Origin: Candidatus Pelagibacter ubique HIMB058 | GTDB lineage: Bacteria > Pseudomonadota > Alphaproteobacteria > Pelagibacterales > Pelagibacteraceae | Direction of reading: 5' to 3' | Assembly: GCA_000419545.1 (NCBI GenBank) | Contig: ATTF01000007.1 | Span: 1-49,483 of the forward strand | DNA length: 49,483 nucleotides | Shown here: positions 1-49,483 of the stretch, piece after piece | Layout of the letters: the number at the start of each line of letters is the position of its first letter | How positions within the stretch are numbered: the stretch's first letter is position 1 | Notes under the pieces: generated by a model | The model's database searches: none | The model's input: only the letters and a program-made list of their open reading frames with translations | What the model was told of the DNA's origin: nothing | Position numbers and translations under genes: made by a program

Positions 1-148
1 TTTTAATTAATTCCTTTTCTTCTAAAATTTTGTTGTTTTCTATTTCTATTTCTTTAATTTCAAATTTGTTAATTGTGAATTTATTTTGTGAAATGAAAGT
101 TGAAAATAAAATTAATAATGCAATTCCGATAATGGATTTATTTCTCAT
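1..148 (-). CDS. ftsQ: Cell division protein FtsQ, N-terminal part (runs off the window)
   Basis: Only the first 49 codons are present. They start with an ATG that overlaps the ddl stop codon by 4 bases (ATGA). The visible part begins with a short basic stretch and a hydrophobic segment at about residues 5-20, consistent with a single membrane anchor. It continues into an Ile/Glu-rich strand pattern (IKEIEIENNKILEEKELIK) like the start of the FtsQ POTRA domain. FtsQ is the bitopic inner-membrane protein that links early and late divisome proteins through FtsB and FtsL. The position directly after ddl is the usual one in the dcw cluster. The identification rests on position plus this short N-terminal pattern. 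Confidence 0.75.
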   Translation of the reverse strand, partial: MRNKSIIGIALLILFSTFISQNKFTINKFEIKEIEIENNKILEEKELIK

Positions 149-1080
149 TTATTGATACTTGCATCTAACAAAATTTTTTCAACTAATTGTTCAAAATTAA
201 TACCTTTATAATTTGCTATTTCAGGAACTAAAGATAGACTTGTCATACCTGGTTGGGTATTAATTTCTAGTAAATAAAAATTACCTTTATAGAATTTAAA
301 ATCTGCTCTTGTTACTCCTCTGCATTTAAAAGCATCATGTGTTTTTTTGGCAATATTTAAAACTTCTAAATATTTTGATTTAGATAATCTTGCCGGCATG
401 ATGTGTTCTGTTTTCGCAGACTTAGTATATTTGGCTTTATAGTCATAAAACTTACGCTTAGGTACAAGTTCAATTGCGCCTAACGGTTTTCCATTAATAA
501 TAGCTACCTGAATTTCTTGTCCTGGGATAAATTGTTCTATCATCACTCGATTGTATTTTTTTACCAACTTCTTAATCGAACTTATTAAAACCTTTTTATC
601 ATTACATAATTCTACCCCTAGACTTGAACCCTCATTTACTGGTTTTAAAATTAAAGGATAGTTAATTTTTTTTAATTTTAACATTTTATCTATCGTTGAA
701 ATCTTATGATTTCTATCTATAGAAAAATATTTTGGTGTTTTAATTTTATTTTTTAAAAATATCTTTTTAGAAATTAATTTATCCATTGCGTTGAATGAAC
801 TTACTACTCCAGAGTGGGTATATGGAATTTTAAGATATTCAAAATAACTCTGAGCAATACCATCTTCGCCATCTTTGCCATGCAAGGCATTAAAAATAGC
901 ATCAGTTTTTCTTTTATTTATTAAGTTAAAATTTTTTTTTTGAGGATCAAAAGAGGATATTTTGTACTTAATTTTTTTGAGTGCTTTTATACAAGCTTTT
1001 CCACTTTCTAAACTAACAGTCCTCTCACCTGAAGTTCCCCCCAAAACTACTAGAATATTTTTAAACTTTTTTCTATTCAC
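145..1080 (-). CDS. ddl: D-alanine--D-alanine ligase
   Basis: This ATP-grasp enzyme joins two D-alanines in the cytoplasm to make the end of the peptidoglycan stem peptide. The 311-residue length is normal for the compact DdlB type. Visible signatures are GGTSGERTVSLESG near the N terminus, the central EGSSLGVE loop, the ATP-grasp segment EQFIPGQEIQVA and the metal-binding EINTQPGMT close to the C terminus. The gene overlaps murB upstream by 8 bases and ftsQ downstream by 4, so it is almost certainly part of one long transcript with the rest of the dcw cluster. No key motif is missing. Confidence 0.96.
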   Translation of the reverse strand: MNRKKFKNILVVLGGTSGERTVSLESGKACIKALKKIKYKISSFDPQKKNFNLINKRKTDAIFNALHGKDGEDGIAQSYFEYLKIPYTHSGVVSSFNAMDKLISKKIFLKNKIKTPKYFSIDRNHKISTIDKMLKLKKINYPLILKPVNEGSSLGVELCNDKKVLISSIKKLVKKYNRVMIEQFIPGQEIQVAIINGKPLGAIELVPKRKFYDYKAKYTKSAKTEHIMPARLSKSKYLEVLNIAKKTHDAFKCRGVTRADFKFYKGNFYLLEINTQPGMTSLSLVPEIANYKGINFEQLVEKILLDASINK

Positions 1081-1978
1081 CTACTATCTTTATCTCTAGT
1101 TCTAATTTGATTTTAGTTTTTTCATAAACTTTTTTTTTTACTTTTTTTATTAGATTTTCAATATCTGATGATTTTGCTTTTCCTTTATTAATAAAAAAAT
1201 TACAATGTTTTTTTGAGATAACGGCATCTCCTTCTTCGTAATTTTCACAACCAGATTCTTTAATTAACATCCAAGCTTTTTTTTCTTTGCTTATATTTTT
1301 GAATGTGCTTCCACAAGTTTTAATTTGACTAGGTTGTGACAATTTTTTTCTCTGAACTAAATCACTTTGTTTTTTTTCAATTTTTTCTTTTTTATCTAAA
1401 GATCCTTTTAATTTTGCTGAAATAATAATTAAATCTTTAGATAAATTGTTACCTCTATATACAAAATTTATATCTTTTTTTTTAAGTTCAATTTCTTTAC
1501 AATTATTCTTGTCTAATGCTCGAATTGATATTAAAACTTGAGAAATATCGTAGTCGTAGCACCCGCTATTCATTATAATTGCACCTCCTATAGAACCAGG
1601 AATGCATGATAAAAATTCAAGATTTGTAATGTTATTTTCTTTTGCGAAATCTGCAACTTTACGATCTAATGTACCGGCACCAACTTCAATAATATCTTTT
1701 CCAATTAATCTAGTAAATGAAAAATTTTTACCAAGCTTTATAACAGCTCCCTTAACACCATTATCTCTGAACAAAGTATTTGATCCTGCACCTAGGAATG
1801 TAGTTTTAATATCGTTTTTTTTTGCCTCTTTAAAAAATTCCAATAATTCTGTTTTATCTTTTGGTTTAAAAAAAAATTCAGCGTTTCCTCCTAAATTAAA
1901 CCAACTATAATTGGAAAGTTTAACTTTTTGACTTAAACTCTCGCTAAACCTCTTGGTAAAATCAATCAAATTACTCAT
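1073..1978 (-). CDS. murB: UDP-N-acetylenolpyruvoylglucosamine reductase
   Basis: MurB is the FAD- and NADPH-dependent enzyme that reduces UDP-GlcNAc-enolpyruvate to UDP-MurNAc. The 301-residue protein shows the FAD-binding PCMH-type motifs GAGSNTLFRD and SCIPGSIGGAIIMNSG, the substrate Arg in VYRGNN, and the GSTFKN motif whose Ser is the proton donor. A conserved acidic residue lies near the C terminus (LELEIKI). Length and motif spacing fit the short class of MurB. It overlaps murC by 4 bases (ATGA) and ddl by 8, implying translational coupling. Confidence 0.95.
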   Translation of the reverse strand: MSNLIDFTKRFSESLSQKVKLSNYSWFNLGGNAEFFFKPKDKTELLEFFKEAKKNDIKTTFLGAGSNTLFRDNGVKGAVIKLGKNFSFTRLIGKDIIEVGAGTLDRKVADFAKENNITNLEFLSCIPGSIGGAIIMNSGCYDYDISQVLISIRALDKNNCKEIELKKKDINFVYRGNNLSKDLIIISAKLKGSLDKKEKIEKKQSDLVQRKKLSQPSQIKTCGSTFKNISKEKKAWMLIKESGCENYEEGDAVISKKHCNFFINKGKAKSSDIENLIKKVKKKVYEKTKIKLELEIKIVGE

Positions 1979-3372
1979 AAAGAAATTTTAAGTCCGTAAA
2001 TCCATTTAGAAATTAGTCCTGCGCCCATTCCAATAATTATTTCATTGCTAATTAAGTTTTTTTTAAAAAAATTACAAAGCTCTATTTCGTTTCTAACTAT
2101 TACTACTTGAGTCGAAGAATTTTTAGCTATTAAAGCAGAAAATTTATAAATATCAAATTTTGGATCTTTTTTTTCACCAGCAGCATATAAAGGGCAAACG
2201 ATTACCAAATCTGATTTTTTGAAACACTTTGAAAATTCATTTTTTAATGAGATAACTCTGGAGTACCTGTGGGGTTCAAATACACTTATTATCTTTCTCT
2301 TTTGATTTACATTTCTTACTCCATCTAGTATTGAGCTTATTTCTGTAGGATGATGAGCATAATCATCATAAAAATCATTTTTATTCTTTGAAAATACTTT
2401 GGTCATTCTTCTTTGTACACCAGAAAAATTTTTAAGAGATTTTTTTATTGTATTTTGGTTTACACCTAAATTTAAACAAACTATTAATGCTGCTGCAGCA
2501 TTCAATACATTATGTTTTCCTAATAACTTAACATTGATATTTTTTATTGTTTTTAAACTTTTGCTCTTATTTTTAAAACTTAAATCAAATTTTGTACTTT
2601 CGTAGTGATATTTAATTTTTGATACTTTGTAATTTGCTTGATTATTTTCTCCATAGGTCACTATATTTTTATTTTTTATTCTTTTTAAAATCTTTTTAAT
2701 ATTATTATTGTCAGTGCAAATAACAGATTTACCTGTTGGTGGTGTTTTATTGATAAACTCTATAAAAGATTTCTCCAAATTAGAATAATTCTTATAATAA
2801 TCTAAGTGTTCATAATCAATATTTGTAACAATAGAATAGTTTATAGGTAACTTTAAAAAACTCCCATCAGACTCATCAGCTTCAAGAATTGCCCAATCTC
2901 CTTTCCCTAGTTTTGCGTTACTTTTAAAAGAATTAATTACTCCGCCATTAATGATTGTGGGATCTAATTTTTGATCACTTAATATTTTTGCAACTAAAGA
3001 TGTTGTGGTGGTTTTTCCATGAGAGCCAGTAATAATTATATTTTTTTTTAATGATACTGCATCTGCTAAAACTTCAACTCTGTTATAGACTGGAATTTTA
3101 TTTTTTTTAGCAAATTTAATTTCGATATTATTATTTTTTATTGCAGTAGATTTGACAATTATAGTTGCTCCTCTTAGATTTTTAGATGAATGACCTATAA
3201 AAGTCTTTATCCCATTTTTAATACAGGAAATTATATTTTTATTTTTAGCTTGATCACTTCCTTGAACTTTAAAACCCATATTTTTCATTATTTGAGCAAG
3301 TCCACTCATACCGATACCGCCGATACCTATAAAATGAATTATATCCTTTTGACCTAAATTAATTTTTTTCAT
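1975..3372 (-). CDS. murC: UDP-N-acetylmuramate--L-alanine ligase
   Basis: MurC adds the first amino acid, L-Ala, to UDP-MurNAc in the cytoplasm. The 465-residue protein has the N-terminal Rossmann-like GIGGIGMSG motif (about residues 16-24), the Mur-ligase P-loop GSHGKTTTTS (about 116-125), the central EADESDGSF segment, and the C-terminal domain motifs DDYAHHPTEI and FEPHRYSR. All are canonical for MurC rather than the other Mur ligases. The start overlaps the murG stop by 14 bases and the end overlaps murB by 4. Confidence 0.97.
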   Translation of the reverse strand: MKKINLGQKDIIHFIGIGGIGMSGLAQIMKNMGFKVQGSDQAKNKNIISCIKNGIKTFIGHSSKNLRGATIIVKSTAIKNNNIEIKFAKKNKIPVYNRVEVLADAVSLKKNIIITGSHGKTTTTSLVAKILSDQKLDPTIINGGVINSFKSNAKLGKGDWAILEADESDGSFLKLPINYSIVTNIDYEHLDYYKNYSNLEKSFIEFINKTPPTGKSVICTDNNNIKKILKRIKNKNIVTYGENNQANYKVSKIKYHYESTKFDLSFKNKSKSLKTIKNINVKLLGKHNVLNAAAALIVCLNLGVNQNTIKKSLKNFSGVQRRMTKVFSKNKNDFYDDYAHHPTEISSILDGVRNVNQKRKIISVFEPHRYSRVISLKNEFSKCFKKSDLVIVCPLYAAGEKKDPKFDIYKFSALIAKNSSTQVVIVRNEIELCNFFKKNLISNEIIIGMGAGLISKWIYGLKISL

Positions 3373-4453
3373 TAATAATTTTTTCTATATTAAAATTTAA
3401 TTTATTGAAAACATCTTTGTCAGAATATTGTTTTTGATTTAATATAATACTATTAAACTTTGTATTATCTTTAAAATTAGAGGAAATAAGCTTATATAAA
3501 TCTACAGAAATATTTTTTTCTTCTAAAAAAAAACACATTCCTTTTTTTTCATAAAATTTTGCATTTATGTATTGATGGTTATCAGCTGAGGATGGTAGTG
3601 GAATAGCTATTAATGGAATTTTAACATTAATTAATTCTCCTAAAGCCGAAGCTCCAGATCTTGTAATTACGAGATTTGATTTACTATAATAATCAGAAAT
3701 TTTATTTGTAAAATTAAATATTTCAAATTTTATATTATGATTTTTATAAAATTGAGATAACTCATCTTCCTGATTTGTTTGACACTGCTGATAAACCATT
3801 AAAGGTATTCCGCTTTCTTTTAAGTCTTTAAAAACTTGGGGTAACTTTTCTGCAAAAACTTTTGCCCCCTGACTGCCGCCAAGAACTAGAATATTAATAA
3901 TATCAAATTTATTTTTCAAATCATCATGATTATTAAATTCAATTATTTCTTCTCTAATTATATTGCCAACTACAATTATTTTTTTTTTATTTTTTTCTTT
4001 AATTCCTTCAAGATCTTTGTGCGAAACAAAAACCTTTTCAGCAAAATTTAATAAATATTTATTAGCTTTTCCAATAATTAAGTTATTTTCATAAATAGTA
4101 AATTTTATTCTTAAAATTGTTGCTGCAATACAAACAGGAAATGAAGAGTATCCGCCCATTCCTATAATTATATGCGGTCTATTTAAAGAAAGTAAAAAAA
4201 GAGACTTCACTGTTGAATAGCAAATTAACAATACAGAATATATTAATGTAAAGATATTTTTTTTTACTAACGGAGATGAAGTTATTTTTTTTAAATTTAT
4301 ATCATTTATATCACTAAGGTATTTTAAACCTCTTTTGTCAGTAGTGAGTATAATATCATAATTTTTTTTAAATAGATTTTTTGCTAAACTTAATGCAGGA
4401 AAAATATGTCCACCGGTACCTCCTGTTGCAATCAATATTTTTTTTTTAGTCAT
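3359..4453 (-). CDS. murG: UDP-GlcNAc:lipid I N-acetylglucosaminyltransferase
   Basis: MurG converts lipid I to lipid II on the cytoplasmic face of the inner membrane. The 364-residue GT-B glycosyltransferase has the N-terminal G-loop TGGTGGHIFPALSLA, the second G-loop GMGGYSSFP, and the C-terminal donor-binding stretch TRSGASALGELI followed by PLPSSADNHQYINA. These are the standard MurG signatures in the expected order. The gene overlaps ftsW upstream by 8 bases and murC downstream by 14, in the usual ftsW-murG-murC order. Confidence 0.97.
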   Translation of the reverse strand: MTKKKILIATGGTGGHIFPALSLAKNLFKKNYDIILTTDKRGLKYLSDINDINLKKITSSPLVKKNIFTLIYSVLLICYSTVKSLFLLSLNRPHIIIGMGGYSSFPVCIAATILRIKFTIYENNLIIGKANKYLLNFAEKVFVSHKDLEGIKEKNKKKIIVVGNIIREEIIEFNNHDDLKNKFDIINILVLGGSQGAKVFAEKLPQVFKDLKESGIPLMVYQQCQTNQEDELSQFYKNHNIKFEIFNFTNKISDYYSKSNLVITRSGASALGELINVKIPLIAIPLPSSADNHQYINAKFYEKKGMCFFLEEKNISVDLYKLISSNFKDNTKFNSIILNQKQYSDKDVFNKLNFNIEKIINEKN

Positions 4454-5573
4454 ATAAATAAGTTTTATTTTTAGTATAATTTAAAATCAAACCAGCTAAA
4501 ATCGCGCTGCTCATCAGAGAAGATCCACCATAACTCAAAAAAGGTAAAGTCATTCCAGTCGTTGGCAATAAATTAGTATTTACCCCTGCGTGTATAAAAG
4601 TTTGAAATATTAATAATGATGCTAACCCACTTAAAGAAATCTTAATAAATTCATTATCCTGATTAAAGCAACTTTTGATAATCCTGAATGCTATATATAA
4701 AAAAATTGTAATTATAATAATAGAGACTAAAGAACCATATTCTTCAGAAATTACAGCGATTACGTAGTCAGTATGAGCTTCCGGAACGCTCTCTTTTAAA
4801 ATACCTTCACCCATTCCTTGCCCGGTTAAACCGCCTAGTTTAATTGCATCAAGTGCTGAAGATGATTGAAATTTATCACCTTGGCTAGGATCAAAAAATG
4901 AAATTAAACGATTTATAATGTATCCAAACTTTTCGGGTAAAAAAAATAATAGTGAGCTAAAAAGTATTAAAAAAATTGTGAGAAAAATTCCAATATATAT
5001 TAGGCTAACTCCAGATACAAAAACAGTTGCGATCCAACTACTAGTTAATAATATTGACTGTCCTAAATCAGGCTGATCTATTAATAAAATTATCACACAA
5101 CTTAAAAGTATGAAACTTAAAAAATATTTTATGTGATAGTTTTGAAAATTTTTGTAAGTAAGTATCTTTACTGTCATCAAAATAAATAATGGTTTTAATA
5201 TTTCTACAGGTTGTAGATTAAAAAAATAAAGATTTAACCATCTTCTAGCTCCTTTTGCCTCTACTCCAACTATCGGAACTATCGCCAAAAAAATAAAAGA
5301 AACCACAAAAGCTGGAATAACAAGTTTAATTAATACTTCTGTTCTAATAAATGAAATTATCATCATGATTGATATTGCTAAAATTGTAAAGATTAAGTGT
5401 TTAGTAAAAAAAAAATAATAGTCTTTGTTTAATCTTTCTCCTGCGAGTGAAGATGTTGATGAAAATGAAAAAAATAATCCTAGGAAAAATAATGTCAAAA
5501 AACAAATCAAGATTTTTTTATCTATACTTCTCCAATAGTTAAGTGTGAAAAATTTAAATGAATTTTCTTGCAT
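4446..5573 (-). CDS. ftsW: Septal peptidoglycan glycosyltransferase FtsW
   Basis: FtsW is the SEDS-family polymerase that makes septal glycan strands together with its partner FtsI, encoded upstream in the same cluster. The 375-residue protein is strongly hydrophobic with about nine to ten membrane segments. It carries the SEDS signatures GARRWLNL, IDQPDLGQSIL, AHTDYVIAVISEEYG and TTGMTLPFLSYGGSS. A RodA assignment is less likely because the gene lies between murD and murG. It overlaps murD by 20 bases and murG by 8. Confidence 0.95.
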   Translation of the reverse strand: MQENSFKFFTLNYWRSIDKKILICFLTLFFLGLFFSFSSTSSLAGERLNKDYYFFFTKHLIFTILAISIMMIISFIRTEVLIKLVIPAFVVSFIFLAIVPIVGVEAKGARRWLNLYFFNLQPVEILKPLFILMTVKILTYKNFQNYHIKYFLSFILLSCVIILLIDQPDLGQSILLTSSWIATVFVSGVSLIYIGIFLTIFLILFSSLLFFLPEKFGYIINRLISFFDPSQGDKFQSSSALDAIKLGGLTGQGMGEGILKESVPEAHTDYVIAVISEEYGSLVSIIIITIFLYIAFRIIKSCFNQDNEFIKISLSGLASLLIFQTFIHAGVNTNLLPTTGMTLPFLSYGGSSLMSSAILAGLILNYTKNKTYLYD

Positions 5574-6831
5574 ATTTTTTACATAATTTTTTGAATTTAT
5601 TTCCTCTTATTTCAAAATTTTTAAATTGATCAAATGATGCAGCTGCTGGACTTAATAAAATTAAGCACTTTTTCTTCTTATAAAATTTATAATCTTTAAC
5701 TATTTGATTAATAGCGCTCCTAAGGGTTTTTGAAATTGAGAAAGAAACTTTTCCTTCTATCTGCTTTTTAAAAAAATTAATATTTTTTCCAATTAGATAA
5801 CATTTGATTATATTTTTTTTGTAATTAAATAAATTCATTTTATCTCCTTTTTTTGGAAGGCCCCCTAAAATCCAAAAAATATTTTTTAAGCCGGATATAG
5901 CTGTAATAGCAGATTCACAGGTTGTCGCTTTGGAGTCATTGATGAAAGTAACGTTCTTTTTTTTCATAAAAATTTCAAATCTATGCTCTAATCCTTTAAA
6001 AGATTGAATAGATTTAACAAATGATTTTTGGCTTATATTAATCAATTTAGACAATTCAAAAACAAAGCTTACATTTTCATCATTAATATTAGAAGCTAAA
6101 TAACTATTTTTTATTTTATACTTTATTTTTTTATAATCTCTTAATTTAGGAATAATTAATTTACTCTTAAAATTTTTCTTTTTAAAAGCTATCTTTAAAG
6201 TTTTGTTTGTAAAAGCGTATTGTTTTTTATTCTGATTTTTAAATATTTTAAGTTTTGCATTTAAATATTCGTTTGTGCTTCCATGCCAATCTATATGATC
6301 ATTAGTAAAATTTAGAAAAAGAGCAAAATCTGGACAAATAAACTTTGAATGTGAAAGCTGGAAAGACGAGGCTTCTATTATTACAAAACTATTATTTATT
6401 TTTTTTAAACTTAGTAAAGGCTTGCCTATATTCCCTCCCAATAAACATTTAAATTTATTTTTTTTTAAGACATGGTCAAGTAATTTACACGTAGTTGATT
6501 TTCCATTTGTTCCTGTAACAACAATACTTTTAAATTTTTTTCTATCTAAATAAAATAAATCTAAATCAGTTATAATTTTTTTTTTATATTTCTTGAGATT
6601 TTTGTTTTTATTTAAGCTAATTCCTGGAGACAATATAATATAGTCTACTTGCTTTAATGTTTTATTAAGATTTTTTGTCCTATAGCTTTGAAAAAGGTTT
6701 TTACGTTTATCATCATAAACTTTAAAATTTGAAATTTTTTTTTCTTTAAAAAAATTAATTACAGATCTACCGGTTATTCCAAGCCCATAAACAAGGAACG
6801 AATGTTCTTTGAGTTTAGGAGTTTTAAACAT
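5554..6831 (-). CDS. murD: UDP-N-acetylmuramoyl-L-alanine--D-glutamate ligase
   Basis: MurD adds D-Glu to UDP-MurNAc-L-Ala in the cytoplasm. The 425-residue protein begins with the GLGITGRS nucleotide-fold motif. It has the Mur-ligase P-loop VTGTNGKST (about residues 105-113), EASSFQL, NFTNDHIDWHGS with the metal-binding His, and the C-terminal FINDSKATTCESA motif typical of MurD. It is slightly shorter than many family members and very Lys-rich, as are the other proteins here. It starts 1 base after the mraY stop and overlaps ftsW by 20 bases. Confidence 0.96.
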   Translation of the reverse strand: MFKTPKLKEHSFLVYGLGITGRSVINFFKEKKISNFKVYDDKRKNLFQSYRTKNLNKTLKQVDYIILSPGISLNKNKNLKKYKKKIITDLDLFYLDRKKFKSIVVTGTNGKSTTCKLLDHVLKKNKFKCLLGGNIGKPLLSLKKINNSFVIIEASSFQLSHSKFICPDFALFLNFTNDHIDWHGSTNEYLNAKLKIFKNQNKKQYAFTNKTLKIAFKKKNFKSKLIIPKLRDYKKIKYKIKNSYLASNINDENVSFVFELSKLINISQKSFVKSIQSFKGLEHRFEIFMKKKNVTFINDSKATTCESAITAISGLKNIFWILGGLPKKGDKMNLFNYKKNIIKCYLIGKNINFFKKQIEGKVSFSISKTLRSAINQIVKDYKFYKKKKCLILLSPAAASFDQFKNFEIRGNKFKKLCKKYARKFI

Positions 6832-6832
6832 C

Positions 6833-7918
6833 TTACCTTAATTTTAAAGTTGCTAATCCAATCAATGCTAAAATTATGGCAATAATCCAAAATCTAATTA
6901 CAATTGTAGACTCTGCCCAACCTTTTTTTTCGAAATGGTGATGAATTGGTGCCATTTTAAATATTCTTTTTCCCGTTAATTTAAATGAAAGTACTTGGAT
7001 GATTACAGAAACTGTTTCTAAAACAAATAAACCACCTATTATAGCTAAAACTATTTCATGCTTTACAATAATTGCGATGGCCGCTAATGATCCTCCTAAT
7101 GAAAGTGAGCCAGTGTCACCCATAAAAATTTTTGCAGGAGGCGCATTATACCAAAGAAAACCTAAACAAGCTCCCACTACTGACCCACAAAAAATAGACA
7201 ATTCTCCAACATCCGGAATATATTGTATTTGCAAATATTCAGAGAAAATTGTGTTTCCTACGACATAGGAAATTAATGTAAAAGAAAGTGCTACTAACAT
7301 TACAGGTACAGTAGCAAGTCCATCTAAACCATCAGTCAAATTTACTGCGTTGGATGCTCCAATTATCACAAATAATCCGAATGGAATAAAAAATAGACCC
7401 ATTTGCCAAATTAAATTTTTAAAAAATGGAAAATAAAGATTGTATAAATATTCGTGATTAGAAAATTTAATTAATAATGTTAAAGTTATTGCACCTATAA
7501 TTAATTGACCAAGAAATTTTAAACTTGATTTAAGTCCTCTTGAATTCTTATATTTTATCTTTAGAATATCATCTGCCAGTCCTAAACCTCCCAAAGATAA
7601 AGATACAAATATTAGTACCCAAACATATATATTTTTTAAGTCAGCCCATAACAACGTGCCAGAAATAATTCCAATAATAATGATCACTCCGCCCATTGTA
7701 GGTGTACCAGACTTTTTTATTATATGATCAATTGGACCATCTTGTCTGATAGGCCCAGTAATCATTTTTTCTGAAAATAGCTTGATAAGTGGTCCTCCAA
7801 TAATAAATACGACTACCAAAGACGTTACAACAGATAATCCAGTTCTAAATGTAAGATATTTAAAAACATTTAAAAATGAGTATTGGTCAACTAAAGATGT
7901 TAAAAGACTGAAGAGCAT
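6833..7918 (-). CDS. mraY: Phospho-N-acetylmuramoyl-pentapeptide-transferase
   Basis: MraY transfers phospho-MurNAc-pentapeptide to undecaprenyl phosphate, forming lipid I at the inner membrane. The 361-residue polytopic protein has the paired aspartates in GLADDILKI, the signature NAVNLTDGLDGLA, the catalytic-loop FMGDTGSLSLG and the C-terminal MAPIHHHFEKKGW. These are specific to MraY within the phosphoglycosyl transferase family. It follows the murE-murF fusion with no gap and is followed by murD after a single base. Confidence 0.97.
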   Translation of the reverse strand: MLFSLLTSLVDQYSFLNVFKYLTFRTGLSVVTSLVVVFIIGGPLIKLFSEKMITGPIRQDGPIDHIIKKSGTPTMGGVIIIIGIISGTLLWADLKNIYVWVLIFVSLSLGGLGLADDILKIKYKNSRGLKSSLKFLGQLIIGAITLTLLIKFSNHEYLYNLYFPFFKNLIWQMGLFFIPFGLFVIIGASNAVNLTDGLDGLATVPVMLVALSFTLISYVVGNTIFSEYLQIQYIPDVGELSIFCGSVVGACLGFLWYNAPPAKIFMGDTGSLSLGGSLAAIAIIVKHEIVLAIIGGLFVLETVSVIIQVLSFKLTGKRIFKMAPIHHHFEKKGWAESTIVIRFWIIAIILALIGLATLKLR

Positions 7919-10675
7919 TTAAATTCCTTTTATAATATTTTTACTAAAGTTATTTAAACCTGTAGCATTAGATCCTTTAATCATTAAATAATCATTATTA
8001 GAAATTATACTTCTTAAGTTTAAGTCTATATCCTCTGTGTTTTGCAAAATATTTCCTCTTTTATTTTTGTTTAGATTCTTATAGGTGAATATAGTTTGTT
8101 TTCCTTTAACGAATACTTTGTCGATATCAGAATTGTTAATAACTTTTGAAATTTCTTCATGATATTTTCTCGATTTATGGCCTAATTCCAACATGTCACC
8201 CAATACTAGATATTTTTTAAATTTTTCTTTTTTTAATGAGTCAAATCTTAAAATGGCATTTTTTACTGATAATGGGTTTGCATTATAACTTTCATCAATA
8301 AATCTAAATTTTTTCTTATACCTTAAAATATTATATTTTTTTCCTCTTCCCGCTGTTGGTTGTAAATTCTTTATTAGTGATTTTATCTTATTGATATCAA
8401 TTTTTAATGCATGCAATACAGCTAAGCTTGCCAGAATATTATAAATATTAATATCTCTAAATTCATAAATTAAACTCTGATTATCTATATTTACAAAAAT
8501 TTTTGAATTTCCATTTTTTTCATTAATCTTTTTCAATAAGATATTTGAATCTCTATGTTTGCCAAAAGTAATTATTTCAAGATTAAAGGATTTTGCTTTT
8601 TGATATAGAAAATTGAAAAATTTGTCATCTCTATTTAAAATAATTTTTCCACCTCTCTTGATACTTTCTATTATTTCAGATTTCGCTTTAGCTATTCCTT
8701 TTACATTTTTAAAATTTTCTAAATGTGCTTCACCAACATTGGTAATTATACCTAAATGAGGGCTTATTAATTTTGATAAGTTTTTAATTTCACCGGCTTT
8801 ACTCATTCCAACTTCAAAAATACCGTATTTATCGAATGAACTTAAATTAGATAAACTTATAGGAACGCCTAAGTGATTGTTAAAAGATTTTGGTGAAAAA
8901 TACGTTTCACCAAATTTTTTTAGCAACTGACCTAGCAAATTTTTAAGAGATGTTTTTCCAGCACTTCCAGTAATAGCAATTATATTTGCAGAAGATTTTT
9001 CACGTTTTAGTTTTGCAAAGGAATTTAAAAATGAGATAACATTTTTTACCTTGATTACGTTATTCCCAATTTTTTTTGCAGAGTCGGATACGACACGACT
9101 TGCACCTTTTTTTAAAGCATCTTTAACAAATTTATTTCCATTATTTTTTTTGCCTTTGAGTGCTAAAAATAAATTACCCTTTTTTATTGATCTAGTATCA
9201 ATGGACAATCCAGCGAAATTAATAAATTTTTTATAACCCGTAATTTTTTGTAAAATTAAATTGTTTTCAAAATGATTAAATTTTTTTTTAGAGAAATTTT
9301 CTAGTTTTATATTAGTTCCTTTTATAATTTTTTTATCAGATATTTTGTAAATTTTATTTTTATAAATTTGAGTTTCCTCATGCCCTTTTCCTGCTACTAA
9401 TATTATTTCTCCAGGAATTGCCTTCTTAATAGACTGTTGAATAGCAATACGTCTATTTCCAATATTAAAACTTTTTTTTCTTGGAATATATTTTAAGAGC
9501 TCTTTTCTAATTCTTTGAGGATCTTCACTCCTTGGATTGTCATCTGTTATATATATTTTGCTACAATATTTATTTGCTATCTTAGCCATCAATGGTCTTT
9601 TTTTTTTATCTCTGTCTCCTCCGCAACCGAAAACAATAGATATATTTTTTTTATTTTCATTTTTTAAACACTCTAAAGTTTTTAAAAGGGCATCTGGGGT
9701 ATGAGCATAATCTAAAAAAACTTTTACTTTATTTGGAAATTTTTTTACTAATTCCAATCTTCCATTTACATCATGGATTTTTTTAATTTTTCCGTAAATT
9801 AAATGATCTTTTAGTCCACATATTTTTGCAGCTAAAATTGTCATAGCTAAATTCTTTTTCTTAAAATCTGGAAAAGCAGGTAATTGGTTTTTAACCTTTA
9901 AAAACTCATTATTTATATCAACTAATTTCAATCCTCTTTTTCTGGATATCTTTTTTAAAATTTTAAATGGTAAAATATCCTTATCTGAAATTATTTTAGT
10001 TTTTTTTCTCAAAATTTTTCTGAATAAAATAAGCTTTGCATTCAAATATGCTTTCATATTCTTATGATAGTCCAAATGGTCTTGACTGAAATTAGTAAAA
10101 ACAGCTGATTTAAAATCTATATGATGAAGTCTCTCTTGGTGCAAACCATGACTTGAAGCCTCGATAATTACATTTTCAATTTTTTTTTTTTTAAGAAAGT
10201 TTAGAGTTTTATGTAATGATATCGTGTCAGGTGATGTCAGACTTGTTTTTAAAAATTTGTTATTATATCTAGTTCCCAACGTTCCAATTGAAGCAACAGG
10301 TTTATTGTTTAACCTAAACACTTGATAAAACATATCAGCAACAGATGTTTTTCCATTAGTGCCAGTAACAGCAATTATGTTTTTCGGTTTTAAGTTATAA
10401 AACCTTGAAGCAATTTCGCTCAAAAAATTTCTTACATTTTTCTTTTTAATTACTAGTATATTTTTATCTTTGAATTTACATTTATTTGAACAAATTATGA
10501 CGGAGGCACCTTTTTTAATTGCTTGTTTGATAAAATTTTCACCGTTCTTCTTTTTTCCTTTAATGGCAAAAAAGATATAATTTTTTTTTGTGTTGTTACT
10601 ATTTGATGAAATTCCTTTAACTGAAATATTTCTTTTATTAAAAGGGACTTCTTTAATTAAATTTTTCAACAACAT
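7919..10675 (-). CDS. murE/murF: Fused MurE-MurF peptidoglycan precursor ligase
   Basis: One 918-residue frame encodes two consecutive Mur ligases. Residues 1 to about 455 are MurE, the ligase adding the third residue of the stem peptide: P-loop VTGTNGKT (about 103-110), NFSQDHLDYHKN, DDNPRSEDP (about 378-386) and GKGHEE. The DNPR motif is the family signature for meso-diaminopimelate specificity. Residues about 470-918 are MurF, which adds D-Ala-D-Ala: SIDTRSIKKGNLFLALKG, P-loop ITGSAGKTS (about 568-576), NVGEAHLENF, DESYNANP and VLGDMLELG. Both active sites look complete, so this is a fusion and not a decayed gene. It overlaps ftsI by 23 bases and abuts mraY. A run of 13 A on the coding strand encodes four lysines in the MurE part and is in frame. 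Confidence 0.94.
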   Translation of the reverse strand: MLLKNLIKEVPFNKRNISVKGISSNSNNTKKNYIFFAIKGKKKNGENFIKQAIKKGASVIICSNKCKFKDKNILVIKKKNVRNFLSEIASRFYNLKPKNIIAVTGTNGKTSVADMFYQVFRLNNKPVASIGTLGTRYNNKFLKTSLTSPDTISLHKTLNFLKKKKIENVIIEASSHGLHQERLHHIDFKSAVFTNFSQDHLDYHKNMKAYLNAKLILFRKILRKKTKIISDKDILPFKILKKISRKRGLKLVDINNEFLKVKNQLPAFPDFKKKNLAMTILAAKICGLKDHLIYGKIKKIHDVNGRLELVKKFPNKVKVFLDYAHTPDALLKTLECLKNENKKNISIVFGCGGDRDKKKRPLMAKIANKYCSKIYITDDNPRSEDPQRIRKELLKYIPRKKSFNIGNRRIAIQQSIKKAIPGEIILVAGKGHEETQIYKNKIYKISDKKIIKGTNIKLENFSKKKFNHFENNLILQKITGYKKFINFAGLSIDTRSIKKGNLFLALKGKKNNGNKFVKDALKKGASRVVSDSAKKIGNNVIKVKNVISFLNSFAKLKREKSSANIIAITGSAGKTSLKNLLGQLLKKFGETYFSPKSFNNHLGVPISLSNLSSFDKYGIFEVGMSKAGEIKNLSKLISPHLGIITNVGEAHLENFKNVKGIAKAKSEIIESIKRGGKIILNRDDKFFNFLYQKAKSFNLEIITFGKHRDSNILLKKINEKNGNSKIFVNIDNQSLIYEFRDINIYNILASLAVLHALKIDINKIKSLIKNLQPTAGRGKKYNILRYKKKFRFIDESYNANPLSVKNAILRFDSLKKEKFKKYLVLGDMLELGHKSRKYHEEISKVINNSDIDKVFVKGKQTIFTYKNLNKNKRGNILQNTEDIDLNLRSIISNNDYLMIKGSNATGLNNFSKNIIKGI

Positions 10676-12374
10676 ATTGGTTTAAAAAATCCTTATTATT
10701 TATGGCTAAAATTGGTCCAATTTTTTCTATTATTTTGCCAGCAACATAAACAGAATTCCAACCAGAGGTATTATATGGTGCTTTAGTTTTTATTCCGCGA
10801 TAATTATAAATTAGATCTTTATTTAGTTTTGGATTTTCTAACATCACAAATAATGAATAGTTTGGTTTTTTTGTGGGAAAAACAGAAATAAATGAATTTA
10901 TTCTTTGTTTATTATTTCCGTAGCTTTCTGCAGTCCCTGTTTTTCCTCCTACATAATACCCATCTATATCTGCTAAACTTGCTGTTCCATTTTCGTTACT
11001 AACAACTTGCCTCAAAATACTCGATATTTCTCTACTTGTTTCATTAGATATTATTTTTTTTGTTTCAATTTTATTTCTCTCTTTTATTAAACTAGGCGTG
11101 ACAAAATTTCCTCCGTTAGTGAGACTGGCATATAACGTTGTGGCTTGAAGAGGAGTGGTTGTTATTCCATGGCCAAAAGAAACCGTTTCGATCTTGCATT
11201 TATTCCATTTTATTTCATGAGGAGCCCCAACTTCTTCGAGCTCAATGTCTGGAACTTTTGTTAAATTAGTATTTTTTATAAATTTTTTGAAAACATCCTC
11301 ACCTATTTTTTGAGCTAAAATAACTGACCCAACATTTGAAGATCTTATTAAAATTTCCTCTGTTGAAAGATTACTTGGATGCTCTTTCATATCAGTAATT
11401 TCATGAATAGAGCATTTCAATTTTCTGGGAATATTTTCAATAACTGTATCTTTTCTAACAATATTTCTTTCAAGAGCTAATGCTACAGTAAAGGTTTTAA
11501 AAATGGATCCTAATTCATAAACACCTTTTGTAATTTTATTAATATAATTTTTGTCTGTAATGGTTTTACGTTGATTTATATTAAAATTGGGTAAAGAAAC
11601 TAAAGATAATATATCACCATTATTTACATTCATTAATAAAGCCGCAGCTCCTGAAGCATCAAAAGTTTTTATAGCTTCGCTTAATTCTTTATTAATTATA
11701 TATTGAATATTGCTATCTAAAGTTAACTCTAGTGGAGTATCTTTTAAATTTTTACTTTTTAATTCTTTATCAAAATATTTTTCAAGTCCTGAAATTCCAA
11801 AGTTATCATAATCGACCTGGCCTATAACATGGCTAAATAGATCTCCGTGTGTGTACATTCTGGCTTGGAATGGTTCAAATTTTATTGCTTTTTCCCCTAA
11901 TGACCAAAGTTTTTGTTTTTCATTTTGAGTTATCCTTGTTTTAATACGAAAATATTTTTTCCCATTAAGTTTTTGTCTAATCTCCTCAATTGGTAGATTA
12001 GGAAAAATTAATCTTAATTTTATTAAAAAATTTTTCTTATCTTTAACTAATTTTGGATCAACCGCAGCATGATATGCGTTAATATTTCTTGAAATTATTA
12101 TACCATTTCTGTCAACTATATCTCTCCTTAGTAAGTTAAATTTAGAATTTTGATTATTAAAGCCCAATATCTCTTTTTGGCTTAATGAAATATATGCTAT
12201 TTTTATTGAGAAAATTGTAATTAAAGAAAAAAAGAAAAAAAATAATAAATAATTTCTATCCTCAAAATTATTATGTTTTTTAAAATTTTTTGATTTTTTA
12301 TTTGTTTCTAGATAATCTTCAAAATAAAAACTTCTTTGATTGGTTGTTTTATTTTTTCCTGATTTTTTTTTCAT
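10653..12374 (-). CDS. ftsI: Septal peptidoglycan transpeptidase FtsI (PBP3)
   Basis: FtsI is the class B penicillin-binding protein that crosslinks septal peptidoglycan in the periplasm with FtsW as partner. The 573-residue protein has a charged cytoplasmic tail and one membrane anchor at about residues 43-63. The PBP dimerisation region follows (RRDIVDRNGIII, about 83-94), then a transpeptidase domain with all three active-site motifs: SIFK with nucleophile Ser290, SSN at about 345-347 and KTG at about 478-480. It overlaps ftsL upstream by 26 bases and murE-murF downstream by 23. Confidence 0.95.
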   Translation of the reverse strand: MKKKSGKNKTTNQRSFYFEDYLETNKKSKNFKKHNNFEDRNYLLFFFFFSLITIFSIKIAYISLSQKEILGFNNQNSKFNLLRRDIVDRNGIIISRNINAYHAAVDPKLVKDKKNFLIKLRLIFPNLPIEEIRQKLNGKKYFRIKTRITQNEKQKLWSLGEKAIKFEPFQARMYTHGDLFSHVIGQVDYDNFGISGLEKYFDKELKSKNLKDTPLELTLDSNIQYIINKELSEAIKTFDASGAAALLMNVNNGDILSLVSLPNFNINQRKTITDKNYINKITKGVYELGSIFKTFTVALALERNIVRKDTVIENIPRKLKCSIHEITDMKEHPSNLSTEEILIRSSNVGSVILAQKIGEDVFKKFIKNTNLTKVPDIELEEVGAPHEIKWNKCKIETVSFGHGITTTPLQATTLYASLTNGGNFVTPSLIKERNKIETKKIISNETSREISSILRQVVSNENGTASLADIDGYYVGGKTGTAESYGNNKQRINSFISVFPTKKPNYSLFVMLENPKLNKDLIYNYRGIKTKAPYNTSGWNSVYVAGKIIEKIGPILAINNKDFLNQYVVEKFN

Positions 12375-12687
12375 CTATATTTATTAAATTGGATAACTTC
12401 TTTTCGAGTGTATTAAAATCGTCAACATCGTAAAATATGTTTGAATGTTTAATTGGCTCAAATTTTTCTAGATCTCTGCTATTAAATTTTTTCTCAATTT
12501 CATTTGGTGAAGATAAGTATGAAAATTCCATTTCAGCTTCACTAATGTTTTTTTCTTTAGCTATAATTTTGATGTTTAAACTTTTTACTTGTTTTTCTAT
12601 TATTCTTGACTGATTTTTAACTAAAGAAGTTATTATTAAGAAAAATGTAAATACAACTAACGAGAAAAATAATTTTGAATTAAACAT
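12349..12687 (-). CDS. ftsL: Cell division protein FtsL-like bitopic protein
   Basis: The 112-residue protein has one N-terminal hydrophobic segment (about residues 5-23) followed by a charged, heptad-like helical stretch (about 25-60). This is the architecture of FtsL, the small divisome protein that pairs with FtsB and FtsQ and activates FtsWI. FtsL sequences are poorly conserved, so the call depends mainly on position between rsmH and ftsI, where ftsL is expected, plus size and topology. It overlaps rsmH by 8 bases and ftsI by 26. Confidence 0.8.
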   Translation of the reverse strand: MFNSKLFFSLVVFTFFLIITSLVKNQSRIIEKQVKSLNIKIIAKEKNISEAEMEFSYLSSPNEIEKKFNSRDLEKFEPIKHSNIFYDVDDFNTLEKKLSNLINIDEKKIRKK

Positions 12688-13690
12688 TTGCTGACTCCAA
12701 TTCTAAATAATTCTTAAACTTATCAATTAACTTGTGAGGGTATTGAAAATCAGTATTGCTTCTAATTGCAAACCTTAACTTCGCAGATCTTGCTCTATTA
12801 TTTAGCTCCAATTCTTTTTTAGAGGGTTTAAGAACTTTATTTTTGTATGCCTCAAACAAATATGCTTGATCAATCTTATTTTCGGGAAGATATCTTGATG
12901 ATCGTGATTTGTTTTTTGAATAATTATTGAAAAAAAATTTTACTATTTTATCCTCAATAGAATGAAAGGTTACAACTAAAATTTTTCCACCTGGTTTTAA
13001 TTTTTTAGTAGCATTTATAATTCCATTTATTAACTCGCTAATTTCTTTATTTACAAAAATTCTAAGAGCCTGAAATGTTTTAGTGCAAGGATTTATTTTT
13101 TTTGAAAAATTTTTTTTTTTACTTTCTTCAATAATTTTTACTAGTTGATTAGTTTTAGTTATCCTTTTTTTCTTTCTAGAATTAACAATGTTTCTTGCAA
13201 TTCTTGTGGCTTCTTTTTCATCGCCAAGAAATTTAATTATCGACTTTAAATCTTTTTCACTAAGATTATTTACAGCATCTAAAGCAGAAATATTATTAAG
13301 GCCCATTGCCATGTTCAATTGTTTATCTGATTTGAATGAAAAACCTCTTTCAAGGTTATCTAATTGAATGGAAGATAAACCTAAATCAAATATTATTGCA
13401 TCAACATGATCCTCGATAATAGTATCTAGCTGACTAAATTTTATTTGATAAAATTTAAATCGTTTTGGAAATTTTCTTTCTAGTTCTTCTGCAATTGATT
13501 TAATATTATTATCTCTATCTATTGCTGCTATTTCAGTTTTTGGAATTTTTAAAATTTCTTTAGAATATCCACCTCCACCAAATGTGCAGTCGATATATTT
13601 GCCTCCATTGAATGGAGAGGTTATTTTTAGAACCTCATTCAACATCACTGGAAAATGGGAGGATTCCAGTGATGATGTATGATTGTTCAT
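12680..13690 (-). CDS. rsmH: 16S rRNA (cytosine(1402)-N4)-methyltransferase
   Basis: RsmH (MraW) methylates the decoding-site cytosine C1402 of 16S rRNA using S-adenosylmethionine. The 336-residue protein shows HFPVMLNEVL near the start, the AdoMet motif CTFGGGGYSKEIL, the IIFDLGLSSIQLD catalytic region and the C-terminal VTFHSIEDKIVKFFF, all family signatures. The start is 18 bases after the ftsZ stop, the widest gap inside the dcw cluster. In most bacteria this gene directly follows mraZ; here ftsZ lies in between. Confidence 0.96.
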   Translation of the reverse strand: MNNHTSSLESSHFPVMLNEVLKITSPFNGGKYIDCTFGGGGYSKEILKIPKTEIAAIDRDNNIKSIAEELERKFPKRFKFYQIKFSQLDTIIEDHVDAIIFDLGLSSIQLDNLERGFSFKSDKQLNMAMGLNNISALDAVNNLSEKDLKSIIKFLGDEKEATRIARNIVNSRKKKRITKTNQLVKIIEESKKKNFSKKINPCTKTFQALRIFVNKEISELINGIINATKKLKPGGKILVVTFHSIEDKIVKFFFNNYSKNKSRSSRYLPENKIDQAYLFEAYKNKVLKPSKKELELNNRARSAKLRFAIRSNTDFQYPHKLIDKFKNYLELESANV

Positions 13691-13708
13691 TGCTTAATGA
13701 TTTTTTCA

Positions 13709-15202
13709 TTAAAATTTTTGTTTCCTTAAGAAAGCAGGAATTTCAAAATCTTCTTCTTCATTTAGATCCTGATCAAATAATTCATCTGAATCTCGGTTAG
13801 ATTGTTCGTTATTTTCATTATTAATTTCTTCGGACGTATTATTTTCTTCAGAAAATAGTTTAGGCGTATATTCTTCCTCATTATTTATACTATCTGCATG
13901 CTCTGTAATTTCTTCATTGTTCTCTAAACTGGAGTTCTCAATATAAGAGGCACTTTCAATTGATACTCCTGTCGGTAGATCATTAAAATTATTTTCAGTA
14001 CTAACATTGTTTGCCTCTTCATTATTTAAGCTAGTTGAAGCATCATTAATTACATCGTTTTGAAGTTCATCTTTAATTTCAAAACTTTCGTCAAGTTTTA
14101 AAGCTGTTGCTCCGTCAATCGCACCTAATGTGCTATTATCCATCCTAGGATTATGTGAAAACAAATTTTCTGAATATCCAGTATTTCTATTCTGAATTCT
14201 TGATACCATATTTAAAACTGTTTTGTTTTCTGTTTTGTGACCATCTAATGCAGTTGCAACAATTGAAACCCTAATTTTTCCATTAAGTTCTGTATCTTCA
14301 ATTGCTCCAAAAATTAATTCTGCTTCAGGATCTACCTCTGCTCTAATTCTGTTAACAGATTCTTCCACCTCAAATAAAGTTAAATCATCTCCTCCAGTTA
14401 TGTTTACTAATAATCCTTTTGCACCTTTTAAAGAATATTCATCTATAAGAGGATTGTTTAATGCCATTTCAGTGGCTACTTTACCTCTGTTTTCTCCTTC
14501 AGCTTCACCTGTGCCCATCATAGCTTTGCCCATTGAACTCATAACAGTTTCTACATCCGCAAAATCAAGGTTTATCATCCCAGGTCTTACCATAAGATCT
14601 GTCACACTTTGAACTCCGTGTTTAAGTACATTGTTTGACAAGATAAAAGCATTTTTAAAAGTTGTAGTTTCACTAGCAATTTTAAAAAGATTTTGATTAG
14701 GAACTACTATAACTGTATCTAAATGTTTTTTAAATTCTTCCAAACCTTGCATGGCTCTTCTCATTCTTTTTGGGCCCTCGTAAGAAAAAGGAAGTGTCGT
14801 TACTCCAACAGTCAAAATGTTTAATTCTCTAGCAGCTTTTGCAATTACATGTGAGGCTCCAGTCCCTGTTCCTCCTCCCATTCCTGAAGTAATAAAAACC
14901 ATATTAGCACCTTGCATGTAGCTTGTTATTTCGTTTAATGACTCATCAGCTGCAGCCTGGCCAATATCATGTTTAGCGCCTGCGCCTAAACCTTTGGTTA
15001 AATTCATTCCAATTTGAATTTTTGCATCAGCTTTGCTCATTTTTAAATCTTGTGCGTCAGTATTAACTGCAACAAATTCAACACCCTTCATACCAGAGTC
15101 AATCATTGCATTTATTGCATTCCCTCCAGCGCCACCTACGCCTAAAACTAAAATTCTAGGTTTTAATTCTTTAAGTTCTCCACCACCAATATTTATACTC
15201 AT
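13709..15202 (-). CDS. ftsZ: Cell division GTPase FtsZ
   Basis: FtsZ is the tubulin homologue that forms the division ring. The 497-residue protein has the GTP-binding GVGGAGGNAI (about residues 21-30), the tubulin signature GGGTGTG (about 110-116), and a globular domain ending near residue 320. A long, poorly conserved linker follows (about 322-483), unusually rich in Asn, Glu and Ser. The C-terminal peptide DFEIPAFLRKQKF matches the alphaproteobacterial tail that binds membrane tethers and regulators. The start overlaps the mraZ stop by 4 bases (ATGA), so translation is probably coupled to the cluster repressor. Position second in the cluster is atypical. Confidence 0.98.
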   Translation of the reverse strand: MSINIGGGELKELKPRILVLGVGGAGGNAINAMIDSGMKGVEFVAVNTDAQDLKMSKADAKIQIGMNLTKGLGAGAKHDIGQAAADESLNEITSYMQGANMVFITSGMGGGTGTGASHVIAKAARELNILTVGVTTLPFSYEGPKRMRRAMQGLEEFKKHLDTVIVVPNQNLFKIASETTTFKNAFILSNNVLKHGVQSVTDLMVRPGMINLDFADVETVMSSMGKAMMGTGEAEGENRGKVATEMALNNPLIDEYSLKGAKGLLVNITGGDDLTLFEVEESVNRIRAEVDPEAELIFGAIEDTELNGKIRVSIVATALDGHKTENKTVLNMVSRIQNRNTGYSENLFSHNPRMDNSTLGAIDGATALKLDESFEIKDELQNDVINDASTSLNNEEANNVSTENNFNDLPTGVSIESASYIENSSLENNEEITEHADSINNEEEYTPKLFSEENNTSEEINNENNEQSNRDSDELFDQDLNEEEDFEIPAFLRKQKF

Positions 15203-15663
15203 TTCAGTTCTCCCTTCTGTTTATTTTCCCATTTTAAATTAGATCTATTTTGAAAAGCCTTTTTTCTTGCAACTATTTTAAATTTTTCAAAATTATTTGG
15301 CTCCCAAATTTGGAATGTTTTTCCTAAACCAACAAATAAAACATTGTTTTTAATTTTTGCATGATTAAGTAACTTTTCAGATAATGAAATTCTGCCTTCA
15401 GTATCAAATTGTAAATTTTCACTTTCAGATAATATTGAGGTAGCAAAAAAATCCCTTTTTTCTTCAAAGGGATTTAATGAGTCTATAGTGTTTGAAAGTT
15501 TTTCAATTCTGTCTTGTGAGCAAGCTTCTAATGCTGCATGATTAAAAGATGGATAACTGATGAATCCATTGTATCCCATAGAATTTAGATGTGATCTAAA
15601 AGTTGCAGGCACTGAAACACGTCCTTTCTTGTCTATTTTGTTTTCGAAACTTGATAAAAACAT
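15199..15663 (-). CDS. mraZ: Transcriptional regulator MraZ
   Basis: MraZ is a DNA-binding protein with two SpoVT/AbrB-like half-domains that autoregulates the dcw cluster. The 154-residue protein shows both repeats: residues about 5-50 (ENKIDKKGRVSVPATFR) and about 80-125 (FDTEGRISLSEKLLNHA), each with the DxxGRxxxP/L-type loop. Length matches the family. It is the first gene of the minus-strand cluster and is preceded by a strong promoter overlapped by three TGGGN repeats, which is what the family is known to bind. Confidence 0.95.
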   Translation of the reverse strand: MFLSSFENKIDKKGRVSVPATFRSHLNSMGYNGFISYPSFNHAALEACSQDRIEKLSNTIDSLNPFEEKRDFFATSILSESENLQFDTEGRISLSEKLLNHAKIKNNVLFVGLGKTFQIWEPNNFEKFKIVARKKAFQNRSNLKWENKQKGELK

Positions 15664-15714
15664 TTTTATTTAAAAAACCTCTATAAATTAAATTTTTAAA
15701 TATACTCTCCATAA

Positions 15715-15739
15715 TGGGATTATTTGGGATAGTATGGGT
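15715..15739 (+). promoter_or_regulatory. Triple TGGGN repeat, putative MraZ operator
   Basis: TGGGA (15715-15719), TGGGA (15725-15729) and TGGGT (15735-15739) repeat at exactly 10-bp intervals, each with a 5-bp spacer. TGGGN direct repeats with 5-6 bp spacers upstream of mraZ are the published binding pattern of MraZ in enterobacteria and Mollicutes. Here the repeats read on the strand opposite to mraZ. The third box touches the -10 element, the second overlaps its last base and the first covers the likely start of transcription, so binding should block RNA polymerase. That this MraZ binds here is inference. Confidence 0.7.
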
Positions 15740-15756
15740 TTTTAAGGATTAGTCAA
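15729..15756 (-). promoter_or_regulatory. Sigma-70 promoter of the mraZ/dcw cluster
   Basis: On the minus strand, TTGACT (15751-15756) and TACTAT (15729-15734) are separated by 16 bases. This is the best promoter match near the cluster. It lies 66 bases upstream of the mraZ ATG, giving an expected transcript start around 15722 and a leader of about 60 bases. It lies between the 3' end of rnpB and mraZ and is the only evident promoter for the 15-kb run of genes. Confidence 0.65.
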
Positions 15757-15809
15757 TAAGTTTGTATTTTAACAAAAAGCACAAAAGCAGAACACTTTTA
15801 AGAAGATTT

Positions 15810-16163
15810 GCCAGATAATCTGTAAGCCGGGTTCTGTCATTGAAGATATCATTTCTCTAGGCTTAAATTCACATTTAAGCTCAAGCGGTTAACCCAGAAG
15901 ACTAACTAAAGACTGTTTTTTGTGTTTCCACTGCGTCTTCTCTATTTAACCTTGCTCCCAGTGGGGTTTGCCATGCGTTTTTTGTTACCAAAAAACCGGT
16001 GAGCTCTTACCTCGCCGTTTCACCCTTGCCTTGATATGGCGGTTTATTTTCTGTGGCACTATCCCTGAAGTCACCCTCGCCAGCCATTAACTGGCACTGT
16101 GTCTTTACGGAGCCCGGACTTTCCTCTACTAAAAAATTAATAGCGATAATCCAATTATCTGGC
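15810..16163 (-). ncRNA. rnpB: RNase P RNA
   Basis: RNase P RNA is the catalytic subunit that removes 5' leaders from pre-tRNAs. On the minus strand the conserved 5' P4 segment GAGGAAAGTCCGGGCTCC lies near 16110-16127 and the matching 3' segment ACAGAACCCGGCTTA near 15823-15837. The ends pair: GCCAGATAAT at the 5' end is complementary to ATTATCTGGC at the 3' end, which sets the limits to within a few bases and gives about 354 nt, a normal length for a type A RNA. It reads in the same direction as the dcw cluster. Confidence 0.93.
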
Positions 16164-16169
16164 ATGACA

Positions 16170-16198
16170 TTTTTATTTTATTAAATGAAATAAATCAA
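16170..16198 (-). promoter_or_regulatory. Probable rnpB promoter
   Basis: On the minus strand, TTGATT (16193-16198) and a weak -10 TAAAAA (16170-16175) are 17 bases apart. They place the start of transcription about 6-7 bases further on, at the paired 5' end of the RNase P RNA. The agreement with the independently deduced RNA end is the main support, because the -10 itself is poor. Confidence 0.4.
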
Positions 16199-16206
16199 GG
16201 GTTGTA

Positions 16207-16914
16207 TTAACTGGATAAAAAATGGCTAACTATGTAGGTTTTTTTGTCTATCTTTCCAGTCACATTGTTAGGCAAATAGTGCTGCTGAAAAGATTTAATT
16301 ATCTTTTTATTTTTTGAACTCTTTTTTGAATTACTAAAATATCTATAGCCAATTTTTTTTAGATTATTATAAAAATTGATCTCGGTCTTTTTTTTAATTG
16401 AATTTTTAATCTGTTTAGGTTCTTTATACCACCTTCCAAAATTATGTATGCTCAATTTTTTCCATGGAAATTTTTCTCCAGGATCAATTTTTCTTAATGG
16501 GGCAATATCTGAATGACCTAAAAAATTCTCTTTTTTAATAGAATATTTTTTTTTTAAATATCTGCATAGCTTCAGTAGACTGTTAATCTGTTTTTTTGAG
16601 TATTCTTGATATCCAAATTTATGGCCTTTATTAACAAGTTCGATTCCAATAGAACAATGATTAAGATTTTTAAATTTTTTCCATTTAGATTTTCCTGCAT
16701 GCCAAGCTATATTTCTATCTTTCACCATCTGTATAATCTTTCCTTTTCTATTAATTAAATAATGACAACTAACTTTAGACCTTGGATTTTTGAGTCTATT
16801 TATAGATTCAATCTCTGATTGCATTCCTGTATAATGCAATATTACAAATTTTATATCTTTGATTTTTCTTTTTTTTTTAGAAAAATTTGGCGAAAAATGA
16901 AATATAATACTCAT
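16207..16914 (-). CDS. N-acetylmuramoyl-L-alanine amidase (AmpD/AmiD type) with C-terminal peptidoglycan-binding segment
   Basis: This is an Amidase_2-fold zinc enzyme that cleaves the bond between MurNAc and the stem peptide. The 235-residue protein shows the expected zinc ligands His27 (ILHYTG), His134 (LGHSDIAP) and Asp144 (KIDPGEKFPW), plus the conserved Glu92 in GIELVN. The C-terminal part (about 190-235, FQQHYLP...GKIDKKT) resembles a short peptidoglycan-binding domain as in AmiD. No signal peptide or lipobox is visible, so a cytoplasmic recycling role like AmpD is as likely as a periplasmic role. It stands alone between rnpB and the divergent mlaA. Confidence 0.88.
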   Translation of the reverse strand: MSIIFHFSPNFSKKKRKIKDIKFVILHYTGMQSEIESINRLKNPRSKVSCHYLINRKGKIIQMVKDRNIAWHAGKSKWKKFKNLNHCSIGIELVNKGHKFGYQEYSKKQINSLLKLCRYLKKKYSIKKENFLGHSDIAPLRKIDPGEKFPWKKLSIHNFGRWYKEPKQIKNSIKKKTEINFYNNLKKIGYRYFSNSKKSSKNKKIIKSFQQHYLPNNVTGKIDKKTYIVSHFLSS

Positions 16915-17007
16915 ATTTTAATAACATAGCTTATACTTGACTTTTTTGGGACAAATTTAAGCTAAATTTTGTATAGAATATAAGGTAAAATTAGTTATAT
17001 AGCCACT

Positions 17008-17751
17008 ATGCGAGTTTTTAAAAAAAATAAAATATCATGCATGCTCATCACTTTGATTCTAATGACTGCCCAGCCTTCAAAGGCTACTGAAGAGTGTTTC
17101 GAGGGAGCAAGCAGAGCTATATTCAAATTTAATATGGCTTTAGATGATATAATTTTAGAGCCATTGGCAAAAGGATACAACAAGTTACCAAGCCCAGTCA
17201 GATCGGGTACAAGTAATTTCACATCAAATATTGGAACATTGTTGTCAATTCCTAATAATATTTTACAAGGAAACTTGAAACAACTAGGTCATTCAGTTGG
17301 AAGCTTTGCTGTAAATTCTACTGTAGGAATTTTAGGGTTTTTAAATCCTGCAGAGAGAATGGGATTAAAACCTCATAAAGAAGATGTTGGGCAAACTTTA
17401 GGTTCTTACGGGATTGGTCCAGGGTGCTATTTTGTTCTACCAGTTTTTGGACCAACTACAGTAAGGGATTCGGTTGGATTAATTGCAGACACTTTTGTAG
17501 ATCCCTTTGCTCATGTAACAATTCGTGAAAATGAATTGCTAGGAGCTTCTGGAAACTCTTTGGATTATTATTCAGTCAAAGGGACCTCAGCAGTAGATTT
17601 TAGAGCAGATAATGATAAAAATTTTGAAAGTTTAGAAAAAAACTCAATAGATCTTTATTCATCATTGAAAAGTATTTATTTGCAAGATAGAGAAAATAAA
17701 ATTAAAAATTCTATTGACGATCAAGATGAATGGGGAAGTTTAGATAACTAA
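17008..17751 (+). CDS. mlaA: MlaA/VacJ family phospholipid transport protein
   Basis: MlaA is the outer-membrane channel component that moves surface phospholipids back toward the inner membrane via MlaC. The 247-residue protein has the family segments FEGASRAIFKFNMALDD, FTSNIGTLLSIPNNILQG, NPAERMGLKPHKEDVGQTLG and VLPVFGPTTVRDSVG. An N-terminal signal-like segment ends near Ala26 (QPSKA). Classic VacJ proteins are lipoproteins, but I see no lipobox: neither Cys11 nor Cys30 has the required residues before it. mlaC follows 7 bases after the stop; the inner-membrane mlaFED genes are not in the window. Confidence 0.93.
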   Translation: MRVFKKNKISCMLITLILMTAQPSKATEECFEGASRAIFKFNMALDDIILEPLAKGYNKLPSPVRSGTSNFTSNIGTLLSIPNNILQGNLKQLGHSVGSFAVNSTVGILGFLNPAERMGLKPHKEDVGQTLGSYGIGPGCYFVLPVFGPTTVRDSVGLIADTFVDPFAHVTIRENELLGASGNSLDYYSVKGTSAVDFRADNDKNFESLEKNSIDLYSSLKSIYLQDRENKIKNSIDDQDEWGSLDN

Positions 17752-17758
17752 CAGAAAG

Positions 17759-18355
17759 ATGAGAAAAACTGTAGTTTATTTAATCACTTTATTTTTATTT
17801 TTTCAAAGCCCGCTACTTTCTTATAGTTCAAATCCTAAAGATTTTATTAACGAACTAGTGAATGATGCATTAAGTAAGCTTGCAGATAAAAGTATAAGTA
17901 AAGATGAAAAAGCATCATTCATCGAAAAAATAGCTTTAGATAACGTAGATATTAATGCATTAGGTCTATATACTCTTGGTGAATTGAGAAAATCCTCAAA
18001 TGAAGAAGATATTTCAAATTACAAAAAAACATTTCAACAATATTTTTTAAAAAGCTTAACCTCAAGATTGTCAGACTATTCATCCAGTAAATTTGAAATA
18101 ATAAGTGAAGATAAAAAAAGCACTAACTATACAATAGTTAATTCAAAAGTTACTCCAGAAGATGGTGGTGTAGAAATTAAAATTGACTGGAGAATTTACA
18201 CCAAAAATCCCGATAAACCTCTAATCAGAGATTTAATAGTAGAGGGCTTAAGTTTAGCTCGAACACAAAAAGAGGAATTTGCTTCCATCCTTAATGCAAA
18301 TAACAACGACATTAAAGTCCTTATTAAAAAATTGGAAGAATTTTTAATTAATTAG
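17759..18355 (+). CDS. mlaC: MlaC family periplasmic phospholipid-binding protein
   Basis: MlaC carries phospholipid across the periplasm between MlaA and the MlaFEDB complex. The 198-residue protein has a signal peptide (hydrophobic residues about 4-22). A Ttg2D/MlaC-like helical domain follows, with the pattern GLYTLGELRK, then a strand pattern GGVEIKIDWRIYT, and LIRDLIVEGLSLARTQKEEFASIL, the most recognisable segment of the family. It directly follows mlaA, which supports the call. The stop lies 2 bases before the 3' end of a tRNA gene on the other strand. Confidence 0.9.
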   Translation: MRKTVVYLITLFLFFQSPLLSYSSNPKDFINELVNDALSKLADKSISKDEKASFIEKIALDNVDINALGLYTLGELRKSSNEEDISNYKKTFQQYFLKSLTSRLSDYSSSKFEIISEDKKSTNYTIVNSKVTPEDGGVEIKIDWRIYTKNPDKPLIRDLIVEGLSLARTQKEEFASILNANNNDIKVLIKKLEEFLIN

Positions 18356-18357
18356 AT

Positions 18358-18434
18358 TGGTGGGCCCGCCAGGACTCGAACCTGGGACCAATACATTATG
18401 AGTGTACTGCTCTAACCAACTGAGCTACAGGCCC
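18358..18434 (-). tRNA. tRNA with CAU anticodon, probably tRNA-Ile2 (lysidine type)
   Basis: A complete 77-nt cloverleaf on the minus strand: acceptor GGGCCTG pairing with CGGGCCC, D-arm GCTC...GAGC, anticodon loop CTCATAA, T-arm with TTCGAGT, and an encoded CCA at 18358-18360. The CAU anticodon could mean elongator Met or the minor Ile tRNA read after lysidine modification. C4-G69 and C5-G68 in the acceptor stem are the pairs known to favour TilS, whereas E. coli tRNA-Met has U4-A69 and A5-U68 there. The TTGGTC variable-loop region also resembles tRNA-Ile2. An initiator tRNA is excluded by the paired 1-72 position and the CTCATAA loop without three G-C pairs below it. Confidence 0.95.
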
Positions 18435-18460
18435 GAAGCCTTATCTTATAACATAATTAT

Positions 18461-20323
18461 TTACTTTTCTAAGAAACTTTTTAACTGTTTGGATCTACTT
18501 GGGTGTTTAAGTTTTCTTAAAGCTTTTGCTTCAATTTGTCTAATTCTCTCTCTAGTTACCGAAAACTGCAAACCTACCTCTTCTAGAGTGTGATCAGTAT
18601 TCATTCCTATTCCAAAACGCATTCTTAATACTCTCTCCTCTCTTGGGGTTAGTGAAGCTAAAATTTTTGTAGTAGACTCGCTTAAATTTGATTGAATAGC
18701 AGTATCAAGTGGTTGCAAAGCATTTTTATCCTCAATAAAATCTCCTAAACTACTATCTTCTTCATCACCAACTGGTGTTTCAAGTGACACCGGCTCCTTA
18801 GCAATTTTCAAAACTTTCCTCACTTTTTCTAACGGCATTGCTAATTTTTTTGCGAGCTCCTCTGGAGTTGGTTCTCTTCCAAACTCACTCATAATTTGTC
18901 TCTGTGTCCTTACAATTTTATTTATTGTTTCAATCATGTGAACTGGGATTCTAATTGTCCTTGCCTGATCTGCTATAGACCTAGTTATTGCTTGTCGTAT
19001 CCACCATGTTGCGTAAGTAGAGAACTTATATCCTCTTCTATACTCAAACTTGTCAACCGCTTTCATTAATCCAATATTTCCCTCTTGAATTAAATCTAAA
19101 AATTGAAGACCTCTATTAGTATATTTTTTAGCTATTGATATAACTAATCTTAGATTAGCTTCTACCATTTCTTTTTTAGCAATTCTTGACTCCCTTTCCC
19201 CCTTCTGAATTCTGCTGACAAGTTTTTTAAATTCACCAACAGAAAGTCCAATTTTTTTACTGAACTCTACCAATCTTTCCTTTATTTCTGAAAAATCTTT
19301 TTTGTATTTTTTAAAGAAAGCTTTCCAAGTTGAATTTTCTTTTAGAAAAGATTCAAATTTTGGATTTATTTCATTTCCAACATAATATTTTAAGAACTCT
19401 TCCCTTGAGATTTTATTATCCATCGCCAATCTCAATAAAACTCCTTCAAGAGAAACTATTTTTTTATTCTCTTTATAGTGAGATTGTACTAAATCTTCTA
19501 CAACGTGCGGTGCTAATTGTAGATTTTTAAAATTGTCCACTAATATTTCTTGAATTTTTTTAAAGTTTTTATTTTTTGATACAGAAAGCTCTTTAGAAGC
19601 TAACAAACATTCAAGTTTTTCTAATTGATATTTTTTTAGTTTTAAGTAATTTTTATTTAAAGAGTTTAAAATTTCTATAATCTTAGGTTTTATTTCTTCT
19701 TCCATTTTAGCAAGAGAAACATTGAACTCATCCTCTTCGGTACTATTACCTTCTTCTTTTTTATCTAGAACTAAAGTTGATTCTTTTTTGTTTTCTTTTT
19801 GTTTTGATTTTTTTATTTTTAAGTCACCATCATCGGAGGTTTCAAAATCTTCATAGGTAGAATCAATATCAATAATATCTCTTACTAACATATTTTGATT
19901 TTCGATTGATTCTCTCCATTCTGAAATTTTTTTTCCGACTATAGGGCTTTGGGTAAGTGCATTTATCATGACGTCTTTTCCCGCTTCAATTCTTTTTGCG
20001 ATTGCAATTTCACCTTCTCTTGAGAGTAATTCAACACCTCCCATTTCTCTTAGGTACATTCTTATTGGGTCATCACTTTTATCAGATGTTTTTTCCTCTG
20101 ATTGAGTTAAAGTCTCTTTCTTTTTATTTGATTGGTACTCAGACTTTTTTTCAACTAAAGTAATCTTCTCATCAACAATTATTATGAATGCCTTCTCAAG
20201 ATTTTCATTAGTGCTGTTTCTCTTCCCTAAAGATTTTCCGAGTTCTTCAAAAGTTATAAAGCCTCTATGTTTGCCTTTATCCAAAAGCCTTTCGAAAGAT
20301 TTTGTAATGAGTTTTTCAGCCAT
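18461..20323 (-). CDS. rpoD: RNA polymerase sigma factor RpoD (sigma-70)
   Basis: This is the primary sigma factor. The 620-residue protein has region 1.1 (about 1-65), region 1.2 ([20 protein letters not shown], about 84-103), a long charged non-conserved region, region 2 ([20 protein letters not shown], then [20 protein letters not shown] and [13 protein letters not shown]), region 3, and region 4 ([20 protein letters not shown]). All promoter-recognition parts are intact. dnaG lies 49 bases upstream on the same strand, and the CAU tRNA starts 26 bases downstream and may be read through. A TATATA box sits about 10 bases before the ATG and might give an extra rpoD transcript. Confidence 0.98.
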
Positions 20324-20372
20324 AAGCGGAACGTGTATATATAATGACTAAGATTAAAAAATCTATACTTTT

Positions 20373-22160
20373 TTATTCCCTATTTATTTGACTTTTAAGC
20401 TTTACGAGTTCCGAATATGAATTTTCATCTAAATTGTTGATTAGCTTTTGCTCTAGAGATTCTAGCTTTCTTAAATTGAATTGTTCTTTATGATCTTTTA
20501 GAAGTTCATCAAGCAAATTTGCTATTGCTTCATCATTTTTATTTTTTATAATTATTTGAATATTTGAATTTTCATTAATTTCGCTTAAAATTTTATTGTA
20601 GTTGACATTAATTTTTTTATTAATTGCCTCTTTATCATTACCCTCAATTAAATAATTTGTAATATCTTTTTTTAAACTTTCGTTTTTTTCAGCTAAAAAC
20701 TCAATTTCTGATAATTCCTCTAATTTTTTTGAAGCAATTTCTAAATGGTTTAAAATAATAAATAATATAGAAAATTCAATTATTTGCACTCTAGATAAAT
20801 CTTTTCTTTTTTGGTGCAAAAGTTTTGTCTCTTTTAAAATTTGATAATTTTTTTTATTTTTATATTGAGTATAGTGAATGTTTTTTCTTGAAGATTGAAT
20901 TGGCGTTAATTTTTTAATTTTTTCCAGAAAATCCTCTAAAACATATTTTTTAAGTGTTTCATCTTGAATGGCATATGACAAATTTTTAATTTCTTTTTCA
21001 AATTTTGAAATCTCGTAGGGATTACTCTGATCTATTTTACTAAGATGATAATTCCAAATGAAAGATTGAATTACTTCTTTTTCTTTTAATAAATTTAATA
21101 ATGCATTCTTACCTTTCTGTTTGATGTAATCATCTGGATCAGTTCCATCAGGCATAATAGAAAAATAAATTTTATTTTTTTCGTTAATTAACGGAAATAA
21201 TTTTTCTGCGATTCTTAAAGCAGCTTTCTGCCCACTTTCATCGCCATCTAAGCAAATTATTGGGTTTGAGAAAAATTTCCATATCAGGCTTATTTGTCTT
21301 TCTGTTAGAGCGGTGCCTGAGTTTGCGATCACATTTTTAACTCCAGATGAGTAAACACTAACAACATCCATATAGCCTTCTACAATCAAAACTTCATCTG
21401 TTTCTGATCTTGCATCTTTCGCTCTATCTAAGTTAAAAATTATATTACCTTTTTTATAAAATTCCGTTTCCGGTGAATTTATATATTTAGCTAATTTACT
21501 CTCACGAATAATTCTTCCGCCAAAGGCAATCGTATCACCTGTTATATTATTAACAGGAAATATTACTCTTGAATTGAATCTATCTATAAATTTTCCGGTT
21601 TTATCATTTTTATAATATAGACCAGTTAAATTAATTTCTTCTTCAGAATATTTCTTTAAAAGTTCCTCGTAAAAATTGTTTTGCCAAGGCACATATCCTA
21701 ATTGAAATTCTTCAATTATATTTTTCTCTAAACCTCTTTTTAAAAGGTAATCTAATGATTCTTTATTAATTGAATTAAATAATTGCTGATGAAAATAATT
21801 CGAATAATCTTTGAAAATACTTTTATATGTTTGATACCTTTTGTCTTTTTTTTGATCGAAATTAGAGAATCTATAGGGTTGCATTCCTGCTTCAGCCGCT
21901 AAAGATCTAACAGCTTCTCCAAACCCAATTGATTTTGTTTTCATCAAAAAATCAAAAATATTTCCATGCTCGCCACTACTAAAACAGTGGTAAAATTCTT
22001 TTTCATCATTGACTGTAAAAGATGGACTTTTCTCATTCTTAAAAGGTGAGAGGCCAATAAATTCTTTTCCCCTTTTTTTTAATTGAACTGTTTTTCCCAC
22101 AACTTGAGATACTTTTAATCTTAATTTAATTTCATCAAGATATTCTTTAGGGTATTTCAT
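20373..22160 (-). CDS. dnaG: DNA primase
   Basis: DnaG makes RNA primers for replication. The 595-residue protein has an N-terminal CHC2-type domain (about 1-95), the RNA polymerase domain, and the Toprim motifs VEGYMDVVSVY, ICLDGDESGQKAAL and PDGTDPDDYI, followed by a helicase-binding C terminus. In the CHC2 domain only Cys59 is kept: the expected ligands at 38, 41 and 62 are Ser, Lys and Ser (GLSPFKNEKSPSF and YHCFSSGEHG). The domain therefore probably folds without zinc. The start abuts the yqeY stop, and rpoD follows after 49 bases. Confidence 0.96.
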   Translation of the reverse strand: MKYPKEYLDEIKLRLKVSQVVGKTVQLKKRGKEFIGLSPFKNEKSPSFTVNDEKEFYHCFSSGEHGNIFDFLMKTKSIGFGEAVRSLAAEAGMQPYRFSNFDQKKDKRYQTYKSIFKDYSNYFHQQLFNSINKESLDYLLKRGLEKNIIEEFQLGYVPWQNNFYEELLKKYSEEEINLTGLYYKNDKTGKFIDRFNSRVIFPVNNITGDTIAFGGRIIRESKLAKYINSPETEFYKKGNIIFNLDRAKDARSETDEVLIVEGYMDVVSVYSSGVKNVIANSGTALTERQISLIWKFFSNPIICLDGDESGQKAALRIAEKLFPLINEKNKIYFSIMPDGTDPDDYIKQKGKNALLNLLKEKEVIQSFIWNYHLSKIDQSNPYEISKFEKEIKNLSYAIQDETLKKYVLEDFLEKIKKLTPIQSSRKNIHYTQYKNKKNYQILKETKLLHQKRKDLSRVQIIEFSILFIILNHLEIASKKLEELSEIEFLAEKNESLKKDITNYLIEGNDKEAINKKINVNYNKILSEINENSNIQIIIKNKNDEAIANLLDELLKDHKEQFNLRKLESLEQKLINNLDENSYSELVKLKSQINRE

Positions 22161-22616
22161 TTAATTCAAAAGTTCTTTTATCATTGAGCTAACTTTTGAA
22201 AAATCAAGAGTGTCTGCATGTTTTGATTTTAAGATACCCATGACTTTTCCCATATCTTTCATTGAAGATGCGCCAGATGATTTTATAGCTTCTTCACATA
22301 TTTTTTTTGTTTCTTCATCACTAAGCTGTTTAGGTAAAAAAACACTTATCACCTCGATCTCTTTTTTTTCACTTTCTAAAAGTTCATTTCGTCCAGCTTT
22401 TTTGTATACCTCACACGACTCATTTCTCTGTTTGATCATCTTTTTTAATATAGAAGTCACTTCACTATCTGACATTTCTTTTTGGCCCTTAGTGCGACTT
22501 GCAATCTCGGCATCTTTTATTGCAGATACTACTAATCTAAGAGTTGGATAGGTGCTCTTATCCTTTGCCTTTAGCGCTAAATTAAGTTTTTCTTCAATTT
22601 GCTTTTTTAATGACAT
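22161..22616 (-). CDS. yqeY: GatB/YqeY domain protein
   Basis: The 151-residue protein matches the YqeY family throughout: MSLKKQIEEKLNLALKAKDK at the start, LRLVVSAIKDAEI, VTSILKKMIKQRNES, EVISVFLPKQLSDEE, and a C-terminal KDMGKVMGILKSKHADTLD. YqeY resembles the tRNA-binding tail domain of the amidotransferase subunit GatB. Its cellular role is not well established. It heads a yqeY-dnaG-rpoD run, in the place that rpsU occupies in the enterobacterial macromolecular-synthesis operon. Confidence 0.93.
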   Translation of the reverse strand: MSLKKQIEEKLNLALKAKDKSTYPTLRLVVSAIKDAEIASRTKGQKEMSDSEVTSILKKMIKQRNESCEVYKKAGRNELLESEKKEIEVISVFLPKQLSDEETKKICEEAIKSSGASSMKDMGKVMGILKSKHADTLDFSKVSSMIKELLN

Positions 22617-22665
22617 GTTGAAATTATTTTAATCACAATTCTTATCTAAAATAAAAAGAACTTTC

Positions 22666-22694
22666 TTGACGATTTTATTACTATTTCATATGTT
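22666..22694 (+). promoter_or_regulatory. Probable carAB promoter
   Basis: TTGACG (22666-22671) and TATGTT (22689-22694) are separated by 17 bases, in the 120-bp divergent gap between yqeY and carA. The expected start is near 22701, leaving a leader of about 36 bases before the TTG start codon of carA. I see no hairpin or attenuator in the leader. Confidence 0.5.
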
Positions 22695-22736
22695 CCGCAA
22701 AATCATGTTTATAAGTTTTTTACTTTAACTCATGAG

Positions 22737-23945
22737 TTGTATTTGAAACCTTCTATTCAAAATATAAACTCAATTAAAAATCTTAAAAAGATCGACCCTA
22801 CTGCTATTTTAGTACTTCAAAACGGTAAATTTTTTAAAGGTATAGGTTTAGGTTATCAAGGTACTGCTACAGGGGAAGTGTGTTTCAATACGTCTATAAC
22901 TGGTTATCAAGAGATTATTTCGGACCCATCTTACGCTGAACAAATAATAAACTTTACTTTTCCTCACGTAGGGAATGTAGGAACTAATAAAGAGGATCAT
23001 GAGTCTGATAAAATATGGACTAAAGGAGTTATAATTAATTCTGAAATTACTAGCCCTTCTAACTATAGGTCTCTTAAGCATTTAGATGAATGGCTTAAAA
23101 AAAATAAGATTGTAGGAATAACTGGAATTGATACTAGAAATCTTACCAACCTTATAAGAGATAAAGGCGCACCTAAAGGCACAATATCTTTTTCTAAAAA
23201 GAGTAAATTCAATATCAATAATCTATTAAGACAAACTCAAAAATGGAGTGGTTTAAAAAATTTAGATTTAGCAAAAGTAGTATCGACTGAGAAAAACTAT
23301 AATTGGAAAGGTTTGAAGACTTGGAAAAAAAGTAAAGGTTTTGAAAAAAATACTAAAAAATCTTTTCATGTAGTAGCAATAGATTATGGTGTTAAAAAAA
23401 ATATTCTGAGATATTTTTCAGATTTTAATTGCAAAGTCACTGTTGTTCCATGCAAAACAATCGCAGAAGATATATTGAATTTAAAACCTCACGGTATCTT
23501 TTTGTCTAATGGGCCTGGTGATCCAGCGGCTACGGGAAAATATGCAATTCCGATTATTCAAAAATTGATAAAAGAAAATTTACCTATTTTTGGCATTTGT
23601 CTTGGTCATCAAATTCTTGCATTAGCTTTAGGTGCAAAAACAAAAAAAATGAGCTTAGGACATAGAGGGGCTAACCACCCTGTTAAAAATTTGATAAAAG
23701 GCAACGTTGAGATCACAAGTCAAAATCATGGTTTTGAAGTAGTTAAAAGTAGTTTAGCTAGAAACATTCAAATTACTCATCAATCGCTTTTCGATAATAG
23801 CATTGAAGGAATAAGATTAAAAAATAGACCGGTTTATTCAGTTCAATATCATCCAGAGTCAAACCCAGGTCCACAAGATAGTGTCTATCTTTTTGAACAG
23901 TTTGTAGAAAGTATGAAAAAATATGCCAAAAAGAAAAGATATTAA
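22737..23945 (+). CDS. carA: Carbamoyl-phosphate synthase, small (glutaminase) subunit
   Basis: CarA hydrolyses glutamine and passes ammonia to CarB for carbamoyl phosphate, used in arginine and pyrimidine synthesis. The 402-residue protein has the N-terminal family domain ([33 protein letters not shown]) and a class I glutamine amidotransferase domain with nucleophile Cys288 in GICLGHQ and the His/Glu pair in [10 protein letters not shown] chose the TTG at 22737 because no in-frame ATG or GTG precedes the conserved region after the promoter, so this is a non-ATG start. The end overlaps carB by 23 bases. Confidence 0.95.
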
Positions 23946-26900
23946 AAAAATTCTTGTGGTAGGTGCTGGGCCAATAATTATCGGTCAAGCATGTGAATTT
24001 GATTATTCAGGAACTCAAGCGTGCAAAGCATTAAGAGATGAAGGTTATAAAGTTATTTTAATAAATTCAAATCCGGCAACAATAATGACAGATCCTAATG
24101 TTGCAGATAAAACTTATATAGAGCCTATTACTTTAGAGATTTTAGAAAAAATTTTGATTAAAGAAAAACCTGATGCAATTTTACCAACTATGGGGGGTCA
24201 AACAGCTCTTAACCTAGCGATGGAAGCTGAGAAAAAAGGTGTGCTTAGAAAATATAAAATTGAACTTATAGGTGCAAACTCAAAAGCCATAGCTAATGCA
24301 GAAGATAGGAAAAAATTTAGAAAAAATATGATTGAGATTGGTTTAGATTTACCAAAATCACAAATAGTTAACAATCTTAATCAAGCATCTAAAGCATTTA
24401 AACAAATTGGACTGCCTGCAATCATTAGACCTGCTTTCACACTTGGTGGCCTTGGCGGAGGCATTGCTAAAAGCAAAAAAGAATATCAAAAAATTATTAA
24501 AAGCGGTTTACAAGAGTCTCCTGTATCTCAAGTTTTAGTTGAGGAGTGTCTAGAGGGCTGGAAAGAATTTGAAATGGAGGTAGTAAGAGATAAAAAAGAT
24601 AATTGTATAATTGTTTGTTCAATTGAGAATGTTGACCCAATGGGCATACACACTGGGGACTCTGTTACTGTTGCTCCAGCTTTAACTCTCACGGATAAAG
24701 AATATCAAGTCATGAGAAATGCATCGATTGCTTGTCTAAGAAAGATTGGGGTCGAAACTGGTGGCTCAAATGTTCAGTTCGCAATTAATCCAAAAAATGG
24801 AAGAATGGTTGTGATTGAAATGAATCCAAGAGTGTCAAGGTCTTCAGCTTTAGCATCTAAAGCTACTGGATTTCCGATAGCAAAAGTAGCAGCTAAATTG
24901 GCAGTTGGTTACACTTTAGATGAACTTAAAAATGAAATTACTAAAACAACCCCAGCTTCGTTTGAGCCTACGATAGATTATGTAGTAACTAAAATTCCAA
25001 GATTTACTTTTGAAAAGTTTTCATCTTCTAAAGCAGAATTAGGTACATCAATGAAGTCTGTGGGTGAAGCAATGTCAATTGGAAGAAATTTTAAAGAGTC
25101 TCTTCAAAAAGCTTTGATATCACTAGAAACAGGTTTTTCAGGATTGGATCAAATATTTAACTTTAAAATAAAGCAAATAGAGAAAAAACTTAAAGAAAAC
25201 ATACCTAATAAGATATTGTTAGTAGGAGAAGCGTTTAGAAAAAAAATAAATATTAGTAAAATTCATAAACTTTCAAAAATTGATCCTTGGTTTTTAAGTC
25301 AAATTAAAGAGATTATTGATGTTGAAAATGAAATAAAGAAAAAAGGATTACCAAAAAGTTTTAATAAATTTAACTTAATAAAATCAATTGGTTTTTCTGA
25401 TAAAAAACTATCAGAACTCACAAACATAAAAGAAAATATTATAAGAAATAGAAGAGAAGCTCTCAAAATTTTTCCAGTTTACAAAAAAGTTGACACTTGT
25501 GCTGCTGAATTTAAATCTTTCACGCCTTACATGTATTCTACATATCAAAGGAATTTTTCAATAAATAGTGAGTGTGAAGCAGAACCTTCAAATAGAAAAA
25601 AAATTATTATATTAGGTGGTGGACCTAATAGAATTGGTCAAGGTATTGAATTTGATTACTGCTGCTGCCAAGCAAGCTTTGCTTTAAAAGAAGCTGGATT
25701 TGAAACGATTATGGTTAATTGTAATCCCGAAACTGTTTCAACTGATTACGACACTAGCGACAGATTATATTTTGAGCCATTAAAAGAAGAATACGTCTTT
25801 AACATCATTAAAAAGGAAAAATCTAAAGGAAATCTTTTGGGGGTTATAGCTCAGTTCGGAGGCCAAACACCGATTAAATTAGCTAAATTTTTATATGAAA
25901 ATAAGCTACCAATTTTAGGAACTCAATACTCTTCAATAGATTTAGCAGAAGATAGAGATAGATTTAGAAATCTTCTTAAAAAATTAAAATTAAAACAAGC
26001 TGAAAGCGGAATAGCAAAAACTTTCTCTCAAGCAATTAAGATAGCTGATAAAATTGGACTTCCATTAATGGTAAGACCTTCTTATGTTTTAGGAGGAAGA
26101 GCGATGGAAATTGTACACGAGAGGAGTCAGCTCAAAAATTTTGTTCAAGAAGCTTTTAAAGCTGCAGAAAAAAATCCAATACTAATCGACAAATTTATTG
26201 ACCATGCAATGGAAATAGATGTTGACGCACTTTCAGATGGTAAAGATGTTTTTGTAGCAGGAATTATGCAGCATATCGAAGAAGCTGGTATTCATTCTGG
26301 AGACTCGGCTTGTAGTTTGCCACCAGTTTCAATCAAACCTTTTTTAATTAAAGAGATAGAAAATCAAACAAAAAAATTGGCATTAGCTTTAAAAGTAAAA
26401 GGTTTCATGAATATTCAATTTGCTATTAAAAATGATGAAATTTTTGTAATAGAAGTTAACCCAAGAGCTAGTAGAACGGTTCCATTCGTATCTAAAGCTA
26501 AAAGTATTCCTTTAGCTAAAATTGCATCAAGAGTGATGGCTGGTGAAAAACTTAGTAAATTCAATTTAAAGAGCAAAACTAAAAAAATGTTTGCTGTAAA
26601 AGAAGCAGTCTTCCCGTTTAATAAATTTCCTAATAGTGATTTATTGTTAGGACCAGAAATGAAATCAACTGGAGAAGTAATGGGTTTTGATAAAGATTTC
26701 GGAATGGCGTTTGCAAAAAGTCAAATTGCTGCTTCTAACTCACTGCCTACTGCAGGACTTGCATTTATCTCATTAAAAAATAGCCATAAGGACGAAGGTG
26801 TGGGGCTAGCTAAACAGTTAGTTAAATTGAACTTTCAGCTCTGTGGTACTGGCGGAACAGCCAAATATTTTAATAGCCATGGAATAAAGTGTAAAAAAAT

Positions 26901-27153
26901 TAACAAGGTTAACCAAGGATCTCCTCATATAGTGGACATTTTAAATACTAAAAAAATTGCATTAGTAATTAATACTGGTGGCGGTAATAGCGAGAAACAG
27001 TTAAATGATGCTAAAGCTTTAAGAAGAGCAACTTTAGTAAATAAAGTTCCATATTGTACAAATATGTCTACAGCTCAAGTTTGTATTGAAGGAATAAAAT
27101 CTCTTAAAAATAAAAAACTAACTGTGGCCTCTCTGCAGGAAATTAAAAGCTAG
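23923..27153 (+). CDS. carB: Carbamoyl-phosphate synthase, large subunit
   Basis: CarB makes carbamoyl phosphate from ammonia, bicarbonate and two ATP. The 1076-residue protein has two tandem ATP-grasp halves: [17 protein letters not shown] and [10 protein letters not shown] in the first, [17 protein letters not shown] and [10 protein letters not shown] in the second. It ends with an MGS-like allosteric domain from about residue 940 ([11 protein letters not shown]). The length is normal. The TAG stop shares a CTAG palindrome with the TAG stop of the oppositely oriented oxygenase gene. Confidence 0.97.
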
Positions 27154-27812
27154 TAAACTTTCCAGTCTGTTGGAAATGTAACATAATTTACCTGAATACA
27201 TCTTCGTTCTTTTTTTATCTCTTTTTTTTCCATACCGTGCCAAGAGTCTGGACCGCTAGTAAAAAAGTATCCATAATTATGTTTATAAGGAACAGTTTTA
27301 ACAAGTTTTAAGTTCTTATCATAAAAGTCTGTTCCTAAATTCTCAGACTCATTGTGTAAATTAATAAAAATTATAGATGACATTAGTTTTTCTTTTATAT
27401 CGCAGTGTGGCTTAAGCCAAAATCCTTCACGATCACTAATTATTTCTAATCTTACGTATGAATTACTTAAATCTTTTTTAATTAATGATCCAATCTTATT
27501 ATAAACTTTTTCTGATCTTAATTCCTCAATTAGTTTTGTTAAATTTGGAAATTGATTTGAATTTTCTTTTGTAACGTAGCATCTTAATTTTTTTGCTTTT
27601 CCTCCATCTTTTATACCAGGTCTATAAGCGCCATCCCCACCATCAAGAGCTCTTGTTCCATCATATTTTAGATTTTCATTTCTTGGATCTGCTATCTCGG
27701 CATTACTTATTTCTTCGATCGTCTCTTTAGTCAGAGGTTCATTGATTTCAAAGTGTTGAAAAGGATCGTTAAAATTTTTTGTTTTTGTTTCTAGAGATTT
27801 AAATAATTCCAT
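27150..27812 (-). CDS. Putative 2-oxoglutarate/Fe(II)-dependent oxygenase
   Basis: The 220-residue protein is not one I can name. Its C-terminal half has the facial-triad pattern of the double-stranded beta-helix oxygenases: HxD in [11 protein letters not shown], a distal His about 57 residues later in [10 protein letters not shown], and an Arg 11-12 residues after that (ERRCIQVNY) suited to bind 2-oxoglutarate. The N-terminal part contains a Gly/Asp-rich segment ([13 protein letters not shown]). No signal peptide is visible. The start overlaps the ELM1-family gene by 14 bases, so the two are cotranscribed. The substrate is unknown. Confidence 0.72.
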
Positions 27813-28752
27813 TATGTTTCATTCTTGATTTTATTAATGGAGCAATTCTTATTACTTCATTTAAACTTTCGTAGCTCCAATTTTCAACTACATTATTCAA
27901 TTCTTTTGTTATACCTAAATTACTAAGCTGAGAATAGAATTTTTTGAACCTTGCGTTCCTTTTTTTTGATTTCATCATGGCTATATATACTGGTTTTCCA
28001 GTAACAGCAGCTTCTGAAATCATTGATGTAGAGTCGCAGGTAACAATTATGAAGTCTGCAATAGCAAGAGAAGAAAGATAAGCTTTTTTATCAACTGTTT
28101 TAACTACATGATGATTAGAGCTGAATGCATCATATGCTTTCTTGATAACTTCTTCTGGAGTTCTGTAAGAAGGAATAATTACCATTTTAAATTTATCTGG
28201 TGTGAATAATGTTTTAACTTTTGTGAAAAGTTTATGTAACTCTTGGTCTGAATAGTCATAATACTTATTCGGTCCTCCAATTATAAAGCTTACAATTTGC
28301 TTTTTCTTATCGGGATTTATGTCTAAATAATTTGAATTTTCTTTAATTTCTTTTTTTGTAAGATAATGAATTGCTCCTTTTGTATTAATTACGTTATCTC
28401 CTTTTATGTTATCATGCTCTGGGCTTATAATTAAATCAAAATGTTTGAATGAAACTTTTGGATCTTGAATGTGAATAGTAAATATCTCACTACCTAATCT
28501 TTTTTTTAAGGCTATCGAAGGGATGACGCTCTTTCTTCCGCAAGAAATAATTACTTTGCTGTCACAAATAAATTTTTCTTTTACCAAATTTTCAGAAATT
28601 GGGGAAAACTTTGGAGGTATATAATTCCAGAATGTTTTAAGTTTTATATTCTGATGTTTAAAATTTAGATTTAATGCTTTAGCCAATCCTTCAACCTGGC
28701 TGACCATACCGTGCATACCTTGTGTCAAAAGAATCGCTTTTAATTCTAACAT
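27799..28752 (-). CDS. ELM1-family protein (mitochondrial-fission ELM1-like, DUF1022)
   Basis: The 317-residue protein resembles the ELM1/DUF1022 family, shared by alphaproteobacteria and plants; plant ELM1 acts in mitochondrial fission. Visible segments are LTQGMHGMVSQVEGLAKAL, ISCGRKSVIPSIAL, HIQDPKVSFKHFDLIISPEHD, FIIGGPNKYY and the C-terminal FIIVTCDSTSMISEAAVTGKPVYI. The last segment looks like a GT-B-type nucleotide-sugar binding loop, so a glycosyltransferase-like fold is plausible. The bacterial function is not established. It overlaps the oxygenase gene by 14 bases and is divergent from trxB across only 26 bp. Confidence 0.8.
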   Translation of the reverse strand: MLELKAILLTQGMHGMVSQVEGLAKALNLNFKHQNIKLKTFWNYIPPKFSPISENLVKEKFICDSKVIISCGRKSVIPSIALKKRLGSEIFTIHIQDPKVSFKHFDLIISPEHDNIKGDNVINTKGAIHYLTKKEIKENSNYLDINPDKKKQIVSFIIGGPNKYYDYSDQELHKLFTKVKTLFTPDKFKMVIIPSYRTPEEVIKKAYDAFSSNHHVVKTVDKKAYLSSLAIADFIIVTCDSTSMISEAAVTGKPVYIAMMKSKKRNARFKKFYSQLSNLGITKELNNVVENWSYESLNEVIRIAPLIKSRMKHNGII

Positions 28753-28756
28753 TTGT

Positions 28757-28778
28757 TACTATATATAATCTTATCGTA
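28757..28778. promoter_or_regulatory. Compact bidirectional promoter between the ELM1-family gene and trxB
   Basis: A perfect TATAAT lies on the plus strand at 28764-28769, and ATG of trxB follows 9 bases later, so the predicted trxB leader is only about 3 bases. On the minus strand the same AT core reads TATATA/TATAGT just before the ELM1 ATG at 28752. Neither strand has a clear -35 hexamer. The overlap of two opposing -10 elements is seen directly; activity in both directions is inferred. Confidence 0.5.
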
Positions 28779-29729
28779 ATGAATAATAAAACACCTAAAC
28801 ATACAAAAGTGTTAATACTTGGATCGGGTCCTGCAGGTTATACAGCTGCAATTTATGCAGCTAGAGCTATGCTAAAACCTATATTAGTTTATGGATCTCA
28901 GCCTGGTGGTCAATTAACTACAACTACAGATGTGGAAAACTATCCAGGTTATTCAAAGGTGATTCAAGGGCCATGGCTTATGGAAGAGATGAAGGGCCAA
29001 GCAGAAGCAGTTGGCACAGAAATGATACAAGATCATATTAATAAAGTAGACCTATCCAAAAAACCTTTCGAAGCTGTAGGGGACAGCGGCCAAGTTTATA
29101 CTGCAGATAGTTTTATAATATCTACAGGTGCACAAGCTAGGTGGTTAAATTTAAAATCTGAGCAAGAATTTAGAGGCTTTGGAGTTTCAGCTTGTGCTAC
29201 ATGTGACGGTTTCTTTTTTAAAGATAAAGAGGTTGCTGTAGTTGGTGGCGGAAACGCTGCAGTAGAAGAAGCAATTTTCTTAACAAAGTTTGCATCAAAA
29301 GTTAAATTAATACACAGAAGAAATGAACTTAGAGCAGAAAAAATGCTTCAAGAAAAATTAAAAGCGAATAAAAAAATTGAAATTATTTGGGATAGTGTTG
29401 TTGACGAAGTATTAGGTGAAAGTGAACCTAAAGGTGTAACTGCAATCAAAATTAAAAACGTAAAAGATAATAAAATCTCAGAATTAAAAGTTCACGGTTT
29501 ATTCATCGCTATAGGACATGACCCAGCTACTTCTTTATTTAAAGATCAATTAAAGATGGATAAAGAGGGATATTTAATTACTAAGCCAGACTCAACTGAA
29601 ACAAATATACCTGGCGTCTTTGCTGCCGGTGATGTGAAAGATAAAATATTTAGACAAGCAGTAACAGCAGCTGGTATGGGTTGCATGTCTGCTTTAGAAG
29701 CTGAAAAGTATTTAGCTTCTAAAAATTAA
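28779..29729 (+). CDS. trxB: Thioredoxin-disulfide reductase
   Basis: TrxB is the FAD enzyme that uses NADPH to reduce thioredoxin in the cytoplasm. The protein has the FAD motif ILGSGPAGYTAAIYAARA, the redox-active CATC (residues 139-142), the NADPH motif VVGGGNAAVEEA and the C-terminal FAD segment GVFAAGDVKDK followed by RQAVTAAGMGC. The frame is open from an upstream ATG at 28722, but that start lies inside the divergent gene. The ATG at 28779, right after a TATAAT, gives the normal 316-residue protein. The stop shares a TTAA palindrome with the dctM stop. Confidence 0.96.
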   Translation: MNNKTPKHTKVLILGSGPAGYTAAIYAARAMLKPILVYGSQPGGQLTTTTDVENYPGYSKVIQGPWLMEEMKGQAEAVGTEMIQDHINKVDLSKKPFEAVGDSGQVYTADSFIISTGAQARWLNLKSEQEFRGFGVSACATCDGFFFKDKEVAVVGGGNAAVEEAIFLTKFASKVKLIHRRNELRAEKMLQEKLKANKKIEIIWDSVVDEVLGESEPKGVTAIKIKNVKDNKISELKVHGLFIAIGHDPATSLFKDQLKMDKEGYLITKPDSTETNIPGVFAAGDVKDKIFRQAVTAAGMGCMSALEAEKYLASKN

Positions 29730-31021
29730 GTTTTATAACCGAACATCTCTGGCAACCAAAGTATTATCTCTGGAAAAAATATCATTATTAATAGAGCTAT
29801 AATTAAGACGAATATAAACATCCAAATTTCAGAAATAATTTCTTTGAGTGAAATTCCAGTTACTGCATTTATTACAAATAATAATATTCCATATGGCGGT
29901 GTGATTAATCCAATCATAGAATTAACTACCACTAATACTCCAAAATGAATTAAATCTATTCCAAGTGCTTTACAAACTGGAATGAATAATGGAACAATTA
30001 CTAATATAATAGTTGTGGCATCTAAAAAACAGCCTAAAAGTAAAACTAGAATATTTATAAAAATTAGAAATGTAATTGTGCTTACATCTAAGCCTTGTAA
30101 AAAAGTTGTTAATGCGCCAGGAATATTTTCGCTAATAACAATATAGTTCAGGATAAATGCACCTCCGATTACAACTCCGACTGCTGCTGAAGATCGTGCA
30201 CTATCAACTAAAATTTCGTATAATGATTTAAAAGAGAGCGTTCTATAAAGTGCTCCAGTTAAAAATAAAGCGTACAAAGCAGCTATAGCTGCTGCTTCTG
30301 TTGGTGTTGTAACACCTCCGTAAATACCGAATAATAAAATTGCTGGCATCATTAAAGCTGGGAAAGCTCTAAAAGTTGTTTTTGGTAATTGTTTAATTGG
30401 AACTGGTTCCTCCGTAGCAAAATCTCTTTTATGAGAAATAATTGCGTTCATTATCATTAGGACCATTCCCATTATTAAACCTGGAACAATTCCGGCTAAA
30501 AACAAGTACCCAATCGAAGTGTCTGAAATTACCGAATATAAAACCATCGGAATTGAAGGGGGTATAATTGGTCCAATAGTTGCGGATGCTGCTGTTATAG
30601 CTGCAGCATAACCTCGGGTATAACGTCCATTTTTTGTCATCATACCAATTATTATTTTTCCAATACCTGCTGCGTCTGCTACAGCCGAACCTGACATTCC
30701 TGAAAAAATTAGTGAGGCAACTACATTTACATGCCCTAACCCGCCCTTGAATCTTCCAACAACTGCAGTGCAAAAACTTAATAATCTATCTGTAATTGTT
30801 CCTGCATTCATAATATTTGCTGCGGTAATAAATAAAGGAACTGCTAATAAAACAAACGATTTGTATAAACCTTGGAGTATCTTTTCACCTGCTAATGCCA
30901 CATCCATATCTCCAAAAGTAAAATACATAATGGATGCGGTTATTATTGAGTATCCGACTGGAGTACCAATTCCTGCAAGACCAAACAAAGTAAAAAGAAA
31001 AATGATTAATTCAAAACTCAT
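29726..31021 (-). CDS. dctM: TRAP transporter large membrane subunit (DctM)
   Basis: DctM is the ion-coupled transport subunit of a tripartite ATP-independent periplasmic transporter. The 431-residue protein is almost entirely hydrophobic with about 11-12 membrane segments. It carries the family signatures GMSGSAVADAAGIGKIII, AAITAASATIGPIIPPSIPM, GGVTTPTEAAAIAALYAL and the C-terminal GLITPPYGILLFVINAVTG. It is the last gene of dctP-dctQ-dctM, 5 bases after dctQ, and its TAA stop shares a TTAA with the convergent trxB. Confidence 0.95.
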   Translation of the reverse strand: MSFELIIFLFTLFGLAGIGTPVGYSIITASIMYFTFGDMDVALAGEKILQGLYKSFVLLAVPLFITAANIMNAGTITDRLLSFCTAVVGRFKGGLGHVNVVASLIFSGMSGSAVADAAGIGKIIIGMMTKNGRYTRGYAAAITAASATIGPIIPPSIPMVLYSVISDTSIGYLFLAGIVPGLIMGMVLMIMNAIISHKRDFATEEPVPIKQLPKTTFRAFPALMMPAILLFGIYGGVTTPTEAAAIAALYALFLTGALYRTLSFKSLYEILVDSARSSAAVGVVIGGAFILNYIVISENIPGALTTFLQGLDVSTITFLIFINILVLLLGCFLDATTIILVIVPLFIPVCKALGIDLIHFGVLVVVNSMIGLITPPYGILLFVINAVTGISLKEIISEIWMFIFVLIIALLIMIFFPEIILWLPEMFGYKT

Positions 31022-31026
31022 GAACT

Positions 31027-31566
31027 TTAGTATTTAATAATTGTTCTTAGTTTACTTTGATTTTGATCTGAATCTTCCGGGCCTTTTTGAATAATATTTT
31101 TTAATTTCCAGATATAATATCCAATTAAAGAAATCATAAATATCCCGTATATTGAAAAAATATAACTTAACTTTATTTTTTGGCCTGTAATTGGAAATTT
31201 TACTGTAGATGTCTTTCTCATTTTCATCCAATCGATGTAATCTAACGTAGGAATTAAAGCATAACCAAAAATTATAATTATTGCTAAGCATGAAACTATT
31301 TTCATTACAAACTTAGTTTTTTTAGAAGATCCGGAATATAATAAATTAAATCTGACATGGTCTTTTTCTCTTACTAAAAATGCACAACAGAAAAAAACTA
31401 TCCAAACCCAAAGAATTCTACAAAGTTCTAAAGTCCACCCAAAAGGTGAGTTAAGTACATATCTAGAAAAAATTTGAAGAAGAAACGTTATAAATAATGC
31501 CGCCAACAAAGTGGCGGCAATTATTTTTGCAATTCGATTAAATTGTTTTTGAAACAAACTAATCAA
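31027..31566 (-). CDS. dctQ: TRAP transporter small membrane subunit (DctQ)
   Basis: The 179-residue protein has four predicted membrane segments and the DctQ patterns SRYVLNSPFGWTLELCRILW and REKDHVRF. In the family this subunit forms a complex with DctM and helps dock the binding protein. It sits between dctP (10 bases upstream) and dctM (5 bases downstream), as expected. Sequence conservation in DctQ is low, so context carries much of the weight. Confidence 0.9.
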   Translation of the reverse strand: MISLFQKQFNRIAKIIAATLLAALFITFLLQIFSRYVLNSPFGWTLELCRILWVWIVFFCCAFLVREKDHVRFNLLYSGSSKKTKFVMKIVSCLAIIIIFGYALIPTLDYIDWMKMRKTSTVKFPITGQKIKLSYIFSIYGIFMISLIGYYIWKLKNIIQKGPEDSDQNQSKLRTIIKY

Positions 31567-31576
31567 AATTAATTAT

Positions 31577-32587
31577 TTAGTTTCCTAAAGAGTTTATTTT
31601 TTTCAATACTCCCTTAGGCCAGCTTTTAGCAAACTCACTTCCAACATATTGTTTTTGAACATGTTTTCTGAAAGCTGCTGAATCTGGTTCGTAGATCTCT
31701 AGTCCTTTAGATCTAACAAAGTCAGCTAAGCTGTTTTCTAATTGTAACTGTCTTAATCTTCCCCAAGATGCTGCGGCATCAGCTGCTTGCTGAACTCTCA
31801 TCTTTTGTTCACCAGATAGCTTATCCCAAGTTTTTTTTGAAAAAGCTATGTAGTTCAAGTCAACTAAGTGTGAAGTAAGAATAATTTGTTTTGTTACTTC
31901 ATAAAACTTTTTGTCAACTACTGTCGGAAGTGGATTATCTTGTCCATCAACAGCTCCTGTTTGAAGCGCAGTATAAACTTCATTAAATGCAAGCGGTGTA
32001 GGTGAAGCTCCTAAGGCTTTTCCTAAATATTGCCATGCATCTGTACCTGGCATTCTTAAATTTACTCCTTTAAGATCTGCAGGTGTTTTTACTGTCAATT
32101 CACTTTTAGGCTGTCTTAAGTTAACATGACGTTTTCCAAGATACATTACTGAAAGTAATTTTACACCTAATTCATCTTCAACTTTTTTCTTAAACGGATC
32201 CATTAATTCATTATTGAATACCTTTACTTGGTGCGCAGCATCCTGATGAACATATCCTGTTGCAAAAATTGAAAACTCTGGAAAGAATTGTGCTAATTCT
32301 TGCGCAGATGTAATTGACATTGTCAAATTACCTCTACTGATAGCATCAAGTTCTGTTCCTTGGTCAAACATTGTTGAGTTATATCCCACTTTTACATCAG
32401 CAAAGTCTGATATCATTGGAAACATAACTTCTCTAATCGCTACAGATCTAGCGTCTGTCTCAGATCCTGAAGTTGCCATAGTTAATTTTAGCTTAGAAGC
32501 TGAAAAACTTGGCGAAACCATAGATGCAACCAAAATCAATGCTGAAATGGATGTAACTAAAGTTTTTTTGATAATTTTATTGATCAT
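31577..32587 (-). CDS. dctP: TRAP transporter solute-binding protein (DctP)
   Basis: This periplasmic protein captures the substrate, normally an organic or sugar acid. A signal peptide spans about residues 1-30 (ending near PSFSA). The DctP signatures are GVNLRMPGTDAWQYLGKALG, with the Arg that usually salt-bridges the substrate carboxylate, TPLAFNEVYTALQTGAVDGQ, and FSKKTWDKLSGEQ. The frame is open further upstream to 32602, but GGAGAA five bases before the ATG at 32587 decides the start. The substrate is not determinable here; the neighbouring Gfo/Idh oxidoreductase hints at a sugar acid or polyol derivative. Confidence 0.93.
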   Translation of the reverse strand: MINKIIKKTLVTSISALILVASMVSPSFSASKLKLTMATSGSETDARSVAIREVMFPMISDFADVKVGYNSTMFDQGTELDAISRGNLTMSITSAQELAQFFPEFSIFATGYVHQDAAHQVKVFNNELMDPFKKKVEDELGVKLLSVMYLGKRHVNLRQPKSELTVKTPADLKGVNLRMPGTDAWQYLGKALGASPTPLAFNEVYTALQTGAVDGQDNPLPTVVDKKFYEVTKQIILTSHLVDLNYIAFSKKTWDKLSGEQKMRVQQAADAAASWGRLRQLQLENSLADFVRSKGLEIYEPDSAAFRKHVQKQYVGSEFAKSWPKGVLKKINSLGN

Positions 32588-32619
32588 ATTTTCTCCCATC
32601 ATTAAATTATTTTTTTTTA

Positions 32620-32648
32620 AATCTATTTTCTAATGGAATTTGAATCAA
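32620..32648 (-). promoter_or_regulatory. Probable dctPQM promoter
   Basis: On the minus strand TTGATT (32643-32648) and TAGATT (32620-32625) are exactly 17 bases apart, in the 65-bp gap between the oxidoreductase stop and dctP. A start near 32613 would give a leader of about 25 bases that carries the Shine-Dalgarno GGAGAA. The transporter can therefore be transcribed apart from the upstream gene. Confidence 0.5.
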
Positions 32649-32652
32649 CTTT

Positions 32653-33693
32653 TTATAAGTATTTAATAGTAACGTTTTTTTTATCTTTTTTTGATTTTTC
32701 TATAGCTTCTATGACTTGAAGGGATTTTAACCCTTCTTCTCCTGAAACTAATGGCTCAGTTTTATTCCTTATAACATCGCTAAAGTGTTTAATCTGATCA
32801 ACTAGTGGATCATTTAAATCATAGTTTAAAATTTTAGTACTAAATGAATTTATCCAGTCAGGAGCATGATCGTGACTCCATACCTTTAAATCTGGAATAG
32901 ATAAAGATCCCTCTGATCCGCCAATCAAATAGCAGTTTTGTTGTACGTGAGGAAAGTCTGAATTTTCCTTTGAATTCATTTCCCAGCTCCACGGAGAAAC
33001 TATACTATCTGATACTGACATTGTAGCAATCACGCCAGTATCAAACTGAAGTATTACAGATGCTAAATCCTCATTTTCATAACCTCTTATAGAAGGTGTG
33101 GTCATTGCTTGAACATTTTTTACCTCGCCACAAAAATATCTTAACAAATCAATGTCATGAATTAAATTTATTGAAATTGGGCCTGCACCTATTTTTTTTC
33201 TCCAAGGTGAATTATTAAAATAATTATCTGGCTTATAAAACCAACATAAGGTTGAGGCTGACCTTATTTTTCCAATAGCTCCTTTGTCTATAGCTTTTTT
33301 GGCAGACTTAATAATATTGTTGTGACGCCTATGATGTCCGACTAATATTTTTGTTGAATTTTTATTTGCTAAATCTAAGAGACTCAATGACTCTTTTGAT
33401 GAATTTGAGATTGGTTTTTCTATTAATACAGGAATTTTATTTTCAACAAAATTTTTTGCATGAGCAACATGTAATGGTGTTGGGGTTGCTATTATTGCTC
33501 CATCAACTTCTTCGGTTTTCAATAACTCACCGATTGATTTAAAATTTTTGCAATTTAAATTTATTTTGCTTAATAGCTGTTCATTGTTTTCAACAATGCC
33601 ACATAAATTTAAATCTTTATTGCTTTGAACAATACCTGCATGTTTCTTACCAACTAAACCAAAACCAACAACAGCTATCTTTAAAGTTCCCAT
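32653..33693 (-). CDS. Gfo/Idh/MocA family NAD(P)-dependent oxidoreductase
   Basis: The 346-residue protein has the N-terminal Rossmann motif AVVGFGLVGKKHAGIV, the conserved EKPIS with the catalytic Lys, GHHRRHNN and the C-terminal-domain pattern GPISINLIHDIDLLRYFCGE, where the HDxD-type His is typical of myo-inositol or glucose-fructose oxidoreductase relatives. These enzymes oxidise sugars, inositols or sugar acids. It lies just upstream of and in line with dctPQM, and 18 bases after the aminotransferase. A role in catabolism of the TRAP substrate is an inference from this proximity. Confidence 0.9.
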   Translation of the reverse strand: MGTLKIAVVGFGLVGKKHAGIVQSNKDLNLCGIVENNEQLLSKINLNCKNFKSIGELLKTEEVDGAIIATPTPLHVAHAKNFVENKIPVLIEKPISNSSKESLSLLDLANKNSTKILVGHHRRHNNIIKSAKKAIDKGAIGKIRSASTLCWFYKPDNYFNNSPWRKKIGAGPISINLIHDIDLLRYFCGEVKNVQAMTTPSIRGYENEDLASVILQFDTGVIATMSVSDSIVSPWSWEMNSKENSDFPHVQQNCYLIGGSEGSLSIPDLKVWSHDHAPDWINSFSTKILNYDLNDPLVDQIKHFSDVIRNKTEPLVSGEEGLKSLQVIEAIEKSKKDKKNVTIKYL

Positions 33694-33711
33694 GAAATTT
33701 TTATTTGTCTT

Positions 33712-34934
<1,223 letters not shown>

Positions 34935-37106
34935 ATGCAAAACACATATCAACAAAAATTAGCTGATCTTGAAGCAAACTCTACTAATAAGAAAGTCAAA
35001 CTTGAAGGTGGAAAAAAATTTAAGATTAAAAGTGATTTTCAACCTAGCGGTGACCAGCCTGAAGCAATAAAAAAGATATTAAAAAATTTAGAAGATAATA
35101 AGCAAGAACAGGTTTTACTTGGAGTAACAGGTTCTGGAAAAACTTTTACTATGGCTAAGGTTATAGAAAAAGCTAATAGACCAGCATTGATACTAGCTCC
35201 TAATAAAACTTTAGCGGCCCAGCTTTATGGGGAGTTTAAAAGTTTTTTTCCAGATAATGCGGTTGAGTATTTTGTTTCATACTATGATTATTACACACCT
35301 GAAGCATATGTGCCAAGATCTGATACTTACATAGAGAAAGAAGCTTCTATTAATGAGCAAATTGATAGAATGAGACATTCAGCAACTCGGTCTCTTTTGG
35401 AAAGAGATGATGTAATAATCGTTGCCAGTGTTTCTTGTATTTATGGTTTAGGCTCTGTTGAAGCTTATTCAAAAATGACAATTACTTTAAAAAAGAATTA
35501 TGATTACAATAGAGATGAATTAATAAGAGCATTTATTAATTTACAGTACAAAAGAAATGATCAAAACTTTTTTAGAGGGACATTTAGAGTAAGAGGCGAA
35601 AATCTAGAAATATTTCCATCGCACTTGGAAGATCGAGCATGGAGAATTAGTTTCGATTTTAATAAATTAGAAAAAATTGAAGAGTTCGATCCTCTAACAG
35701 GTGATAAGACTAATGACTATTCGATAATTAAAATTTACGCTAACAGTCATTACATCACTCCTAAACCAACTATCGATCAAGCCATAAGACAAATTAAATC
35801 AGAATTGGCAGAAACGCTTAAAAAGCACCGGGCGAATAATAAATTACTTGAAGAACAAAGATTAAGAGAGAGAACAAAATTTGATTTAGAAATGATTGAG
35901 GCTACAGGAACTTGTGCAGGTATCGAAAATTATTCAAGATTTTTATCTGGGAGAAAAGCAGGTGAGCCGCCTCCTACTTTATTTGAATATTTTCCTGATA
36001 ACGCCATAATCTTTGTAGATGAAAGTCATGTTACCGTTCCTCAATTAAATGGTATGTACAAAGGAGATCGAACAAGAAAAAGCACTCTAGCTGAGTACGG
36101 TTTCAGACTTCCATCTTGTATGGACAATAGGCCACTTAAATTTGAAGAGTGGGATCTAATGAGAACACAGACAGTATTTGTTTCAGCAACTCCTGGACCA
36201 TGGGAATTAAAGCAAACTAATAACCAATATATTGATCAAATTATCAGACCAACTGGTTTAATTGATCCCCCTGTTGAAATCAGGCCAGCTAAAACTCAAG
36301 TCGATGATTTAATGCATGAAGCAAAAGAAATTGTAAAAAAAGGTTTTAGAATTTTAGCAACTACACTCACAAAAAAAATGGCGGAAGACTTAACAGAGTA
36401 TCTTCACGAAAACGGACTAAAAGTGAGGTACATGCACTCTGATATTGACACGCTTGAGAGGATAGAAATTATTCGAGATTTAAGAATGGGAGTGTTCGAT
36501 ATCCTTGTGGGTATTAACCTTCTTAGAGAAGGTTTAGACATTCCAGAATGTGCTTTAGTTGCAATTTTAGATGCAGACAAAGAAGGATTTTTAAGATCAG
36601 AAACTTCACTTATACAAACCATAGGTAGAGCGGCCAGAAACGTTGATGGAAAAGTAATTTTGTATGCAGATAAAGTTACGAAAAGTATTAAGAACGCTAT
36701 AGCTGAAACTGATAGAAGAAGAAATAAGCAGCTCGAATATAATAAAAAAAATAAAATTACTGCCGAAACAGTTAAAAAAGAAATTAGTGATATTTTAGAG
36801 TCTGTTTATGAAAAAGATTATGTAAAGATCAGTGAAGGATCTAATGTAGGTGGAAATTTAAAAAAACATTTGAAAGCTCTTAATCGGAAAATGAAAGAGT
36901 CAGCGTCTAACCTAGAATTTGAGGAAGCGGCTAAAATAAGAGATGAAATAAGAAAACTAGAGGCTAGTGAACTTGAGATCTCTTTAAATCCAAAAATTTC
37001 TCAGTACAATTTAAAGAGTAAAGTGTATCCTAAAGGTAGATCAACAATGGGAATGCCAGGAACAAAACCTAGGAAAGCAGTAAAAAAATGGAAGCCAAAA
37101 AAATAA
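34935..37106 (+). CDS. uvrB: Excinuclease ABC subunit B
   Basis: UvrB verifies DNA damage in nucleotide excision repair and loads UvrC. The 723-residue protein has the N-terminal GDQPEAI, Walker [11 protein letters not shown], the beta-hairpin segment [20 protein letters not shown], Walker B with DESH ([12 protein letters not shown]), helicase motifs [14 protein letters not shown] and QTIGRAARN, and a C-terminal UVR motif ([17 protein letters not shown]) that contacts UvrC. A Lys-rich tail of about 40 residues follows. It heads a run of five genes and overlaps the next one by 19 bases. Confidence 0.98.
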
Positions 37107-37843
37107 TAATTACTGGAGGAGCAACAAGGATTGGTGCTGCAATTGCAAAAAGTATTGCAAGTTTTGATACTAAAATAACTATCCATTACAACACATCAAA
37201 AAAAAATGCAGGTAAGATTAAAAGTGAACTAGAGAATTTAGGAGGTGAGGTTTTTCTTATTAAAGCTAATTTAGAAAATCAAAAACAAACGGAAAGCCTA
37301 CTAAAACAAGCTTACCAAAAAATGAAAGGAGTGGATTGTTTAATTAATAATGCCTCAGTATTTGAAAATGACAATTTATTGAACTTTTCAGAAAAATCCT
37401 TTGCAAAACATTTAAATATTAACTTACGTGCACCATCTATACTCACAAAAAGTTTTAAAAAATATATTAAACAAAATGAAGGATGCATAATTAATATTAT
37501 TGATCAAAGAGTAGAAAAACTTACTCCATTCTTTTTTTCATATACATTAAGCAAGACTTCACTAGCGACATTGACTAAAATTTCTGCCATGAAATTAGCG
37601 CCAAATATTAGAGTTAATGCAATAGCTCCGGGACCAACACTAAAAAATAAAAGACAATCTGATACTCACTTTAAAAAACAGTGGAAATCTGTCTTATTAA
37701 AAAAAAAGGTAGATGTTGAAAATATATGTGACGGAGTAAAATTTTTAATTAAGAATGATAATATAACTGGAGAAATAATAAATATCGATAGCGGTCAAAG
37801 GTTAGCATGGCAAACACCTGATGTTATTAATACAAAAGAATGA
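37088..37843 (+). CDS. Short-chain dehydrogenase, pteridine-reductase-like (PTR1/FolM type)
   Basis: The 251-residue Rossmann-fold reductase has the TGxxxRxG nucleotide motif TGGATRIG, an NNAS motif, and a Y152-x3-K156 active site. The place normally held by the catalytic Ser is Asp139 (IIDQRVEK), 13 residues before the Tyr. TGxxxRxG and an Asp-Tyr-Lys triad are known marks of pteridine reductases such as Leishmania PTR1 and E. coli FolM. The gene overlaps uvrB by 19 bases and folB by 4, and the folB link supports a pterin substrate. Exact substrate is inferred. Confidence 0.85.
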
Positions 37844-38235
37844 AAATAATAAAATTTAAACCAAATATAAAGTATAAATACAAAAGAAAAGTATTAATAA
37901 AAAATTTAATACTTAATATCTTCATTGGAATTCACAATTTTGAAAAAAAGAAAAAACAAAAAGTAAGGTTCAATATAGAAATTATAACTGATCCAAATAT
38001 AAATCCTTCAAAAAAAAATATGACTACAATTTTAAATTACGAAACGATTGTAAATAAAATTAACTTTTTAGTTAAAAAAAAACACCATGACTTATTAGAG
38101 GAATTAGCTGAAAATATTTTTGATGTAATATTTAAGTTTAGATTAGTAAAGAAAGTTAAAATAAAAATAGAAAAACTTGAAATAATAAAACAAACAGAAT
38201 CTGTTGGAATTTCTGTTTCAAAAACAAGAGTATGA
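37840..38235 (+). CDS. folB: Dihydroneopterin aldolase
   Basis: FolB cleaves 7,8-dihydroneopterin in folate synthesis. The 131-residue protein has [20 protein letters not shown], with the conserved catalytic-site Glu35, a central NYETIVNKI, and the C-terminal [18 protein letters not shown]. It is slightly longer than usual because of about 18 extra basic residues at the N terminus. It overlaps the SDR upstream and uvrC downstream by 4 bases each (ATGA type), so it is translationally coupled to both. Confidence 0.9.
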
Positions 38236-40070
38236 TTAATAGTTTAGACTTAGGAAAAAAAGTAATTAAAGATAAAATTCCTCTAATTCCAAATCATCCA
38301 GGTGTTTATAAAATGCTAAGCTCAACAGGTGAAATTCTTTATATCGGTAAAGCAAAAAATATTCCTAATAGATTAAAAAGTTACGTAACTGACTCAAATC
38401 TTCCCATACGGACAGAAAGGATGTTGTCGTTAACACATAATCTAGAAACAACTACAACAAGTAATGAAAGTGAGGCTCTTCTTCTTGAAGCTAATCTAAT
38501 AAAAAAACATAAGCCAAGATACAATATACTTTTAAGGGATGATAAATCTTTTCCTTACATTTATATCGGAAATAAAGATAAATGGCCTCAACTTACAAAG
38601 CTTAGAGGAAAAAAATCTAAATCAGGTTATTACTTTGGTCCTTTTGCGTCCATAGGATCTGCAAATTGGACAATAAAAATTTTACAAAAAATTTTTTTAT
38701 TGAGAGTTTGTGATGATACTGTTTTTAAAAATAGGGAAAGACCTTGTATTCTATATCAAATCAAAAGATGCTCAGGTCCGTGTGTAGGCCATATTAAAGA
38801 AAGTGAATATATTTCTACTGTAAATGATGCGATTGATTTTATTTCTGGAAAATCAAGACGTATTCAAAAAAATTTATCTAAAGAGATGGAGAAAGCTAGC
38901 AAAGAGTTAGATTATGAAAAAGCAGCTATAGCAAGGGATAGGATTAAAGCCTTAACGCAAATACAAACATCTCAAAAGATAAATCAAACTAATCTAAATG
39001 AGGCTGATGTTATTAGTATTTATAAAGAGACTGGAAAATCCTGCATCCAAGTATTCTTTTTTAGATCAAAGCAAAACTGGGGTAATCAAGCTTTTTATCC
39101 AAAACATGACATGGATGATAAAATTGAAGATATCCTCTCCTCTTTTTTAACTCAATTTTATGAGAATAAAACTATTCCAAAATTGATAATAACAAATGTA
39201 GATATTAATGAAAAAAGCCTTTTAGAAAAAACTTTTAGTACAAAAGAAAATAAACAAATATTAATTAAAAAAGCCAAAGCCAAAAATGAAATCAGTATTT
39301 CAAAACTTGCAGAGAAAAATGCAAAGCAGGCCTTAAAACAAAAGCTTATACAATCAGATACTAACAATAATCTTATAGATGCTTTAACAAAGAAATTTAA
39401 ATTAAAAAATAATTTAGAATTAATTGAAGTTTACGATAACAGTCATATTCAAGGGTCTGATGCAATTGGGGCTCTAATTTGTTTTGGCAATGAGGGTTTT
39501 GTAAAAAAAAGGTACAGAAAGTTTAATATTAAGAATGAAGAAATCAAAGGTGATGACTATGGAATGATGAAAGAAGTTCTTTTCAGAAGATTTTCAAAAG
39601 CCGTTAAAGAAAAAGCTGGATCTCTATCATTACCTGATTTGATTTTAATAGATGGTGGAAAAGGACAGTATTCTGTGAGTAGAGAAGTTTTAAATGAATT
39701 AGGTCTTCACGATCTGCCTATATTAGCGGTAGCTAAAGGAAAAAAAAGAAATGCTGGTGAGGAAAAAATTTATTATGAAGGTAAAGAATATATTTTAAAG
39801 AAAAATGATCCTCTTTTATTTTTTATTCAAAGATTAAGAGATGAAGCTCATAGATTTGCTATAAGCACACACAGGGCAAAAAGAAAAAAGAATTTAAGCA
39901 AATCATTGCTAGATCAAATTCAAGGAATTGGTAAACAGAGAAAAAGAGCTTTATTAAATCATTTTGGTTCTGCTAGAGCTGTAGAATCTGCAAGTTTAGA
40001 AGATTTAAAATCAATAGAAGGAATTGAAGACAATATAGCCAATAAAATATATAATTATTTTCACGAATAA
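38232..40070 (+). CDS. uvrC: Excinuclease ABC subunit C
   Basis: UvrC makes both incisions in nucleotide excision repair. The 612-residue protein has the N-terminal GIY-YIG nuclease ([20 protein letters not shown]), a UVR motif ([16 protein letters not shown]), the RNase H-like second nuclease domain ([41 protein letters not shown]) and a C-terminal helix-hairpin-helix pair ([18 protein letters not shown]). All parts are present in the normal order. pgsA follows after 3 bases, a common bacterial neighbour. Confidence 0.97.
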
Positions 40071-40073
40071 AAT

Positions 40074-40658
40074 ATGAAACTAAAGATACCGAATATACTA
40101 ACAATTGGTCGAATTATTATTGTTCCTATTTTTGTTTTAACATTTTTTATCCCAGGATTTTTTGGAGATTTAATACCCTTCTTTTTATTCGTATTAGCGA
40201 GTTTTACTGATTATTTAGATGGTCTACTAGCTAGATTATTTAAAGAAGAGTCAAAGCTTGGAGAACTGTTAGACCCAATAGCTGATAAAATACTTGTAGC
40301 AGCAGCTTTAATTCTTCTTGTGATGAATGGTACAATCAAAAACTACGAGGTAATTGCTGCAATCATTATCCTCACTAGAGAAATATTAATATCTGGACTA
40401 AGAGAATTTCTTGCTAAAGGTCAAATATCTATGCAAGTAACAAGTCTGTCTAAACTAAAAACATTTATTCAAATGCTTTCTATAGCGATATTGCTTACTG
40501 GTGAAAGTGGAAATAAAATTATTAATTTTCAGGACTATAATGCTCAAACAGTTGGAATTATTCTACTGTGGTTATCAGCTTTTTTAACACTCTATACAGG
40601 TTATGATTATTTAAGAAAAGGTATTGATCATGCGATCAATGAAGACAATAAAGGCTAA
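40074..40658 (+). CDS. pgsA: CDP-diacylglycerol--glycerol-3-phosphate 3-phosphatidyltransferase
   Basis: PgsA makes phosphatidylglycerol phosphate at the inner membrane. The 194-residue polytopic protein has the CDP-alcohol phosphotransferase motif spread over TDYLDGLLARLF and LGELLDPIADK (DGxxAR...G...D...D) and the N-terminal IPNILTIGRIIIVPIFV. A different CDP-alcohol transferase is possible by motif alone, but position after uvrC favours PgsA. The TAA stop shares CTAA with the TAG stop of the convergent ilvE. Confidence 0.93.
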   Translation: MKLKIPNILTIGRIIIVPIFVLTFFIPGFFGDLIPFFLFVLASFTDYLDGLLARLFKEESKLGELLDPIADKILVAAALILLVMNGTIKNYEVIAAIIILTREILISGLREFLAKGQISMQVTSLSKLKTFIQMLSIAILLTGESGNKIINFQDYNAQTVGIILLWLSAFLTLYTGYDYLRKGIDHAINEDNKG

Positions 40659-41542
40659 GCTGCAGATTTTTTTCTCACAATATTTTGATAGCTATCGTTA
40701 AGGTCTTTAATAAGATCACAAACTTCAAATTCATATTCAGCAATTTGAGAAACTGGTGTCACTTCGGCGGCAGTTCCAGTTAGAAAACAGCCAACAAAGT
40801 TTTTCATTTCCTCAGGTTTAATTTTTCTCTCATTAACCTTCACGCCTTTAGATTTAGCAATTTTTATAACCTCTCTTCTAGTTATTCCATCTAAAAAAGA
40901 ATCAGGAATTGGTGTATGTATCTCGCCTGACTTATCTTTAAAAAATACGTTTGCTCCAGTTGCTTCAGCTATATTGCCTTCATGGTCTAACATTAAAGAG
41001 TCGGTAAATCCTTTAGCTTCAGCTTCATGTTTAGATAAAGTGCAAATCATGTACAAACCAGCTGCTTTAGTATCCCAAGGTATAGTATTAGGAGCTGGCC
41101 TTCTCCAATTAGAAATATTAAGTTTAATTCCTTTTAATTTCAATTTTGGATCAAAGTAAGAGCCCCATTCCCAAGTAGCAATTGCTACATGTATTTTATT
41201 TTTTTGTGCAGATATTGCCATCATCTCACTGCCCCTCCAAATAATAGGTCTTACATATCCATTTTGAACTTTTTGTATATTAATTATTTTTTTACTAGCA
41301 TCGTTAATTTCTTCTTCTGTAAAAGGAACTTTTATTCCCATTCTTTCTGCTGAATAAAATAATCTTTTGGTATGTTCTTCTAATTTAAATATTTCTCCAT
41401 CATAAACTCTCTCTCCCTCAAAAACACAACTAGCATAGTGTAGTCCGTGATTAAGGATATGTATGTTTGCATCTGCCCAGTCTACGGTTTTACCATTAAA
41501 CCAAATTTTTCCTGATCTTTTATCGTAGGGAACGCTTTCCAT
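40655..41542 (-). CDS. ilvE: Branched-chain amino acid aminotransferase
   Basis: This fold-type IV PLP enzyme transfers the amino group in valine, leucine and isoleucine synthesis. The 295-residue protein has HGLHYASCVFEGERVYDG near the N terminus, the substrate-side IWRGSEMM, catalytic Lys159 in PWDTKAAGLYM and PLP-phosphate contacts in EGNIAEATGANVFF and FLTGTAAEVTPV. The length and the short N-terminal domain fit IlvE; D-amino-acid transaminase relatives are less likely given the EGERVY motif. It is divergent from a MarR-type regulator across a 75-bp gap that holds an inverted repeat. Confidence 0.92.
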   Translation of the reverse strand: MESVPYDKRSGKIWFNGKTVDWADANIHILNHGLHYASCVFEGERVYDGEIFKLEEHTKRLFYSAERMGIKVPFTEEEINDASKKIINIQKVQNGYVRPIIWRGSEMMAISAQKNKIHVAIATWEWGSYFDPKLKLKGIKLNISNWRRPAPNTIPWDTKAAGLYMICTLSKHEAEAKGFTDSLMLDHEGNIAEATGANVFFKDKSGEIHTPIPDSFLDGITRREVIKIAKSKGVKVNERKIKPEEMKNFVGCFLTGTAAEVTPVSQIAEYEFEVCDLIKDLNDSYQNIVRKKSAA

Positions 41543-41546
41543 TTTT

Positions 41547-41587
41547 TTGAATATATAGATTTTTTAATTATAAAAAAGTATATTCAA
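41547..41587. repeat. 41-bp inverted repeat in the ilvE/marR intergenic region, possible operator
   Basis: The outer arms TTGAATATA (41547-41555) and TATATTCAA (41579-41587) are perfect 9-bp complements. The inner arms TTTTTTA (41560-41566) and TAAAAAA (41571-41577) are perfect 7-bp complements around a 4-bp centre. The unpaired bits are 4 bases on the left and 1 on the right. It fills the space between two divergent start codons, beside a gene for a MarR-type regulator, whose family binds palindromes and often autoregulates. It could also form a hairpin in the short ilvE leader. Confidence 0.6.
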
Positions 41588-41617
41588 AACAAGAATAAGT
41601 CAATATAACTTACCAAT

Positions 41618-42058
41618 ATGAAAGATCTACTTTATTTAAAAGACGAACAAATAAAAGAGTTTATTCAATTACTTTATTACGCTTATAGAGAAACCTTTTC
41701 TGACCCAAAAGAAATTTTATCTAAAAAATTTTTTGGCCCAGCACATTTACGAGCTTTAAATCTTATTGAAGGAAATCCAGGAATAAATCTTGGTGAACTT
41801 ATTTATAGATTAAAAGTAACAAAACAAAGTTTAAACAGGGTTTTAAGAGATCTTATAAAAGCCAAAATGATAAAGCAGATTCAAGATGAAAACGATACAA
41901 GAAAAAAAAATCTTTTTTTAGACAAGGAGGGCAAAGTATTTTTTGAAGCAGTATACGATACACAAAAAAAAAGAATCTTTAATGCTTTAAAAAATTCAAG
42001 TTCAGACTCAGTAATCAAATTTAAAGATGTTTTAAAAAAAATTATTCATGGAAAATAA
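41618..42058 (+). CDS. MarR-family transcriptional regulator
   Basis: The 146-residue protein has the winged helix-turn-helix pattern of MarR proteins: RALNLIEGNPGINLGELIYR, VTKQSLNRVLRDLIKAKMI as the recognition region and a DENDTRKKNLFLDKEG wing, flanked by helices for dimerisation. Its end overlaps an OmpR-type regulator by 11 bases. A MarR regulator next to an OmpR-type regulator recalls the petP-petR pair of Rhodobacter, but I cannot confirm orthology. Its own upstream region carries a 41-bp inverted repeat. Confidence 0.88.
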   Translation: MKDLLYLKDEQIKEFIQLLYYAYRETFSDPKEILSKKFFGPAHLRALNLIEGNPGINLGELIYRLKVTKQSLNRVLRDLIKAKMIKQIQDENDTRKKNLFLDKEGKVFFEAVYDTQKKRIFNALKNSSSDSVIKFKDVLKKIIHGK

Positions 42059-42725
42059 TAAAAATCATATATTAATTGTTGATGACGATGATAAAATTCG
42101 AAATCTTTTAAAAGATTACTTAACAGAAAATCATTACATTGTTTCAACGGCAGAGGACGCAATACAAGCTAAAGAAAGATTAAAAATAATAAAATTTGAT
42201 ATGATTATTTTAGATGTAATGATGCCTGGACAGGATGGATACGACTTAACAAAAGAGATTAAAAAAGCTAGCAAAGTTCCAATAATTTTACTTACAGCAA
42301 AAGGGGAAGTAGAAAATAGAATAAAAGGTTTAGAGCTTGGCGCAGATGACTATTTAGGAAAACCTTTTGAACCAAAAGAACTTTTATTAAGAATTAAAAA
42401 CATTCTCGCTAAGAAAAATAAAGTCGACTTAAAATCACAATATACTATTGGTAAAGCTCAAGTTGATCTGAATAAGATGACAATAACTCTGGAACAAAAA
42501 ACAAAGAAAATAAATAATTCCGAAAAAAAAGTTTTAATGGAAATGTTAGCTAATCTAGGAACTACTTATTCAAGAGATGAGATAGGAAAAATTTCAGGTA
42601 TAAGCCAAGAAAGGTCAATTGATGTAATGATAACACGTCTAAGACAAAAATTAGAAATTAATCCAAAAAATCCAAAATTTTTGCAAACAATAAGAGGTGC
42701 TGGTTATGTTCTCTGGATTGAATAA
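42048..42725 (+). CDS. OmpR/PhoB-family response regulator
   Basis: The 225-residue protein has a receiver domain with the acidic pocket VDDDDK, the phosphorylated Asp56 (IILDVMMPGQDG), a switch Thr in ILLTAKGE and the conserved Lys in DYLGKPFEPKE. The C-terminal winged-helix DNA-binding domain includes SQERSIDVMITRLRQKLE and IRGAGYVLWIE. It overlaps its kinase partner gene by 20 bases and the marR gene by 11, so the three are one operon. OmpR/PetR-like by motif; the target genes are unknown. Confidence 0.93.
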   Translation: MENNKNHILIVDDDDKIRNLLKDYLTENHYIVSTAEDAIQAKERLKIIKFDMIILDVMMPGQDGYDLTKEIKKASKVPIILLTAKGEVENRIKGLELGADDYLGKPFEPKELLLRIKNILAKKNKVDLKSQYTIGKAQVDLNKMTITLEQKTKKINNSEKKVLMEMLANLGTTYSRDEIGKISGISQERSIDVMITRLRQKLEINPKNPKFLQTIRGAGYVLWIE

Positions 42726-44025
42726 GTTTATAAAATATATTTTACCAAAAAGACTTTTTTATAGAGCATTAATAATTGTTGCCGCTCCAACTATAATTCT
42801 ACAATTAATTATAACAATTGTTTTTTATGATAGTGTTTGGATTAAAGCGAATAAAAATACAACTAGATCTCTTGTTGCTCAGCTTAAAACTATAGAAGAG
42901 GTTTATAAGAATGACAAAAGTAATTTAGATTTTTTAACTGATAGTTATAAAAATAATTTTAATTTTGAAATTGGTATAAATAAAGAAGATTTCCCAAATA
43001 TAAGCGGTGAGCGTAAATTTAGTCCTATGGACAGATCGTTAAGGCGAGAACTTAAATCAACTTTTGGAAATAATAATTACTGGTTTAATACCTCCAAGTT
43101 TAAAAATGCTGTTGAAATCAAAATAAGATCTGAAAATGAAGTAATAGAATTTTTAGTGCCAAAAGATATGGTATCAGCATCATCAGTAAGATTGTTTTTA
43201 TTATGGACTACGCTACCCTCAATCGTTTTAATCATTATCGCTTTAATATTTTTAAAAAACCAAACAAAGCCTTTAGTAAAACTAGCTAAAGCAGCTGAAA
43301 GATTTGGTAAGGGAGATTATGTTAATGACTTTAGAGCCTCTGGTTCACAGGAAATTAGAAAGGCAGCTTTTGAATTTGATCGGATGGCTAAAAGAATAAA
43401 CAGACACCTTAACCAAAGAGCAGAAATGCTATCTGGAATTAGTCATGATTTGAGAACACCTTTAACAAGATTAAAATTACAATTAGCAATGTTAAAACAA
43501 AAAGATATCTCTGAAAGCATGTCTAAGGATATTGATGAAATGGAAAAAATGCTGAATGATTATTTACAATTTGCAAAAACTCAAGTTCAAGAACCTTCTA
43601 CAACCATTAATTTAAATGATCTTTTGTTGTCGATAAGAAATAAATTTAATAACAATAACTTCACTTTTAATGAAAGTAGTGATTTAATTGAGTTAAAAGG
43701 CAGGCTTACAGCATTACAAAGATCTTTTGAAAATATTATACAGAATGGTCTAACTTATGGAAAGAAAGTAAATGTTGAAATTCAAAAAGGAAATAGATTA
43801 GCTACAATTTTATTTGAAGATGATGGACCTGGAATACCAGAAGATCAATATAAAAATGTCTTCAAACCTTTTTTCAGACTAGATAAAAGTAGAAGTTTAA
43901 ATCAATCAGGTGTGGGACTAGGCTTGGCAATTGTTGAAGATGTAATTAATTCACACGGAGGCAATATTCAATTAGGTAAAAGTAAAAAAAATGGCCTGCT
44001 GGTTAAGATCTCTTTGCCTTTTTAG
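42706..44025 (+). CDS. EnvZ-like sensor histidine kinase
   Basis: This is an inner-membrane kinase with two membrane segments flanking a periplasmic sensor region of about 120 residues. A HAMP linker follows, then the H-box GISHDLRTPLTRLKLQLAML, an N-box (FENIIQNGLTYGKKV), the G1 box DDGPGIPED and the G2 box GVGLGLAIVEDV. The frame also offers a GTG at 42697, but GAGG at 42694-42697 is correctly spaced for the ATG at 42706, so I use that. The H-box with DLRTPLTR is EnvZ-like. It overlaps the convergent ubiK gene by 23 bases. Confidence 0.92.
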   Translation: MFSGLNKFIKYILPKRLFYRALIIVAAPTIILQLIITIVFYDSVWIKANKNTTRSLVAQLKTIEEVYKNDKSNLDFLTDSYKNNFNFEIGINKEDFPNISGERKFSPMDRSLRRELKSTFGNNNYWFNTSKFKNAVEIKIRSENEVIEFLVPKDMVSASSVRLFLLWTTLPSIVLIIIALIFLKNQTKPLVKLAKAAERFGKGDYVNDFRASGSQEIRKAAFEFDRMAKRINRHLNQRAEMLSGISHDLRTPLTRLKLQLAMLKQKDISESMSKDIDEMEKMLNDYLQFAKTQVQEPSTTINLNDLLLSIRNKFNNNNFTFNESSDLIELKGRLTALQRSFENIIQNGLTYGKKVNVEIQKGNRLATILFEDDGPGIPEDQYKNVFKPFFRLDKSRSLNQSGVGLGLAIVEDVINSHGGNIQLGKSKKNGLLVKISLPF

Positions 44026-44248
44026 TTTTTTTATTTTTAGTCAATTTTTTGATCACTGCATCTTGCTTTTGAACAATTTTTTTTAAAACCTCAAACTCTT
44101 CTCTAGATACAAGCTCAAGCTTATTAATTATCTTATCTTTTTTAAATTTCCAGTCTGTTGAAATTTCTTTTCTAATATCCTTAGAAGTTAAAATGCCATT
44201 TTCAATCAAGCTAGATAAAGATTTTAAAATTTTTTCTGAGTTACTCAT
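44003..44248 (-). CDS. ubiK: UbiK-family ubiquinone biosynthesis accessory factor (BMFP/YqiC)
   Basis: The 81-residue protein fits the small YqiC/UbiK family: an N-terminal amphipathic region, then a C-terminal coiled coil with LELVSREEFEVLKKIVQKQD, the most conserved segment, and a Lys-rich tail. In E. coli, UbiK assists the aerobic ubiquinone pathway through UbiJ; the family was earlier described as membrane fusogenic. Its 3' end overlaps the end of the kinase gene by 23 bases, and it is divergent from lgt across 51 bp. Confidence 0.85.
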   Translation of the reverse strand: MSNSEKILKSLSSLIENGILTSKDIRKEISTDWKFKKDKIINKLELVSREEFEVLKKIVQKQDAVIKKLTKNKKTKKAKRS

Positions 44249-44299
44249 AAGTTATCTTATTTGATGGTTACGATAATTTCAAATATGATATAAGGTATT

Positions 44300-45095
44300 A
44301 TGTATATCCATAATTTAGACCCTGTTTTATTAGATTTTGGATTTATAGCAATCAGATGGTATTCATTAGCTTATATCTTTGGAATTGTTATCGGTTGGTG
44401 GTTAGGAAAGAAAATTGTCAAAAATTTTTTACTGAATGTTGATTTTAAATTTGATGTAAGAGAGTTTGATGACCTTATAACGTATCTAATAATTTCTATA
44501 ATAGTTGGTGGTAGACTTGGATACGTTCTTTTTTATAATTTTGAATTTTATATTTCAAATCCAGCAGAAATAATAAAAATTTGGAAAGGTGGAATGTCTT
44601 TCCACGGAGCTTTGATTGGAATAATAATAGGAACACACCTTTTTTCGATCAGGAAAAATATTCCCACATTTTTTTTTTCTAGATGTTATAGCGTGTGTTT
44701 CACCAATAGGAATACTATTTGGGAGAATCGCAAACTTTATCAATGGAGAACTTATTGGTAAGGTAACTGATGTATCTTGGGGTATTATTTTTCCCACTAT
44801 TGATATGATGCCGAGACACCCTTCTCAGTTATATGAAGCTTTACTAGAAGGTTTAATATTATTTATTTTAATTAATACGATTACTTTAAAACAAAAATAT
44901 AAGGTTGGTTTAAGCTCATCATTATTTTTAATTTTTTATGGTATATTTAGAATTGTAGCCGAACAATTTAGAGAGCCTGACTCTCAATTAGGTTACTTAT
45001 TTGGAAATTTAAGTATGGGCACAATACTCAGTTCAATAATGGTAATTTCAGGTTTTGTATTTTTGATTATTTTAAGAAAAAAAAATGAAAGCTAA
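44300..45095 (+). pseudogene. lgt: Prolipoprotein diacylglyceryl transferase Lgt, reading frame broken at a ten-T run
   Basis: Lgt attaches diacylglycerol to the lipobox Cys of prolipoproteins. The first frame (44300-44761) contains IRWYSLAYIFG, GGRLGYVLFYN and GGMSFHGALIG, then loses homology after a run of ten T (44669-44678). Removing one T restores the frame, giving a DVIACVSPIGILFGRIANF segment, the Lgt signature INGELIGK, RHPSQLYEALLEG and FRIVAEQFREPDSQLGY down to 45095. The restored protein would be about 264 residues, normal for Lgt, with every conserved motif intact. A sequencing error or rescue by slippage is more likely than true loss, because Lgt is usually essential in Gram-negative bacteria. 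Confidence 0.9.
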
Positions 45096-46149
45096 TCAAA
45101 AGTTTTTTAAAAAATCAAAATTTTTACCAGTAGATAATTTCTTCGCAAATATACTTTATGATAATCAATTCGGGTATTACGCAACAAAACAACCTTTTGG
45201 ACGTGATGGAGATTTTATTACATCACCTAAAGTTTCAAATCTTTTTTCTGAAATAATTGCAATATGGTTAATTAATACGTGGGAGAATTTTGGTAAACCG
45301 AAAAAATTTAACTTTGTTGAGCTTGGTCCTGGAGATGGAAGTTTAACAAAAACTCTTTTGGATACCTTTAAAAAATTTCCAGAATTTAACACGGTAAAAA
45401 AAATATACCTTTATGAAAAAAGTAATTATTTAAAAAAAATTCAAGAGCGCAAGATTGCAGATAAAAACGTAAAATGGATTAAAGATTTTAATAATATAAA
45501 AGATGGGCCTGTAGTTTTTTTTGGTAATGAATTTCTCGATGCAATTCCAATTAAACAATTTAGAAAAAAAAACGGATCATTTTTTGAAAAAAATTATATA
45601 TTGAACAAAAACTTTAATATTGAGGAAACTTATAGAAAAGCATCGAATGCAAACTTGAAAATGTTAAAATCTTATTCATCAATAAAAGATTTAAATTTTA
45701 TTGAATTCCCTAAATTAGGATTTCAAAATCTAAAAAAAATAACTAAAAAAATTCTAAAATTAGAGGGTTGTATATTGTTAATAGACTACGGATATTTGAA
45801 ACCTCATAATCAAAACACTCTTCAATCTGTTTTAAAACATAAAAAAAATAATCTTTTAGAAAATTTAGGAAAAGCAGATATAACTTCTCATATCAATTTC
45901 GAATTATTAAAAGAATTCTTTAAAAAAAATAGTTTAAAAACTAAAAAAATCGTCACTCAACAAGAATTTTTAAAAAGTAATGGCATTATTGAGAGAGCTG
46001 AGATATTGGCAAAAAAAATGAAATTCAGAGATCAGTCAGATCTATATTTGAGATTAAAAAGATTATTGCATCCAAAGTTAATGGGTAATCTGTTTAAGGT
46101 AGCATTAGCTTATAGTTGTAAAAATAAAAATTTTAATGGTTTTAATTAA
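45085..46149 (+). CDS. Class I SAM-dependent methyltransferase, NDUFAF7/MidA family
   Basis: The 354-residue protein belongs to the family of mitochondrial NDUFAF7, which methylates an arginine of a complex I subunit during assembly. Visible marks are GRDGDFITSPKVSNLFSEII near the N terminus, the AdoMet-binding ELGPGDGSLTKTLL, GNEFLDAIPIKQF and a later LLIDYGY. Function in bacteria is inferred from the mitochondrial relative; an alphaproteobacterial complex I target is plausible. The start overlaps the end of lgt by 11 bases and its stop shares one base with the pgeF start. Confidence 0.88.
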   Translation: MKANQKFFKKSKFLPVDNFFANILYDNQFGYYATKQPFGRDGDFITSPKVSNLFSEIIAIWLINTWENFGKPKKFNFVELGPGDGSLTKTLLDTFKKFPEFNTVKKIYLYEKSNYLKKIQERKIADKNVKWIKDFNNIKDGPVVFFGNEFLDAIPIKQFRKKNGSFFEKNYILNKNFNIEETYRKASNANLKMLKSYSSIKDLNFIEFPKLGFQNLKKITKKILKLEGCILLIDYGYLKPHNQNTLQSVLKHKKNNLLENLGKADITSHINFELLKEFFKKNSLKTKKIVTQQEFLKSNGIIERAEILAKKMKFRDQSDLYLRLKRLLHPKLMGNLFKVALAYSCKNKNFNGFN

Positions 46150-46904
46150 TGTTTTACTCAAAGAAATTAAAAAGGTTTAAAGAAATAAAACACTGCTTTT
46201 TTTCAAAAAGAAATGGCTATTCAACAGGTATTTATAAAAGTTTAAATTGTGGCCATGGATCAAAAGACAATAAGAAAAATATTCAAAAAAATTTAAAACT
46301 TGTTGCAAAAAAAATGCGTGTCAAACCAGAGAATTTAGTTCTAATGCATCAGACACATGGTAATAACGTAACAGAAATTAAAAGAATGAATTATAAAAAA
46401 AAAATTTATTCTGATGCGATAGTTACTAAAATGAGAGGTGTTTCTTTGGGTGTTCTAACTGCTGATTGTGTTCCTATAATTTTGTACGATTCTAGAAATA
46501 AAATTATTGGATGTATTCATGCAGGTTGGAAGGGGGCATTTAAAAATATTATCAAAAATACAATTCATAAAATAAGAAAAATTAGTTCAAAAAGTAAAAT
46601 TTATGCAAGTGTGGGTCCTTGCATAGGTCTAAAAAGTTATGAGGTTGACATTAAATTCTACAATAAATTCATCTCAAAAAGTTCTAAAAATAAAATTTAT
46701 TTCTTGAATAAAAGTAAATCAAAAAAACTTTTTAACTTGCGAAGATTTGTAACTGATAAACTTAAAGAGTGTAAGGTTGAAGTGGACCAAGTGAATCGTG
46801 ATACATTCGCTGAAAAAAATAATTTTTTTAGTTATAGAAGAGCATGTAAATTGAAGCAGAAGGATTATGGGAGATGTATCTCTACAATTAGTATGCTTAA
46901 TTAA
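46149..46904 (+). CDS. pgeF: PgeF/YfiH-family purine nucleoside phosphorylase-like, peptidoglycan editing factor
   Basis: The 251-residue protein shows the multicopper-polyphenol-oxidase-like fold motifs: LMHQTHGNNV, LTADCVPIILYD and GCIHAGWKGAFKNI, with the His/Cys/His metal site, plus SVGPCIG. In E. coli the family removes misincorporated L-Ser from peptidoglycan precursors, and human FAMIN-type relatives act on purine nucleosides, so the precise reaction here is open. It begins on the last base of the methyltransferase stop codon. Confidence 0.9.
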   Translation: MFYSKKLKRFKEIKHCFFSKRNGYSTGIYKSLNCGHGSKDNKKNIQKNLKLVAKKMRVKPENLVLMHQTHGNNVTEIKRMNYKKKIYSDAIVTKMRGVSLGVLTADCVPIILYDSRNKIIGCIHAGWKGAFKNIIKNTIHKIRKISSKSKIYASVGPCIGLKSYEVDIKFYNKFISKSSKNKIYFLNKSKSKKLFNLRRFVTDKLKECKVEVDQVNRDTFAEKNNFFSYRRACKLKQKDYGRCISTISMLN

Positions 46905-46905
46905 T

Positions 46906-46933
46906 TTGAAAAGATTTATAAATAAGGTATAAA
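46906..46933 (+). promoter_or_regulatory. Probable prs promoter
   Basis: TTGAAA (46906-46911) and TATAAA (46928-46933) are 16 bases apart in the 41-bp gap after pgeF. The predicted start is close to the prs ATG at 46946, leaving only about 5 bases of leader. Confidence 0.4.
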
Positions 46934-46945
46934 TAATTACATTTC

Positions 46946-47878
46946 ATGAAAATTTTATCTGGAACAAGTAATCTTAAACTTAGTAAGGATATTGCCAAGA
47001 ATTTAAAATTAAAATTAATTAATACAAATATAAGAAGATTCGCTGATGGAGAAATTTATATAGAAATTAATGAAAATATAAGAGGCAATAGTGTATTTGT
47101 AATTCAATCCACTTCGAATCCTGCCAATGACAATTTAATGGAACTTTTATTAGTAATTGATGCATTAAAAAGATCTTCAGCAAAAACTATAACCGCAGTT
47201 ATTCCTTATTTCGGATATGCAAGACAAGACAGAAAGGTTGCACCTAGAACTTCTATTTCAGCTAAAGTTGTTGCGAACCTTCTGACAAATGCTGGGGCAA
47301 ATAGAATTGTTACGGTAGACTTACACGCAGGTCAGATCCAAGGTTTTTTCGATATGCCTGTAGATAATTTATTTACTACTCCATTATTCTCAAAATTTAT
47401 TAAAAAGAAAATAAGTTCAAAAAATTTAATTTGTGTCTCTCCAGATATGGGTGGTGTGGCTAGAACGAGAGCGTTGGCTACTAGACTTAAGGCAGATCTT
47501 GCCATTATCGATAAAAGAAGACCTGCGCCTGGAAAATCTGAAGTTATGAATATCATTGGAGATGTAAAAAATAAAACTTGCATAATAGTTGATGATATAA
47601 TTGATAGTGGTGGCACTATAATAAATGCGGTTGATGCTTTAAGAAGAAAAGGTGCAAAAGAAGTTTATGTGTTTATTACTCATGCAGTTTTAAGTGGGGA
47701 AGCTGCTAAAAAAATTAAAAATTCAAAAATTAAAAAACTCATCATTACAGATACAATTGATAATTCTAATAAAATCAAAAATAATAAGAAAATTGAGGTA
47801 TTATCGATTTCACCTCTAATGTCTGAAGCAATAAAAAGGATAGCAAACTCAAATTCGGTATCAGACTTATTTAATTAA
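46946..47878 (+). CDS. prs: Ribose-phosphate pyrophosphokinase
   Basis: Prs makes PRPP from ribose 5-phosphate and ATP for nucleotide, His and Trp synthesis. The 310-residue protein has the N-terminal ADGEIYIEINENIRG, PYFGYARQDRK with the ATP loop, VDLHAGQIQGFFDMPVDNL, and the PRPP-binding loop CIIVDDIIDSGGTIINA. Length and motifs are canonical for class I PRPP synthetase. It begins the prs-rplY-pth-ychF series common in proteobacteria. Confidence 0.97.
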   Translation: MKILSGTSNLKLSKDIAKNLKLKLINTNIRRFADGEIYIEINENIRGNSVFVIQSTSNPANDNLMELLLVIDALKRSSAKTITAVIPYFGYARQDRKVAPRTSISAKVVANLLTNAGANRIVTVDLHAGQIQGFFDMPVDNLFTTPLFSKFIKKKISSKNLICVSPDMGGVARTRALATRLKADLAIIDKRRPAPGKSEVMNIIGDVKNKTCIIVDDIIDSGGTIINAVDALRRKGAKEVYVFITHAVLSGEAAKKIKNSKIKKLIITDTIDNSNKIKNNKKIEVLSISPLMSEAIKRIANSNSVSDLFN

Positions 47879-47881
47879 TAC

Positions 47882-47910
47882 TTGTTTTGATAAATATCTT
47901 GGGTTATATA
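47882..47910 (+). promoter_or_regulatory. Probable rplY promoter
   Basis: TTGTTT (47882-47887) and TATATA (47905-47910) are 17 bases apart in the 48-bp prs-rplY gap. The predicted transcript starts around 47917, about 10 bases before the rplY ATG. Confidence 0.4.
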
Positions 47911-47926
47911 CCCTTTTCAAATAAAT

Positions 47927-48664
47927 ATGAGTAATTTAAAAGCAATAAAAAGAGAGAATACTTCCTCAGGCTCAAATAATAAATTGAGATCAGAAGGTTT
48001 AATTCCTGCTATTCTTTATGGAGGAAAAGATTCTAATCAAAATATATCAGTTAAAAAAAAAGAAATTCAAAGTTTAGTATATTCAGACACTTTCTTATCT
48101 AAAGTTCTAGAACTCGACATAGATGGCAAAAAAGAAAAAGTGATACCGAGAGACGTGGCTTTCCATGTAGTTTCGGAAGAACCAATTCATATTGACTTTA
48201 TGAGAATAGTTGCTGGTAAAAAAATTATTTTAGAAATACCTGTTAAATTTATCAATCATCCAGACTCACCAGGTTTAAAGAGAGGTGGAGTTTTAAACAT
48301 CGTAAGAAGAAAAGTAGAATTAAAATGTCCTGCTGAAAATATTCCTGATGAAATTATTGTAGACTTAGCGGGAACAGATATTGGAACTAGTATCAAAATT
48401 TCATCAGTTAAACTTGGAAATGATGTTGTTCCAACTATCACAGATAGAGACTTTGTTATTGCGACAGTTGCATCACCTACTGTAATTAAAGAGCCAGAAA
48501 AACCAGCTGAAGGTGAGGCTGCAGCTGAAGGTGCTGAAGGTGAAGCGCCTGCTGAAGGAGCGGATGCGGCAGCTAAAGATGGAGATGCTGCTAAGAAAGA
48601 TGATAAAGCCAAAGAAGGTGGCGATAAGAAACCTGAAGAAAAAAAACCAGCTGAGAAAAAATAA
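47927..48664 (+). CDS. rplY: 50S ribosomal protein L25/CTC family
   Basis: This protein binds 5S rRNA in the large ribosomal subunit. The 245-residue protein is the long CTC form: an L25 domain (about 1-92; SNNKLRSEGLIPAILYG and HIDFMRI) and a TL5-like C-terminal beta domain (about 95-185; GGVLNIVRRKVELKCPAE). A low-complexity tail of about 60 residues follows, made almost only of Ala, Glu, Gly, Pro, Asp and Lys. The tail is GC-richer than its surroundings because of its Ala/Gly/Pro codons. pth follows after 8 bases. Confidence 0.95.
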   Translation: MSNLKAIKRENTSSGSNNKLRSEGLIPAILYGGKDSNQNISVKKKEIQSLVYSDTFLSKVLELDIDGKKEKVIPRDVAFHVVSEEPIHIDFMRIVAGKKIILEIPVKFINHPDSPGLKRGGVLNIVRRKVELKCPAENIPDEIIVDLAGTDIGTSIKISSVKLGNDVVPTITDRDFVIATVASPTVIKEPEKPAEGEAAAEGAEGEAPAEGADAAAKDGDAAKKDDKAKEGGDKKPEEKKPAEKK

Positions 48665-48672
48665 TTAATAAG

Positions 48673-49245
48673 ATGCTTTTACTTGTAGGGTTAGGAAATC
48701 CTGGATCTAATTATACTAATACTAGACATAATATTGGTTTCAAGATCATCGACGCAATAAATAATCATTTTAAACTTTCAAAACAAAAACCAAAATTTAA
48801 AGGGTTACTTACCACAGGCAATATTGATGAAAAAAAAATATACGCAATTAAACCTTTAACTTTCATGAATAATTCAGGCACAGCGATTAAAGAATTAATC
48901 GATTACTTTAAAATCGACGCGAAAGATGTTTTTGTATTCCACGATGATATGGATATTGATTTTGGAAAAATTAAAGCAAAGTTTGGTGGAAGCAGTGCGG
49001 GTCACAATGGAATAGAGTCTATAGATAAGTTTATCGGAAAAGATTACTCAAGAGTAAGAATAGGCATTGGTCATCCAAAACAGAAGAAAAAAGTGAATAA
49101 TCATGTACTTGAAGATTTTAAAGAAGACGAAGAGGAAAAAATAAATGAAATCACTGAAAATATTGTTAAACAATTGCCAACACTAATTGATAAAAAAATT
49201 GATCTCTTCTCAAGTAAAGTAAATCAAGACCTTAATGGGATTTAA
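48673..49245 (+). CDS. pth: Peptidyl-tRNA hydrolase
   Basis: Pth releases peptides from prematurely dropped peptidyl-tRNA. The 190-residue protein has [18 protein letters not shown] with the catalytic His19, PLTFMNNSG with the substrate Asn, the [10 protein letters not shown] motif (about 90-99) with the supporting Asp, and [14 protein letters not shown]. All active-site residues of the bacterial Pth family are present. The stop overlaps the ychF start by 11 bases. Confidence 0.96.
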
Positions 49246-49483
49246 ATGTGGTATCGTAGGACTTCCAAATGTAGGAAAGTCTACCCTTTTCAATGCTTTA
49301 ACAGCTTCTAAGAACGCTGAAGCAGCTAACTTTCCTTTCTGTACAATAGATCCAAACATTGGAATTGTAGATGTGGTTGATGAGAGGTTAGATAAATTAA
49401 CTGAATTATCAAAATCTAAAAAAAAAATTTATACTAATATTACTTTTGTTGATATTGCAGGATTAGTAAAAGGTGCTTCTAAA
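49235..49483 (+). CDS. ychF: Ribosome-binding ATPase YchF, N-terminal part (runs off the window)
   Basis: The first 83 codons of an OBG-family P-loop ATPase are present. It starts with the YchF hallmark [20 protein letters not shown], followed by [19 protein letters not shown] and the Walker B region [13 protein letters not shown]. YchF prefers ATP over GTP and acts in translation and stress response. The ATG lies inside the last codons of pth, so the frames overlap by 11 bases. A run of ten A at 49418-49427 is in frame here. Confidence 0.95.

Follow-up and report, generated by a model that had tools for sequence, protein, structure and literature searches.

Single-base indels in A/T runs affect anything from less than 1% to roughly 3% of genes in draft genomes and metagenomes (PMC3277595); homopolymer errors were found there in 0.32-1.02% of genes on Illumina metagenome contigs and in 2.13-2.78% with 454 sequencing. 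A comparable sequence pattern is known from pseudo-pseudogenes, or slippage-corrected frameshifts, where an added base lengthens a run in a gene that is otherwise intact and under selection (PMC1088944; PMC3017870). Selection against slippage is visible from run lengths of nine bases in many bacteria (PMC1088944). In Blochmannia vafer homopolymer frameshifts are reported in essential genes, eight genes in all and at a rate similar to that reported below, and correction by slippage has been proposed (PMC3017870). Transcription does slip at runs, with insertions prevailing over deletions, and no restored frame was found in the study concerned (PMC5574713). The gene considered here encodes Lgt, a protein that E. 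coli cannot do without and that is regarded as essential in proteobacteria (PMC9487459).

In the window, by which we mean the whole stretch of 49,483 nucleotides analysed, lgt lies on the forward strand and is split, as originally predicted, by a run of ten T at 44669-44678, with ACA before it and CTAGAT after it. The open reading frame starting at ATG 44300 begins MYIHNLDPVLLDFGF and follows the Lgt frame up to IGTHLFSIRKNIPTFFF. Its first 123 codons (44300-44668), which include the GGMSFHG motif, match positions 1-106 of the Lgt family profile PF01790 with an E-value of 3e-30. At the run it leaves the Lgt frame, continuing as an out-of-frame tail (SRCYSVCFTNRNTIWENRKLYQWRTYW, 44679-44761) to a stop codon at 44759-44761. 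The remainder of Lgt is found in the next frame (44679-45095, with its stop codon at 45093-45095), where it starts LDVIACVSPIGILFGRIANFINGEL, contains GRIANFINGE and QFREPD and matches positions 111-240 of PF01790 (E-value 2.4e-36).

Both halves thus resemble Lgt and jointly cover the whole PF01790 profile in their two frames; the difference from the family is that one continuous Lgt frame is absent from the assembled sequence, being broken once, at the T10 run. Setting the run to nine T yields a complete Lgt of 264 residues, reading FFFLDVIACVSPIGILFGR across the run and keeping GGMSFHG on its 5' side and GRIANFINGE on its 3' side. No further lesion was seen in lgt beyond the run, so that the claims that removing one T would give a complete protein with its motifs, and that the gene is otherwise undamaged, have both held up. 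No second copy of lgt was found in the genome (1.115 Mb in 59 contigs, estimated to be 98.16% complete). Production of Lgt in two pieces by internal re-initiation was considered and rejected, since the first ATG-started frame of the C-terminal part (44805-45095) begins 3' of GRIANFINGE and the second half would be incomplete. A run of ten A is also present in the window, at 49418-49427.

We consider it very probable, from the comparison of this assembly with its relatives, that the tenth T is a one-base homopolymer consensus error of the draft assembly. The real gene would then have nine T and encode an ordinary, full-length, working Lgt, and the only true lineage difference at the run would be a single synonymous change of TTC to TTT, extending T8 to T9. 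As part of this explanation we infer that read evidence would favour nine T. The feature is most likely ordinary rather than new biology.

Other genes of the same assembly carry much of this argument. A translated search of about 897 kb of the present genome (G000) against about 983 kb of its relative G133 gave 734 comparable genes; it was used in place of a DNA-level indel scan between the two, whose 501 indels were mostly paired alignment artefacts. Five of the 734 genes (0.7%) are frameshifted in G000 and, in the alignments, all five by single-base insertions (+1) in A/T runs. Besides lgt (T10, against T8CC in G133), they are argG, encoding argininosuccinate synthase (A8 against A7), a murA-like gene of the EPSP-synthase family (A8 against A7), yidC (T7 against T5C) and a kinase-like gene of the PRK family (A11 against A10). 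The four companion sites lie on contig C2 near 13345 (L105), on C11 near 4870 and 10943 (L113) and on C17 near 11440 (L119). Several of the five are core genes, while only about 2.5% of coding bases, as computed from run counts, lie in A/T runs of at least seven. Within the window lgt is the only frameshift among 45 gene pairs shared with G133, and the break in yidC is unique to G000 among about 138 genomes of the genus.

The original prediction had left error, mutation and slippage unranked. An error is now the best supported of the three, because the same +1 in A/T runs recurs in four further genes, several core genes among them; rescue by slippage has lost ground, for reasons given below. 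A cell in which lgt, yidC, the murA-like gene and argG were all broken is implausible, which leaves two options, a consensus that is wrong at these runs or a cell that corrects every one of them. The rate of 0.7% lies within the range reported for Illumina contigs (PMC3277595), and the present set differs from the errors described there in that all five cases are insertions. The run in yidC, T7, is short for sequencing to have gone wrong there, which counts against an error. G133 likewise yielded five frameshift candidates. Three of them are clean single-base deletions away from long runs; the other two are genes that have diverged strongly and align with many gaps, and in one of these an A-run change may be among the differences. 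Three isolated single N occur in continuous contigs of G000 (C10:3722, C12:18357 and C12:26506); they mark places, none of them at a run, where the consensus call was uncertain.

Alignment with lgt of related strains, suggested with the original prediction as a check on the run, was made across the genus members of the collection used, which are Pelagibacteraceae single cells and MAGs. An Lgt match was obtained in 134 of 169 of these mostly incomplete genomes. Three of the 134 genes are cut by contig ends (in G103, G025 and G140) and were left out; among the remaining 131 the gene is unbroken in 129, and it is split in two, the present genome and G086. The nearest relatives, G133 and G058, have 92% DNA identity to G000 over lgt and read ACA TTTTTTTT CC TAGAT at the run, that is, T8CC, in frame. 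Compared with them, G000 has a synonymous C to T change, which brings the run to nine, and one further T. In most of 64 distinct lgt segments, the T runs between the HG motif and GRxxNFxNGE reach a maximum length of 7-9 bases, and in-frame runs of T10 and T11 were seen in one segment each. The site is a run-prone loop, with a run length that drifts among relatives. Phase variation at a conserved run was rejected, since the relatives carry T8CC. In G086 (L033, G086:C1:156700-157800, at about 459-480) the split is independent and occurs in a run, A8, that precedes the homologous T run by a few codons.

Codon changes specific to G000, relative to G133 and G058, were counted on the two sides of the run. 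On the 3' side 12 are synonymous and 3 non-synonymous, and pairwise dN/dS is about 0.11 and 0.17; on the 5' side 2 are synonymous and 6 non-synonymous, which is too few to interpret. The 12 synonymous against 3 non-synonymous changes after the run show purifying selection, and the downstream half of lgt was maintained as protein up to the very recent past.

The alternative that survives best is that the T10 is real, either as a very recent replication-slippage mutation or as a minority or polymorphic allele captured in the assembly, a copy that would yield hardly any Lgt or none. Genuine slippage mutations can be present in single cells, and a run of T10 is a true hotspot of mutation; both points count against an error, as do the homopolymer frameshifts reported at a similar rate in essential genes of endosymbionts such as Blochmannia vafer (PMC3017870). 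Long A/T runs are moreover common, with about 54 coding runs of ten or more in the sample, the run at this site drifts to an in-frame T10 or T11 in two of the 64 relatives, and the independent split in G086 arose only a few codons away. Five breaks in one genome, with lgt, yidC, the murA-like gene and argG among them, are nevertheless hard to square with a living cell, there is no decay 3' of the run and Lgt is essential in proteobacteria (PMC9487459). A real T10 of this kind seems rather doubtful.

Considerably less probable is that the T10 is both real and fixed, and that enough Lgt is produced through slippage of RNA polymerase on U10, with one U lost or two gained, or, less likely, through a +1 slip of the ribosome. 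Run lengths of 9 and 12 would both give a complete Lgt, and the run, at ten bases, is longer than the nine from which many bacteria show selection against slippage (PMC1088944). Genes with frames restored at homopolymers have, besides, been proposed for Buchnera and Blochmannia (PMC3017870), and the likeness to such systems lies in a +1 that lengthens a run to ten in an otherwise intact, selected gene. The present case, known here at the DNA level, differs in several respects. The run is not conserved, G133 and G058 having T8CC. The usual slip, a gain of one U, does not restore the frame: like a -1 ribosomal slip it leads at once to UAG, with a stop after residue 127, so that the loss of one U, the rarer event, or the gain of two would be needed. 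The companion frameshifts include two at runs of 8 and one at a run of 7, too short for ready slippage, and the lineage is free-living and marine. Efficient rescue by slippage is accordingly unlikely. The broader proposition, that an AT-rich, free-living SAR11 lineage really carries +1 frameshifts in lgt, yidC, the murA-like gene and argG and tolerates them through run-length errors made when the genes are transcribed or translated, a mechanism proposed for insect endosymbionts, would on this analysis be more improbable still.

The state of the lipoprotein pathway bears on whether lgt might be decaying. A family search of the genome gave no match to LspA. When the region around lspA in G133 is compared with G000, it matches contig C33 from its first base until about 48 bases into the LspA region, where the match ends; lspA therefore falls in an assembly gap, which explains the missing match. 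The truncation of lspA by the contig end was seen in the stretch G000:C33:1-826 (L103 / L123). The lnt gene is present and unbroken, and LspA was found, as was Lgt, in 134 of the 169 mostly incomplete genomes of the genus. Loss of the whole pathway was rejected, since C33 ends just inside lspA and lnt is intact. The reading of lgt as a true pseudogene, with lipoprotein modification being lost from the lineage, would draw on the missing LspA match but deserves almost no credence, because 12 synonymous against 3 non-synonymous changes follow the run, with neither further lesions nor relaxed selection after the break and with lspA and lnt accounted for as above; the view that Lgt was unlikely to have been lost is upheld.

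If the tenth T is indeed a consensus error, an essential gene found broken at a long run in an AT-rich draft tells more of the assembly than of the organism, and inspection of other genes of the same assembly would settle most such cases. Were it real, slippage-tolerated essential genes would extend from endosymbionts to a bacterial group that ranks among the most abundant in the ocean. Among the three lgt genes left out of the comparison, that of G103 (L034, G103:C30) is on a contig whose end, at 442, falls inside lgt at the very point where the T run would start; the assembly may have stopped at the run.
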